This document shows, piece by piece, positions 1 to 64,000 of a stretch of 64,000 nucleotides of DNA (positions are counted from its first letter, which is position 1; each line of letters starts with the position of its first letter). Both the position numbers and the translations under genes were made by a program. The DNA is from Ehretia macrophylla. Taxonomy: Eukaryota > Streptophyta > Magnoliopsida > Boraginales > Ehretiaceae. The stretch covers positions 12,857,001 to 12,921,000 of the forward strand of contig CM075777.1 of NCBI GenBank assembly GCA_037974665.1. The letters are read 5' to 3'. Under the pieces are notes generated by a model, which saw nothing but the letters and a program-made list of their open reading frames with translations, searched no databases and was not told where the DNA came from.

Positions 1-590
1 ACCCTCTTCGAGCTAGGCATCAGAACCTTGACACACTCCCTTAATGTCGGATTACTTATGTATAAACGGTCTTCATAGTCATCATGACGATTACCGTGCA
101 ATAAACAGAGCAAGCCATTGCATGAACCTATGACCACTAATTTCTTTTTTGGCCCTTCTGGGAGATCAAATTTTCTTCCTAAATTCATGGGCTTGTGCGG
201 GAAAATCATGTTGCGCAGGGAAACAATGTAATTATTTCCGGCTTCAAGCTCAAGCCAAGAAGAGAGCTCATGACGAAATGAAAGTAAAACACTAATAAAT
301 GGTGTACTTGCCAGATATGCGTTGACAAAATAAGGGTCTGAGATGAGTTTATACCATGCTCTGCAAACACACTTGCAACGAAAGATCGACTTGATGGGGA
401 GTCTTGAAAGTATGTTTACCAACACCAAATTGGGCAATTTGTCGAGTCTTGTTTTGCAATTGTGGCATAGCAATTTGTGCTTCTTTGAGTTCTTGCGTTC
501 GTTGATGATCAAGAAATGTTTATATGATCGTGAAAGAGTGATGGGCACATGGTGAAGCTGAGAATCTTCTCCCTCACCACCACTCGTCAT
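1..590 (-). CDS. F-box / F-box-associated domain protein, copy A (partial, runs off the left edge)
   Basis: The minus strand is open from an ATG at 590 to the window edge, giving at least 196 codons with no stop. An F-box lies near residues 52-100: LPNLVLVNILSRLPIKSIFR is followed by CVCRAWYKLISDPYF. It is preceded by a short Cys motif (LLCHNCKTRLD) that all three family copies in the window share. After it comes the start of an F-box-associated region with the GSCNGLLCLL signature and YISNPTLREC. F-box proteins of this type are substrate receptors of SCF ubiquitin ligases: the F-box binds SKP1 and the C-terminal FBA domain binds the target. The target here is unknown. This copy is uninterrupted at the codon where copy B is split by a transposon, so it serves as the empty-site reference. 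The C-terminal half lies outside the window, so intactness is not known. Confidence 0.85.
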   Translation of the reverse strand, partial: MTSGGEGEDSQLHHVPITLSRSYKHFLIINERKNSKKHKLLCHNCKTRLDKLPNLVLVNILSRLPIKSIFRCKCVCRAWYKLISDPYFVNAYLASTPFISVLLSFRHELSSWLELEAGNNYIVSLRNMIFPHKPMNLGRKFDLPEGPKKKLVVIGSCNGLLCLLHGNRHDDYEDRLYISNPTLRECVKVLMPSSKR

Positions 591-652
591 GGTGAATGCG
601 GTGTTTTTTCACAAATGTATGTATTGTGTATTTGATGTGCGGTTTGAGGGAG

Positions 653-717
653 AAATATAGGAGGGGGGTGGGGGGGGGGGGGGGTGGTGGTGGTTGGGCG
701 GGGGATGTGGCGGGAAG
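653..717 (-). promoter_or_regulatory. Putative core promoter of F-box copy A
   Basis: Reading the minus strand, a TATATTT box (659-653) lies 63 bp before the ATG. A GGCGGGAAG motif (709-717 on the plus strand), resembling an E2F-type site, lies further upstream. The same order occurs before copy B at 28172-28198, and a related module occurs near 34.84 kb and 59.46 kb. That conservation between paralogues is the main support. Promoter function is inferred. Confidence 0.45.
661..706 (+). repeat. G-rich tract upstream of F-box copy A
   Basis: An almost pure guanine run broken by single T and A bases sits between the TATA-like box and the GGCGGGAAG motif of copy A. Copy B has no such run at the equivalent place. 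It contains enough G-runs to fold as a G-quadruplex on the plus strand, which is the non-coding strand of the gene. Its length may be unreliable because homopolymers are hard to sequence. Confidence 0.6.
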
Positions 718-759
718 ACTGCTACTTTGGGGAGGAAATACGGCAAAGGCCATACCAAG

Positions 760-2140
760 GAGCCTATGATCTTTTTCCTTTTCTTTTTTTCACTCTAATA
801 GCGATTAAAAACAAAAATAACAAAAAGGTGATTATCTTTTTCAATTTCATTCTAATAATTATTTAGACTATTTCATTTTTCACCCCAATATCAATCTACA
901 ATCTATATTATAATTAACACATTATTTAATAGTTCTTTAAAATGTCTTATTTTCCGATATATCATTATGGATTGGGTATTGTTTTCGGCATAGAAGGGGA
1001 ATTCGTCGTTCCCAAAAATACTAACTCGGCTTTGCTTAACTGATAGACTTATACATTAAAGATAAACAATCTATATAGTGCATGTCAAAAGAAGTGGGTA
1101 ATTAGCCTACTGAAATTTAAAAGACTCAAAAAGAAGTTCTAATGGTATATATAAAAAAAAAATCTTGCAAAAGTCCCTCTAAAAAAAGAAAAACAAAAAA
1201 CTCCGTCACATCTAGGGATAGGGCAATAGGGAGAGATTTTGTAGGTAACTGTCCCTATGGAGAGAGTTTTAAAATGGGAATTGGAATGTGGGGCAAGAGG
1301 TGAGAATATGATATATTTAATGGTGAATGATATAATTTATTCTTTAAATGATGAGAAGTCTTGATGCAGATTATATTACTTGACTTTTCTAAGTGGTGGA
1401 TCTTTGTAAAATATAAACATGAAAAAATTGTTTTTATTTTTAACAAAATCAAATATTATAATTTCTCATGTAACTATCATTTGATTATGTTATAGGTTAG
1501 ACATTATTTCCTTTGTGAATTCGGAATGATAAAGTCAAGAAAATAGTATTGATTAGGAATGTTTCAGGACTTGATTTTAATAATCAAATGACATTCTTTT
1601 TGTCATATATAGTTCTTATGTTCAATTATTTCCATTCGAACTTGGTTTAGATGGTCAAACTACGTTATTATAAGGACATATTTAAGTAAAAGGATATAAT
1701 TACTTTTTAACTGGAGACACAAAACTCAATTTGTATGCCTTTTCTATTTTTAATTTTTATTTTTGCTGAAAAGTAAGAGAGATTTTATTTAGAAAGTAAA
1801 AAAAATATAAGTGGTTGAGTACATCAAATCAAGCCCAAGTGGCAAAGAAATCTAAAGTATCGATGTGCGTCCTAATGGTGGAACGATAAAAAAACAAAAG
1901 ACTACACATGGATAACAAAACGAAAAAACAAGCAATTCAATAACAAGTCAAGTCAGCCTAATATCAATATTTGTTTTGTGCATGAAATATTTGTTGATGG
2001 GGGTTCCCATGAATGGCTTCAGTTGCGCTCGCATTGTCACCTCTCGCAAATGATAATCATAATTTCTTCCTTGGTTGAAGCTTTCTCCTTGAACAACTGT
2101 TTGTTTCTCTCCTTTCAAATGTGATAATTGATGCACAAAG
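760..2140. other. Gene-free stretch with a dispersed repeat
   Basis: I see no supportable coding region. About 1030-1300 is clearly related to 56080-56350: shared features include a run around GGGTAATTAGCCTACT, a conserved AAATTTAAAAGAC segment and a shared GGAATTGG stretch. This is the first sign that the region upstream of F-box copy A belongs to a unit repeated elsewhere in the window. The remainder is AT-rich and unremarkable. Confidence 0.5.
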
Positions 2141-2146
2141 GATTAA

Positions 2147-2491
2147 GTGAAAAATGTATTCCTTGATATTGCCTTTACCTCAAAACTAGAAACAAGATTA
2201 AATAATCTCATTAAAAGTAAAGATAGGGGCATTAATGAGAATAAACTTTATACTCCCCTTTTAAATTCTTTTTGTGAAGGAGCATTCGAAGAAAATGTGA
2301 TCTCTAATTTTCAAGCCTTGGTGACAAAAAATGCAGTGAACACGATTGATGCTGCCCCGGCAAAGGAGCTAATATCTTATTGCAAGGCGATTAAGGTAGA
2401 CAAGCCAAGTGATGAAACTATGCTTATGAATGTTGTTGGAGGACCAGGTAAGAGAGTGTTAATAAAGTACTACCCCTTATCCCGAATATAA
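2147..2491 (+). pseudogene. Unrecognised open frame of 114 codons
   Basis: The frame is open between stops but starts at GTG. Its only methionine codons are late, so it is not a complete gene as it stands. The composition is protein-like: charged and hydrophobic residues are mixed, and it contains the segment ELISYCKAIKVDKPSDETML, with no low-complexity run. I do not recognise the family. It could be one exon or the remnant of a decayed gene. A chance open frame is also possible, and no neighbouring exon with convincing splice sites was found. Confidence 0.2.
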
Positions 2492-2774
2492 TCCCATGTT
2501 TTACCAAAGGAGAAAGATCTATCAGCGGTGAGTTTCCAAGTGAAAGAATTAGAGTAGGTCGTTCGAGAAAGGAGATTATTTATATACATGATCTATATAA
2601 ATATCTATATACATGATCTTTATTTATTTTATTTTTAGTTTACGTTTTAAAATTTCATGTCATGTGAATTAATTGTTAGTTTGCATAATTTAAAAAATTA
2701 TAAATTCACAAGTAATCTCCATAACGAGGTGGGAAAGGGGGATGGGGATAACAAAGATGGGGGTTTGGCGACTT

Positions 2775-3652
2775 AGGCCAACTCTAAGCGAGTCCCTAAC
2801 TCATTCCATACTCTACATATAGGGATGAAATTGGCTAAATTGCACTCTAACAGATCCCCTACCTCATCCCCTAAATTAGAAGGGATCCCTACAGTGATTT
2901 TCATCTTCTCTACATATAAGAAAAAATGCACTATTTCCTACCTCATCCCCTAAGCACTGTACCTGTCAGAAAAATGTAAAAAAAATTTAAAAAGAAAAAA
3001 AATTAAAAGTTAAACTCTCCAACGGTATGATTTTTTACCGTTGGAGAGGAAGATGGTTTGTGTATATATATATACATAGACCATGGTTTCTCCAATCTAC
3101 ACCAAAAAAAAAAAACAAAAGAATATCATATTTTCGCCAAAAAAAAAAAACTGAAAAGAAAGCAAAAAAAAAAAAAAAGACAAAAGCTTGCCTGCAACAC
3201 AAAGGTAAATCATGGTGTTGGTTGGGGGTTAGGACTAAAGGGCACGGCTGACAGATTTTTGGTGAAGGGGGTGGTATTATGATCTTGTTGTGATGCTTGT
3301 GGGCTGGTGATGAGAAGATGTTTCGTTGAGAATGGTATATGAGATCCTGTGATTTTTTCTTGTTGGCCAGAGAAGATGGAGGCGTTCTTGTTGGGCAGAG
3401 AAGATGTTAAATGACATGTTTAATTAAAATAAAATGAGTGGAAAGTAGAATAAAATAAAAATAGGAAGTTCCTACAATAGGAAAGCTGTTGGAGTAAAAC
3501 TGAAATATAGATTCTCTAAACGAAGAAATTGATTAAATGTAGGGAAGTTATTAAAGTGTAACTAAAATAGGAAATTCTTAGATGTAAAAAAAATATTTTA
3601 AATCCCTACATATAAGAAAAAATGTAAGAAATATGTTGAAATTGGCCTTATA
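2775..3652. mobile_element. MITE-like element with weak terminal inverted repeats
   Basis: The left end TAGGCCAACTCTAA is inverted at the right end as TTGAAATTGGCCTTA. Both ends also carry a CTACATATA(A)G...GGGAT motif further in. A 13-bp perfect hairpin (3015-3027 with 3036-3048, CTCTCCAACGGTA and its complement) lies inside. Related sequence occurs at 53.7-54.08 kb and 55.2-55.74 kb. There are no coding features, and the target duplication is not clear, so the superfamily is left open. Confidence 0.4.
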
Positions 3653-4457
3653 CAATGGCCTTTCAAATGACAAGACCAGGCATGCAATAGGTCTCTATCC
3701 CAAAAACCCTCCTGTTGAGCAACTCCAACAATTGAGCTTCTTAGTCAAGGTAGATAGTTAATTTTAAGAAAAGTACTCCAACAAGTTAGTTATCAATTAT
3801 CGCCAGAATAGATAGCTCTTCAATTACTTTTGTTTGCTCGCTAGGAGCAGCGAGCGATCTTCATTTATTATACCTTCATTTTTTTGTTTGTCAAGCTCAA
3901 CAAAGCATGATGACCAAAAAAAAAAAAAAGAAAAAAGAAAAAAAAGCTCAACAAGGCATCTCCATGCTTTTCTTTTTTAGTCATGCACTGTTTTTGTCCT
4001 ACATGTTTTTTTTTTTTTTTTTTCCTTTCTAATTTGTCAAGCAGGAGGATTTGAAATAAGTTGGGGTAATAGGTGCAATCTTTTTTTTTTGTTGCTGTTG
4101 GTGTTTCAGTCCAGCAATGTTAAAAAATATATTAATATTACAATTTTTGTTACGGCATAATTATTAATAATTAAAAATTAAAGATAAAAAAAAGAGGTTA
4201 TTAAGTAATGAGTTTAGTTAAAATATGGAGAGTTTTAAGAGAAAAATTAAGTAGAGTCTGGAATAGAAAGTATTGTAAGTGTAAAACTGAAATACAAACC
4301 CGCGATCCCGTAGAAAGAAATCATGATCCCTTATTGAAAAAAAAAAAAAAACTCTTATTTCTTTTCTATTGTAATTTCAGGATTATTGCACCTATTAAAT
4401 CAACTAAAAGAATTATCGAAATAAATTCAAATGAAAGATAAATATAACTTAAGCGAC
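3653..4457. other. Gene-free, homopolymer-rich stretch
   Basis: This part contains several poly(A) and poly(T) runs, including a T-run near 4007-4023, and no believable gene. The open frame at 4208-4441 shows no domain and ends in A/T-rich sequence, so it was not called. Confidence 0.4.
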
Positions 4458-4512
4458 AGCCTAGTCTCGCAGGGGAGGCAACAGTAGGGAATTTTTGGCA
4501 ATGGGCGAAAGC
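4458..4512 (+). pseudogene. Short plastid/bacterial-type 16S rRNA-like fragment
   Basis: About 55 bp resemble the conserved 16S rRNA segment that includes the GGGAGGCAGCAG block. Here the block reads GGGGAGGCAACAGTAGGGAA, and it ends with CAATGGGCGAAAGC, which is typical of this rRNA region. Similarity stops abruptly on both sides, so this can only be a relic, most simply an old nuclear insertion of plastid DNA. It lies just upstream of a truncated copia element. The match is short and carries several substitutions, so chance similarity is not fully excluded. Confidence 0.45.
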
Positions 4513-4778
4513 GCAATTTTTCGAGCTTGAGCCTTCACCACATGTACGAAGAGACTAGATCGTTGGTTGGACTATGCTCTGGAGGAGTTGTACTTTGACC
4601 AATACAACGGTTTCTTGTAGCTTCTGAATGGCGAAATTGTTTCAATTTCCTTTCCTTAAAGCTGAATTTGGACTTTGAAGCTTGGTAGGAGAACCATCTG
4701 TTTGTGTTTTGATATCGGGTTTCCTCCCAACAAAATGGCCTCAGAACTTGATTGTTGAATTGTTGTTTTGTATAAACA

Positions 4779-7700
4779 ATGGAAATTAATACAAGTAGAA
4801 TGATATGTTTGAATGGTTTGAATTATGCCATGTGAAAAAGAAAAATGGAAGACTTGTTGTATGTGAAAGATTATTATCTACCGGTGTTTACTACTGAAAA
4901 ATCCGTGAGTAAAACTGATGAAGAATGTGAGTTATTTCACAAACAAGTGTGTGGGTATATCAGGACATGGGTAGATGATAATGTGATGAATCACATTAGT
5001 GAAGAAACACATGCACGCACATTATGGAACAAACTTGAAGAATTATATGCACAAAAGTGTGGGAGCAACAAGTTGTTTTTGATAAAACAATTGATAGGTT
5101 TGAGATACCGAGATAAAACCCCTATAACTGATCATGTAAATGAATATCTTGGGATTATAAATCAGTTAGATGCCACTGGCATTAAATTGGATGATGAACT
5201 TAAGGGTTTATTGCTTCTTGGTACTTTACCGGACTCATGAGAGACATTTAGAATGTCATTGTGTAACTCAACCCCAGATGGTGAAATCACTTTGAATCTA
5301 GCTAAAAGTAGACTTTTAAATGAAGAAGCTAGAAGAAAGTCACAAAATTCCTCTTCAGAGTCAGATGCTTTGGTTACTGAATCTAAGGGGAGGAATAAGC
5401 AAAATGGTTCGGGAAATAGAGGAAGTAGTAGAAGCAAGTCAAGAGGGAAGTATAGTAATGTCAAATGTCATCACTGTGGAAAAATGGGTCATATCAAGAG
5501 ATTTTGCAGAATATTACAAAATGAAAATAAAAACAAAGATAATGATAAGAAGAAAGATGATGATAGTGGTAAAGATCGAGTTGCTACCACTACACAGGAG
5601 TTTTTCATTGTATATGACAGTGATGTTATTAATCTTGCATGTCATGATACATGTTGGGTGATTGACAGTGGTGCTTCTATTCATGCTACTTCTCGAAAGG
5701 ACTTTTTTATGTCTTATACAGCTGGTAATTTTGGAGTTGTGAAAATGGGTAATGATGGTGTCGCCAAAGTTGTCGGTACAGGAGATGTTTGCTTGGAGAC
5801 TGAAAATGGCAGCAAATTAATTCTTAAAGATGTGAAGCATGTTCCTGACATTAGATTGAATTTGATCTCTGCAGGTAGACTTGATGATGAAGGTTTTCTT
5901 AATACCTTCGGTAATGGTCAATGGAAACTTACAAAGGGCTCTATGGTTGTAGCCAAAGGTAAGAAATACTCAACTTTGTATTTGATGAATTCAAAGGTTT
6001 CCAGGAGCATTGTCAATGCAGTGGAAAATGAAGATGCAACAAAGTTGTGGCACAAGAGACTGGGTCACATGAGTGAGAAGGGAATTTCAGTTTTATCCAA
6101 GAAGAAAATTTTATCGGGACTAACAGATCCACATATGAGAAAATGTGATCATTGCTTTGCAGGAAAGCAGAACAGGGTTTCTTTCCAGAGTCATCCACCT
6201 TCGAGGAAGGAAAATGTACTTGAGCTGGTACATTCGGATGTGTGTGGTCCGATGAAAATTAAAACACTTGGTGGTTCTTTTTACTTTGTGACGTTTATTG
6301 ATGACCACTCCAGGAAGACTTGGGCTTATACCTTGAAGTCTAAAGATCAAGTGTTGGATGTATTCAAGCAGTTTCAAGCATCCGTTGAAAGAGAAACAGG
6401 AAGAAAATTGAAATGCATCCGTACAGATAATGGAGGTGAATATTGTGGTCCATTTGACAAGTATTGCAAAGAGCAAGGTATCAGGCATCAAAAGACATCA
6501 CCAAAGACACCACAGTTGAATGGTGTTGCTGAGAGAATGAATAGAACTTTGATTGAAAAGGTAAGATGTTTGCTTTCACATGCAAATCTACCACATTCAT
6601 TCTGGGGTGAGGCTTTGAATACAATTGTTCATTTGTTGAATCTCTCACCATGTATTCCATTAAAGCTTGATGTTCCTAATAGAGTTTGGACAGGGAAAGA
6701 TGTTTCTTATGATCATTTGCGAGTCTTTGGATGCAAGGCGTTTGTACACATTCCAAAGGATGAAAGGTCCAAACTTGATGTGAAGACACGATAATGTATA
6801 TTTGTCGGTTATGGCCTTGATGAATTTGGTTACATGCTATATGATCTAGTTGAGAAGAAAATTGTCAGGAGCAGAGATGTTGTATTTGTGGAGGATCAAA
6901 CAATTCAGGATATTGGCAAAGCAGAGAAAGAGTTACCCCCACAGTCAGATAAATTGGCTAATCTTGATATAGTGCCTTCAACGCCACCAGTAACAGAGTA
7001 GGTTGAAGATGATGATCAAGGTAATTTCCCTAATGATGATCAAGCAGAAAGTCCTACACAGGTTGAGGTAGGTGATGATGATAGTCAGCTTGAGACTCCA
7101 CCAACAATTCCACTCAGGAGGTCCGTTAGAGATAGACAGCCTTCCACAAAATACTCTTCTGATGAGTATGTTTTATTGACAGATGGAGGTGAGCCTAAAA
7201 ACTTTGAAGAAGTTATGGATGATAAACATAAAAATGAGTGGATGGAAGCTATGCAAGATGAGATGAAATCTTTGCATGAAAATTGCACATTTGAGTTGGT
7301 GAAGTTGCCTAAAGGCAAAAGAGCTTTGAAAAACAGATGGGTTTACAGGTTAAAGCAACAAGAAAATACTTCACAACCACGATACAAAGCAAGACTGGTT
7401 GTAAAAGGGTTCAGTCAGAGAAAAGGTGTTGACTTTGATGAGATTTTCTCTCCAGTTGTGAAGATGTCATCCATTCAAGTTGTTCTGGGTTTGGTTGCTA
7501 GTCTTGATCTAGAGATTGAGCAGATGGATGTGAAAACTGCTTTTCTTCACGGTGATTTGGAGGAAGAAATTTACATGGAGCAACTGGAGGGGTTCAAAGA
7601 AAAAGGAAAAGAGGATTATGTGTGTAAACTGAAGAAAAGTCTTTATGGCTTGAAACAAGCACCTCGACAATGGTATAAGAAGTTTGAATCTGTTATGGGG

Positions 7701-8756
7701 GAACAAGGCTATAGGAAAACTTCTTCGGATCATTGTGTCTTTTCTCAAAAATTCTCTGATGATGATTTTATTATCCTGTTGCTATACGTTGATGATATGT
7801 TGATTATTGGCAGGAATTCTTCAAGAATTGACAGGTTGAAGAAACAATTGAATAAATCTTTTGCTATGAAAGACTTAGGACCAGCAAAGCAGATTCTTGG
7901 CATGAGAATCAATCCAGACAGAAATGGCAAAAATGTGTATTTGTCACAAGAGAAGTACATCGAGAAAGTACTTCAAAAGTTCAACATGGATAAAGCTAAA
8001 GTGATTAGTGCTCCTCTTGCTACTCACTTTAAGCTAAGTGCTCAACAGTGTCCTTCTACAGATGAAGAAAAGAAAGATATGTAGAATGTTCCATATTCTT
8101 CAGCAGTGGGAAGTTTGATGTATGCTATGGTGTGTACACGGCCAGACATAGCACATGCAGTTGGTACGGTGAGTCGTTTTCTCTCAAATCCTGGGAGAGA
8201 ACACTGGAATGCAGTGAAGTGGATTATGAGATATCTTCGAGGCACATTCAAACTGAGACTTTGCTTTGGATGTGAGAAGCCTATGCTTGTGGGTTACACA
8301 GATGCTGATATGGCTGGAGATGTTGATACTCGTAAGTCTACTTCGGGTTATTTGATTACCTTTGCAGGGGGAGCTGTGGCATGGCAATCGAGATTGCAAA
8401 AGTGTGTTGCCCTTTCCACCACTGAAGCGGAGTTCATTGCAACAACTGAAGCATGCAAGGAATTGCTATGGATGAAAAAGTTTCTGGAAGAACTTGGGTT
8501 TGAGCAAAATGAATATGTCTTGTATTGCGACAATCAGAGTGCAATACATCTTGGTAAGAATTCTTCATTTCATTCAAGATCGAAACATATTGATGTGAGC
8601 TACCATTGGATCAGGGATGTTTTGAATTTGAAATTGTTGAAACTTGAAAAAGTTCACACAGATGACAATGGCTCCGATATGTTGACGAAGGCGGTGCCAA
8701 GAGAGAAGCTTGAGATATGTCGTTTGGTTGCCGGGTTGATTGACCCACCCACATGA
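4779..8756 (+). pseudogene. Ty1/copia gag-pol polyprotein, Tnt1-like, broken by stop codons
   Basis: A single frame runs from the ATG at 4779 to the stop at 8756. In order it carries gag, a CCHC knuckle (5466-5507, CHHCGKMGHIKRFC), an aspartic protease motif (DSGA near 5665), and integrase with the GAG-preintegrase motif (WHKRLGHM, CDHCFAGK) and the expected acidic residues in SDVCGP, TDNGGEY and GVAERMN. Reverse transcriptase follows with an intact YVDD (7785-7796), then RNase H (TDAD, TTEAEF, YCDN). The order integrase before RT marks it as copia. Five in-frame stops interrupt it: TGA 4833, TGA 5238, TAA 6792, TAG 6999 and TAG 8082. No frameshift is seen. The protein resembles the TNT 1-94 group. 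It cannot make a full polyprotein as it stands. Confidence 0.9.
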
Positions 8757-8769
8757 GTTGGTGGGGGAG

Positions 8770-9520
8770 TTTACAAACAACAAATGAACAGCGGAAATAA
8801 CACCCTCCCACCTTGTATAAACCTGTTAGGAAGCAACAAATAGAGCCAACAACAATATGCACAAATCTGAAAATTCCAGAAAATAGAGCAACACCAAGAT
8901 TTTAACGTGGAAAACCTCCCCAACGTGGAGAGTAAAAACCACGGGACCGTAGTCCACCCAAAAACTTCCACTATCAACAAATAATGGGTACAAAAGAGTC
9001 TTCTCTAGCTACAACTAGAGGCATACACAATACATTCACGAAGAATAACATATTCTTGCAAATATTGCATCAACAAAAGAGATTAAACCAAGAAGTAGGA
9101 GAGAAATCACCAAAAATGTCGTCACTGTTCAAGTCAGAAAAACGGGCTGTAGAGAGCTCCAAATCTGATCTCCACCGTTCAGATAGAAGACCCACGAGTT
9201 TTGAACATGCACGTAAAATTTCAGCTCAATCGGACCACAAATGACCTTCCGATCGTCAACTTGATCAAGATGGCGCAGGCTGAAATTTCTGCTCTTCTTC
9301 TCCTTTCTCTCTCTCTGTTTCTTTCTCTCTCTCTCGTTTTCTCACTTTCTCTTTTTTTCAAAACAAGTGACAGACCAGCTTTTGCTGGTCTGTCCATTCC
9401 ATTCTTTTTTTTTTGTTTATTGTTTTTTCCCTTTTTTGTTTTCTTTTCTTTTGGTCAAAAAGCAAAAGCAAAAGCAAAAGCAAAAAATTATACCAACCCA
9501 CATGGGTTGGTCTACTCAAC
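8770..9520 (+). repeat. Probable 3' LTR of the Tnt1-like element
   Basis: About 750 bp follow the polypurine tract. They include an AACGTGGAAAACC segment common in plant LTRs, a long CT-rich tract (9296-9358), a perfect hairpin (9370-9395) and a short AAAAGC tandem repeat near 9459-9488. Open frames in it are low-complexity and not genes. The exact right border is uncertain because no second LTR is present to compare with. Confidence 0.5.
9370..9395 (+). repeat. Perfect 11-bp hairpin in the LTR
   Basis: GACAGACCAGC, a TTTT loop and the exact complement GCTGGTCTGTC lie directly after the CT-rich tract. The perfect stem in an otherwise decayed element is noticeable. It may be a retained structural or transcript-processing feature of the LTR. 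Confidence 0.7.
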
Positions 9521-9708
9521 ACCATCTACATTTTCCATCTCAAGGACCTGAATCTTAACATAATTAATATTTGAGACAAATGCTTGCTCAAGCTCTTTAT
9601 TGGAGTTGAAAGACTCTTCACCCAAAGCAGAGGAGGAAGAAGTAAGCTTCCTAGAGAAGAACCATACCTCTGCTTTACATGGATGTCGATGTACAATGCG
9701 TCTCTATT

Positions 9709-9821
9709 TCTTTCTCTCTTTTTCCTTTTTTTTTTTTTTTGCTTACAATGCCTAAGTTGTGGTTCGAACTGATCACAATAAGTTGCTACTTAACCATTTC
9801 ACCCGACTTTTCGGTTCATGT
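9709..9821 (-). mobile_element. tRNA-derived SINE with 9-bp target duplication
   Basis: The insert is flanked by GTCTCTATT on both sides (9700-9708 and 9822-9830). On the minus strand it holds an A-box-like segment (GGTTAAGTAGC) and a good B box (GTTCGAACC), and it ends in a poly(A) tail. These are the marks of a RNA polymerase III SINE. The paralogous 3' flank of F-box copy C near 32.32 kb lacks it, giving a natural empty site. At 113 bp it is short for a plant SINE and could be 5' truncated. Confidence 0.75.
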
Positions 9822-9830
9822 GTCTCTATT

Positions 9831-10340
9831 GATATGCTAATGTCCCTAGACTCATTTCCTATCAAACGTCAAAGAAAAAAATTGATTTCTATGTATGGAA
9901 TTATTCTATATTTTACGAAAATTTCACAACCAAATTCATTGCACTAAACTAGAGATTTGGAGTATAGTTCCGGTCATTATATTCCAATATGTGATCAAGT
10001 AGTACTCTGAAGGTATGAAATGATATGTAGAAGAGGTATTGTACATAAAAGTCAGTAATGCAAATTAAACTAATTAAGAAGATATGCAAATTCAGAAATG
10101 GAGAAGGGAATTCAAAAGCAACATTCAACTTAGGCTAGAACTGAACTAACAAAATAAGATAAGTTCGGATTTTGACATAAAATTGATGATCATTTTATCG
10201 CATATTGATCACACGCCCTGGATAAGTTATTTTTTTCCTCACGGCTTAAATAAAATAGATTTAGGAGTAATTCCACATGCTACTCGGAAGGCTGATTCAG
10301 ATTCTACTTGAGCCTTCTTTCATTCATATTAAGAAGCAGC
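9831..10340. other. 3' flank of F-box copy B, duplicated with the gene
   Basis: No gene is present. The sequence is related to 32337-32820, the flank downstream of F-box copy C. Shared blocks include GATATGCTAATG / TATATGCTAATG, CCAATATGTGAT and the GTAGAAG region. The duplication that made the F-box copies therefore included at least 500 bp of 3' DNA. Confidence 0.6.
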
Positions 10341-11066
10341 CTACACATCTTCCCCCATCACATCCTTGAGCGAGATGAAGCTAGGAACATATAGAATAGC
10401 TTGACAATACTCATCTCCTGTAGCACGAACCTTAACTCGAGTTGATTTCTTTTCTTTTGGATTGTAAGAGAACATCTTACCAGAACGCGCCACCATCAAG
10501 ATCTCCCCATCTCTCCAGATTGTGATTGGAACAAGCTTATTAGTAATCGACGAAGCCCAACTCATTGATAACCGATCTCTAGTCCAAGACTCAACAACCC
10601 CGTAATCTTTCATCCACCATATCTCAAGATCATTCCATTTGTTGTCAATTATACATAGACAATTCCTTAGTACTCTTAATTCCATGAAAAAGATTCTGCT
10701 CAAGTCATGTGGCGATGGTATTGCCCGGACCATCTCTTCCTGTATATCAAATGAAAACAAATGAGCACCCCCTTCATAATCAGTTTCTTCTATCCAGTGA
10801 AGAGCTGCATTAAGAGTAACACCACAAATCCTTCTATGTATAGGAAATGGTGCATCACCCACATCTCTCCAAGAATCATTAACTCCAATTGTGTAAACCT
10901 CAGCCTCTGATTTTAATGGCTGGCGAATATACTTTTTCCTTGCAATTCTTAGTATCTTAAACTTGCCCGAGGCTGAGCTATAACCAAATCCATAAGCAAA
11001 ATCGCGAACCCTCTTTGAACTAGGCTTCAAAACCTTGACACGCTTTCTTAATGTTGGATTACTTAT
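10341..11066 (-). pseudogene. F-box copy B, 3' part (FBA domain), cut off by a retrotransposon
   Basis: From the insertion point the frame reads ISNPTLRKRVKVLKPSSKRV and continues through an F-box-associated domain (YGFGYSSASGKFKILRI, EAEVYTIGV, APFPIHRRICG, LHWIEE, IWWMKDYG, LPITIWR-like PITIWRDGE) to a stop at 10341. It matches the C-terminal half of intact copy C along its full length. The 5' half, with the F-box, is 16.5 kb away at 27569-28105 on the same strand. The junction carries the CTTAT duplication. The frame continues a few codons into the LTR but gains no ATG there, so this part has no start codon of its own. Apart from the insertion the coding frame is undamaged. Confidence 0.88.
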
Positions 11067-11266
11067 TGATAGAACGTAATTGAAAGGGTGATTACTAGTG
11101 TACAACTACATGATTTCTTTCTTTCTATAGCTACTAATCTGTATGATTCTCTCACAATTGTATGCTTGATTCTCTCCTTAACTATAGGTAAATCGCTGAA
11201 TGTATATACTATAAATTGTACTGCTTCATATCAATGGAAATACACAATTATTATCAAAAGCTTTTA
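11067..11266 (+). repeat. 5' LTR of the outer copia element
   Basis: It begins TGATAGAACG and ends AAAAGCTTTTA, directly followed by the start of a Met-tRNA primer-binding site (TGGTATTAG). A TATAAAT box lies inside. The 200-bp length is short but normal for some copia lineages. Confidence 0.92.
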
Positions 11267-11275
11267 TGGTATTAG
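11267..11275 (+). other. Left half of the outer element's primer-binding site
   Basis: TGGTATTAG follows the LTR directly. The last five bases are also the left target duplication of the inner element. The right half, ATCAGAGC, is at 22839-22846. Together they correspond to the initiator Met-tRNA binding motif TGGTATCAGAGC, with one C-to-T change in the left copy. Confidence 0.88.
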
Positions 11276-11557
11276 TGTAAGAAAAATTATTGCGATGAAC
11301 ATTGCTACTTACTTTGATGCGGAAGACGAAGCCATGACAATGATTAATTGATTTCTCCACCTTAACCCTATTCTTAATAGTATAGATGTGTGATGAAATT
11401 CTACAACTCTCTTCAGGGTAAGGAGAGGACCAATTAAAATATATTTATAGAAACATGTTGTTACTTCTATCGAGTAACCTAATGGGCTTGGACTTTAGTG
11501 GGTTATTATTATAATTAAGTGGGTCACCAATAACTTTAATGAGTCACACCACTTACA
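11276..11557 (-). repeat. 3' LTR of the inner copia element
   Basis: This 282-bp LTR matches 22500-22838 except for about 57 bp missing after the first 25 bp or so. Shared blocks include GACGAAGCCAT, CTCCACCTTAACCCTAT and CTACAACTCTCTTCAGGG. The end CTTACA and the adjacent polypurine tract support the border. Confidence 0.9.
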
Positions 11558-11899
11558 TTCTCTCACTTGACCCATTAACTTCATGGACAACAGGATTCAC
11601 TCATAAACATAAGGCGCGCATAAGAGATTAATCCTTACATAATGTCCTTCATAATTATCAAAGAATAACAGACTACTAAATGTGGGTTATAAAGGTTGTA
11701 CATCATTCACTTAATGTACTCCCTTCTATATACCACGATACTAGCAATCAGTCACACTTGGTCATAATCTTAATGGTCCACCATAATGTCTTATACAGAC
11801 TTTCCTGTTTTTCTTAACAAACATAAGTCATGTGAATACTGTCATGAAACAAGAAAAACTTTAATGTTTGTCAGAAACACGTCATTGAGCTCAGAGTGT

Positions 11900-14800
11900 C
11901 AATATAAGAATACATACATCTTTCATAATTATAACCAAGACCTATCATTACTTCATGTTCCTTAAAGGCTTGGTTGTAAGCCTTTAGTCATAAGATAAGA
12001 TCACTACTTATATGTTCAATAGACACTCTTTGTTTCTAGACCTTCTCTTTAATGACAATTACTTTAATTCCATGTATTTGGCATCTCATGATTATTTGTC
12101 ATTTCAGAGAAGAAAACTGTTGCAGAATTATTATAATAAATTTTCAGCAACTTGGCAATTAGTGTTGACAAATTCAAGTTCTGAAATTATTTTCTGCAAC
12201 CATAATGCATGAGTTGTAGCTTCATAATATGCTACAAATTCTGCTTCTATAATAGATGACATAATGATAGTCTATTTCACACTTTTTTATAAGCCGCTCC
12301 CACTACTTAAAGGAAGAGTTGACCAAAAGTGGACTTTATTATCAACACATCCAATAAGATTTGAATCTAAATATCCAATCACTTTAAATGATTAGATCAT
12401 TTATATGTCAGCATGTAGTCTTTGATCTTTTCACATACCTTAAACTTTCATTGCAGCTATCACGTAATTCAATTAAGAATTACTTTAATACATTCTACAT
12501 CATTATTGGACACTGCATGAGACTAAATTTATTAATATCAAATTTCTCTAGAATTCTTTCAATATAGGTTTTTCAGAGACAATCCTAACATTATTTGTGA
12601 TCCATTATGGAATATTTCAATTCCTATCACAAAAGATGTATCTCCCATATTTCTCACTTTCAAAATTCTATAAGAGAAAATAAGTTTCATGCAATATGTC
12701 ACTACCATTAGCATCAAGAAGAATATCATCATAGCAAGAAGAATATAATCATCAACATACAAGACTTAAAGGAAAAAACAAATATAAATTGCTCCTATAT
12801 GATCTTTCGGTATACTCTCAGAATAAGATTGTATTCCTTAAACCGAAAGTTGTAATGGTATTATAAAACTTAATAAACCATTTTGAAGCTAATTTAAGCC
12901 CATATATTGATTTTCTAAGTTTACTCACCATATGACCTTTTCCTCCATTGAAAAACTTCAGGTTGGTCCATACGAACTTTCTCCTCAATATCGCCATTAA
13001 GGAACATAATTTTCACTTTATTTGGTACAACTCTAAAGCATAATGAGGCACCAATGCCATGATCCTTAAAAAGTCTTCAAGACTAAGGAAAAGTCTCTTT
13101 ATAATCAATGCCACTTTTATAGGTATTAACTTCTTGCAACTGATCTAGTCTTATAAGCTTAATTTTGCCATTAGAGTTACCTTTGATCTTAAAAGTCATT
13201 TACCACCAACTCTTTTAAACTTTCTGGCAATTTGACTAGATCCTTAACTTTATTTTGTCGCATAGAATCACCTCTTCTTTCAAGGCATCAATCCATTTAT
13301 TAGACTCTATACTTCATATGGCTAGTGAAAACGAAGTCAGATCGTTATTCAAATATCGAAGTTTGACTCACATAAACCACATAATCATCATGAATAGCTA
13401 TCTTTCTCAACCTTTGAGATCTTAATGCTATTCCTTTTGGTTCACATAGGTCAACTTCTTGTGAGTTAGCATTTACAAGTGATGATTCCTCCTTTATTTG
13501 CTATTCAATGTTGTTAAAACATTCAACAACACTTGGAGCAACTTTTGATAAAAAAGAGCATTAATGGATAAGGAAAAATCCATCCCAACTTCTCTAATAT
13601 CCACTTTATGAGGTTCATCACTCCCACTAACTTCACCATTCTTTATGAATCTAACGTTAATGGACTCCATAAAATTTCAACAAATAGACATAACCATAAT
13701 ATGAAAATCAACTGTAAAGTAATGAAATACTTTTCTCCATTAAAAGAGGGTACATCAAAAGGTCTATAAATATTAGGATGTGTAACTTCAAGAAGCATTC
13801 TTGTGGCTCATTTCTAGATGTGTTGGGTTTGCTTCCACTTTATGCAATTCACACACATGCCAAGATCAGTAAAATCTAGACTCAAAAGAATCTCATTAAT
13901 TACAAATCTATCTAATCATTCATTAGTAATACAACTAAACATTTATGCCACAAGTAAATAGAACTTTCACTTAGCCTACCACGCTTAATTCCAATATTAT
14001 GTTGCTCAATAAGTAGGATTCATAGAACATACCATCAAGTTTTAGTTTATATAATCCATCACTAAAAATATCAAACCTAACAATTATGGTATTCTCAAAT
14101 AAACTAAAACATATACGTTCATTCTTAATATTAAATCTAAAACATTCAATTTTAATAAAGAAACTAAGTTCCTAAAAAATATATAGGTACATAGAACAAT
14201 AGGAAAAATAATGTGATAGCTCTTAAGGATTAAACGATAAGTCTTTAACTTTCAGTTAGAGCTTTCACACAATTTTCTATGTACAAAACTTTAATTTAGA
14301 TTTATGTTCTATATCATAAGAAATCCTTCTAACATATTGAAAACATAAGTGGTAGCTACAAAATCAAGTACTAGGTATTAAAAAGAACATCACTTAAAAT
14401 TAATTAGAAACATACAAAGGAACGATAATTACCTTTATTTTTCAAACTGTACTTTATATTCAGGCAGTCTTTAAAAGTGAACCAACTTTATTACAAAGTG
14501 GCACTTGCAAGCCTGAACTTTTATCCAACGAGTCTAAGAATCGTTAACAGACTCTTCAATCTTATTTCCTCCTAAACAAGCATACTAGCCAATTCACATA
14601 TTCACTTATCCTTAATAGTGTTATAATTAATTTGAAAAGGCTCATATTCAAAAGGCAGTGAGTTCAAGATAAGATGCACTAGGAAGCATGCATTCACTAT
14701 CATTCCCAAGAACTTTAATCTTGCTGCAATATTAGTCATCTCTATGATATGCTCTTACATAATTCTCGACCCATCATACTTCATGGTCGTGAGCCTAGTT

Positions 14801-15060
14801 ATGATCATATTAGTGAATGACTTATATGCGGAATTGAAACTTTTCTTCTGCAGACCTTAAGTATTCTTTAGCATCATCAGTTTGTGGAATGGTCATTTGT
14901 ATAAACATGAGGCTTAATCTATTAGACCGTTTTCAAGCTTTATAATGAATCTTCTCTTCCTCATTGTTCGAATACGTAAGGACAGGAGGTTCGTCATTCA
15001 TAGTGCTAAGACATTCAAAATACTTAAGTGAATTTGGATTCATTAGTACTATTCAGAGAA
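11900..15060 (-). pseudogene. Degenerate gag-pol of the inner copia element
   Basis: Reading the minus strand from right to left, gag (UBN2 type) is recognisable at about 15.03-14.60 kb (RSNRLSLMFI, KEYLRSAEE, LVHLILNSLPFEYEPF in shifting frames). A CCHC knuckle remnant follows near 14.51-14.43 kb, then an integrase zinc-finger remnant near 13.86-13.80 kb (DLGMCVNCIKWKQTQH). RT includes a YVDD motif at about 12.76 kb, followed by GDTSFVIGIEIF and LGLSLKNLY. RNase H has IEAEFVAYYEAT near 12.25-12.15 kb. Frameshifts and stops are frequent throughout, so nothing here can be translated as a whole. The order is that of copia. Confidence 0.8.
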
Positions 15061-15288
15061 GTTCAATCCATTAGACGATCAAACATGAAGCATGCAATGA
15101 AGAGGAAAAACTACAAATATTATTTAATATAACACAATCATGGACTAATAAGGAGTACAAACTTAATGCTGACAACATCATGGATTCAAATAAAATAAAT
15201 AAAACATCATAGTGTATTAAAGTTCTCCTTTGGGTAGAAACTAAAACACACAATCATAAAGTAAATTCCCATATAATAATATTATTTT

Positions 15289-16552
15289 GGGTAAATATCA
15301 CTCTGCTCCCTGTGAAATTCATAAGTATCAGCCCGCCCCCTTGTGTTCATAAAATTATCAAAACCCCCCCCTATAATTTTTGAAACTAGACATATTGCCC
15401 CCCTCCGTCTATTTTAAGCTAACACCATTAAAATTTTTGTTAAAATGACATTTTTACCCTTATATTATACATTTTTTTCATTTTATTTATTCTCTCTCCT
15501 CCCATTTTTTTCACCCAAAAAATTTTTAAAAAAATTATCATCATCTTCATCCCCCTCCCATTAATATAGCAAATAATAGTGAAAAAATATTTCTCTCTTG
15601 GTCATTCCCAAATGGTAAATGCAGACACTCTACTCCAGAAGGTGATAGGATATGAGAACGCCACCCCTACTCGGACAAGCAACGAGATTCTTCAAAAGAG
15701 AAGCCTCAACCGATATATAAAACCCTAGCAAGGCAGGCATTGGATTTGAGATTAGAGGAATAGATTGTGTGTATGCTGTGTGTGTGTCCGTTATCCCCCT
15801 ACCCCCAAATCCATGATTTTTTTGTGCCAGCCAAAACAATTCTTCATCTCTGTCTCTGTTGTAGCGAAAGCCCTTTGAAGATTAAAATTATCACATAATA
15901 CTTTACGCACTCAATTAAATATATTAGCAACAATTTTTGAAGACTTTGATTTTCACTGAAAGAAGCTATATAAAAAAACTAGAACTCCAATTTTCACTAG
16001 CCAAGATTGTACATAAACGATTTTCAGCATCTTTCAGTTTTCTTGCTTCAGGTGTACAGCAAATAAAGGTCAAATGGGTATCAAAGATATAACTTGAATG
16101 AAAGTAAAGATTAATTTTTTATGATGAAATTGAAGAAGAATAAGCATTTGGGTGTGTTCAGATGTGGTTTACAGAGGATGAGGTGGACTAAGTTGGTTGT
16201 GAATTTGTATAGGATGGCATGCAGTGGGTTGGGCAGTGAGGTGGTGATTATGGTATCTGCATCTTTGGCATTTGGTTTTAGGCAAACATTTTGAAGTTTG
16301 AATTTTTTTTGGGTAAGGATAGGTATAAGGGTATTTTAGCCAATAGCTTAACTCATATAAAGTCAAAAAACACACCTAGCTGCACAAATCACGCGTGGGA
16401 TGCACTTTGGATGGAAAACCAGACGAACAACAAACGGAAGGGGGCAGAGTGATGTTTTTTGAAAATCATAGGAGGGTTTTTGATAGTTTTATGAACACAG
16501 GGGGCGGGCTGATACTTATGGGTTTCACAGTGGGGCGAAGTGATATTTACCC
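15289..16552. mobile_element. Mutator-like (MULE) non-autonomous element
   Basis: Terminal inverted repeats of about 125 bp (15289-15414 and 16430-16552) begin GGGTAAATATCACT and end AGTGATATTTACCC. They are bounded by a perfect 9-bp target duplication TATTATTTT (15280-15288 and 16553-16561). Long inverted repeats with a 9-bp duplication are diagnostic of Mutator-like elements. About 1 kb of interior shows no transposase. The minus-strand frame at 15630-15839 is not recognised, so capture of host DNA is possible but unproven. A related terminal repeat occurs alone at 35697-35771. The insertion lies in the 5' leader of the inner copia element, upstream of its gag. Confidence 0.88.
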
Positions 16553-16883
16553 TATTATTTTAATTTATCTCATCATGTTTACTAGTCATATGATAAACGA
16601 TTCACCTTTAGATAAATCCAAAAGTCCAACGAATAGTAAACGTCAGATTACCCATCAATCCTAACAATATAAATAATAGGCATTTTATAGGTAAATGGAT
16701 AAAAACTGGATCAATCCTAAAAAGTGGAATTTGCGACAGGCCGTCGCCATGCCGTCTCCAACACGACGACGATTTTGTGACGGAAAAGTTTGACTCAAGT
16801 TTTGTGAGGGAAAAGTAACGGCAAAATATCTACCACAAAAAACCGTCACTAAGCCATCACCGTTGATACGACCGTCTTTGCCA

Positions 16884-17219
16884 TCTCCAATTTCGTGACG
16901 GGAGTTGAATCCCGTCTCTACCAATCTTTTTTTAAAAAAAGCTTGGAGACGGGAGTTCCCGTCTCCAATAATAAAAAAAAATAGCTTGGAGACGGGAGTA
17001 GTCCCGTCTCCACCAATCAAAAAAATTTGCTTGGAGACGGGAGTTGGATCCCATCTCCACCAATCTTTAAAAAATAAAAAAAAGCTTTGAGATGGGATCA
17101 ACTCTCATTTCCACCAATCTTTAAAAAAAAGCTTGGAGACGGGAGTTGAATCCCGTTTTCACCAATCTAAAAATAGCTTGGAATTGGGATTCAACTCCCT
17201 TCTCCACTAATATTTAAAT
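16884..17219. repeat. Array of seven short palindromic units
   Basis: Units of about 43-58 bp begin GCTTGGAGACGGGAGT and continue with the complement ACTCCCGTCTCC, then an A/T-rich spacer starting CACCAATC. Each unit can fold into its own hairpin. Some units have compensating changes on both arms (for example GGAATTGGGA and TCCCTTCTCC are only partly paired). The array lies in the left subterminal region of the CACTA-like element and may bind its transposase, which is inference. Confidence 0.75.
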
Positions 17220-17244
17220 AAAATAATAATAAAAAAATTAAAGG

Positions 17245-17271
17245 ACATCAGCCCCCCAATGGGGCTGATGT
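17245..17271 (+). repeat. Perfect hairpin next to the palindrome array
   Basis: ACATCAGCCCC, loop CCAAT, then GGGGCTGATGT: an 11-bp perfect stem with a GC-rich base, isolated in AT-rich DNA. Confidence 0.7.
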
Positions 17272-17321
17272 AATTTCAAAAACAATCACCCACCCCCACG
17301 TCCCCTACCCCCAACGCATGA

Positions 17322-17512
17322 CCCTCCTCGTCCCCCACCCCCACCCTCACCCTCACCCTCACCCTCACCCTGCGACCCACCCCCATCCCAGTCCTAGTCC
17401 CAGTCCCCTACCCCTACCCCCCATCCCATCCCAGTCCCCTACCCCTACCCCCCATCCCTACCCCTTACCCAGCGACTTACAGCCCCCCACCCCTGCGACC
17501 CCCTCCCTCAAC
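17322..17512 (+). repeat. Cytosine-rich imperfect tandem repeat
   Basis: Repeats of CACCCT and CCCTACCC-type units make a nearly G-free strand. The complementary strand is G-rich and could form G-quadruplexes. The 80-codon open frame over it (17318-17560) is a low-complexity artefact. Confidence 0.65.
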
Positions 17513-17891
17513 CATAAGGTAATTTTATTTTATTGTTTTTTGTTATATATATATATATAATATTTACATATAGATGTGTATATACATACATATATATATA
17601 TAATTTTTGTATGTTATTTTTGGTTTTTTTGAATTTTTTTTCTTTTTTAGTTCTTTTGCTTTTTTTTTGTTTTTTATTGTTTTGTATTTTTCTGTTTTTA
17701 TTTTTTTTTATTTTTTTTTATATTTTATAATTACTAAGATTAAAATTATATTTTTAAATATACACTTCATCAGGTCAGTCTTTCATTTTTTTTTTCTCTT
17801 AGCTTTGTGGATGAGTTGTGAGTTGCCTGTTTGTGCGTTCTTTGTCTGTGAATGGTGGTGGTGTGCTCACGAGAAGAGAGTATGTATGTGT

Positions 17892-18584
17892 GGGTGGTCA
17901 GGCCGTACAGACGGGCCTGCACAAAATGCAACCTTCTCAGATGACTTTGACCTGGCTTTTGCTCCCGCACAATGTGCTTTGATGATATCGGATCATGGTA
18001 ACAGATTGGTCAGACAAATAAATTTGAAAGCAGAAGTTTGTAAACAAACATCAAACAATGGTAAGCATTTCGAATTTTTCCATTAATGAATTAAAACATG
18101 TGTGAGCTTCTCCTAGTATACCGTAAGCATACATTTTAAGCATTACAGCTTTATATTTGGATTATTTTCCTGTAAGTTATAGGATCAAGGCTAAAGTTTT
18201 GAGGAATTCTGGTGTTTCAATGCATTTTGAAATTAATTTCCTGTTTGAGTACTAGCAACATTATCGCTGTGGAAATCTAAAAAATCTGCTGCTTCCTGAT
18301 AAGGTATTGCAAATAACAAAAATGTGCTAATTGATTCTCGTCTAAAAGACACGTGAAATTGATCTTTTGTTCCTTTACTAATTTTGAAAAAGGTAACTGG
18401 TTGAATCTTTGAAATGTACTTCTCGAAACGTATTCTTGATCTTTAATCATAATTTGAATTATAGTCTGTAAACATATACTCAATTGCTAATGTAATCTAT
18501 AATTTTGCTCAGTTCTGGGAACAACCTTTGCTTGGGTTCTTGGTTTGGTACTTCTACCATTTGTGCTAACTTGTGGTTATTGAA
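17892..18584 (+). pseudogene. Captured fragment of an NHL-repeat domain gene, two exons and an intron
   Basis: The first exon piece (17892-18060) reads GWSGRTDGPAQNATFSDDFD followed by LAFAPAQCALMISDHGNRLV and RQINLKAEVC, the end of an NHL beta-propeller as in plant NHL-domain membrane proteins. A canonical donor GTAAGC starts at 18061 and an acceptor TTTTGCTCAG ends at 18512. The second piece (18513-18584) continues in frame as VLGTTFAWVLGLVLLPFVLT, like the hydrophobic membrane segment that follows the propeller in that family, then stops. The N-terminal propeller blades are missing, so this is a fragment. It keeps its intron, so it was moved as DNA rather than as a processed transcript. 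It lies inside the CACTA-like element and abuts the RALF-like gene on the other strand. Confidence 0.75.
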
Positions 18585-18873
18585 CTTTGCAAAATTCTTT
18601 GACTGGGTTACTCGTCGCGGGAGTGATGGGCTTGGGATGAGAAGCCAAAATCCTTCTGCTTACTTGAGATTCCATCAAGAATTCTTCATCATCATCGGCG
18701 GCAAGGCAGTCACCAATTAATGTGCCATTGCACACTGCAGGGTGGTGGTTGATACTAGTGATGCTTATCATGGCATTAGCTCCTCCTGGCATGTTAGAGC
18801 TAACTATTAATGTGAGTCCAACAACACCAATAGAGACGTAGAGGTACCCAGCTCTCTTGAAATCATTGCCCAT
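18577..18873 (-). pseudogene. RALF-like peptide precursor, mature region missing or broken
   Basis: From the ATG at 18873 the frame gives 98 residues. A hydrophobic signal segment (about residues 9-34, ending GGANA) is followed by the RALF propeptide signature: CNGTLIGDCL, then an acidic stretch DDDEEFLMESQ and the dibasic processing site SRRIL (residues 72-76), where plant site-1-protease-type cleavage normally releases the peptide. In RALF precursors a YISY-type mature peptide with four cysteines should follow. Here the frame ends after about 22 unrelated residues, where the opposite strand becomes the NHL fragment. A short NPSKGCS segment, reminiscent of the RALF C-terminus, is present in another frame and may be a trace. 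RALFs are secreted ligands of FERONIA-type receptor kinases. This copy probably makes no active ligand. It may still be transcribed, as a TATA run lies just upstream. Confidence 0.6.
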
Positions 18874-18911
18874 CTTTAATTTGTTTTTGTTTCCTTTTTC
18901 CAAATGAATCT

Positions 18912-18934
18912 ATCTCTATATATATATATATATT
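18912..18934 (-). promoter_or_regulatory. TATA-rich run upstream of the RALF-like gene
   Basis: An alternating TA run ends about 40 bp before the RALF-like ATG on the minus strand. Position and sequence fit a TATA box captured with the gene. Such runs are common in this AT-rich DNA, so the call is tentative. Confidence 0.35.
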
Positions 18935-20156
18935 GTTCGTTGTGCAGTAGCTAGCATTTGAAAAGGATTTTGGATATGGAATGGGTGGCTATCCTTTAAA
19001 TTCTTATTGGCATTCAAAATGATGGTCTACCACCATGTGCATTTACTATTAAAAAAATGTCAGCCGAGGGCGTCATTACAATTATAACAAGTGCACATTT
19101 CCTAATTGTGTTTGGCATTTTGCAGCTTATCAACTTGCACTTTCTGTTTTATTCATTTGTTAACACATTTTGTTTCTGAATCAAACAAGTAAGATAAGTT
19201 TCCTTTGGTCATTTTTTATCCTTTGCATCAATAAATTGCTTTTAGACCTCTTAATCATGATATACCTTGTGTGTGTGTGTTAGCTCTTTTGGACCAGTAA
19301 ATGACTTCACTACACCATGTTACACCTCCCAATTCTTAAAGTGCTGATTTTTCTCAGATAGCTATTACAATACCAAATGTTTATGCAGCCATTTGTATAG
19401 AGTTTATCCCAGTGCCCTAAACATGGATTACATAATCTGTTTAAATCACCAGATAGGTTTGCATTGCTTAATCCATTTTTTCCTTCTGCTTTCTTTTTCT
19501 TCGTTAATCTAAATGTACCTCCTCATTTAGACTTAACATCAATATGCCTAACAAGTCTCATGACATCCAACAAGCTCATTGATTTTAATACTAAAGTTTC
19601 TCCATTCATATGAAGAAGCTTTCTTAACGAAACTTTTTATTTTTTCAAATATCTTATGGTTGGACACATATCTAGGAAGACAACGTACATGCTTTCCCTG
19701 CCTGTTGTAATTCATCTAAATAGTAAAAGGTTGTTTAGTAGTATTTATTTATATTTGGTTTCTAAATTTTAATTTTCTTTATATTTGTGCGGCAATAACT
19801 AGGTTTTATGTATCAACTCAAATTAACTGTATTAGAATTTACATAATTAATACCATTTATTCCAATTTATTGATACAAGTTGATTCTCATTGCAAGTCAT
19901 TTTATTTATAATATTTTATTAATATACATTGGGCTCATATGCATGGGTCAACTCTAACTCGTATGTATATAAAAGGGTTAGTTGTACATATATCATTCAA
20001 AGATGATCTATTTTTGCATTATACCCATTTTTGTAACAGATTTGTTTCTATTATAAAGAATTGTGACATGTTAGACAAAGTAAGGATAATAATTAACAAT
20101 GTACACATGTAGAGAGAAAAGGGGGTTTTGGGAAGAGAGAGAAGATAAACTGTTGC
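18935..20156. other. Non-coding interior of the CACTA-like element
   Basis: No coding region is seen. The sequence is AT-rich without obvious repeats and may be captured 5' flank of the RALF-like gene. Confidence 0.35.
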
Positions 20157-20400
20157 ATGCAATTTTGGCGAGGGCTTGGTGACGGCTGTTTTGGTGACGG
20201 CATGGGGACGGGTGAAGTTGGCAAGGGCGTGGTGATGGGAAATATTAGTGATGGTATGGTGATGGGAATTGTTTGTGACAATATGGTGACGAGAAATTTT
20301 TGTGACGGCGTGGTGACGGGAAACATTGGCGAGAGCTTGGTGACGACAATTATTGGTGACGGCCTGGTGACGAGCCATCGCAATACGGCGAAGGCTTGGT
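20157..20400 (+). repeat. GTGACGG-type subterminal repeats
   Basis: About eight imperfect units of roughly 30 bp share the core TTGGTGACGG / TGGTGATGGGA. They sit 130-375 bp from the CACTA-like right terminus, where transposase-binding repeats are found in this superfamily. The open frames on both strands here come from the repeat period and are not genes. Confidence 0.65.
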
Positions 20401-20532
20401 GACTGGGAGGATTTTGGCTACCACCTCGTGTTTGACGAACATTTCCCCTCACCGTGTCGCCGCAAAGTCGAAATTAACGACAGCACAGTGAGGGAAACCG
20501 TCCGTCGCATAATTCAGTTTTTTTTTGTAGTG

Positions 20533-21010
20533 GGTGACTAAAGAACTAACATAAGATGGATTTAACTTTAATAACAACTATAAACGAATAAAATTTATAA
20601 TTTTCTTGGTTGGCCACTTTGGTGACTAACGAACCAACTTAATATGAATTTTAAGTTCAATAATAGTTAACAACAGATAAAATCCAAAATTTTGGTTTGG
20701 TCACTTTGGTGACTAACAAACCAACTTAATTGGATTAAATTCAATAATAATTTTCAACTATTAAAATCCAAGCACTTTCTAGTTTGGTCACTTTGGTGAC
20801 TAACAAACCAGCTTAATATGGAGTTTAAATTTAAATAATAATTGTTAACAAATAAAATCCAAAGCTTTATGGTTTGGCCACTTTGGTGACTAACAAACCT
20901 ACTTAATATAGATTTTAAACTTAATAATAATTGTCAGTGAAGAAAATCCATCAACTTTCTAGTTTGGCCACTTTGATGACTAACAAACTATCTTAATATG
21001 AATTTTTTTA
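20533..21010 (+). repeat. Tandem array of about 90-bp units
   Basis: Five to six units start GGTGACTAACAAACC(A)CTTAAT and end GGTTTGG(T/C)CACTTT. The first, most diverged unit begins exactly at the CACTA-like right end. The array is non-coding. The units are diverged from each other, so it is old. Confidence 0.75.
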
Positions 21011-21806
21011 TTCAATGACAATTAAAACCAACATGATCTTAGATTTTCTTTTCTTCAATTTATTGAGCCCATAAGTGAAAAGAAAATACACATGCATATC
21101 ACTGTTCGTTCATAACTCCACTTCTAAAGAGAAAATTTGCATGTCTAATAAACAAACTACATTCTGATTTTCATTATAATAATGAAACATACTGTTTCAC
21201 ATCTTTACTAACATGCAAAAGTGGACACTGAACATTGATATGCATGGCGGAATTGATGCAGCACACAAGAGTCTTTATTGTGAATTTCCTTAATATAATA
21301 GACTTACATAATCACCAGATGTATGTCATAACAAAAGAAATGCATGAGTGTAACAGGTCTATATAATTTCAAATAAAACATTAGCAAGGATGACTTGCAG
21401 TAGACTACATAATACTTCAGTCCTTTTTTATACCATATAACTCAAGAATACCTCAAACACTTAATATTCTTGCATAATAAATTTATCATCCACAAACAGT
21501 ACTTGCATGGATAAAAGGAAAATTCTACATGAAACAAGGTTGTCATGATATGTTTATCAAAAGACCTTGAAACAGATGCACTGCAACTTGATGCTTAAGA
21601 CTTTAAGACGATTCTTTAATATAAGACACTTTATCAAGAAGAGCTCGTACATGATATGCATAGTAAACAAATTGGCTTTGTAACTAAGTTGTCATGATTT
21701 GATTTGAATTATTAAATTAATTGATATATCATGAACAGTGCTCTAACATTAAAAACTTAAGCATGTCACGTTTCAGCTTGCTGGTTGAGACTATCAATAA
21801 TTTCTT
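21011..21806. other. Leader DNA of the inner copia element, no gene
   Basis: AT-rich sequence without coding signal. By position it belongs to the 5' untranslated leader between the primer-binding site and gag of the inner copia element. Confidence 0.35.
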
Positions 21807-22290
21807 GAAAAAATCTCACATTTAGTCCTTATTGTTTGTAAAGTGTCTCAATTTAATTTTTATTGTTTAAAATGTCTCAATTTAGTCTCTATTGTTTCCC
21901 TAAAAGTTTCAATTTCATCCCTATTATTTAAAATTTTCAATTTTGTCCTTATTATTTTGCAAAAAGTTTCAATTTCGTCCCTATTATTTTTTAAAAGTTT
22001 CAAATTCATCCCTATTATTTATCAAAATAATTCAATTTAGTCCTTGGATAATAGAGACGAATTTGAAAATTTAAGAAAACAATAAAGACGAAATTGAAAT
22101 TTTTTAAAAATAATAGGGAGAAGTTGAAACTTTTTAAAAAATAATAGGGACTAAATTGAGATATGTTAAACAATAGGGATGAAATTAAAACTTTTGGTGA
22201 AATAATAAGGACTAAATTGAGATATTTTAAATAATAAAGACTAAAGTGAGACACTTTACACACAATAGAGACTAAATGTGAAATTTTCCC
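21807..22290. mobile_element. Foldback element with 9-bp duplication (Mutator-type)
   Basis: A 484-bp imperfect palindrome built from 35-40 bp units of the type TTTAGTCC(C)TATTGTTT...GTTTCAATTT. The left arm runs to about 22040 and the right arm is its inverted copy. The ends are GAAAAAATCTCAC and GTGAAATTTTCCC, flanked by TAATTTCTT on both sides (21798-21806 and 22291-22299). The 9-bp duplication points to Mutator-type transposition. Transcripts would fold into a long hairpin. Confidence 0.85.
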
Positions 22291-22484
22291 TAATTTCTTT
22301 ATGACCATCATTCTTTTAACGGCGTGTCAACTTGTGTGTCTGTTAACAAGTTATCAAGCCGTTACTTTTATCCTCTTTAACGTTAGTGCAAGACAATCAC
22401 ATTCAAAGACTCAAACCAATAGAAGGGAGATAAATACTCATGAACAAATTAATTACATAAGAGAGATTACACGTTCTAATATTA

Positions 22485-22497
22485 GGCTCTGATACCA
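22485..22497 (-). other. Primer-binding site of the inner copia element
   Basis: The complement reads TGGTATCAGAGCC, matching the 3' end of initiator Met-tRNA, separated from the LTR by two bases. It fixes the minus orientation of the inner element. Confidence 0.9.
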
Positions 22498-22499
22498 CA

Positions 22500-22838
22500 T
22501 GTAAGCAAAATTATTGCGATGAACATAATGCAATTAAAATTATCAGAAGCATGTAATCATCATATAAAATCATTAAGAGTCATAAGCTACTTACTTGATG
22601 CGAAAGACGAAGCCATAACAATGATTAATTGATTTCTCCACCTTAACCCTATTTTTAATAGTGTAGATGTGTGATGAAATTCTACAACTCTCTTCAGGGA
22701 AGGGAAAGGACTAATTAAAATACATTTATAGAAACAGGTTGTTAATTCCATCAAGTAACCTAATAGGCTTGGATTTTAGTGAGTTATTATTATAATTAAG
22801 TGAGTCACCAATAACTTTAATAGGTCACTTCACTTACA
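22500..22838 (-). repeat. 5' LTR of the inner copia element
   Basis: The 339-bp LTR starts TGTAAGC and ends CTTACA on the plus strand. It carries about 57 bp, around GCATGTAATCATCATATAAA, that the other LTR lacks. Confidence 0.9.
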
Positions 22839-22846
22839 ATCAGAGC
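22839..22846 (+). other. Right half of the outer element's primer-binding site
   Basis: ATCAGAGC resumes the outer element directly after the inner LTR. Its first five bases are the right target duplication of the inner element. Confidence 0.88.
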
Positions 22847-25800
22847 ATGTTGCCTAGAGCAAACACAATACGATCCAATCTCTCTTTCTTTTCTGCGTCA
22901 ACAAATTCCGTTATCCTCGTCATGTCTTCTCCTTCAAATACATCCTCTTCCTCAGAAATACCCGTTGTCATTTCCACTGGAAATAATAACCAGATACAAA
23001 CATCTCTTATCTCACTCAATGCTGCAACCCAAATATCATTCAAACTATCAAAAGGTGGCAACTATGCATCATGGAAATCACAATTCACGAATCTGTTACT
23101 TGGATATGATCTCTTGGGATACGTAGATGGTTCTTTTCCATCTCCTACTGAAAAAATCAAAAATTCTCAGGGGAACGAAATCGAAAATCCAGCATATAAA
23201 CTTTGGATGCGGCAAGATCGTTTGGTCCTTTTGGGCATTCAAGCATCTGTGAATGGCTCTATTGCTTCTCTTATCACTTCATGCAACACTTCTACAGAGG
23301 CATGGATGAAACTAGAGACCTCATTTGCAAATAAGTCTAGCACTCGTATGTTAACTCTCTTGGCTACATTAATGAAAACCAAAACAGGAGGGAAAGACTA
23401 TCTCTGAATATATGCAAACAATGAAAAGTATCATTGATGCTCTAGTCACTATTGGGCACCCTCTCAGCAACGAAGAAGTAGTTGTTTATGTTCTCAATGG
23501 TCTTCGCAGTGAATTCAAAGAATTGACTGCTGCTATTAGAGCTCGAGATAATCCACTGACATTTGAGGAACTTTATGATAAGCTTGTTGATCATGAAACT
23601 TATGTCAAAAGAGAAGAACCAAAGCTGCCTACAGATACTATCATTACTGCCCAATTCAATCAGAAAACAAATAAAGGATGTGACAGACAATCAAGAGGCT
23701 ACAATAACAGGAATCAAAGTAGCAACAATACAATACATGGAAATTTTCAAGGAAACAACGACCAACAAGGTCTCCTTCAACAAAACTATTTTCGACCTCC
23801 ACAAGGTAATAATTTATTGCATCAACCAGGACAATTTTATCCAAACAATACCTACCTCTAACAACAATGGCGACCAGTGTTTGGCAATGGAAGACCCAAA
23901 ATTGTGTGCCAACTTTGTGACAAATCAGGCCATTCAGCAAAGGACTGCAGATCTCGTCTGAAACCAATCTTCACCAATTGGCCACAAGCATATTTCATGG
24001 CTAGTCATTCCCCTACAAGCAGTAACAATTGGGTTATGGGTACTAGCATGTCACATCACATGACATCCGATCTCCAAAACCTCTCCATTCATTCAGAATA
24101 TGGTGGCAATGAAGACATCATGGTTGGCGATGGTAACAATATTCCAATCTCTCATATAGGCTCCACCTCACTTCGTTCACCCACTGTCACTTTTAAGCTT
24201 AATAATGTTTTGTGTGCACCCAATTAAAGAAAAATCTCCTCTCATTATCTTAATTTTGTAAACAAAATAATACATCTATAGAATTTTTTCCTAACATGTT
24301 TCTTGTGAAGAATATGAACACGGGGGCATCCTTGGTCCAAGGCCGGAGTAGAGGAAACATTTACGAATGGCCGTTGTCGTCACCACTCTCATCTCATCAT
24401 TCTCCAACTGCCTTTTCTGTCTCTATAGCTGTTTCCTCAAACATTTGGCATCAACGACTTGGTCATCCGTCATCTTCAATTCAAAATAAAATCATTAAAA
24501 ATTTCAGTTTACCTATTTCCAAATCTCAGTTTGATAGTTCATATTGTGAGTCTTGCATATATAGTAAAAGTCATAGACTTTCATTCGGCAATTCTACCTT
24601 GGTATGTACAAAACCTCTTGAAGTAATTTATACGGATGTATGGGGGCCAGCTCCTATTATTTCCTTTGATCACTTTCGCTTCTACATTATCTTTGTTGAC
24701 TACTTTACTAAATACACATGGTTTTTTCCACTTAAAGCAAAATCTAATGTACCTTTAATTTTTGAACGATTTAAAAAAGTGGTGGAAATTTTTTTCATCT
24801 CCTATATTAAAACCATTTATTTAGATGGAGGTGGCGAATACACTAGTTTATCTCATTCTCTTTAACAACATGGTATACAACACCTCAAATCCCCTCCCTA
24901 CACCCTTGAACATGTTGGTTCTGCTGAACGCAAACATCGACATGTTGAAACAAGACTCACCCTACTTCATCAAGCATCTTTACCTCTTCGATTTTGGACA
25001 ATTGCTTTTCAAGTTGCCACTTATCTAATAAATCGGATGCTAACTCCTACATTACAATCCCAATCTCCTTTTGAAAAAATATTTCACCAAAAACCAAACT
25101 TTCAAAAACTAAAGGTATTCGGATATTTATGATTTCCTTGGCTACGACCATACTCAACTAACAAATTGAAACCACGTTCACGACCATGTGTCTTTCTGGG
25201 ATATTCTTTACAACATCATGCATTCCAATGCTAGGATCCTCAATCACAAATTTTTTTTCTCTCCCGACATGTTCAATTCGTTGAGTCAAATTTTCCATTC
25301 AAACATATTTCTCCAAAGGAGTTACGTGTCACTCACAATACACTTCAAGAATGGCAAAAGTTGACCTCCAAATCTTATTCCATAATAGAATTTGAGTAAG
25401 ATTTCCCTCCAACAAATACTAGCAATATTCTCATCAGCCACCACACATCCTCTCCTACCCCCCTTTCCCCCCCAACAGAAATCTTCTCACCTCAATAGCT
25501 CATCACATGTCATTCCTCAATCAGTTCCTCAAAATCATGAACAAACACCTCTTGTCCCACATTAGACTCCTCATGTGGTATACCACCTTCACATAACAGT
25601 GACGACAATGCTTATCCAAACTCAACATCCTCTACTTCTGCTACAGCGAATGATACCACCATTAATAATTCTTCATAGGTATGTGTCCCACCATTATCCC
25701 ATACTCTTTCCTCACCATCTCACACCATGTCATCCTCTCCACCCCTCAAATTGTCACTCGTTCAAAAAATAATATTTTCAAACCTTACAAAATGCTTAAC

Positions 25801-27392
25801 CTTAACACCACTCATCAAAACGAGTCGCCTTCCTTTGAACCCACAAGTGTATCTCAAGCACAAAAATTCCCACATTGGCGTAAAGCTATGTGTGAAGAAT
25901 ATGATGCACTAATTCCCAACAAAACCTGGACCCTTGTTCCACCAAATCGCACACAAAATGTTATAGGTTGTAAGTGGATTTTTCAGGTTAAACGACACCC
26001 AGATGGAACCATTGCGCGTTATAAAGCGCGCCTTGTTGCAAAAGGATTTCACCAAATACCTGGTGTGGACTTTACTGAGACTTTCAGCTCAGTTGTCAAG
26101 CCAACAACAATTCGACTAGTTTTGACTATTGCAGTCACTTTTGGATGGAAATTACGACAATTAGATATTAATAATGCATTTTGCAGGGCATTTTAATAGA
26201 TGAAGTCTTTGTGCAACAACCTACAGGTTTCATCCATCCTCAATTTTCAAACTATGTGTGCAAATTGAACAAAGCCATATATGGCCTTCGTCAAGCACCC
26301 CAGGCATAGTACCATGAACTCCGAACATTCTTACTCTCTATCAATTTTCGAAACTCACAATATGACAACTTTCTTTTCATTAGAACAGGAAATGGACACA
26401 TTATTTACCTCCTTGTCTATGTTAATGACATCATCGTCATTGACAACAACATCTCTCTCACACAAGCCTTCATAAGCCAACTTGCGAGCAGATTCTCTTT
26501 AAAAGATTTGGGGACCCTGAACTACTTCTTAGGAGTTGAAGCTATACACACTAAAACTGCCCTCTTTCTTTCACAAAGAAAGTACATCATTGATCTCCTG
26601 CTCAAGACAAAAATGATGGATGCCAAAGCAGTAACTATACCTCTATCTTCTACTGAAACACTCCAACTTCATGATGGTAGCCCCTCGACAAATGCTACAA
26701 CTTATCGCCAAGTCCTCGGCTCCATGCAATATCTCTCCTTGACTAGGCCTGACATCTCATTTGCAGTAAACAAAGTCTCTCAGTTCATGCATAAACCTAT
26801 AATGAATCATTGGGCAGCAATAAAATGTGTTCTATGTTATCTCAAAGGCACTAGCAAACATGGCATCTTCATTTGCAAACACTCACCAATGACTGTTCAT
26901 GTCTTTGTCGATGCCGATTGGGCAAGAATTCCCGATGATCGAACTTCAACTACTGCATATGTGGTCTTCATTGGAGCCAATCCTATTAGTTGGTCATCAA
27001 AGAAACAAAAAACTGTTGCAAGGTTATCTACCGAGGCAGAGTATCGAGCCATAGCCACCACTGCAACTGAATTAAATTGGATTACCAACTTGTTACAAGA
27101 ACTTGGTGTTACACAGTCAACTGTTCCAACTATATATTGTGACAATGTTGGTGCCACTTATCTTTCCTCTCATCCAGTCTTTCACTCGCGAATGAAACAC
27201 ATAGCCATTGACTTTTACTTCATGCGGGATCAAGTTAACAGACGTCAAATCCGAGTATCTCATGATCATACAACTGATCAACTTGCAAACTCTCTTACAA
27301 AGGCACTTGCTCGCAAACAATTCATCACTCATTGGTCCAAGATTGATGTCCGTGATGGAAGCTCAATCTTGTGGGGGCATGATAGAACGTAA
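22847..27392 (+). pseudogene. Decayed gag-pol of the outer copia element
   Basis: Gag (from about 22922) shows the UBN2-type core (NYASWKSQFTNLLLGYDLLG, AYKLWMRQDRLVL). A frameshift near 23400 is followed by YMQTMKSIIDAL and a CCHC knuckle CQLCDKSGHSAKDC near 23910-23950. The protease motif is spoiled (WVMGTSMSHH where DSGAS is expected). Integrase keeps WHQRLGHPSS, CESCIYSK, TDVWGP and LDGGGEY but then shifts frame. RT spans 25.86-26.6 kb with a stop and frameshift near 26195 and YVND (26418-26429) in place of YVDD. RNase H (DADWA, STEAEYRA, IYCDN) and the C-terminal region reach the polypurine tract. Several independent lesions make it non-autonomous. Confidence 0.88.
27370..27379 (+). other. 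Polypurine tract of the outer copia element
   Basis: TGTGGGGGCA lies directly before the 3' LTR, in the usual position for plus-strand priming. Confidence 0.75.
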
Positions 27393-27581
27393 TTGAAGAG
27401 GTGATTACTAGTGTACAGCTACATGATTTCTTTCTTTTTGTAGCTACTGATCTGTATGATTCTCTCACAATAGTATGCTTGATTCTCTCCTTAACTATAG
27501 GTAAATCGCTGAATGTATATACTATAAATTGTACTACTTCATATCAATGGAAATACTCACAATTATTATCAAAAGCTTTTA
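27380..27581 (+). repeat. 3' LTR of the outer copia element
   Basis: TGATAGAACG to CTTTTA, 202 bp, nearly identical to 11067-11266 and followed by the CTTAT duplication and the interrupted F-box codons. Confidence 0.92.
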
Positions 27582-28105
27582 CTTATGTATAGACTGTGAT
27601 CATAACTGTCATAAGGATTATCGTGCAATAAACAAAGCAAGCCATTACACGAACCTATAACTGCTAATTTCTTGTTTGGCCCTTTTGGGAGATTAAATTT
27701 GCTTCCTAAATACATGGGATTGTGCAGGAAAATAATGTTGCACCCGAAAACGATGTAATCATTTCTTGGTTCAAGCTCAAGCCAGTAAGAGAGCACATGA
27801 TCAAGTGAAAGTAAAACACTAACGAATGGTGTACTTGCTAGATATGTGTTGGCAAAATAAGGGTCTGAGATGAGTTTATACCAACCTCTACAAACACACT
27901 TGCAACGAAAGATTGAGTTGATGGGGAGTCTTGAAAGTATTTTTACCAAAACCAAATTGGGCAATTTGTCGAGTCTTGTTTTGCAATTATGGCATAACAA
28001 TTTGTGCATCTTTGAGCTATGGATCAAGATATGTTCATATGATCTTGAAAGAGTGATGGGAACATCGTGAAGCTGAGAATCTTCTCCTTGTGGACCACCA
28101 GCCAT
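27569..28105 (-). pseudogene. F-box copy B, 5' part (F-box domain), truncated by the retrotransposon
   Basis: The frame opens at the ATG at 28105. Like copy A it has the HNCKTRLD Cys motif, then LPNLVLVKILSRLPINSIFR with CVCRGWYKLISDPYF, the F-box, then GSCNGLLCLL. At LYIS it runs into the LTR and stops three codons later (27569). The remaining product would be an F-box with no substrate-binding domain. The rest of the gene is at 10341-11066. Promoter motifs are still present upstream, so a truncated transcript is possible. Such a protein could compete for SKP1, but that is speculation. Confidence 0.88.
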
Positions 28106-28171
28106 CAATGCTGAATGCAATATTTGCCCACAAATGTGTGTATTGAGTATTTGATGTGCGGTTTAAGGGAG

Positions 28172-28198
28172 AAATATAAGGTGAAAAATTGGCGGGAA
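28172..28198 (-). promoter_or_regulatory. Putative promoter of F-box copy B
   Basis: TATATTT (28178-28172 on the minus strand) lies 67 bp before the ATG. GGCGGGAA (28191-28198, preceded by TT) resembles an E2F site. Both are in the same order and nearly the same spacing as upstream of copy A. Confidence 0.45.
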
Positions 28199-28337
28199 GA
28201 GTGCTATTTTGTGGAGGGAAAACAGAAAAGGCCATACCAAGCGACTCTTGTGTTGTTATTCTTTTTAAAAATAAAATAAAATAAATCCACTTTTTATAGG
28301 CCATCTCAAAACCTTCTCTTTTTTTTTCTTTTCCCTT

Positions 28338-29284
28338 AAGGTTCTGTTTGTTTGCTGTAAAATATTAACTTGGAAAATATTTTTCTAATTATTGGTGTTT
28401 AGTAATACAAGAAAATTGGTCAACCAGAAATATTTTTAGGTCAAAGAAAATATTGAGTTGAAATAAGCAGAAAATATTTTCATGTTATTTTGGTGAAGAA
28501 ATTTTTTTTCACTCATTGTACCCTAATTTCACCGACCCCACCCTCGTAGCCACCCCCACATCTACGTCCACCTCCACCTCACTCATGTCACATTGTTAAT
28601 TAATTTTATTTTATTATTAGATAAAAAGTAATTACTTTGATAATAAAATGATAAAATTATTTATTTAATAATAATCAGTTAATTAATCTTAATTTAATAA
28701 CTAATAATTTTATAGTTAATAAATTTATATTTAATATTAATTAATAATAACTAAATTAACTAACAATTAATTATTTGATTAACTTAATATTTTTTATTTA
28801 ATAACTATTAATTAACTATTTATTTTAATTTTAAAAATTAGTAATATTTAAAATATTAATTTAATACTAAAAACTAATTAAATATTATTTATTTAATAAT
28901 AAAATTTAATTTATTTTAATTTGATGACTAATAGTATTAAATAAATACTTAAGTTATATTTAATGGTATTTAATAATAATTAAGTTCCTAATTAATTAAT
29001 TATTGAATTAATTTAACTATTAATTAATTATTTATCTAATTTATAAAATTAGACAAATAATTAATTGATCAATTATTATTAGTTTACCAAATATAATTAT
29101 TAATGTTTTTAAAACAGTTAATAAATTAATAGTTTTAATCAATTTTTCACTTATATATGTAAAACACTAAAAAATATTTTCTAGTACGATAGCCAAAAAA
29201 CAAAAAATATTATGTTTTTTCAAAGAAATATTTTCCTCTGAAAATATTTTCCACTAACAAGTTATTTTACAGCAAATAAATGGA
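28338..29284. mobile_element. hAT-like MITE with AT-rich core
   Basis: The left end GGTTCTGTTTGTTTGCTGTA is inverted at the right as TTTTACAGCAAATAAATGGA, with further pairing of AAAATATTTT-type segments. The core (28600-29150) is almost pure A/T and rich in TTAATTAA palindromes. A related element is at 44840-45340. No clear 8-bp duplication, so the superfamily rests on the terminal sequence alone. Confidence 0.55.
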
Positions 29285-29689
29285 TTAGTGAGTAAAATAG
29301 GTGATTCTCTATTTCAATTTCATTCTAACAATACTATATAAATTCTATTTTACTTTTCATGCCAATATTACTTCATTGAACCGGGTCTCTAGCGTGGAGG
29401 AAGACTCACCCTGGCCACTGTAGCAACCACTAACAGAGCCAACTTTCGACCAGGGGGTGCAAATGCACTCCTTGGATTGAGGCAATTTTTTTTCAATTAT
29501 AGTAAAAAATAAATATTATAAATATCCTTTTGTCCCTAGTGTTTGCCAATATTTTCAGTTTAATTCCTCTCACCAAAAGAGTTAAAAAGCCCTTTGAATA
29601 TTAGTCACCACTACACAAAAATGACTTTTTCCCATCTTTGGTTCAAAAAAATACAGAACAATAATATAAAACAAAGTCATCAAATGCAT
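29285..29689. other. Gene-free stretch
   Basis: I see no gene or clear repeat border. CACTACACAAAAATGAC at 29613 resembles a CACTA terminus, but no partner end was found. Confidence 0.35.
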
Positions 29690-32160
29690 ATAAATACAAA
29701 ATGTTACAATATAAGCATATATTAAAGAACAACGTCAATGAAGACGTGTCGGTACACAATTCCGTAGTGAGGACTGAAACCTTTCTAAAAGTTTTCTATT
29801 TGTAACTCTATTTTTCATATTTTATTAACTTGGACTTGTCAATAAAGACGTGTCGGTACACAATTCCGTACAGACCATTGTGTGTGTACATGTATGTGTC
29901 TCGTAATAGGGACTAATCTGAATATTTTGTGATCTAATAAGGATTAACATGGTATATACTTAAAGGATTGTTGGTAATTCTATTAATTACATTAGGGCAA
30001 TTTAAGCATTTTACACATTTTGTATTAGATTTAACTAACTTTTTGGCAGTAGAAACTAAATTGAAATATGGTAAGAACAAAGCGTTCCTCCTGTTTAACC
30101 ACATGCACCATATGTTTTAGCAATTCATATCTTGTCATAGCATTACCAGTGTCATGCTGAGAGCAATATGCAGCCAGGATCCTTTGTGCTATTTCCTTTT
30201 CTTTCCTTCAGTGCAATGGCAATCAGAAATGTGTATGCCTTTCCTTCTCCACGCCTGCTCACGATCCGCTAAAAGGAAGGGACTTATAAAAAGGCATATG
30301 TAAATAGAGCTTTTACAAATTTTCATTAATCCATTAACAGGATATATATATCTCAATTGAAAAAGAATAAAGAAAGAAAGAATCCGAACTAGTGTGTGAG
30401 AAGAGGAGGAGGAGGAGGGTGGCGGTCAAGTACTCCTGAAAATTCCAAAAAGTAGTCGTGGTTTAAACGTAGTTGGGGAAGTCTATTGGATGGAGGAGCT
30501 CATTCTGTGAACTCAACATCTCTTCAATAGATCCCAAACTGCAGGCAAAACTTCCAATACAAGACTTAATTATAGTAAATTCAAGCAAAACGACAAGAAA
30601 CAATATAGCGATACTGATGAAATTACTATATCTGTCATTGATTTCACCCCACTTATGAGTAAGCCGCAGGGAAGCCGGCTAATCCAAAAGAGCATTACTA
30701 TAGGAAGATCAATCATATCCACCACTCTTAACAGAATCTGTATGCATGAAAACATCTGCTGTGTAGCAGCAATAACAATCACTGCATATAGGGAACGTGA
30801 GGTATGGTAGAACTGTGTGCATGGTTCACAAGGGGAAGAGGATTGATGCTTAGAAAAGGAGTCACCCAAGAAGAGGGTGCTTATCGTTGACTTACAGAAT
30901 GCAATTACTATGCACCAAGGCTATCTTACAGTTATTACATCACATGGTCAAGTATAAGTGGATATGATAAGGGGATACACGTATGGCAATAGGATTAGAA
31001 ACTTTTCAATGAAGAACAGAACACAACAGCAAATATGAACTCATGACTCAGGGATTAGTATAAAAAAGACACTGCATCGACAGTAAATTTGCAGTAACAT
31101 GTACTGTTCACAAGTGCAGAGGCTAGATCTCTTCATGGACCAGCAACGACGATTGACTTTGTATTGAAGGGCAGCGACAACTTTGCTTGTTAATAAATGG
31201 CTAGCCAAGGTCTCCTGGGATTGAGAGCTATGTCTCATTAAAAGGGTCTGAGTGGAGTTTGGAGTATGGTTTGCAGATCTCATCATGAAAAAAAAAGTCT
31301 TTGGTAGGGAAAGCAAGTCTAGCAAAACCAACACGGGCAGGTCTAGAACTAAAATTCCAGGTCTCTCCTTTTCTGCTACGTTGAGTCTTCTTTTTCCAGT
31401 AACAGCATATGCTGTAATATGGATCTCTTTTTCTTTGTTTATTATTATTGATGTTATATCTATATAACCTTGCCAGTGCAATTATCTGATGAAGGACTTC
31501 ACTAATCTGTCACTCCAAAGAAATTGGTTCCCCCATTACTAAGACCAGAAGAATATAAGGTAGAATCTAAACAAAGTCTAGAGATCTACAATTCCAAAAA
31601 CGTACAATCGAAAATCAACTTACAAAAGTTCATCCAACCGGCAAGTAGTAATCTTTGAGAAAAAGAGGTAACTCCAGCCACTTCAGCACAACCCAAACTC
31701 TACCTCACCAGTACTAATTATTTACGTTTTTGTAGAAAATAGAATCAATCTTTGCCAGTGCCTCACTATCCCCTTCAGCGCGACCCTAACTCTACCTTGC
31801 AGCAAATTGTCTGCTTGAGACCTTGTCTTGTAGTTCTATAATTACTAATAGCAGAATGACCTTAACAATTTCTTGCTACAAACACCTAAGTCTCTCTATA
31901 AAACTCCACTAATCGAGCAACCAAATACGGTAAGACTAGTAGTATGTCATCTTAACCATTGTATCTCACCATATTCAGTTCACTGTAAAGCTTCGTAGTT
32001 TGTACTACATAACCTAAAAGTTTCATATAATGTCCATCGACTTAGCATTTCTGAACTAGAATCTTAGACCCAAAAACCATCAAGCTAAGGCATTTTGCAG
32101 CAGGCCTTGATCTTCAGAAGCTGAACAAAAGCTAACATACCAATCTTAATGGCTTCAAAT
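29690..32160. repeat. Segmental duplication, block 1 (downstream of F-box copy C)
   Basis: Matches 56405-58775 in the same order. Shared segments include CATATATTAAAGAACAACGT, ATCCGAACTAGTGTGTG, GGAGCTCATTCTGTGAACTC, the GACTTAATTATA region and GCTAAGGCATTTTGCAGCAG. About 900 bp (31.02-31.96 kb) is reduced to about 100 bp in the other copy. No believable protein-coding gene is present. The 146-codon minus frame at 31041-31481 starts at TTG and shows no domain. Confidence 0.75.
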
Positions 32161-32822
32161 GAAATAATTCTTAAGAAGAATTCAAAAGCAAATACAGGTC
32201 TCTTTGCTGCTTACGGGTTAAAAATGGCCATTATGTTTTAGTTTCTATTGGTTTTAAAGATAGAAAAGGAAGTTCCGTATGGCCAAACCTTCCCTCCACA
32301 TGAATGTCGACGTACATGTGCCTCAATATATATGCTAATGTACTTTAATCTCAGTTCCAAAGTCCTATCGACAACTATTGGCTTACCAAACATCAAAAAG
32401 TTTTGAGGTATCCATGTGGATTATTTGACATTTTGCGAATAATTTATCAATCAAATACAATGTATTAAACTCGAGCTTCAGAGTATTTAAATAGATCATC
32501 ATCCAATATGTGATTAGAAAGTATGCTGATGGTAAAGAATAATATGTAGAAGTATTATTGAACCCAAAAGTTAATGCAAACTAAACTAAATAAGAAAAGG
32601 TGCAAATTCAGGAAATGCAAAAGGGAAATAAAAATAAAAACATCCAACTCGGAACCAAGTAATTGTGCGGGTTACATCAAATGATCAAAACATCTAACTC
32701 CAACATATGCATGCTTACCAAAATTCAACTGTTGACAATAGACAATAAGGTACTCCATATACTAGCCCACACATGCAGCTACAAGCCTAGAGCAAACGCA
32801 GGGAGAAGAGAAGTTAGGATTG
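32161..32822. other. 3' flank of F-box copy C
   Basis: No gene. From about 32290 it matches the flank of copy B (9640-10160). It provides the empty site for the SINE at 9709-9821. Confidence 0.55.
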
Positions 32823-34133
32823 TCACGTCACATTGAGCATCTGCACATTGTCCCCAATCACAGTCTTGAGAGAGAAAAAGCTAGGAACATATAAAATAGC
32901 TTCACAAAAATCATCTCCCATGCTAGAAACCTTAATTTGAGTTGATAACTCTTCTTCTGCTGTTCCTGGATTAAAAGAGTACAGAACACCAAACCGTGAA
33001 AGCATCAAGATCTCCCCACCTCTCCAAATTGTGATTGGAAGAAGCAACTGAGAACGAAAATCGGGCGAAACACAACTCTCTAATATCCGAATTCTCCTCC
33101 AAGACTCGGCAACCCCATACTTTGTCATCCACCATATACCAAGCTCATGGTCCACATTGTAGTCAAATATACACAAACCATTTCCCATCACTCCTAGTAC
33201 CAAATTAAAAACTCCACGAATATCAGGTGGCAATGGCAGTTGCCGAACTCTTTCATCCACCATACTAAATGTCAGCAAACGAACATCCCCTTCATTATCA
33301 GCCTCTTCTATCCAATGAAGAGAATCATGAAGAGTAATACCACAAATTGTTCTATGATTAGGAAATGGTGCTTCACCCAGACTTCTCCACGATTTATCAA
33401 CTCCAAGTGTGTAAATCTCGGCTTCTGACTTTATTGGCTTGCGATAAAACTTCTTCTTGGCAATCCTTAGTATCTTAAACCGGCCAGTCGCGGAACTATA
33501 ACCAAATCCATACGCACTTTCACGAACCCTCTTCTCACTAGGTCTCAAAATCTTGACACACTCCCTCAATATCGGATTACTCACGTATAAGTCGGCTTCA
33601 TTAGGTGAATAAGTACGGTGCAGTACACAAACCAATCCATTACAACAACCAACAGTCACCAAATCATTTTTTTCACCTTTCAGGAAATTAAACATGTTCC
33701 CTAAATGAACAGGTTTGTTAGGAGAAACAAGGTAATAATTTGAATTTCCTGCTTTAAGCTCAAACCAATAAGAGAGCACATCATCACATGAAACTAAAAT
33801 TCTAACAAATGGTAGGCTTGCAACATACGAGTCAGCAAAATAAGGGTCTAAGATGATTTCATACAATGCTTTGTAAACAGACTTGCAACGAAAGATTGAG
33901 TAGACGGGAAGTCTTGTGAGTATGTTTACCATAACCAAAGTGGGCAAGTCCAGAATTGAAAAACACCCTTTGTTTTTGTTGTTGTCGAGGCTTGTTTTGC
34001 AATTGTGACATAGCAATTTTTGCTTCTTTGAGCCTCGCTTCTTTTTGGGATGATTCTTGGAGGTGTGTTCATATGATCTGGAAATAGTGATGGGAACATT
34101 GTGAAGCTCGAAATCTTCTCCTTGTGGATCCAT
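32823..34133 (-). CDS. F-box / F-box-associated domain protein, copy C (intact)
   Basis: 436 residues from the ATG at 34133. The frame stays open upstream to 34283 but only to a GTG, and the MDPQGEDFELHNVPITISRS start aligns with copies A and B. Order of parts: N-terminal arm, basic KKKRGSKKQK, Cys motif LLCHNCKTSLD, F-box (LPTLVMVNILTRLPVYSIFR), then the FBA domain (GCCNGLVCVL, SNPILRECVKILRPS, YGFGYSSATGRFKILRI, SLGEAPFPNHRTICG, LHWIEE, GIWWMTKYG, LLPITIWRGGEILMLS) to the C-terminus. In the F-box the usual AW is AL (KALYEI where A and B have AWYKLI or GWYKLI), so SKP1 binding could be altered. The predicted role is a substrate adaptor of an SCF E3 ligase in nucleus or cytosol. Single exon. 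Confidence 0.9.
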   Translation of the reverse strand: MDPQGEDFELHNVPITISRSYEHTSKNHPKKKRGSKKQKLLCHNCKTSLDNNKNKGCFSILDLPTLVMVNILTRLPVYSIFRCKSVYKALYEIILDPYFADSYVASLPFVRILVSCDDVLSYWFELKAGNSNYYLVSPNKPVHLGNMFNFLKGEKNDLVTVGCCNGLVCVLHRTYSPNEADLYVSNPILRECVKILRPSEKRVRESAYGFGYSSATGRFKILRIAKKKFYRKPIKSEAEIYTLGVDKSWRSLGEAPFPNHRTICGITLHDSLHWIEEADNEGDVRLLTFSMVDERVRQLPLPPDIRGVFNLVLGVMGNGLCIFDYNVDHELGIWWMTKYGVAESWRRIRILESCVSPDFRSQLLLPITIWRGGEILMLSRFGVLYSFNPGTAEEELSTQIKVSSMGDDFCEAILYVPSFFSLKTVIGDNVQMLNVT

Positions 34134-34269
34134 TAATGGCGGTTGTCTTTTCACAGATGAGTAAAAACAGTTGCAGAAGATGGGAGAAGGGAGAGAATAT
34201 GGAGATTTTTTTCTCCTTGTTGCGTTTTGGGGGAGAGTGTAGGGCTTTTGACGAATAGGCAAAAGAAAA

Positions 34270-34930
34270 TGGGTAGATTTCACAAATAGATTCCATCGTT
34301 TGCGCTAATTTTTTAATTTTATTTTTTATTATCTCAAAAACTACGCATTTAATCTTCCAAAAATACAAAAAAAATTAAATTTAGTACTTAATATTTATTT
34401 TTTTAATCTAGTTCTTATTTTTCCAGAATTTACGCACTCAATACTTAAAATTTGTAAAAGTTTTAATTTAGCCCATATAATATGTGATTTACATATAAAT
34501 ATTATGAATTTAATTGACTAAAAGTTAAAATGTTAGGAACTTAGTTCAAATCTTTTATAAACTAAAGATACTAAATATGTTACTTTGTGATAATAAGAAT
34601 AAAAGTGAAAAAATATAAATAATGACAAAATTTTTGTCACTTTTAAAATTGTAAAAATGAAAATAAAAAAGTGAACCAATATTGTGACCATTGATGATAT
34701 TTGTCCAAAAAACTGAAAAAAGGAGAGAGGGCGTACAAGGACGCCTCGTGAACAGTGAATGCCATTTTTTTTTCTTTATCGTTTTGGATTGAACAGTGAA
34801 TGGCAATGGCCAAAAGAAAAAAAAAAGTAATAAATGGCGGAAAACGTGGCGCGAAGAGGACTACTTTGTGGAGGGAAAATGAAAAATGGTACATCAAGCG
34901 CCAAATACAATCCATGATTAAGTGCCATTT
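34270..34930. repeat. Segmental duplication, block 2 (upstream of F-box copy C)
   Basis: Matches 58880-59545: both begin near ATGG(G/A)TAGATTTCACAAATAG and run through CTCGTGAACAGTGAATG and the ACGTGGCGCGAAG module. In the other copy this block is joined almost directly to block 1, without the F-box gene. Confidence 0.75.
34834..34882 (+). promoter_or_regulatory. Conserved upstream module shared by the F-box family
   Basis: GGCGGAAAACGTGGCGCGAAG is followed by AGGACTACTTTGTGGAGG. A version of it stands upstream of copies A (709-745) and B (28191-28225) and at 59459-59507. It holds an ACGTGGC core, as in ABA-type G-box elements, and a GGCGCGAA E2F-like core. It is about 700 bp from the copy C ATG, further than in A and B. 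Confidence 0.45.
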
Positions 34931-35696
34931 TTTTTCTTTTCACGATAAGCATAAGCACGTATTAATTACAAAAATATATACATAACTTTACAAATAAATA
35001 AGTCTCTTCACAATTAATTTAAAAATATTAGCATTTAAATTTCATACTCTACACAGTCTCCTACTCAATTCATGATTAAGTGTCATTCTTGTAGTGTCTT
35101 AACTTTTTATTCTATCTCTTGCTAATGGGGATCTTCTTGGTCAAAAAATTGAAATTTCGTTATGATATATAGTGTTTGAAATCAATTCATATATAAAATT
35201 TATTTTATTTATAAATAAATTTTATTATTTGAAACTGAAAAATAATACTAAGTCAATTATATTATTTTTAAATTCAAATTATGTTTGGAACACATGTGAA
35301 ATTAGAATTAATAATTATATTTTATTTAAATACCCTTCTGTTATTCAATTAAAATTAGGCTATTATATAAGTGTTATATTTTTAATCCATTATTGATTTC
35401 TGGACTATCATAAAAATCTAAAATAAAAAACAAAAAATGAAGAGATATTTTCAAAAAAGTTAAACATCACAAAATAATCATAATAACTTTAAGTTCAACC
35501 ATATGTACTATAATAATAACAAAAAGAATAATACAAAATAGAAAAAATATCATGAATAAATTTGTAAGAAAAATTAAAAGAATACTTGAAAGAGGAGTGA
35601 ATGGAAGAAGTTGACTTTTTTCTCTTTTTATCATCAATTTGGAAGAAGAGAGAAAAGTGGGAAAGAATAGTGAAAAATATGTTTATTTTTTTGGGT
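34931..35696. other. AT-rich gene-free stretch
   Basis: No coding signal. Open frames here are A/T-driven and lack domains. Confidence 0.4.
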
Positions 35697-35771
35697 AAAT
35701 ATCACTCCACCTCCTGTGAAACTCATATATATCAACTCGCCATCTGTGTTAGCAAAACTATTAAAAAAAAA
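35697..35771 (+). mobile_element. Single Mutator-type terminal repeat
   Basis: GGGTAAATATCACTCC...CCTGTGAAACTCATA matches the left terminus of the element at 15289-16552. The inverted partner was not found, so this is a truncated or rearranged copy. Confidence 0.6.
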
Positions 35772-36262
35772 AAAATCCCTATTTAGATTAGATTAATTTA
35801 ACTTTTTGTTTAGCTTAGTTTAATTGTAATTTACTCTAGAACTCCTCCAATTAATCAATTTTCCTTTCTATTAAGAATTTGGACCACTTTTTACACGAAC
35901 ACACCTTAAACATTGCTTAGGAGCCTTCTTTGAGGATATGATTCCCACACTTGCTCACTTTCTATCGTGACCTGTGCACCTGCAGGGTAAAACTTGGTCT
36001 CATTTGCATTAGTTTTATGTCCAACCAAGAAACCGATCAACGCATGAGTCACTAGTATTTTACCGAGTGAATTATGCCAAATTTGACATCATATTTAGAA
36101 CATCAACTTCAACTTTAACGTCGCTTTCCAAAATTTAAGCGCCAAATTGAGGGTTTAACCATTTTAAGGAGAAAATGATTATTATCTTATGTGTGATTTG
36201 CCTATAGAGAACATGAAATACTAGATTCATATATTATAAAATTGCTTATGGTATAATTAATG
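35772..36262. other. Gene-free stretch
   Basis: No gene seen. It may be interior of the truncated Mutator-type element. Confidence 0.3.
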
Positions 36263-37308
36263 GGTATTTTTGACTATAACCCCCTCTAAAATAACAAAGT
36301 GTGACTCAAACTCCATATTCTTAAAAAAGTTTTGACACACACCCTTTATGTTAAGAGTCTATTAACCATTTCCATTTCCATTACTATTTTCTTAACACGT
36401 ATGAAATTCCATTTTCATCACTCTAAATCCTCCATTTTCAGGCAGAAAATAATCCTTATTCTCAGTGTCATCTACCCCCGAATTCTAATCTTTAGCGTTG
36501 ATTTTTATCTAACTTACATATGAACTTATATTATTTGTAATTGCAACACAAGAAAACACTACAAAATCAAGTGCAATTACTGTGTTGAACGGGCCAGCCC
36601 GCTAGGTTGGATGAGCCAAGCTTCCACGGCTTTTGTTGACCAAACCAAGCCGCAACCTTCTGTTGTAAGCCATCACATTTCTTCATGAACAAAACATGCT
36701 CACATTGTTTTATCACATTTTCCATGCTTTTTTTCAAAATAATCTATCAATTATGAAAGACCTAAAATTGAAAGTTTTCTGCGTTTTAATGGTAAAGATA
36801 TAAAATTTTTGAGCATTTGAAGGTTGAGGTGCAAGGATGGTAGAAAAGGGCTCGTAAGAACTTAATCGAGAATAATAAGAAGCGTTAAAGAAGAAATTGA
36901 TATGATTTTTCGACGGATAGAGATAAATTTGATGAAAATTTAGGTGGTTGACATGGGGAAAGAAGTACAGAAAAAAAACAAAGATTTATGCAGAGAGGGA
37001 GCTATATTCAGCAAAATGATTCTTACAAGTCAGAACAAAAAAGTCATTTTCACTAAGGCAAAAGGCAAAGAAGAAGCAAAGAACCAAAGGAAAGAGATAA
37101 AGGCGGAGAGGTCAACAGAGGAAGGAAGGGCTGAAACAAAAAAGAGAACAGGGAAAGGAAAAAGGATGTGATTGACCATTTTAACCTTATTTACTAAGTT
37201 AAAAGTTAATAGACTCTTAACAGAAGGCGGTGTGTATCAAACTTTTCCAAAAATATGGGGTCTAAGTCACACTTTATTATTCTAGAGAGGGTCTGAGTAA
37301 AAAATACC
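36263..37308. mobile_element. Element with about 100-bp terminal inverted repeats
   Basis: The left end (GGTATTTTTGAC...CAAAGTGTGACTCAAA...TTAAGAGTCTATTAAC) is inverted at 37197-37308 (GTTAATAGACTCTTAAC...TAAGTCACACTTTATTA...AAAAAATACC). Long terminal repeats of this type and the MULEs elsewhere in the window suggest Mutator, but the flanking 9-mers do not match well. The interior includes a lysine/glutamate-rich open frame (36944-37171) that reflects purine-rich DNA, not a recognised protein. Confidence 0.65.
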
Positions 37309-37586
37309 TCGATTAACAATAAAGAGGACAAAAACTAAAGCTGCAATGAGCCAATGCCACGAGATAGAAATTAGATTAATCATAAATAAATGGAGAAAAG
37401 AAAAATTAAGAAATTAATAATGGGAAAGCAAATTTATCATGTAGATATTTGGTCTTAAGTTTAACCTTTCATGGTAAGGTTTCATAGGATATCAAAGCGA
37501 GAAAGCAAGGGTCAGTACATGTAGAAGCGATCAAAAGTTTGAAAGAACGAAATCCCATTCAAAACAATAAACAGCAGAATAACTAA

Positions 37587-39995
37587 TCATACGCATCTTA
37601 AAGCCTTCGTGAAAGCCTTCCGAAAGAGCTTATGAAATTTCGAATTTTGCACTTTCTCCATCTTCAGATGGGTCGTAGACTCAATATCCATGTTGGCTAT
37701 TCCAATAGGTAAGGCATGATATGATCGTAGCCGAGGGAAATAAGATCTATCAACTGGATCTGAAACTGACACAGGAACTAAAGATCTACGGGCAGCCGAT
37801 CTACGGGCAGCCAATCTACGAGCAGCCGACAGAGATTGTTGATATGATTTCTTTGTTGGATACTCCTTGAATAAAAAAATAATGCATGTTAGTTAAACTC
37901 TTTCAATTCAAATAATGTCAGAAGGGACGTTACAAACAAGGTTTACGAATTTGCATTTCATATTACCAATGCCACGGAAAGGCCAAGCAGATTATGAATG
38001 AAGTAGTAAAAAAGAAAAATAAAACAACTCTCACAACCTAAAAAATAGAGAGCAGAACATATGTATGCATGCTTGTTATCTCTTCTCTAGATATATGCCT
38101 AACCTGTATGGACCAAATTTTTTTTTTTTTTTTTTTTTTCAACAATATGTTTTACCACCATATGAACCTTAGCAAACAATGAAACAAATGACACCTAGCA
38201 AGGATATCTGTGAAATAAAACATAAAATGTGCAACTCAGTTGGTGATTTCTATGACGTACAACGTAAAACTTAGCTCTGTCATTGAACAAGGCTTCCCAT
38301 CTGGTGTAATGCGGACCTTGCAGGCATCAGCTTCCATCTGGTTACAATTATGCTAAGGAAGTTGAGAGAAATTTCCAAGAAATTTTCTTCCATCCCATCA
38401 TTTGTTTAACGTAGTCAAACAAGGAATACATCAGAGAATTACCTATATACCGGAACTGCCAACAACAATCCATGGCGACGTATCTTTTTTTTGGGGGGGC
38501 CCAACAAACATGTTAATGACAAACCAATAAATTAGCATCATTAGTTGAGAAAACTTTATATTTGATTATATATCATTTGCAGCCACAACCGTACACCAAA
38601 GAAGTTGAAACCAACATGACAAGGAAGACAATCCAAACCTTTCAATATCTTCAACAGATCACATTTGACATTGAAATCTCCTTTCTTAAAGATCCAAGCA
38701 ACTTCTTCAGCCAACCTGCTAAACCTGTACTGCAAGCAAAAAGAATGGTCTTAACAAATATGAAGTCAGTTGGTAAATAGAAAGAATGGTCAATTCACAC
38801 CGGTATCTAAGAGGCACAAGTGTGTACATTAAATTTCTTTAGCAGAAGATACTTGGAAAGTTTTTCACCAATCCTCTCAAATATTTCGAGTAATAGCAAT
38901 ATTTCCTCCAACTTAGTCTTCTTATTCTTCTGTTCCTGCACCTCCTTTTTGCTACCATATACATAAATGGACCTTGCATTGAACATACTCAAGGATGCAA
39001 TCTCAGCCAATAGAAAAGGACGAATCGTTGCGCTTCCACTGAAATTATTTTCTACAGGTAGAAAAGTAGTCATAACCTTTTCGCGCGCTACCATCAGCAA
39101 AGCAGCTAACTCAACTACTTTTCCTTCCTTTGCATAATGATAAGCTTCTTTCTCAATCTCATTTGTCTTTTCCGCAAGCAATCTCAAAATCTCAAAATGA
39201 AGTCTTAAATTTGGAGAACAAAGTCTAAACACCAGTTTAAAGACCGAGTTCTTTTGATTCCAATCCCAATCAAAGATACTTGGACTCCTCCTGTCACGGA
39301 AACAAGATAAAATGCATATAAGATGAGTTGCAAGATTACAAATAGAAGAAAGAAAATTATCTGCATTGATACCTTATCCCTTCAAGTGCAACATTTAGCG
39401 GCAGAAGCATCCCTTCCACATTGAGTGCCTGACAGTCACATCTAAGGTTTGCTTCGGCTTCATTATGTTCAAGAAATAACTTAGTGAGATTGAGGCATTC
39501 AAATGCAGCTGCATTATGTAGTGCAGACAGTCCATTATGAGAAAAAGCTGCCTTATAATCTAAGGCAGGACTAGTTTCTCCGTCTAGAACTGCAGTTGCA
39601 CAGTTTACAGAATCATACTTAAACATGGCAAAAGTTCGTGCTGGAATATTTGAATCCGGGCCCCAAAAATTCACTTGCCCGACAAATTTTTCCTTATCGT
39701 CTTCTTCTATGATTTCCTTGAAAAAATCATCATGATGAGGAACATCCAATGTATAGTTATTCTTCTTCTTTGGTATACACTGTTTTTTTCCCACCAAAGG
39801 AAGGAGTCAGAGGAAAGAACCACATAATATCAACATAAAACATACGGAGGATCAAAAGCACAAGTGAAACAGGGCATTATTACAACAATTTCCAAGCAAG
39901 TGAAGAGAAGAAAAAGTTGTCACTAATACTAAACCTACACAAATGGGAGAAGGAAGAAAATTGTTTTAAGTTTCGAGTACGCATACCACTTCCAT
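37587..39995 (-). CDS. Ankyrin-repeat-like protein gene, copy 1 (multi-exon)
   Basis: Exons inferred from frame, GT-AG sites and comparison with the plus-strand copy: 39995-39987 (ATGGAAGTG), 39779-39373, 39290-38828, 38729-38639, and a last exon 37865-37587. One more small exon probably lies near 38.25-38.31 kb, because the phases of the last two do not join directly. The second exon has ankyrin-like helices: SVNCATAVLDGETSPALDYK is followed by HNGLSALHNAAAFECLNLTK and LFLEHNEAEANLRCD, then GMLLPLNVALEGI. The third exon is helical and charged (EKEAYHYAKEGKVVELAALL). The last has a repeated AARR(S/L) run. At least 416 residues. Ankyrin repeats mediate protein binding; the partner and role are unknown. 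Exon ends are predictions. Confidence 0.65.
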
Positions 39996-40084
39996 CTCGA
40001 TGATGATGATGCTGAGCTCTCAGAGAAATTGAACACCTACAAGAGATTTAATAAAAATAAAAAATAAAAATAGAGTAATTAACA

Positions 40085-40215
40085 AAAGAGAAACACAAGG
40101 TAAAGATGTTACTTTTTCACCCCCTCCCTACTGAAACCCTCCAAATACAATAGAAAGACGACAACGCCACCTAATTCAAAATTCCCTGCAAAAACCATTA
40201 ACAATATGTTATATG
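40085..40215 (-). repeat. Left arm of an inverted duplication (5' region of ankyrin copy 1)
   Basis: With 39980-40080 this is the inverted counterpart of 43018-43345: matching pieces include AATACAATAGAAAGACGACA, CCCTACTGAAACCCTCCAA and TATGTTATATGTCAGCC. It contains the 5' untranslated region and promoter side of copy 1. Confidence 0.75.
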
Positions 40216-43017
40216 TCAGCCTTTACGGGCTGGGTGTGTGTGAGTGGTGCTGGGTGGCTGAAGGGGGTGGCGGGGGGGGGGGGGGGGGGGGTGGGTGGTT
40301 TGGTGGTGGGGTTGATTGGTAGGGACGAACTGTTTGTTTCCATTTCTTTTTTTGTTTTGTTTTTAATTTTTTTAAAGGGTATTTTGGTCAATTAAAATAA
40401 TTATTTTATTGCCAAATACGTAAAAAAAAATTAATAAAAATCGCATTTTGTCTGTGTGTTTCACATTTTTTTGACCAAGGGGGAAAGTATGCTAGTATTC
40501 AAAACTACAAGAAATTTTATAAGAAGTTTAAAATGATAAGAGAATAGCGTGCACTTACCCCTAATCACAGGAGGGCTTAGTGCAATTCACTCTTTGAATT
40601 AAGCATTATTTAAGAGCTTCTTAAGAAAAACCTTTTAAACACACTCTATAACAAAAAAAAAAAAAAATCATTTTCAAAAGGGGGAGCTAGTTAGCAAAAT
40701 TCTCTTATTTTATTTGTTTTGGTGATAACAAAAATATGTATACATTATTTCTTGTTCTTTATTGCTAAATATGAAATGCATGAGAAAGGAGTAAAGAAGA
40801 TAGAAGACTAGACTAAGCAATGGATGAAAGAGACATCCTAAGATCATATCAAAGTTGAAGCATTGAAGACATAAAGATGAAGGGAAGCATAAAGACATAA
40901 AGATTTAGGGTAGTGGCATTGAATAATTTGTTGTTTGTCTTAGATTGCAATTATTTAAGCTCATGATGGTCAAGATCTTCAAAATTACCTTGAACATAGC
41001 TATAACAGTTTTGGGAAAACAAGATTTTCATGTCTTCAAATCTATATTTTTCAGAAGCCTTGACCACAAATGTTTTAAACAAGTTCTAGTTATGTTTTAA
41101 AGGCACGGATGTGATCATCCGAAGCTGGTAGACATGACCAGACTACATGGTCCAGTCGCCTTTCAATGGCCAAATGGTGACGACTGTGTGATGGAATGTT
41201 CTATTAATTTGAAAAAAAATATATATATATAAACGTTCGTCATCGTTCTATGGCCACATGACAGCTGATTGGAAACAAATATCTGTATTAATTTGAAAAA
41301 GAAAGAGAAACTAAACCTTTGTCACATATTCATGGTAAACTTGGTGATGGATTGATAAATGGAAAGGTTTATTAATTCGAAAAGAAACAAAATAAAATGT
41401 ACAAATTCATCGTCTATCCAATTGACTGGCAATGGGCGTTTTATTAATTAAGAAAAGAAATAAAATGTGATATTTCGTCGCCTTTTCATGCCAAAATGAT
41501 GATGGATTGGTGACAGAAATATTTATTAATTTGGAAAAAAATTAAAATGTAAAATTCTGTCACCTGCCTTGCCAAAATAGCGACAAATTTTTTTATTAAT
41601 TTGGAAAAAGAAATAAAACTTTACAAACAGTTAATCATAGTTCCAATCAATCTTATCAAATTTAAACATCCCGTTAATATTAAAAGCCAATTTAGTAACT
41701 TAATAATTTTCTTTTCTAGTTAAACTCCATAATTAAGTAAATTATCAATATATTAACATACTTTTATACATTGTTTTATTTATTAATAGGAAATAGATAA
41801 ATACCCTTTAATAGGTCGTCGCCATGCCATCGTGCTGGCCACGAAAGGGCGAAAAAAACTTGTCCGTCACTCTGTCGTCGCCTCATTTTAGTTATCCTCG
41901 CAAATAGCGACGGCTTGGCGGTGGATATTTTGATTTAAAAAAAGAAAGTAAATCATTTTTATTTTAATGGTAGGAGTGTGATTGCACCTAGAATATAGCA
42001 TGATTTTGTTTAAAATCATAACAAACTTGGTTCATATATCACGACCATGTTAATCTTGTCAGAAAAATCTCATAAGCAATCAATAATCATTTCTAACAAA
42101 CTTATCAAATTAATATATCATTAATATTAAAGGAAAATTTAGTAATTCACTAAGTCTATATATTAATTTGAACTTCATAAATAAATAAAATACCAGCATA
42201 TTAACATATTTTTATATAGTTAGAAATAGGATTTAATGTTCTGTCGCCTTTGTCATGGAATGGCAACGGTTTTTTTAGAGGTCCATTGCTATTTCGTCGC
42301 CATTTGCAATGGAATGACACTTTTAATAAAAACAAAAGAAGATTTCTTATTCCAAATTTGGTTGTTCAAAAATAATCTCATTAACTAAGAAGTTGAAGAG
42401 GTCCAGTAGTTGTGTTCATTGATGTTCTCATCGGATCTACCATTATTTTAAAATACGAGTTCATCTAATGGGGGAGCTTTTCTAATGTGAACTTTTAATG
42501 CTTGAGTTTTCGATGGAGCATTATTTGGTGTTTTTCCTTGTCAATTTCTTATGTATTTCAGACGTGCCAAAATAACAATGGGTGAGCTCACATAAAATGT
42601 TCTCGACACCTACACAGATATTTCAAATGAGCCCAATTGGTGGACAAGTTATCTTAACTGTGAGTTAAAATTCCAGAATATGAAAATGGTCTCTAAAGAA
42701 AAAGAAAAGGAAAAGCCTAAACATCGGCATGGAAGAAGGGATTTTCCCGACGAGGGATGCGGTGGGGGTGGAGAGAGAGAGAGAGGGGGAAAGAAGGTGG
42801 ACAAGTAGCTTTGAAAATTATTCTACAAAACTAAAAAAAATAAAAAACACTTTCAAAAAATTAATGTGTTCGTAAGAAGTTTGAAAGAAGATGGCCCAGC
42901 CCAATGCTTTTGTCCTTTTACATTCAAGCGAGGGGCGGCTGGTTGAAATCGGAGCCTTTCCGGAGGGAGAGGGGGTAAGTGTTTCAATAAAATCTGTTCT
43001 ATTTGCGCTCCGTAGAG
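40216..43017. other. Spacer between the divergent ankyrin genes
   Basis: No gene is seen. It holds a long poly(G) run (about 40270-40290), the tandem units at 41150-41620, and GTCGCC/GACGG motifs near 41815-41930 and 42240-42310 like those of the CACTA-like element at 16.7-20.5 kb. It may hold the remains of one. Both gene promoters should lie in its outer edges. Confidence 0.4.
41150..41620 (+). repeat. Diverged tandem units of about 75-95 bp
   Basis: About six units share TTTATTAATTTGGAAAAAGA, then (A)AAATGT, then TCGTC(A)CC and GCCAAAATGGTGA motifs. The units are well diverged and non-coding. They resemble subterminal repeats of a CACTA-type element. Confidence 0.55.
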
Positions 43018-43325
43018 GCTGACATATAACATATATTGAATTAGGAGGCGGCGTTGTCGTCTTTCTATTGTATTTGGATTGGAGGGTTTCAGTAGGGAGG
43101 GGGGAAAAAGTAACATTTTTACCTTTTGTTCTGCAGATCTAAAGAAAAGTAACATCTTTCCTTCTTTTCTTGTCTTTTCTTTTTAAAATCTAAGAGCGTG
43201 TATGTGTATCTTACCTTTGAGGCCACTTCAAGATAAGCTTGGTTAATTACTCTATTTTTATTTTTATTAAATCTCTTGTAGGTGTTCAATTTCTCTGAGA
43301 GCTCAGCATCATCATCATCGTCGAG
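43018..43325 (+). repeat. Right arm of the inverted duplication (5' region of ankyrin copy 2)
   Basis: Inverted copy of 39996-40215 with small indels. It contains the likely 5' untranslated region of copy 2, including the GGCGGCGTTGTCGTCTTTC segment. Confidence 0.75.
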
Positions 43326-45450
43326 ATGGAAGTGGTATGCGTACTCGAAATGGTTGTAATAATGCTTCAACGGAATACTTTTTTGTAGCACTTAACTTGG
43401 AAATGGCAGGTACTGAATTCGCAGGGCAGCAACCTTGTGTCTGATGTAAAAAAGCAAGTTGAAGACCTAATTATCACCGATAACAAGCCCGAATTTGTTG
43501 CTTGCATTCAAACTCAATTGGAAAAAGAGCGGTGTGGCATCAGTAAAGTTGAACTCTGCCCAAGTGAACTCTTGATGTCTGTTTGTTCCCATTCTGCAGT
43601 AAATTGTGCCACTGCGTTGCTCCAAGGCGAAACTGGACTTTCCGTGGATCTTAATGTCGCTTTCAAGAACGGACTTTACCCGATGCATTATGCTGCTCAA
43701 AGCTTATCACCTAGTCTAACAGAGCTACTTTTACGCCATGGGGCTAGAGTTGATTTACGCTGCAGTGATGATTGTTCTAATTACAGTGGAATGTTGCCTC
43801 TATGCTTGGCCCTTGAAACAATGTGCAAAAAGGAATTTCTGCTTGATTGGGCTCCTCACAAGTCTATTTTTAAGTTGATTTATATTCTTTGCTTGCCAGA
43901 ACTGGTGCTCTGCTCTGTCCTTCCTCTATTTTTCTCTTATTATATCCTTTCTTTCTTTTGTTACTTATCCCAATTTTTTTGTTACTAATTGCAGAGGGAG
44001 CCGCTAGAGACGATACAATTGCTTGCATTGAACACTCAAGAGCTTCCAGTGATTAGTTCGTGCATTGCACAGGAAGGAAGGCTTCATGAGTTGGGAATTC
44101 TGCTTATGGTGGCTTGGGAAAAGTTGATGATTAAACCTGTTGGCTCTGATGTTTCCTACATAGAACAATGCATTATGAGAGAGTTGCAATTAATAATTGA
44201 TGAGGAATTCAAATTGATGGGTAGTAGTAGTCGATATAGTAAGGTAATCCGAATGTGCAAACATAGGAAAAGATCGATGCTATCTGCTGCAGTAATGCTC
44301 GATGTTTTTGATCTGGCTGGTGGCTTTCTTGACAAGTACCGTCTTTCAAAAAGAATAGAGGCATGTACAATGTCACTTGCTTCATTCTATGTGAACACTT
44401 TGCATCTACTTCCTTACATCTGTTGTTTATGGAAGCTCTTCTATATTTTCTTTAGACAATTTGTAGATATCGCTTGGCAGTAGAAGTTGCTGTTTGCCTA
44501 AAGGCACTAGGATTTAATTTGAAGAGGAAAGACGAACGGGTAGATGATATAAGTTGGTAAGTAATCTTGTAAACTTGTTTTTAAGTGTTTGTGATTAATC
44601 TCCCTTTATAAGTAAGTGATTTTACCTTCCAACTTTAATAGATATTTGGTATTCATTTTAACATAATCCTTGTTTGTGGTTGACAAGCTTCTTGACTAAA
44701 CTGGGATCAAAGCAGGCAGGTAATTAACGAAATCCACCCCCTTTAAATTGCGTTTCTGTAATTTCAAACTAGCAAATAGATGTATGAATGGAAAAACAGA
44801 AATTTTAGAGCAAGATTATGAAGTTAGAAATCTGCTTTAGGCTCCGTTTGTTGTTGTAAAATAACTTGTTGGAGAAAAATATTTTTCTAAAAAATAGAAT
44901 ATTAGAAAATATTTTTTGGTATTTAGATGTACAGTAAAAAATATTTTTCGAAATAATATTTTATTAAAAAAAGTATACACATAATATATATATATATATA
45001 TATTAATTAACTGGGTGGAGGGTGAGTGTGATGATGAGAGTGGGATGGGGGTTGACTGTCAGGGTTAGGGTTGGGGGGGAGGGGGGGGGTTGAACAGGAT
45101 GGGGGGTGACCGCCCTGAGCGTGGGGTGGTAGGGGTGGGTGGGGTGCAGGTGAAGTGAGTGAGTTTTAAAAAATATTTTCTTCTTCCATAGAACAAGAAA
45201 ACATATTCCATTCTTTTGAATAAAAAATTTTTCTTGACCGAAAAATGTTTTTCGATCGACTAAATTTTTTGTGTTAGCAAATATCAAAAAATTTGAAAAA
45301 CATTTTCTAAAAAAATATTTTACTGCAAACAAACAGAGCCTTAGATTTTGTTGTTGGTAATCTTTAACATCTTTTTTTTATTATTAAATAATTTTAAACA
45401 GGAATACTTAACAGGAGACTACAAGAGGATACTCATTTTTGCAAGCGTGG
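43326..45450 (+). CDS. Ankyrin-repeat-like protein gene, copy 2 (multi-exon, possibly damaged)
   Basis: Inferred exons: 43326-43334 (ATGGAAGTG), 43425-43904, 43995 to about 44370, about 44468-44556 (donor GTAAGT), and a possible exon near 45402-45450. The protein aligns with copy 1: SAVNCATALLQGETGLSVDL, LYPMHYAAQSLSPSLTELLL, GMLPLCLALETM, then HELGILLMVAWEKL and VEVAVCLKALGFNLKRKDER. The intron that copy 1 has after the ALEGI position is absent here, while an intron is present after LPEL where copy 1 has none. I could not find an in-frame splice between the third and fourth exons, so the gene may be broken or spliced unusually. A hAT-like MITE (44840-45340) sits in a downstream intron. Confidence 0.55.
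44840..45340. mobile_element. hAT-like MITE in an intron of ankyrin copy 2
   Basis: GGCTCCGTTTGTTGTTGTAA at the left is inverted as TTTTACTGCAAACAAACAGA followed by GCC at the right. The terminal sequence is like the element at 28338-29284. No transposase; the G-rich core (45010-45150) is low complexity. Target duplication unclear. Confidence 0.65.
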
Positions 45451-45713
45451 TAAGGTAAGATCTTCGAAACTTATCCATTGTACAAATTACGAAAATTTGT
45501 AAATTCATATGTTTCTTATTAATGTCTTCATTTTTATCATAATGTGTATGTAATGGAAAGTAGAAATATAAATGTGGAAGTTTGTGGACTTAGGAGTTCT
45601 AAAGCACGCTTCATTTTCTTCCCCTGTTTTATTATCTAGTCACGAATACATAGTGTTAAGAAATGCCGTATTTTTAATTTTTTGGTTATTTCTTAAGGGT
45701 GTTTGTTTAAAAC

Positions 45714-46010
45714 TGTTAAAATATGAAACATTATATTAGTTTATATTACTTTAGTTCCTTAAAATTAGGCCTATTGTAAGGAGCAATTTGTTCTATAAAA
45801 TTAGGCTTATTGTAAGGAGCAATTTGCTCTTTAATATTAGGAAAAGTTGTCTTTCTTGTTTTCCTCTTTAATATTAGAAATGTTGTCTATCCCTTTTAGG
45901 ACTATATAATCCACTATGTAGAAACACAATATACAATCAAGTGTTGTAATCAATGTGGTGATCAATGTTGCAATCTATGAATTCCATTGTTTTGCCCTAG
46001 TTTTTCTACT
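45714..46010 (+). repeat. 5' LTR of the small LTR element
   Basis: TGTTAAAATATGAAAC to TTTTTCTACT. Inside it the segment AAAATTAGGC(C)TATTGTAAGG-AGCAATTTG occurs twice in tandem. Confidence 0.88.
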
Positions 46011-46154
46011 TGGTATCAAGAGCCAAAATGTTAAAAAAAAAAAAAAAAATGCTACTGTTCATCGTCTTCTCCACCATACAACACTATTCATCAGTTTAAA
46101 AAAAAAAAATCAGAAATACGGGAAAACTTCCTTAGGCTTCCTCAACCAAAAACA

Positions 46155-46305
46155 ATGTCATCTCTTTATTGTCATCGTAGTCGAGTGTCCGGCTGCTTTT
46201 GCTCTTGCCATCTCTTTATCGTCATTGTAGTCGAGTGTCCGGCTTCCTTTGGCCTTTGCCATATCTTTATCATCATTATAGCCGAGATTGTCCGACTACC
46301 TTCAT
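46155..46305 (+). repeat. Three tandem units inside the small LTR element
   Basis: Units of about 50-60 bp share CATCTCTTTAT(T/C)GTCAT and CGAGTGTCCGGCT. They are diverged in the third copy. The role is unknown, possibly packaging or structure. Confidence 0.7.
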
Positions 46306-46843
46306 TTCCCTTGTTTATTCATCTCTCCCAAATAATGGTTCTTTTGCTCAATTGCTGACGGTTGCTACGCTATTGTGGTTAGATATGGGTTGGAGTGCTC
46401 ACCAGCTATCTGTTGCCGTCCTCTCTCATCGTTGGCCCACTTTTTGACTGTGATTTCCGCTATTGTTGGTAGAAATTTGTGTGGAGGTTTTTCGGTGGAT
46501 ATGTTCTCTACCTTTGTTGGTTTGAGACTCAGTTTGTTCTCTCAGCTTGGAGTCTCTCGGGGTTGGTACGTCATCTGTCACGTACTCTTTGTTGTTCGCC
46601 TGTTGTTTTCAGGTGTCTTGCCATGGTTTCATGGTCTTTCCAGTCATTGGTGGTGCGTCGATGTTGGGGTTTTGGTCCAGTCATTGGTGGCCTTTGGCCT
46701 TGGGTCCCGCACATGGCTTGTATGTAGTCACTTGTTCTTCTTGATGGGAGTCATCAATTTATTGTAATATCAAACATCACTTCTCTAGTCAGTTCTTGTC
46801 AAGTTTGGGTTCGTCAATATCTTCGTCCCACCTTGAGGGAGAA

Positions 46844-47154
46844 TGTTGAAATATGAAATATTATATTAGTTTATATTTATTTAGTTCCCTAAAATTAGGT
46901 TTATTGTAAGGAGCAATTTGCTCCATAAAATTAGGTTTATTGTAAGGAGCAATTTACTCCTTAATATTAGGAAAAATTGTATTTTCTATTTTTCTCCTTA
47001 ATATTAAGAAATGTTGTCTATCCCTTTTAGAACTATATAAACCACTATGTAGAAACACGATATATAATCAAGTGTTGTAATCAAGTGTTATAATTAATAC
47101 AGTGATCAATGGTGCAATCTATGAATTCCATTATTTCACCCTAATTTTTCTACT
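46844..47154 (+). repeat. 3' LTR of the small LTR element
   Basis: TGTTGAAATATGAAAT to TTTTTCTACT. Closely similar to the 5' LTR, with a slightly longer tail repeat (AATCAAGTGTT duplicated). Confidence 0.88.
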
Positions 47155-47332
47155 AAAACTATGCACAATAAACCATAGGATTTTAGGAAAATAGTGTGAT
47201 TTAAGTTTCTGACGTAATACAAGCTCATATTGATATTGATCTTCCTTCACTTAATGATTCTATTGATCTTATATAAAAGAATTTGAATATACATAATTTT
47301 GGGTTGGTTCCACTAGTCATCCTCAATCTTTA

Positions 47333-47474
47333 TTTATTTTTTCTTTTTTTTCTTTTTAAAAATATTTGAAGGGAGGCCTAAAGTCATATACATATATGTA
47401 GCTAGCAAGATTCGAGCTCGCAACTTCTCTTAAACATTACGAGTGTCATGCTGCTAAATCAAATGGTTTTTGGC
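47333..47474 (-). mobile_element. Second SINE, 13-bp target duplication
   Basis: Perfect TCCTCAATCTTTA repeats (47320-47332 and 47475-47487) enclose 142 bp. The minus strand ends in an A-rich tail, and an internal segment AGCTCGAATCTTG resembles a polymerase III B box. An A-box-like TTTAGCAGCATGACA lies upstream of it. It differs from the SINE at 9709-9821 in body sequence, so it is probably another family. Confidence 0.75.
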
Positions 47475-47487
47475 TCCTCAATCTTTA

Positions 47488-47774
47488 CTTTAGAGACATT
47501 TTAAACCTAATTTTTTTTTTTTACCACTTACTATCCATTGACTTTAGTCAAGACTAATGGAGTTAAAATTTTTTTGATGATAATGGTGCAATACTAAATT
47601 GACCTACGACTTAACGTATAGACATATATGTCCTTATGAGAAACTTTCCCAAAGCCGCCTTCATATCCTATAATGCATTGAGGATCTTTTAGAACAAGAT
47701 AACAAGCTCCACAAAAGATTGGTTGGAAGTTTAATCTTCCTTTGTGACACTATACCTAATATTAGTTATATTGC
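47488..47774. other. Gene-free stretch
   Basis: No feature seen apart from AT-rich sequence. Confidence 0.3.
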
Positions 47775-48175
47775 GCGAGTTCATAGTTGGTTTTAGTAGT
47801 ATCATCTCATGGGCTAGTAAAAAGCAAGCCATCGTTGCACGTTCATCAATGGAGGCAGAGTAGGAGGTTGCTTGTGTAGCATCCTGTAAAGTTGTTTGGC
47901 TATGATGCATCAAGATTAATATAGACATTCCAATAGAGGCAACACCAATATTGAAATGTGACATTCATAGTTGCATAGCCATGTTAAAGAATATGGTATT
48001 TCATACTAGAGAAACATACAAAGTTTCAGCGTTACTATGTGAGGGGTATGACTGTAGAAGGTGAAATCTGCATGGATTGCTAACTTTAAGAAGATAATTA
48101 TGTAGGTATCTTCACCAAAGGATTAGGGAGGGTTCAGTTGAGTAAGCATCTTCAATTTGGGCAGTTGGCCCAATA
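47775..48175 (+). pseudogene. Remnant of a copia RNase H domain
   Basis: The frame reads IISWASKKQAIVARSSMEAE, a stop, EVACVASCKVVWL, and further on KCDIHSCIAMLKNMVFHTRE, the usual order for copia RNase H. DNYVGIFTKGLGRVQLSKHL in another frame is the C-terminal end. RT and upstream parts are absent. Confidence 0.75.
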
Positions 48176-50842
48176 GTCACAGTGGCTTAGTGAGGATTGA
48201 GGAGGGTGTCGTCTATGTCAATCCTTACCTCGAGATAAGTATCATTAATCGTATATATTCGTGGGCCTCAATATGAGGAAAGTCAAATTTGAAATAGGGT
48301 AGCGTCAACAATTTTGACATAGATGTTGATGAGGACAAAAAAGATTGTGATGGTAATGAGAAAATGCCAGTTCGCCATATAGTCTCCGTGACGACTGTAT
48401 ACCCTACCTATGATTACATCGGCATTATATAGTGTTAAAATTAACGAGTTTGATTAACGGAAGCTTCTCAAAAATAGCCTTAGACGGTAGCCCCTTTTTT
48501 GGCACCTTTTCAATTACATCATGTATTATATTGTGATATTATACTTCTCTTATTGTTTCAACAATGCACCTAACTCAAATTCTTTTCGACAGAATGTTGT
48601 TTCACCACGCTAGGGACACCTTTTCCTGCGTTCAGTTCAAGACATTTCACACTTATTTGTTTCCAAAGGCGGGGATGGATAATAGGCTGTGTGATTTTGC
48701 AACAAGTCATACAATCAGAACCCAACTTGTGGAGCCTTCATTTTCAAAGTTGTTAAATGGCAAGGGGCAGGCATCATTCGCCTCGACTCTCCAAAGGATA
48801 ATTCGATTTATCTAAACTTGGTTATTTCCTGTGGCAGAGATCTAAATGGTAATCGTAATGATATTAGTATCTTTGTCTATTTACGTGAAGCGACGAGACT
48901 TTGAAAGTTGCTTTTTCAAGTGTTATGTTGTGAGGGGTTAATACATTTGAATGTCCTCTTATTAATCACCAAAATGACAATTTAATCTAATTTTGTGAGT
49001 ATCTCGTTCTTCTTTCTGAAATTAGTATCTTGTGTTATTGGTGAAGTTGATTTTTAAAAATTAAGCTAAAAAACTAAATCTCTTTTTTATACCTTCTCTC
49101 CCCCACTATAATGATCATTGAATTCTGTCACCACCATTACCACCATCACTGTGGCTATATTAGCTTTGATTCATTATACCCTCATTTAAGAACTTATTAC
49201 ATAAATACTCCATCGTGGATTCTTTGGCCGAAATTTGTTGTTCACTTGTTATATTGTTTGGTTGTTGACAGTAAATTTGTTTCTAAAAATCTATTGAGGG
49301 GCGTTTCGTTCAGGGAAAAACATAAATATAAAAATAAAATAGAAAATAAGAAAAAGAAATAAAATAAGAAAAAAAATGAGAGAAGAGAAAAATAAAATGT
49401 GCAATAAAATATTTAAATAATAAGATAATAAAAAATAAAAATAAAAAATGATATTATTTTATAATTAACAATTCCATTTGAAATAATTTTCAATGCTAAA
49501 TTTATAAATATAAAAATAAAAATAATTTTAAAATTTTAAAATTTCAATTTTTTTTAATATAATAAATTTAAGTTTCTTATTTTAAGTGTAAAGTTAAAAT
49601 TTATAAATATAAGTATAAATATGTTAAATATTTTTATGTCGTGTACTGGAGAAGTTTACAAAATCTATTATTATCTGTATACTCTTTATGGTATTTTTGG
49701 TTTTTGAGTGCAAGTGTTGGAAAATTGTTATTTATAGGAATGTCTGAACCAGCAATAAAATAACATTGTTAAGAATTGATAAAATATTTTTAACATAATG
49801 ACATTTATTTTTAAGAATAAAACTTTAATCCGTGAACCAAAAACCTTCTCCTAAATGGTATAAATTGCTTTTAATATTATTAACGTACAAGAGAACGTAG
49901 AAATTTTAGTACATATTAAAATATTAATACGATCATCTTTGGAACCGTATCCACCAACACGCAACTGAGAAGTAATTCGACATGTTTCCTCTTGTCAACT
50001 AAGAAAACGTAGAAATTTTAGTACATATTCCATACAAGTTTTGATGGGTTAATAATACCTTTTCATCTGAAATCCTTATTATGTTTGATAAATAGATTCT
50101 TTATCTACAATAATACTATATTCAAATTGTAGATTCTCTCTCTACAACAGGATTATATTTAAATCATTTAATTTTGTAACTTTTGACTTTATTAGTCTTT
50201 CTTTTTTGGCAAAAAAAGTAACATTAGTGTCATTTTTTTCCCTTGTGGCATGTGACTTCACATGATTTTACCGTTAACTTTTAACCGTAAAAGTGCAAAA
50301 GGCACTAACGGAATTATAAGTTACAAAGTTAAACTAAAGGTAGCACTTTCAAAAATAGGGACTAAGTAGAATATTAACCCTAGAATTGTAGATGCCTAGA
50401 TTAGTCCTAATAGAAGATCCAACTTGTATAAATTAGACAATGGTCCAAGGATAGTAGATAAAGAGGAAGCACCGAAGCCTAACCCTCTAGAGGCCCAAGC
50501 TAGGAAGCCCACCAAGCAGGATGACAAGTGCGAGAAAAGCAAAGGCAGTGATAGTTGGCGTGAAGCACCTCAGTACCATGCATTGAGATAATAGAAGATG
50601 TTAGCATGAGGAGTAGAGACGTCTTGGGACTGACAATTGATGAGCGATCATGACCAGAACACTAGCAGCCCGAAAAATATGATAGGTGAACATGATGCTT
50701 ACATATTGATTGAATGATCACCAGTGAATGATAGAAATCATTGGGATGTGAACAGACTATCAATTCAACTTTGGAAAATCGATCGTTTGCCAAGCATTTA
50801 ATGCTCTGATGCACATGAAGCCTAGTAATGAGTAAAAGAGGG
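48176..50842. other. Gene-free stretch, AT-rich
   Basis: No supportable gene. The first few hundred bases may be LTR remains of the element whose RNase H precedes them. 49.3-49.6 kb is A/T-only low-complexity DNA. Confidence 0.35.
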
Positions 50843-51196
50843 TGTAAGGCCAAATTAACCTAAGAGGGCGGTGAATTAGGTTATAAAGTCAAATATACTA
50901 TTTTTTTGGGATATGTATCTAACTAGTTGATAATATGAAACAATTTAATAAACACTTGGTACGCAATGATAGTAAGAGTAAAGAGAGAGAGAAGCCAAGC
51001 GATTTTTAGGTGGTTCGGCCGTCGCCTACATCCACCGCCTAAGGTTCCTCCCCTTAGGACTTTACCCAATCTACTATTATGCCTTTTCACAAACTTGGTG
51101 AAGCACAAACCAACTTTACAAAACCACTCTTGACTCCATAAGAGCAAACAATCATTTTCTCTTCTTTGAATCCTCAAAGAAGTTTACTACCACTCT

Positions 51197-51230
<34 letters not shown>

Positions 51231-52098
51231 AATCTCTCAAATATATCTCTAGATTGTTTATCTCACATAAAGAGTTTAATAAAGATTGGTTACAATGAAT
51301 AACTCTCAATAGTTGGATGAATACAATGAATGCTCTATTTAATGATCAAGCTTTGCAAGATAAAGCTCAATTAATGCTCAAGCAATATGTTTTTGAAGAT
51401 ATGAAAGCTATAAAATAATTGCTTGTTATTGGAAGAGGTTAGGAATGCATTTAGGGTCTTTGAAAATATATAAAAAGCCCTTTCAACGAAATAGTAACAG
51501 TTATTTTTTCAAAAATCGATCGAGCAGTCAAACGAGCCTTTCATCCGACTACCTTTGGAGCAGTCGTTTAAGAACCTCGACCGACTTGCCCCTACACTTC
51601 TTGTAATAGTCGGTTGAATGAGTTGGTCGAGGCTCTTCGACCGACTTGTCCAGGAAACTTTAGGCAAGTGGGAAAACAAGTAAAGATCATTTTGCAAGTC
51701 ATTTAAACTCAATGCATATCTTTTTGAAAATCAATTTAGAAATGATTTTAAGGCATTTTCATAAAGGGTTTTCAAGAAACCTTTTTTGAGCTTTACTGAA
51801 CATTTCAAGATCATTGTACATCTAATGGCCAGTACCCCTTATGACTTCCTTTCTCCTTCCTTGTGGCTCCCTCTTCTTCCAATCTTCATTAGGGAGATCT
51901 TCAAGGTTGCTTATTTGAGTCTTTATAGATCCCCCCTTAATGCATAATAATGACTTCAAGATTGATTGTCCAAGCATTTTTGACTATCCTCTTTTATAAA
52001 CTTCTCACAAAGCTAGCATAGGATTAGTCAATGATCAAAACATACATTTAAGATTGTGTTATCATCAAAATTCTAGAATAACCCCTTTTAGGCTAACA
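50843..52098 (-). repeat. Long LTR (about 1.26 kb) of a minus-strand retrotransposon
   Basis: On the plus strand it begins TGTAAGGCCAAATTAACC and ends TTTTAGGCTAACA. On the minus strand it is preceded by GGGAGAT, a polypurine tract joined to TGTTAGCCTAAAAGGGG as in SIRE-type plant elements. So this is the 3' LTR of an element running leftwards. It includes the GGTGGTTCGGCC segment typical of such LTRs and an (AT)n run at 51201-51229. The matching 5' LTR was not found. Confidence 0.75.
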
Positions 52099-52564
52099 AT
52101 CTCCCATTTTTTTATGATGACAAAATTTTATACAATTTAAGCATAAAGTCAATAGTTCCTTTCAAAAATAAGCTCCCCCTTACTATGTGCACTACCTCAA
52201 ATATAATTCTATAACCATTATAACCATGCAGGCATTCAAGCATCTAGCAACCACATAGGCATAGACATTCAACAACATAGGCATTCAACAATAACTAGCA
52301 TTCAAGCATGAACAACATCGACATCAACACCATTCATTTTCTTCCCCTTTGACATCATCAAAAGTAATGAAAGCACCAATGACATCTATAAGATAGCATC
52401 AAAAGCATGATTAACCAAGTTGTAATGCATTCATGCATGCTCAAAAGCGAAAGAGAGTTGGTAAGCGTTCAAAAACAAAAGTAGCTAAAGGGACATCATC
52501 AAAAATAGTTTAGAAAAACAAAAGATGGAGGAAATGTTAAAAAGTTTGAAAGGTGAAAGAGGTC

Positions 52565-53700
52565 CTAAGCATCATTCCTCATCCTCTTCACCAAGATCAT
52601 CCCCATATTCTTCATACACGGGTTGAGGTGGAACTGCAAGAGGTGGTGCCATGGGAGAGTTCCTTCCATTTTCAACAATCCAATTTGTTGACTCTCAGCC
52701 CAAGTGTTCAAATTTGTGACTTGAGTGCGAACTATGGAGATATCCCTTTGAACTGTCTTACTAAAGGTGTTGATTTGCTTTCTCAAGGATTTCTCCCAAG
52801 CATCTATTCTTTGCTGATGCATCCTTCCCCAATCGTCCTGCTTTTTTTTCAATGAGATCAAATCGGGCCATAAGACAATCAATATCGGTCATAGAAGCAT
52901 GTTGAGAATCCGACTGATGAACCCTGGAACTAGAACCAATCCTACGTCTTCTTTCTTGATCAGTACGGGTAGATTTTTTTGACAGTTCCAAAGTAATTCT
53001 CAAAGGTTATTCTTCAGAAGCTCGGGCCATATCATCATACTCTTGTTCAATGTTATGTTCTTCAACAACTGAAGCCTTTGAAGTGCCTTTTTGTTTACCT
53101 TTTCCAACGATACAACTAGCCAAGATTTCTAATTGAGTAGCTTCCGGTAAGATATCAAAGTCATCTTGATTTAGAACTCGACCATGGTAAACATAGAGTT
53201 GCATGCGTTTCATAGCTGCTCTATCAAAGTTCCACATGAAATGAAAGGGGCATACAGTTCCTTTAATTAAGATGGACATCGAAATGTTCAAAAATCTTAG
53301 GAAGATGCATGGCATATGTTAGACCCTTTGCCTTTTCTGTGATACGCATCGTGTGAGACATCACCATAAAGATTAATTCGTTGCCGAGAATGAAAATAGA
53401 TACATAATGTAGGCATCACAAAAATTGACTCGATCATCTTTGGTCTTCCTAGGCATGATTAAATCATTTATAATATGCATCAATAGACTATTTCTTCCGG
53501 ACAATTCCATGGCTCGTGGAGTATTATTCTTAATTCGAGCTTCACGAACATTTTCCATATCATGTTGTGCGTGGCTTCATAATTGACATCACTTATTGTG
53601 GGCCATCCTTTTGCCAAATAATACCGTTTTCCATCACGGGGCAATTCAAAGAATTGCCTTAGGAATTGTTCACTAAGGTCAACTCCAGCAGCATATGTAA
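52565..53700 (-). pseudogene. Degenerate plant transposon-associated protein (putative plant transposon protein family)
   Basis: The minus-strand pieces in shifting frames are: VDLSEQFLRQFFELPRDGKR with YYLAKGWPTISDVNYEATHN; PRAMELSGRNSLLMHIINDL with IMPRKTKDDRVNFCDAYIMY; and RAAMKRMQLYVYHGRVLNQD, then an acidic coiled C-terminal part (QKGTSKASVVEE). This layout is that of a protein common in gag-pol-free plant LTR elements, often annotated as putative plant transposon protein. It lies upstream of the 3' LTR at 50843-52098 on the same strand, so both belong to one decayed element. Confidence 0.6.
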
Positions 53701-53704
53701 AATG

Positions 53705-54075
53705 TCAAAATTTCTATGTGTAGAGATATTTTTAGAGACTTTTATCTCCAGTAGTATCTCTACAAATTTTCTACAATGTAGAGAACTTGTAGAGAATTTT
53801 TACAATTGAATTCAGCATCTCTACATGTAGAGATTATCTATAAATTCTTTAAAAATAAAGATTGAGTAAATGTAAAGAAATTGTTGGAATAAAACTGAAA
53901 TAGAGAAGCTGCTGGAGTGAAATTGAAATTGAGATTCTCTAAAAACAGAGATTGAGTAAATATAGAGAAGTTATTGGAGTAAAACTAAAATAGTGAATCT
54001 CTAAATATAGAGAAACTGTTCAAAATCTCTACATGTATAAAAAAAATAGAGAACCTGTTAGAGTTGGGCTAAGCA
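53705..54075. mobile_element. Fragment of the MITE family seen at 2775-3652
   Basis: Repeated GAGATTGAGTAAATATAGAG, TTGGAGTAAAACTAAAATAG and CTCTACATGTA motifs match the right part of the element at 2.8-3.65 kb. It interrupts the retrotransposon remains to its left. Confidence 0.4.
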
Positions 54076-54278
54076 TAATCTCCCTACCCCTAACGGTGCT
54101 TACAATGCAATTTCTATCATACCCTATTCCTGAAGGATCTATTAGGGTCAAGATAGCTTATAGCTTAGAACTAAGGAGTAACTATAGCTAGAATTTCAAA
54201 ATTTTATATGAATAAATTTGAAGCTTTTTCGTAATATTTTTTTTTCTTTATTTATTTTTAATTTGACACTTTTTATTT

Positions 54279-55170
54279 GGATAAATCTCACTTAACTTTC
54301 TTAATGTATGCATTACGTAACAGTTTACCTCTAATATTTTTTTTTTGTATCACTTAACCCCCTCCCACATGTCGAACAACAAAATATCCATTAACACTGT
54401 TAAGTTAAAATTTGAATGTCCCAAAATGCCCCTTTTCTTTACTCCAAGGAGGTTAAGTGATACAAAATAAAGTTTAAAGAGATAAATAACATGAGAGGAT
54501 AAACTTTATAATTTTTTTAAAGGCTATCTGATGAAGGTTTTTTTTTTTTCTTCTATTTTTTTGGTTGAAATAGGGAATCTATGTTTTACTTCCTACAGAT
54601 AGTAAACCAAATTATATAATTGAATATTTTTCTTTTGTTTCTTTTCTATGACAACCACTAATAGCTTTTTTTGGGTTAAAGCACGTTATTTTTTTTAAAC
54701 TGTTATTCATTATTTCTAATTGAAAAAGTAAGAATTTAGTTATCAGTAAAATCGTACCCAAAGATTAAATATGCACCTTAAAAACTCAAGATATACATAT
54801 AGAAAAATGAACAGTTAGATTTTTTAAGAATTTCAACAAAAATAAAAAAATAGACAATCTATTAACATATACTAACATAAAAAAATAAAAAGACATCTTT
54901 TGTATCTTACCTTCTTCTCCGCCTTTGCTTTGTGAGAGAGGCCGTGTGAGAAAGCAAAGAAAGTAGCGAGAAGAGGCAGTGAGAGCAACGCGAGAAAGAG
55001 CAGAGAAAAAAACATATAAAGGGCACCTTTGTCCTTCTAATATTTTTAATAGCAAAATGTTACGTTTTCCGTTAAATTAGATACAAAATGGGTTAAGTGA
55101 TACAAATTAAACATTAGGGGGTAATATGTTACATCTTACATACTTTAAGGGGGTAAAGTGATATTTATCC
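54279..55170. mobile_element. Mutator-like non-autonomous element
   Basis: Terminal inverted repeats of about 90-100 bp start GGATAAATCTCACTTAAC and end AAGTGATATTTATCC. They include the paired GTATCACTTAACCCC / GGGTTAAGTGATACA. Flanks are CTTTTTATTT on both sides (54269-54278 and 55171-55180), a 9-10 bp duplication. No transposase; the minus frame at 54786-55055 is not recognised. Confidence 0.82.
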
Positions 55171-55204
55171 CTTTTTATTTTGATAAGAAGGCAAATTTTA
55201 TTCC

Positions 55205-55735
55205 TTAAATTTGGAGAGCCAAATAGCAAATTTAGACCTTTTTAACTCCAATAGCCACTCTATTTTTTTGTCTACATGTAGAGAGTTTGAAGTTGCCTAT
55301 TTAGTTTTACGGGTTCCCTATTTTAGTTTCACTCCAACACTTTCACTAGTTTTAATCTATCCTTATTTCAGGGAGTCCATATTTCAATTTTATTCCAACA
55401 ACCTCCTTATAGAAATTATGTTTAATACTCCAATAGTCATATTTTTAACCGTTGGAGCACTTTTGTAGATGTAGAGAGCCACTTTTTGGCTCTCTATATA
55501 TATTTGACAAGTCTGGTGGGTGAAATAGGGGCTCTCAATTCTAGAGAGGCCCAACTAGAGACGCTATTGGAGTAGTTTTTACTGATTTGCCTCCCTATAA
55601 TGACTAAAGAGTCATTATAGGAAGTCTCGGAGTAAGTCTAGATTGTTGGATTTGATTTCTCTAACTTCACTCCCTAAAATAGATACGGAGAAGATTAGGG
55701 AGATTGTTAAAGATGACCTTATAGAGCCTTAATTA
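55205..55735. mobile_element. MITE-like element of the 2.8 kb family
   Basis: Contains ACATGTAGAGAG, AACCGTTGGAG and TAGTTTCACTCCAACA motifs shared with 2775-3652 and 53705-54075. Ends are not sharply defined. Confidence 0.35.
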
Positions 55736-56079
55736 TTGTCAACAATACTGACTCCCGTTGTTTTTTTTTTGTTTTTTTTTGTTTTTTTGCTAAATCAGTA
55801 TAGAAGCTTTTCATTTCAACAACTCAGAAATAAATATTTACATTATTGGTTTTTAGTACTATTTTCTATCTAGAACCAAGCAAAAATTTACAAAAATAGT
55901 ATTTCTATCCAAGTTCCATTTGCTACACAGTATACCATTGAGGGGGCATGATCCAAACTTACCCACGGTGTTTTTTACCTTTATGACATAGATCTCACTT
56001 TGATAGTCAAATTGTAACACCCAGACTATATACTACCCGAGTTCAAAATTACACGTGATAAGACAATAATTGAATAATA

Positions 56080-56350
56080 AAGATAAATAGACTCATACAT
56101 TAAAAAATAAACGATCTACATAGTACAAATAAAAAGAATTGGGTAATTATTAGCCTACTAAAATTTAAAAGACCAAAGAAAAGGTTTTAATTGTATATAC
56201 GACAAAAATTCTTAACAAAGTCCTTTTAAAAAAAAAAATATCTCTCTCTATCATATCTAGGAATGGTGAGAGATGACTTTTGTAGGTATCTACCCCCAAT
56301 GGAAGAGTTCTGTAATAGGAATTGGGGTGCGAGGCAAGGGGTGGGAATCG
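56080..56350. repeat. Second copy of the repeat at 1030-1300
   Basis: Same order of blocks (ACTCATACATTAAAAAATAA, GGGTAATTATTAGCCTACTA, GGAATTGGGGTGCGAGGCAA). It stands just before the segmental duplication starting at 56405. Confidence 0.6.
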
Positions 56351-56404
56351 ACTCTTAATTACCCATGTGGAGGTGAGGTGGGCTATGGGAACATGCATTT
56401 TCCG

Positions 56405-59400
56405 TCGTGTATGCATATATTAAGGAACAACGTCAATGAAAGCATATCAATGCATTATTCTGTATTGGGGATTGAAACTTTCTAAATTTTTTTAATTTGT
56501 CACTCTATTTTTCATATTTTTTTAAATTGGACTCGTCATTTTCTTTTACATTTCGTGGGGGGTGGGGTTTGAATATTTTGTGAAATAATATGGATGAACA
56601 TAATATTTATTTAAAGGATATGTTAGTAATTTTGTTAATTATGTAAGGGCAATTTAGGTATTTCACACATTTTTAATTAGATTTGATTAAGTTTTTTGAC
56701 GGTAGGGACTAAATTAATTTTTTTAAAAGAAACACTGGGATTAAATTAGTTAATTTTGAATAATATGAATGATTTAAATTTTGTTTAAAAAATAATAGTC
56801 ATTAAATTGAAAAAATTTAAATAATAAATACAATTTTTTTTTTTTTTTATAAAAAAAATAGAGACTATTTTGTGCAATTTTCCGGGAAGAGTATTCGGGA
56901 GATTTATGAATGTAGTAGGATTGGATAAGATGACGCCAGCTTTTTGGATCCTTCCAAGTACATGGTTGAGATGCCCAAAGCCATGAAAGCATACCTGTTA
57001 TCATAATATATTCATATTTTCTATTGTACTTTATTTAAATGTCACATTTGAAAGAAAATGCTTAAAAACGGAGGCATGATATGAGACGCTTGTAATTTTA
57101 TGCGCGCTGGTGAATATATGTTTGGGCCAATACAGATTATAACTCCTACGAGTCAAAAATTAAAAATTTTATATATCTTTCAAATATATATATATTAATT
57201 AAAAAGATTAATTAGTCCTAACTTAAAAAAAAAATTCATATAATAAAATAATTATATATTTTAACCCTGAGAAAAAACTTTTAAATCCACCTTTGCTCAC
57301 GCGAGCACATGCGCCTCTTCACATTGATGGTCGGTTATAAGACCACCATCCCTTCAACTCTAACTTGTGCCTTTTTTTGGTTATATTTTGACGTTATTTT
57401 TGACAAAGTTGTCTCTTTCTATTGAGCAATAGGTGTTTTTCTTTGTAAATCCCATGATTAAGGGGCAGCAAGTTGCATCTAAATCACATCCTTATGTGGA
57501 CATTTCACACACTGTTTGCCACCAGAAATGTGTTTGCCTTTCCTTTTTGCACATTTTCGTTAACCCGTTAACAAGATGTATACATCTCGATTGAAAAAGA
57601 ATCAAGAAAGAAAAAATTCCGAACTAGTGTGTGTATGTGAGAAACTGTACCCGACCAGGGATGGACGTAAACTCAACGGGCTTTCCATAACCATGAGCAG
57701 ACTAGGTTGTGAGAGAGGGAAAGAACTGATTTAGAGAAGGAGAGAGGGGGGGGGGGGGGGAGGGGGGAGAAGTCTGTTAGATGGAAGAGCTCATTCTGTG
57801 AACTCATTATCTCTTCAATACATCCATTACTGCAGGCAAACCTTCAAATCCAAGACTTAATTATACTAAATTCAAGCAAAACAACAAGAAACAATAGTAA
57901 TTAGCAAAAAAAAGAAACAATAGCTCAAATCCAAAAAAAAACTTTCCCACAGAGCTTGCTCCATACCAATTGCAAAAGTGCAAAGCTTACCCTACCCCAT
58001 GACGGAAGCATATAGAGCGATACTGACGACATTTTCCAATCCGTCATTGATTTCACACCATTTATGAGTAGCCACAGAGAAGCCGGCTAATCCAACAGAG
58101 CATTACTATAGGAAGACCCAATATATCCACCATTCTAACAGCATTTGTATGCATGAAAACAATCTGCTTTTAAGTAGCAATAACAATCGCAGCATATAGG
58201 CAACATGAGTAGTTACGGTAGAACAGTTTGCATGGTTCACAAGGGAAAGAGCATTGATGCTTATAAAAGGAGTCAACCAAGAAGAGGGTGCTTATTGTTG
58301 ACATACAGAATGCAATTACTATGCACCAAGGCGATCTTACAGTTATTATATCACATGCTCAAGTATAAGCGGATATGATAAGGGGATACACTATGCCAAT
58401 AGGATTAGAAACTTTTCATAGATCAGAAGACAGCAGCAACGATGATTAACTTTGGATTGAAGTGAAGGGCAGCGACAACTTGCTTGTTGATAAATAGCTA
58501 GCGAAGGTCTCCTGGGATTGTACCTCACCATATTCAGTTTTCTTATTGAATCCAACATCCATTGTCACTTTGTTCACTACATGTTATTTACATCACCCTT
58601 AGTTACTGTAAAGTTTTTTACTTTGTATTATGTAACCTAAAAGTTTCATAAAATGTTCATGGACTTTCTTAGCACTTCTAAACTAGAATCTTAGACCCAA
58701 AAACCATTAAGCTAAGGCATTTTGCAGCAGATCTTGATCTTTAGAAGCTGAAGAAAAGCTAACATACCAAGTGATAAATGGATAGATTTCAAGGACTTTT
58801 GGTTTTTGTAAAGATGTGATACATATATGTAAATGGCTCTGCCACATGTTTTTTTGTTTAGTGGAATGATATGAATTCTTGGTGATTGAGCAAAAAAAAA
58901 AATGGATAGATTTCACAAATAGATTTCATTGTTTGCACTAATTTTCAATTTTGTTTTTTATATTTCAAAAGTTACGCATTTAATTTTTAAAAATAACAAA
59001 AGATTTTAATTTAGTACTTCATATTTTTTTTTCAATTTAGTTATTTTTTTTAAAAAAATAAGGCACTTAATTTTTAAAATTTATAAAAATTTCAATTTAG
59101 TCCGTACATTATGTGATTTACATATAATTTTTTTTAGATTAATTGACTAAAAGTTAAAATATTAGGAACTTAATTCGAATTTTTTATAAACTTAAGATAC
59201 TAAATACCTTACTTTTGTAACAATAAGAATAAAAGTGAAAAAAAATATTAAGGACCAAAATTTTCACTTTTGAAACTGTAAAAATGAAAATAAAAATGTG
59301 TACCAATATTGGGACCATTGATGATATATGTCCAAAAAAAAGAAAAAAAAGGAAAGAAAGGGAGTATTAGGGACACCTCGTGAACAGTGAATGACAATTT

Positions 59401-59545
59401 TTTTTTTTTTTTGGGGTCAAACAGTGAATGGCAATACCAAAAGAAAAAGAAAGTAATAAATGGCGGAAAACGTGGCGCGAAGAGGACTACTTTCTGGAGG
59501 GAAAATGAAAAATGTTACATCAACGATTATGTGCCATTGTAGAGT
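56405..59545. repeat. Segmental duplication partner of 29.7-34.9 kb, without the F-box gene
   Basis: Blocks matching 29690-32160 (here 56405-58775) and 34270-34930 (here 58880-59545) are in the same order and orientation. Only about 100 bp separates them where the other copy has F-box copy C. The promoter-like module is retained at 59459-59507. A poly(G) run is at about 57747-57761. No gene is present. Confidence 0.75.
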
Positions 59546-59699
59546 CTTAATTTTTCATTTTATCTCTTGCTGATGGGGATTTTTTTTTTTTGGTCAAAAA
59601 ATTGAAATTTCGTTATGTTAACTTTTTTTTTTTTTGTCAATATGCTATTTTATATATGTTTTTTTGGTCAAATGCATTGCATTTGATTAACTACCAACC

Positions 59700-60140
59700 A
59701 ACACCAGTTAAGACAAGAGTATTGTTTACATTATCAGTATGTAACGAGTCACGAAGACTAGGAGGATAACAGATAAGCCATTTGCAAGCAACGAAAGTCG
59801 AGCCTATTTCGCAACCTAATTCATCACTCGATTTACAGCATGGGATACGACAGAGAATGGCCACTATGAATGTGATTTGGCCCAACAACGAATATCTTCG
59901 ACAATACACGAGGAGTTCTATCTAGCGCGCGACCACAATAAAGGCATAACCACCTGACTAAGCTCCTTGTAATTAGTCTCAAATGGGACATGAACAAAGT
60001 CGCATGACTGAGTCATTGAGAAAGCGTAGAGGCCTAGGCTGGGCGAGAAATTGGATGCCTCTTCAAGTGTGGGCCATGAGGATACGTCTCCTCGCACTAA
60101 AATCTACTCGTTGCCATCTCTCAGCCATTCCATATTACTC
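59700..60140 (-). pseudogene. RNase H-like domain remnant (LINE-type RVT_3)
   Basis: One frame reads FVHVPFETNYKELSQVVMPL, then after stops SSCIVEDIRCWAKSHS, WPFSVVSHAVNRVMN and ARLSLLANGLSV. These are the substrate-binding and C-terminal parts of the RNase H-like domain found at the end of plant LINE ORF2 and in related genes. At least four stops. No RT is visible nearby. Confidence 0.6.
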
Positions 60141-60183
60141 ATAACCTTCATCCATGACATAATAAATATGCATGATTAGCTAT

Positions 60184-60228
60184 AAAGCCCAAGGATGTTT
60201 TTTTTTTTTGTTGGAAAAGCCCAAGGAT
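60184..60228. other. Poly(T) insertion between 13-bp direct repeats
   Basis: AAAGCCCAAGGAT occurs at 60184-60196 and 60216-60228, separated by 19 bp that are mostly T. This looks like a target duplication around nothing but a retroposon tail. Confidence 0.55.
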
Positions 60229-60599
60229 ATTTTGCTACCTTAGAATTGAAGTTTTTAAATCAAAGAGAGGCTGTGCCAAGGAAGGAGGAAAATCCAACCA
60301 TTCCCCAGGCGGCCGAACGATTAGGCAAGACTACAACGTCACAGTAATAACGATGATGGCATTTGAGCCATGATCTGCAACTCTATCATAGGGTCCAAGG
60401 AGAAGGGATGCATTTTGGTCTCAAGGAAGTGTAACTCGATCTGAAAAAGGTGCAAGCCTTTTCTTATCCACTTGGGGGACCTTGGTAATTCTAATACATT
60501 TACATAAATAAATGCCAATTTTAAACGTATAGTAACAAATGTCAGAATTAATGCCAATTTTAAACATATAGTAAATGTCAGATAACTACTGCGAATGAA
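60229..60599. other. Gene-free stretch
   Basis: No supported gene. GC content is slightly higher than around it, and it could be more of the LINE-type remnant to the left. Confidence 0.3.
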
Positions 60600-60875
60600 A
60601 CAAATAATTAAAAGTAGCTGATTACCCCCTTGTGTTTTATAAAAGTAGCTGATTGCCTCTTTAAATTTTTTAACAAAAGCACTAATTTTTAAAAAATACA
60701 GGGGAGTAATTAACTACTTTTATAAAACACAGAGGGGTAATCAGCTAATTTTTAAAATAAAGGGGGGTATTGTGCACTTTTAGCAAAACACATGGGGGTA
60801 ATCAACTAATTTTTAAGACACATGGGGGTATTATGTATTTTTAGCAAAATACAGGGGGATAATATGCTATTTACT
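60600..60875. repeat. Short foldback repeat
   Basis: GTAGCTGATTACCCCCTTGT followed by GTTTTATA is inverted as TATAAAACACAGAGGGGTAA followed by TCAGCTA, and variants of CATGGGGGTAATCAACTA recur. A small MITE-like structure without clear ends. Confidence 0.5.
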
Positions 60876-61529
60876 CTAATTTATATATAAAAAATTCATT
60901 ATTGTTTTGATTTAATTATGATATTTTTTAGGTTTTGGCTTTGAAAATTCTCCAACAAACACTTCTTAGCAATAACAACCCAGTGAAATTAATTGGACTC
61001 TATATAGGTTGCTCATGTTGTTGTGAACTTAGTGAATAAATTTTTAATAGAAGGATGCTCAAAAAGGGCAAATCTATATCAACAATTTTGGGAATATCAT
61101 AATTACTATTAGCTTTACCAAACGTTTTTGATTTTTTTATCTGTAAAATTAATGAGAAACGAAAAAGGGGAGAAGTTTGTTCTATGAAACTGATTCCAAG
61201 GCGGTTAATTTCCAGAGAGACCGATACTCCGAGCCCAGAACTTTAGGTTTGTGAACGAAATTGATATTGTAAGCATAAAAAATAACTAATTTAGGTATCT
61301 TTTTTATTGGTCCAAAATAATTAACCCAAACTATTCCTTATAACAACACCTATTTATAACCCACACATATACTTTATCTCTCACTAATGTGGATGCCACA
61401 TAAGATCAGCTCGATATATCTTGCTAGAATATATTCGAAAAGACTCTCGAATATACTCCTTTTTATGCAAAAGTTTAAGAAAAAGAACTAAGTATATAAT
61501 TTGAGTGACGGTGATAGTTTAGCAACAAT
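60876..61529. other. Gene-free stretch
   Basis: AT-rich DNA, no feature seen. Confidence 0.3.
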
Positions 61530-61890
61530 TGATGAATGTGTGAAAGGAAACTCGGGTTTTGTAGGTGATGGGGGATCATTTGTGGCCATTCATGTATCAA
61601 AGCTGAGTTTACTGCCGTTTGGGAACGACTTCGTCTTGCGGAAAAACTTAGCATTGATAACATTATGGTTGAGTCTGACTTAGCTTTCATTTGCTCATTA
61701 ATTAATGGTGCTAAAACTGTCCACAACTCTTTGTGCCCTTTGGTTGATGATTGCCAACAGATTCTATATCGACATGATGGTTATAAATTGACTCATGTAT
61801 ATAGGAAAGCTAATCAATGTGTAAATTGGTTGGCCAACTTTGACATTCGGCAAAATATTAGGATTGTAGAACTGGACAACCCTTCGGGTT
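61530..61890 (+). pseudogene. RNase H-like domain remnant (LINE-type RVT_3)
   Basis: After a frameshift near 61600 the frame reads AEFTAVWERLRLAEKLSIDN and IMVESDLAFICSLINGAKTV, then HNSLCPLVDDCQQIL and LTHVYRKANQCVNWLANF. The E and D of the RNase H core (AE..A and ESD) and the C-terminal RKANQC..WLA motif are visible. The first catalytic D region is decayed. No RT domain was found nearby. Confidence 0.65.
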
Positions 61891-63424
61891 AGCTTAAGAC
61901 TCTTATTAAGAGAGACAAAAAGATTGAAACATTTCCTAGAAATATAGTTTTGTAACTGGCTTCAAAGCCACTCACAAAGCGAAAAAAAGAATTAAAATTG
62001 AAAAGGAAACTAACAAACCCATCACTGGTGTAGGTGATACAACCTCTGCCCCTTGGAAATAGATCCTCTCTTATTTTGATCTTATCCAATATATGGGAGG
62101 GATGATCTTAGTCATCCATCTTAAATTTTTATATGAAACATTAGACATTGGGTCATATAAATGTAAGCCACTAGATGAATTTTTTAAATTAGTGTTAACC
62201 ATCAACTTGAAAAATCATAAATTTTCTTTTTCTCCCTTTTTTTTTATATCTTTTCTCCCTTTATCTATAATTCTATTGACATTTGTTGTTATATTGCTAC
62301 TGTAGCATCAGCAATGAGAATTGATTTGAACCATTTGAAATAATAGAAACTATTTTGAAAAAATAAGTGTAACTATGAGAACTACTGGTGCTATTTTCCC
62401 TTTTGAGTTTCAATGTAATATTCTTGCTTTCTACAACTTATTAGTTTTTGTCTCTCATTTTTATGAATGATGGATCTTTGTTCCTTCCAATCTCCAGATT
62501 ATCTTTCTTATAGTATATGCATCCAATTGTCTAGTCTTTTCATCTCTTCCTCTTTGTTTCTTTTCATGTTTTCCAATAGAAAAATAAATAAAAGAAATTC
62601 AAAATTGTATCTCTCTTGATGTGCAATACTTGACTCTCTTTGTCATCCTATGGACTCTTGATGGGTATTAACCTAGTATATCTGTTTTGTAGGGTCTAAA
62701 ACATGTAACCAACACTTATATATAATTTTATTTTTCTTAGTGTGGGAGTAATTAATATTTTAAACAAAAAACAATGAGACCAATATACATCCGTCCTTGA
62801 CCAGATGGGTTTAAGGCATTAGTTATGTCAGTATTGGAGGCAAGTATGTGAATTAAAAGGTACTATATGTCTAAATAGATCTATACAAATATTTAAGAAT
62901 CTTAGAGAATCACTTTTATATATGTATTGAATAAATATGCAAAGAGTGAGTGGGAGAGTTCGGTTCCATTTGAAGAGGAAAGAAGAAAAGAGAAATATTC
63001 GGGAAGGATGTAGATTTTAGATTTTGAAACGAAGGGTCCAAATTAATTTAATAATTTTATCCAAACAATTTTGATTGTTTTCATTTAATAGTTAACATTT
63101 TAGACTAAATCTAAGGTGGATGGTTGAGATCATCCCTTCAATAGGATAAAAATAGGAGAAAATCTATTCCCTTGGGCCATGTATAATCTCTAAGCTAACA
63201 CTTTGCTTTCAACCTAATATTTTAGTGTAGTAATAGTTTAGTAACAAATTTAAAATTGAAAAAGAGAATTAACATAAACAAACGACATAATACCACTGGT
63301 TCAAACAACAAAATCTTCGCCTATTCTCTAATCTCCAAAGTTGACACTTTTTTTTTGTGGAACAAATGGTATTATGTCATTATCAGAAATTGGTAACATA
63401 ATTTATATATAATAATATAAAATT
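61891..63424. other. Gene-free stretch
   Basis: No coding signal or repeat border that I can support. Near 62090-62130 and 63110-63150 the short segments GGATGATCTTAGTCATCCATCT and GGATGGTTGAGATCATCCCT are in partial inverse order, which hints at a decayed inverted-repeat element. Confidence 0.3.
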
Positions 63425-63479
63425 TCATAATGAAGGGTGACAAAACATAACCACTCTTTTGCCTCTTAAATGTGATTGA

Positions 63480-64000
63480 TAACTCTTTCTTTTTTTCTCA
63501 CTCATTTGCCTCTTTATTCGCCGCTTTGGTGATCGCTTTGACCATGAAAGACCCCAAGTCAGCCGCAATATTGTTAGAGAGGCGGTCCAGATTGACTCGT
63601 GTAGCCTATATAATGTGGCAAATTCAGGATTCATAGCATGATTTTTACGTGCTATGTCTCGAGGCTCGTTGATATATTTAACGACTGTTAAGTTGTCATC
63701 CAAAAAATCAGAACCTTTTTATGATCTGGAGCAACACCTTGTAACCCGTCATAGATAGCCTGAGTTTCTTCAACCAAGTGATTCTTCATAACACCATAGT
63801 ACTTCCCACCTCTTAATGCAATGGTTCCATCAGAGTAACACCAATCCGTCTTGTTTTAAATACACTAGGTTTTGCAGCTGCATCCACATTAATTGTAAGA
63901 ATGTCAGATGACGGAGATGGCGTCCAACAAACCAAATCAGGTATAAAATCAAGCACTGGTTGTAGTTCGCTCGAAAAACTGATCGACAGCAAATTCTTCA
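63480..64000 (-). pseudogene. RNase H-like domain remnant at the right edge
   Basis: From the right edge inwards: ILTINVDAAAKPSVFKTRRI, frameshift, SDGTIALRGGKYYGVMKNHL with VEETQAIYDGLQGVAPDHKK, frameshift, LDDNLTVVKYIN, and NIAADLGSFMVKAITKAANK in another frame. This is the full order of an RNase H-like fold with its INVDA start and (E)T..A..GL helix. Several frameshifts show it is decayed. It may continue past the edge. Confidence 0.6.

Follow-up and report, generated by a model that had tools for sequence, protein, structure and literature searches.

Pack-CACTA transposons of Arabidopsis, maize and rice, as presented in the part of PMC8903248 considered here, have CACTA ends, are non-autonomous, carry host coding DNA from more than one source locus and occur in several copies. 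In maize Pack-TYPE transposons, inserts derived from more than one locus are described there as frequent, most of all in Pack-CACTA. Tgm-Express1 of soybean, in the portion of PMC1947982 used here, is a CACTA element with five captured gene fragments that keep their introns. For the capture of unlinked genes by DNA transposons an undiscovered mechanism may exist, according to the consulted sections of a review (PMC13317346).

We analyzed a 64,000-nucleotide stretch of Ehretia macrophylla DNA (the window), which belongs to a plant genome of 1.58 Gb. Positions 16712-20532 of the window are a 3.8-kb non-autonomous CACTA element of the Pack-CACTA type, with host gene DNA inside. We consider it highly probable that this is a chimeric Pack-CACTA, namely a non-autonomous CACTA transposon which acquired fragments of two host genes and then multiplied together with them. 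Elements of this kind are already known; in this member the joints are well resolved and can be read nearly base by base. A single assembly offers these joints, the copies at three loci, genes resembling the donors and related elements, which makes it possible to test in what order and in what way the pieces were joined. In contrast to the Pack-CACTA elements cited above, the fragments adjoin each other directly, sharing a short sequence, and one terminus is damaged in every copy, features which we saw here and which the considered part of PMC8903248 does not compare. Tgm-Express1, in the portion cited, lies within an F3H intron and contributes its exons to spliced transcripts, whereas the present element was analyzed at the DNA level.

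Results and discussion

Ends of the element and its family

The original prediction placed the element between GACGG-rich ends, and these were found. There are 43 GACGG/CCGTC words in the window: 13 in 16712-17223, 7 in 20161-20532 and one in the 2.9 kb between. Short subterminal repeats of this type characterize the CACTA superfamily. The left terminal inverted repeat (16712-16740, plus strand) was defined by alignment with the left ends of 10 other elements and by a genome pattern count. Its terminal hexamer reads CAATCC, a degenerate form of the CACTAC of relatives, and its inner part, AAAAAGTGGAATTTGCGAC, is preserved. It is followed on the plus strand by GACGG-type subterminal repeats with a period of about 45 bp (16741-17223) and by an inner left arm, CCC-rich and T-rich, which is partly common to related CACTA elements (17224-17746). 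We took the next block (17747-17898, plus strand), also present at at least three other loci (87-88%), as transposon DNA. No CACTA arm was found in the DNA fetched at those loci, and therefore the block may be a repeat that was inserted or captured earlier. The right arm (19198-20532, plus strand) contains subterminal repeats with a 27-bp period and an intact right terminus, CACTACAAAAAA, read exactly on the minus strand from 20532 to 20521.

By itself the right-end motif is not rare: with one mismatch allowed, 2 occurrences were found and 1.39 were expected. The ends of the element exceed chance because of the family evidence. A search for a 27-bp left-end pattern that tolerated up to 3 mismatches gave 208 matches in the genome and 0 for the reversed control, and related copies share their end points, ending at the base that matches 20532 and beginning beside CACTA at 16719. 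Just outside 16719, the left ends of other elements were CACTAC in nine and CACTAA in one of the ten that were read. Right ends were within one base of GTAGTG in 15 of 15 elements (12 exact), seven of which come from one cluster on C5. These counts refer to loci with the end in hand; four left-arm and two right-arm loci were left out. The claim of a CACTA-like element thus holds for the family with matching ends and for the exact right end, but the left end of the window copy is degenerate.

Target duplications of 3 bp were exact in all three related elements for which both ends were available and intact (ATT, AAT, CGA). The window copy is flanked by GAT and GGT, which agree in two of three bases; GGT at 20533-20535 is the candidate duplication. 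The fused copy C14b (fused copies are described below) has ATT/ATT after one extra base, and the fused copy on C5 has TAA on the left, without a clean right partner.

No Pfam match to a transposase was obtained in the seven frames of at least 100 aa of the element, and Rfam gave no matches in the window. The CACTA transposase PF02992 is abundant in the genome (150 of 150 scored candidates above cut-off, 1891 candidates in all), and the scanned frames of relatives gave no transposase match. None of the 100 left-end matches listed had a listed transposase within 15 kb. Among 69 arm matches listed, one did have a listed transposase nearby (C8, near 77.785-77.798 Mb, 12 kb away), and the 2.5 kb fetched for this match contained subterminal-type repeats and no CACTA end. 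Relatives L022 and L024 have a 144-aa frame in common; a scan of L022 gave no family over the cut-off. No match to the element was found in the extensions L062 (4 kb) and L063 (3 kb), so loci L059-L061 cannot be counted as CACTA elements. A transposase from another CACTA element may have mobilised the composite.

The NHL and RALF fragments

As predicted, the element contains fragments of two unrelated host genes: the NHL fragment matches a gene on C4 and the RALF fragment matches genes on C2, which are unlinked to it. Chance reading frames were rejected on the basis of 90-93% DNA matches to genes.

The NHL piece is about 0.7 kb long, intron included (17899 to about 18583), and is 90% identical to C4:43065281-43065929 over 659 columns. 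On the plus strand it consists of a stretch of the exon that lies 3' of the NHL-repeat exon (17899-18060), a GT-AG intron (18061-18512) with the same position and identical ends in the C4 gene, the beginning of the next exon as far as an internal deletion of 68 bp (18513-18553), and DNA matching the following intron (18554-18582). The deletion took the exon end and its splice donor, and the final codons, up to CGY, together with the first bases of the stop are read from the intron DNA downstream of it. The stop codon occupies 18581-18583. Thus the frame that had been proposed is present with its parent-matched intron, but it ends at 18583, one base before the predicted 18584. The proposed NHL-repeat fragment does come from a gene for an NHL protein; it contains no NHL repeat (no match to PF01436) and ends in intron-derived codons. 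In the C4 gene PF01436 scored 21.3 (cut-off 20), in an exon upstream of the captured part. A retrocopy origin was rejected because the intron was kept.

The RALF piece is about 0.6 kb long including upstream DNA (about 18583-19197), and the donor-like genes form a cluster on C2. The predicted minus-strand frame at 18577-18873 is present and encodes 98 aa: a signal-peptide-like start, a propeptide, RRIL and the start of the mature peptide. It was described as a RALF-like precursor. The origin from a RALF gene was borne out, but the frame is cut within the mature peptide, for which reason an intact RALF hormone gene was rejected. One of the four mature cysteines is kept, and NHL intron DNA supplies the last codon and the stop. 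The 5' untranslated and upstream DNA was captured as well (18874-19197, minus strand); all seven genome candidates for 18860-19197 matched (three fused copies, three C2 genes and one deletion derivative on C6). Two C2 genes scored 34.7 and 27.3 bits against PF05498 (cut-off 22), and the captured RALF fragment had no match to this model. The PF05498 genome scan is incomplete, since the C2 genes were unlisted although two of their proteins pass the cut-off. Searched alone, the captured fragments gave no Pfam match above cut-off and one below it, to an unrelated model. The mature part in the window copy differs from two C2 types at 16 and 15 of 65 sites, and the exact RALF donor was not found in the assembly. 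The element also preserves part of a RALF paralog, and the mature portion of that paralog did not turn up anywhere else in the genome. The NHL donor may also be missing from the assembly. Our literature search on RALF with transposons gave nothing relevant.

Joints and probable order of capture

We aligned the joints to the donor-like genes, and also to further loci where the adjoining sequence occurs and the captured piece is absent. The genome search proposed earlier, for parents and for breakpoints near 18575-18590, led to the C4 and C2 loci and to a joint at 18583-18587. No transposon DNA lies between the NHL and RALF fragments. In order, the joints have 0-1, 4-5 (the deletion), 2-5 and 2 bp of microhomology. 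The edges of the 68-bp deletion share ACTTT in the parent, of which the chimeras have ACTT; this reading assumes one later substitution and a one-base slip. At the NHL/RALF joint AACTT is in common, 5 bp with the L012-type RALF gene and 2 bp with the L013 type. The RALF/transposon joint (19196-19197) has AA in common. Random joining would give at least 5 shared bases at NHL/RALF in 0.7% and at least 2 in 17% of cases, and at least 4 at the deletion in 3.7%.

Further, we compared sites fixed between the parent and all three fused copies with sites varying among the copies. The NHL intron gave 31:20, as against 7:27 for the upstream DNA of RALF (Fisher p = 0.0003); with L013 as the parent the RALF ratio became 9:27 (p = 0.001). 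From these sequence differences it looks as though NHL was captured before RALF, or the true NHL donor was lost.

We propose that the fragments were added when breaks within a CACTA element were mended with sequence copied from other loci, through template switching or synthesis-dependent repair, with short microhomology at some joints. NHL would probably have been added first and shortened later by the 68-bp deletion, and RALF would have followed; alternatively, the NHL donor could be a lost paralog. Microhomology at capture breakpoints (median 2 bp) and multicopy cases far from parents are also described, in the portion of PMC8277862 considered, for template-switch joints of Pack-TIR elements. 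That study differs in treating animals, in which most of the elements were hAT or Tc/mariner; the majority had a single copy, and many lay close to the parent.

In all three fused copies one terminus, and no more than one, is damaged. Compared with 25 undamaged ends (15 right, 10 left) this gave p of about 0.004, or about 0.009 with the seven C5-cluster copies counted once, in a post hoc test with p values worked by hand. The C5 copy also has, next to its damaged end, 19 bp that imperfectly duplicate the opposite flank. Only tentatively do we suggest a full two-step route, in which fragments of unlinked genes were copied from distant loci into breaks inside the element, one after the other and directly linked. 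The damage at a single terminus per copy, and the flank duplicate on C5, would then record failed excisions at one end, like those that started the captures. If true, this would exemplify the so far undiscovered mechanism for unlinked genes whose possible existence is raised in the cited part of PMC13317346, the single source that we found on terminal deletions.

Local hopping with formation of hybrid elements, the model reviewed for Arabidopsis Pack-CACTAs (PMC13317346 and PMC8903248, in the parts considered), is possible, though we find it rather doubtful. Here, two nearby CACTA copies would each lose, through aberrant excision, the end that faces the other, and the remaining outer ends would mobilise the intervening DNA, in one such event at the NHL gene and in a second one at the RALF cluster. 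Breakage and repair of single ends would fit the one damaged terminus of each fused copy and the 19-bp flank copy on C5, but the damaged ends are the outer ends of finished copies and do not face the captured DNA. The direct abutment of the two fragments also argues against it, as does the result that the family arm (E 1e-5) was not found in the DNA fetched around the donor-like genes (30 kb around the C4 gene, 10 kb around each of four C2 genes).

Probable decay and spread of the fused block

The fused NHL-RALF block is present at three loci, twice on C14 and once on C5, and these copies are 96% identical over 17899-19197. The RALF frame is open in two of the three copies and the NHL splice sites are intact in two of three; the C5 copy has a premature stop in the RALF frame and has lost the NHL splice acceptor. 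We considered a functional new gene, in which the captured RALF upstream DNA would drive a secreted 98-aa peptide or an NHL-antisense transcript. The captured upstream DNA and start codon, the open frames and the kept splice sites agree with such a gene. The lesions of the C5 copy and the loss of three of four mature cysteines speak against it, and pooled C-to-T type differences from the parents affect 12 of 37 CG sites but 29 of 345 CHH sites, as expected for methylated, silent DNA. Judged from these sequences, a functional gene seems quite improbable, and we expect no peptide function of the element. Following the break-repair captures, the copies would have decayed, with one terminus damaged in each, cytosines in CG context changed most, and frame and acceptor lost on C5.

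An ancestral neighbourhood of NHL and RALF genes, with CACTA ends formed around or near them, has the tail-to-tail arrangement seen here as its one point in favour and is extremely improbable, as among ten places with matches one is NHL-only (C4), six are RALF-only (C2) and the remainder are fused, and the three fused copies have CACTA arms and an identical NHL/RALF joint in common. The donor-like genes are on different chromosomes, for which reason ancestral adjacency was rejected, and NHL and RALF genes are not neighbours in this genome. The original prediction would have been contradicted by such adjacency at a transposon-free locus or by the absence of a CACTA family with these ends, and neither was observed in this genome.

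The captured DNA has multiplied along with the element, as in Pack-CACTA transposons. The three fused loci, together with a fourth element on C6, indicate that the fusion spread as a unit. The C6 element is a deletion derivative that carries RALF upstream DNA only and is flanked by an ATT/ATT target duplication.

A CACTA element holding fragments of two genes

The element at 16712-20532 is a transposon of an existing CACTA family. It holds fragments of two unlinked genes, NHL and RALF, directly joined, and this composite is present at three loci. We searched the genome (1.58 Gb in 20 contigs, the window belonging to C14) with both arms. Many of the right-arm matches (1051 initial candidates, 40 scored) stopped at the base equivalent to 20532, and many left-arm copies (763 candidates, 40 scored) began at 16719. 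The right ends of other elements were within one base of GTAGTG in 15/15 cases, 12 of them exact; seven of the 15 came from a single C5 cluster, and two right-arm loci had no end in the retrieved sequence. Left ends read CACTAC (9/10) or CACTAA (1/10), a count leaving out four left-arm loci without an end in the retrieved sequence. All three relatives with both ends retrieved had repeated 3-bp flanks (ATT, AAT and CGA). A 27-bp left-end pattern allowing up to three mismatches gave 208 genome matches and the reversed control 0, and subterminal repeats were detected on both sides of the element. Therefore, the genome contains a CACTA family with ends of this type, and the original prediction of a CACTA-like element, which depended on such a family, is borne out. 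The left side of the window copy is degenerate, as judged from its hexamer, CAATCC, and its target duplication, GAT versus GGT. No transposase match was found in the element's seven frames of at least 100 aa.

A tandem array of a 90-bp unit (20533-21005, 5.4 copies) starts exactly where the element ends on the right; when 600 bp from either side were compared, the left side contained no copy of the array. Seven right-arm copies (L026-L032, C5:44.53-44.75 Mb) are clustered and have near-identical flanks, with a spacing of approximately 24.5 kb between some of them; the region is probably a larger tandem duplication. At a C15 locus (C15:7749501-7758500, L058), pararetrovirus-like frames, labelled by eye, lie between both arms of a related CACTA element.

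Source genes of the two fragments

The query 17892-18873 matched ten places in the whole genome, all of which were scored. The fused block was found at three (the window, C14:21803586-21804567 and C5:31759046-31760009), the NHL part only at one (C4:43065281-43065929, 90%) and the RALF part only at six, all on C2 (three at 92-93%, three at 68-71%). Donor-like loci for the two pieces thus lie on different chromosomes. The captured RALF DNA extends to 19197. The seven genome matches of 18860-19197, all scored, were the three fused copies, three C2 genes and one element on C6, which retains only the outer 134 bp of the RALF upstream DNA and is apparently an internal deletion derivative.

The proteins of two C2 genes scored above the Pfam RALF cut-off (34.7 and 27.3 bits vs 22) and the C4 exons above the NHL-repeat cut-off (21.3 vs 20). 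The captured pieces alone matched neither family in Pfam: the C4 gene has its NHL repeat in the exon preceding the captured segment, and the RALF fragment stops after FCKV, keeping one of four mature cysteines. In its mature RALF part, the window copy departs from the two C2 types at 16/65 and 15/65 sites, and no closer RALF gene was found among 12 matches (18 candidates scored), so the assembly appears to lack the exact RALF donor.

The two donor-like types, L012 and L013, belong to a RALF cluster at C2:50.25-50.31 Mb. They differ at 1/223 sites in the signal peptide and propeptide and at 9/336 upstream sites, but at 17/62 at the start of the mature peptide. Such a pattern would fit either mosaic exchange or a hormone part that has strongly diversified.

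Structure of the joints

The left block meets the NHL piece at 17898/17899 with 0 or 1 shared bases; block 17747-17898 was also present at three further loci, which may or may not be CACTA elements. A 68-bp deletion inside the NHL piece removed the exon end and splice donor. Its edges have ACTTT in common in the parent, and ACTT is seen in the copies, a reading which assumes a subsequent single substitution and slippage by one base. At the NHL/RALF joint (18583-18587), AACTT is shared if the RALF gene is of the L012 type and TT if it is of the L013 type. We detected no transposon sequence between the two pieces, which are joined directly and tail to tail as predicted. The NHL stop codon terminates at this joint, and the final codons of the RALF frame (Q and stop) are NHL intron DNA. 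The minus-strand RALF-like frame is present as originally described; the NHL frame and its GT-AG intron were also recovered, but the stop lies at 18581-18583 instead of the predicted end. The RALF/transposon joint (19196-19197) shares AA, and seven relatives without the capture have undisturbed transposon sequence at this position.

For random joins, at least 5 bp would be expected in 0.7% and at least 2 bp in 17% at the NHL/RALF joint; for the deletion, at least 4 bp in 3.7% and 5 in 2.0%. Given these expectations, microhomology is likely at the NHL/RALF joint and the deletion, and the shared bases at the other two joints appear unremarkable. Microhomology has likewise been described at the capture breakpoints of animal Pack-TIRs (PMC8277862). 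Capture elements of this kind are already known, and the strength of the present case is the resolution of its joints. A literature search at listing level returned no report of RALF capture, to which we give little weight.

Proposed mechanism, order and age of capture

We propose that other loci served as templates for the repair of breaks inside the CACTA element, the NHL piece probably being added first and the RALF piece later, and that the composite would have been moved by transposase from another element. Alternatively, both pieces may have been captured by tandem insertion and hybrid-element formation, a model reviewed for Arabidopsis (PMC13317346); it is made less likely by the direct abutment of NHL and RALF and by the lack of family arms in the DNA retrieved around the C4 gene and around four of the C2 genes. 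A working peptide or antisense RNA produced by the chimera is unsupported and seems improbable.

As to the source of transposase, none of the 100 left-end matches listed lay within 15 kb of the 150 transposase hits listed; one arm match on C8 was 12 kb from a CACTA transposase hit (C8:77785114-77798059). The 2.5 kb retrieved on the arm side of this locus (L064, 77796501-77799000) contained subterminal-type repeats of the left-arm type and no CACTA end. The locus is a tentative lead to an autonomous partner.

Within the NHL intron, the parent is set apart from all three copies at 31 sites, and the copies vary among themselves at 20. The RALF upstream DNA had 7 fixed and 27 variable sites with L012 as parent, and 9 and 27 with L013 (Fisher p = 0.0003 and p = 0.001, respectively, against NHL), although misalignment in a TA repeat near 18917-18932 could inflate the RALF-part variation. 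These ratios suggest either that NHL was captured before RALF or that the NHL piece really came from a relative of the C4 gene that has since been lost. Kimura distances were 0.026-0.047 among copies, 0.082-0.100 to the NHL parent and 0.063-0.071 to the RALF genes. Assuming about 6.5e-9 substitutions per site per year, they would correspond, only roughly, to a few million years.

State of the three copies and other features of the window

Two of the three copies have an open RALF frame, and in the C5 copy this frame is interrupted by a stop; the NHL splice acceptor is AG in two copies and AA in C5. Differences of the C-to-T type from the parents (NHL and RALF parts pooled, ancestral state from a single parent per part) occurred at 12/37 CG, 10/68 CHG and 29/345 CHH sites, a context pattern as would be expected for methylated DNA. 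Every fused copy is damaged at a single terminus: the left one in the window copy, the right one in the second C14 and C5 copies. Damaged ends were thus 3/6 in fused copies vs 0/25 in others (p ~0.004, calculated by hand), a notable difference but one recognized post hoc. In the C5 copy (L009, C5:31.76 Mb), the damaged right end is followed by 19 bp that imperfectly repeat the left flank and could have been left by break repair from the neighbouring flank.

Elsewhere in the window, four frames, all on the minus strand, looked related by eye (3-608, 10344-11105, 27572-28162 and 32826-34304). Two were scanned: 10344-11105 gave only FBA_3, below the cut-off, and 32826-34304 gave an F-box and an F-box-type propeller above it. 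Two copia-like retrotransposon coding regions were recognized by eye from their frames at 4836-8753 and 22796-27389.
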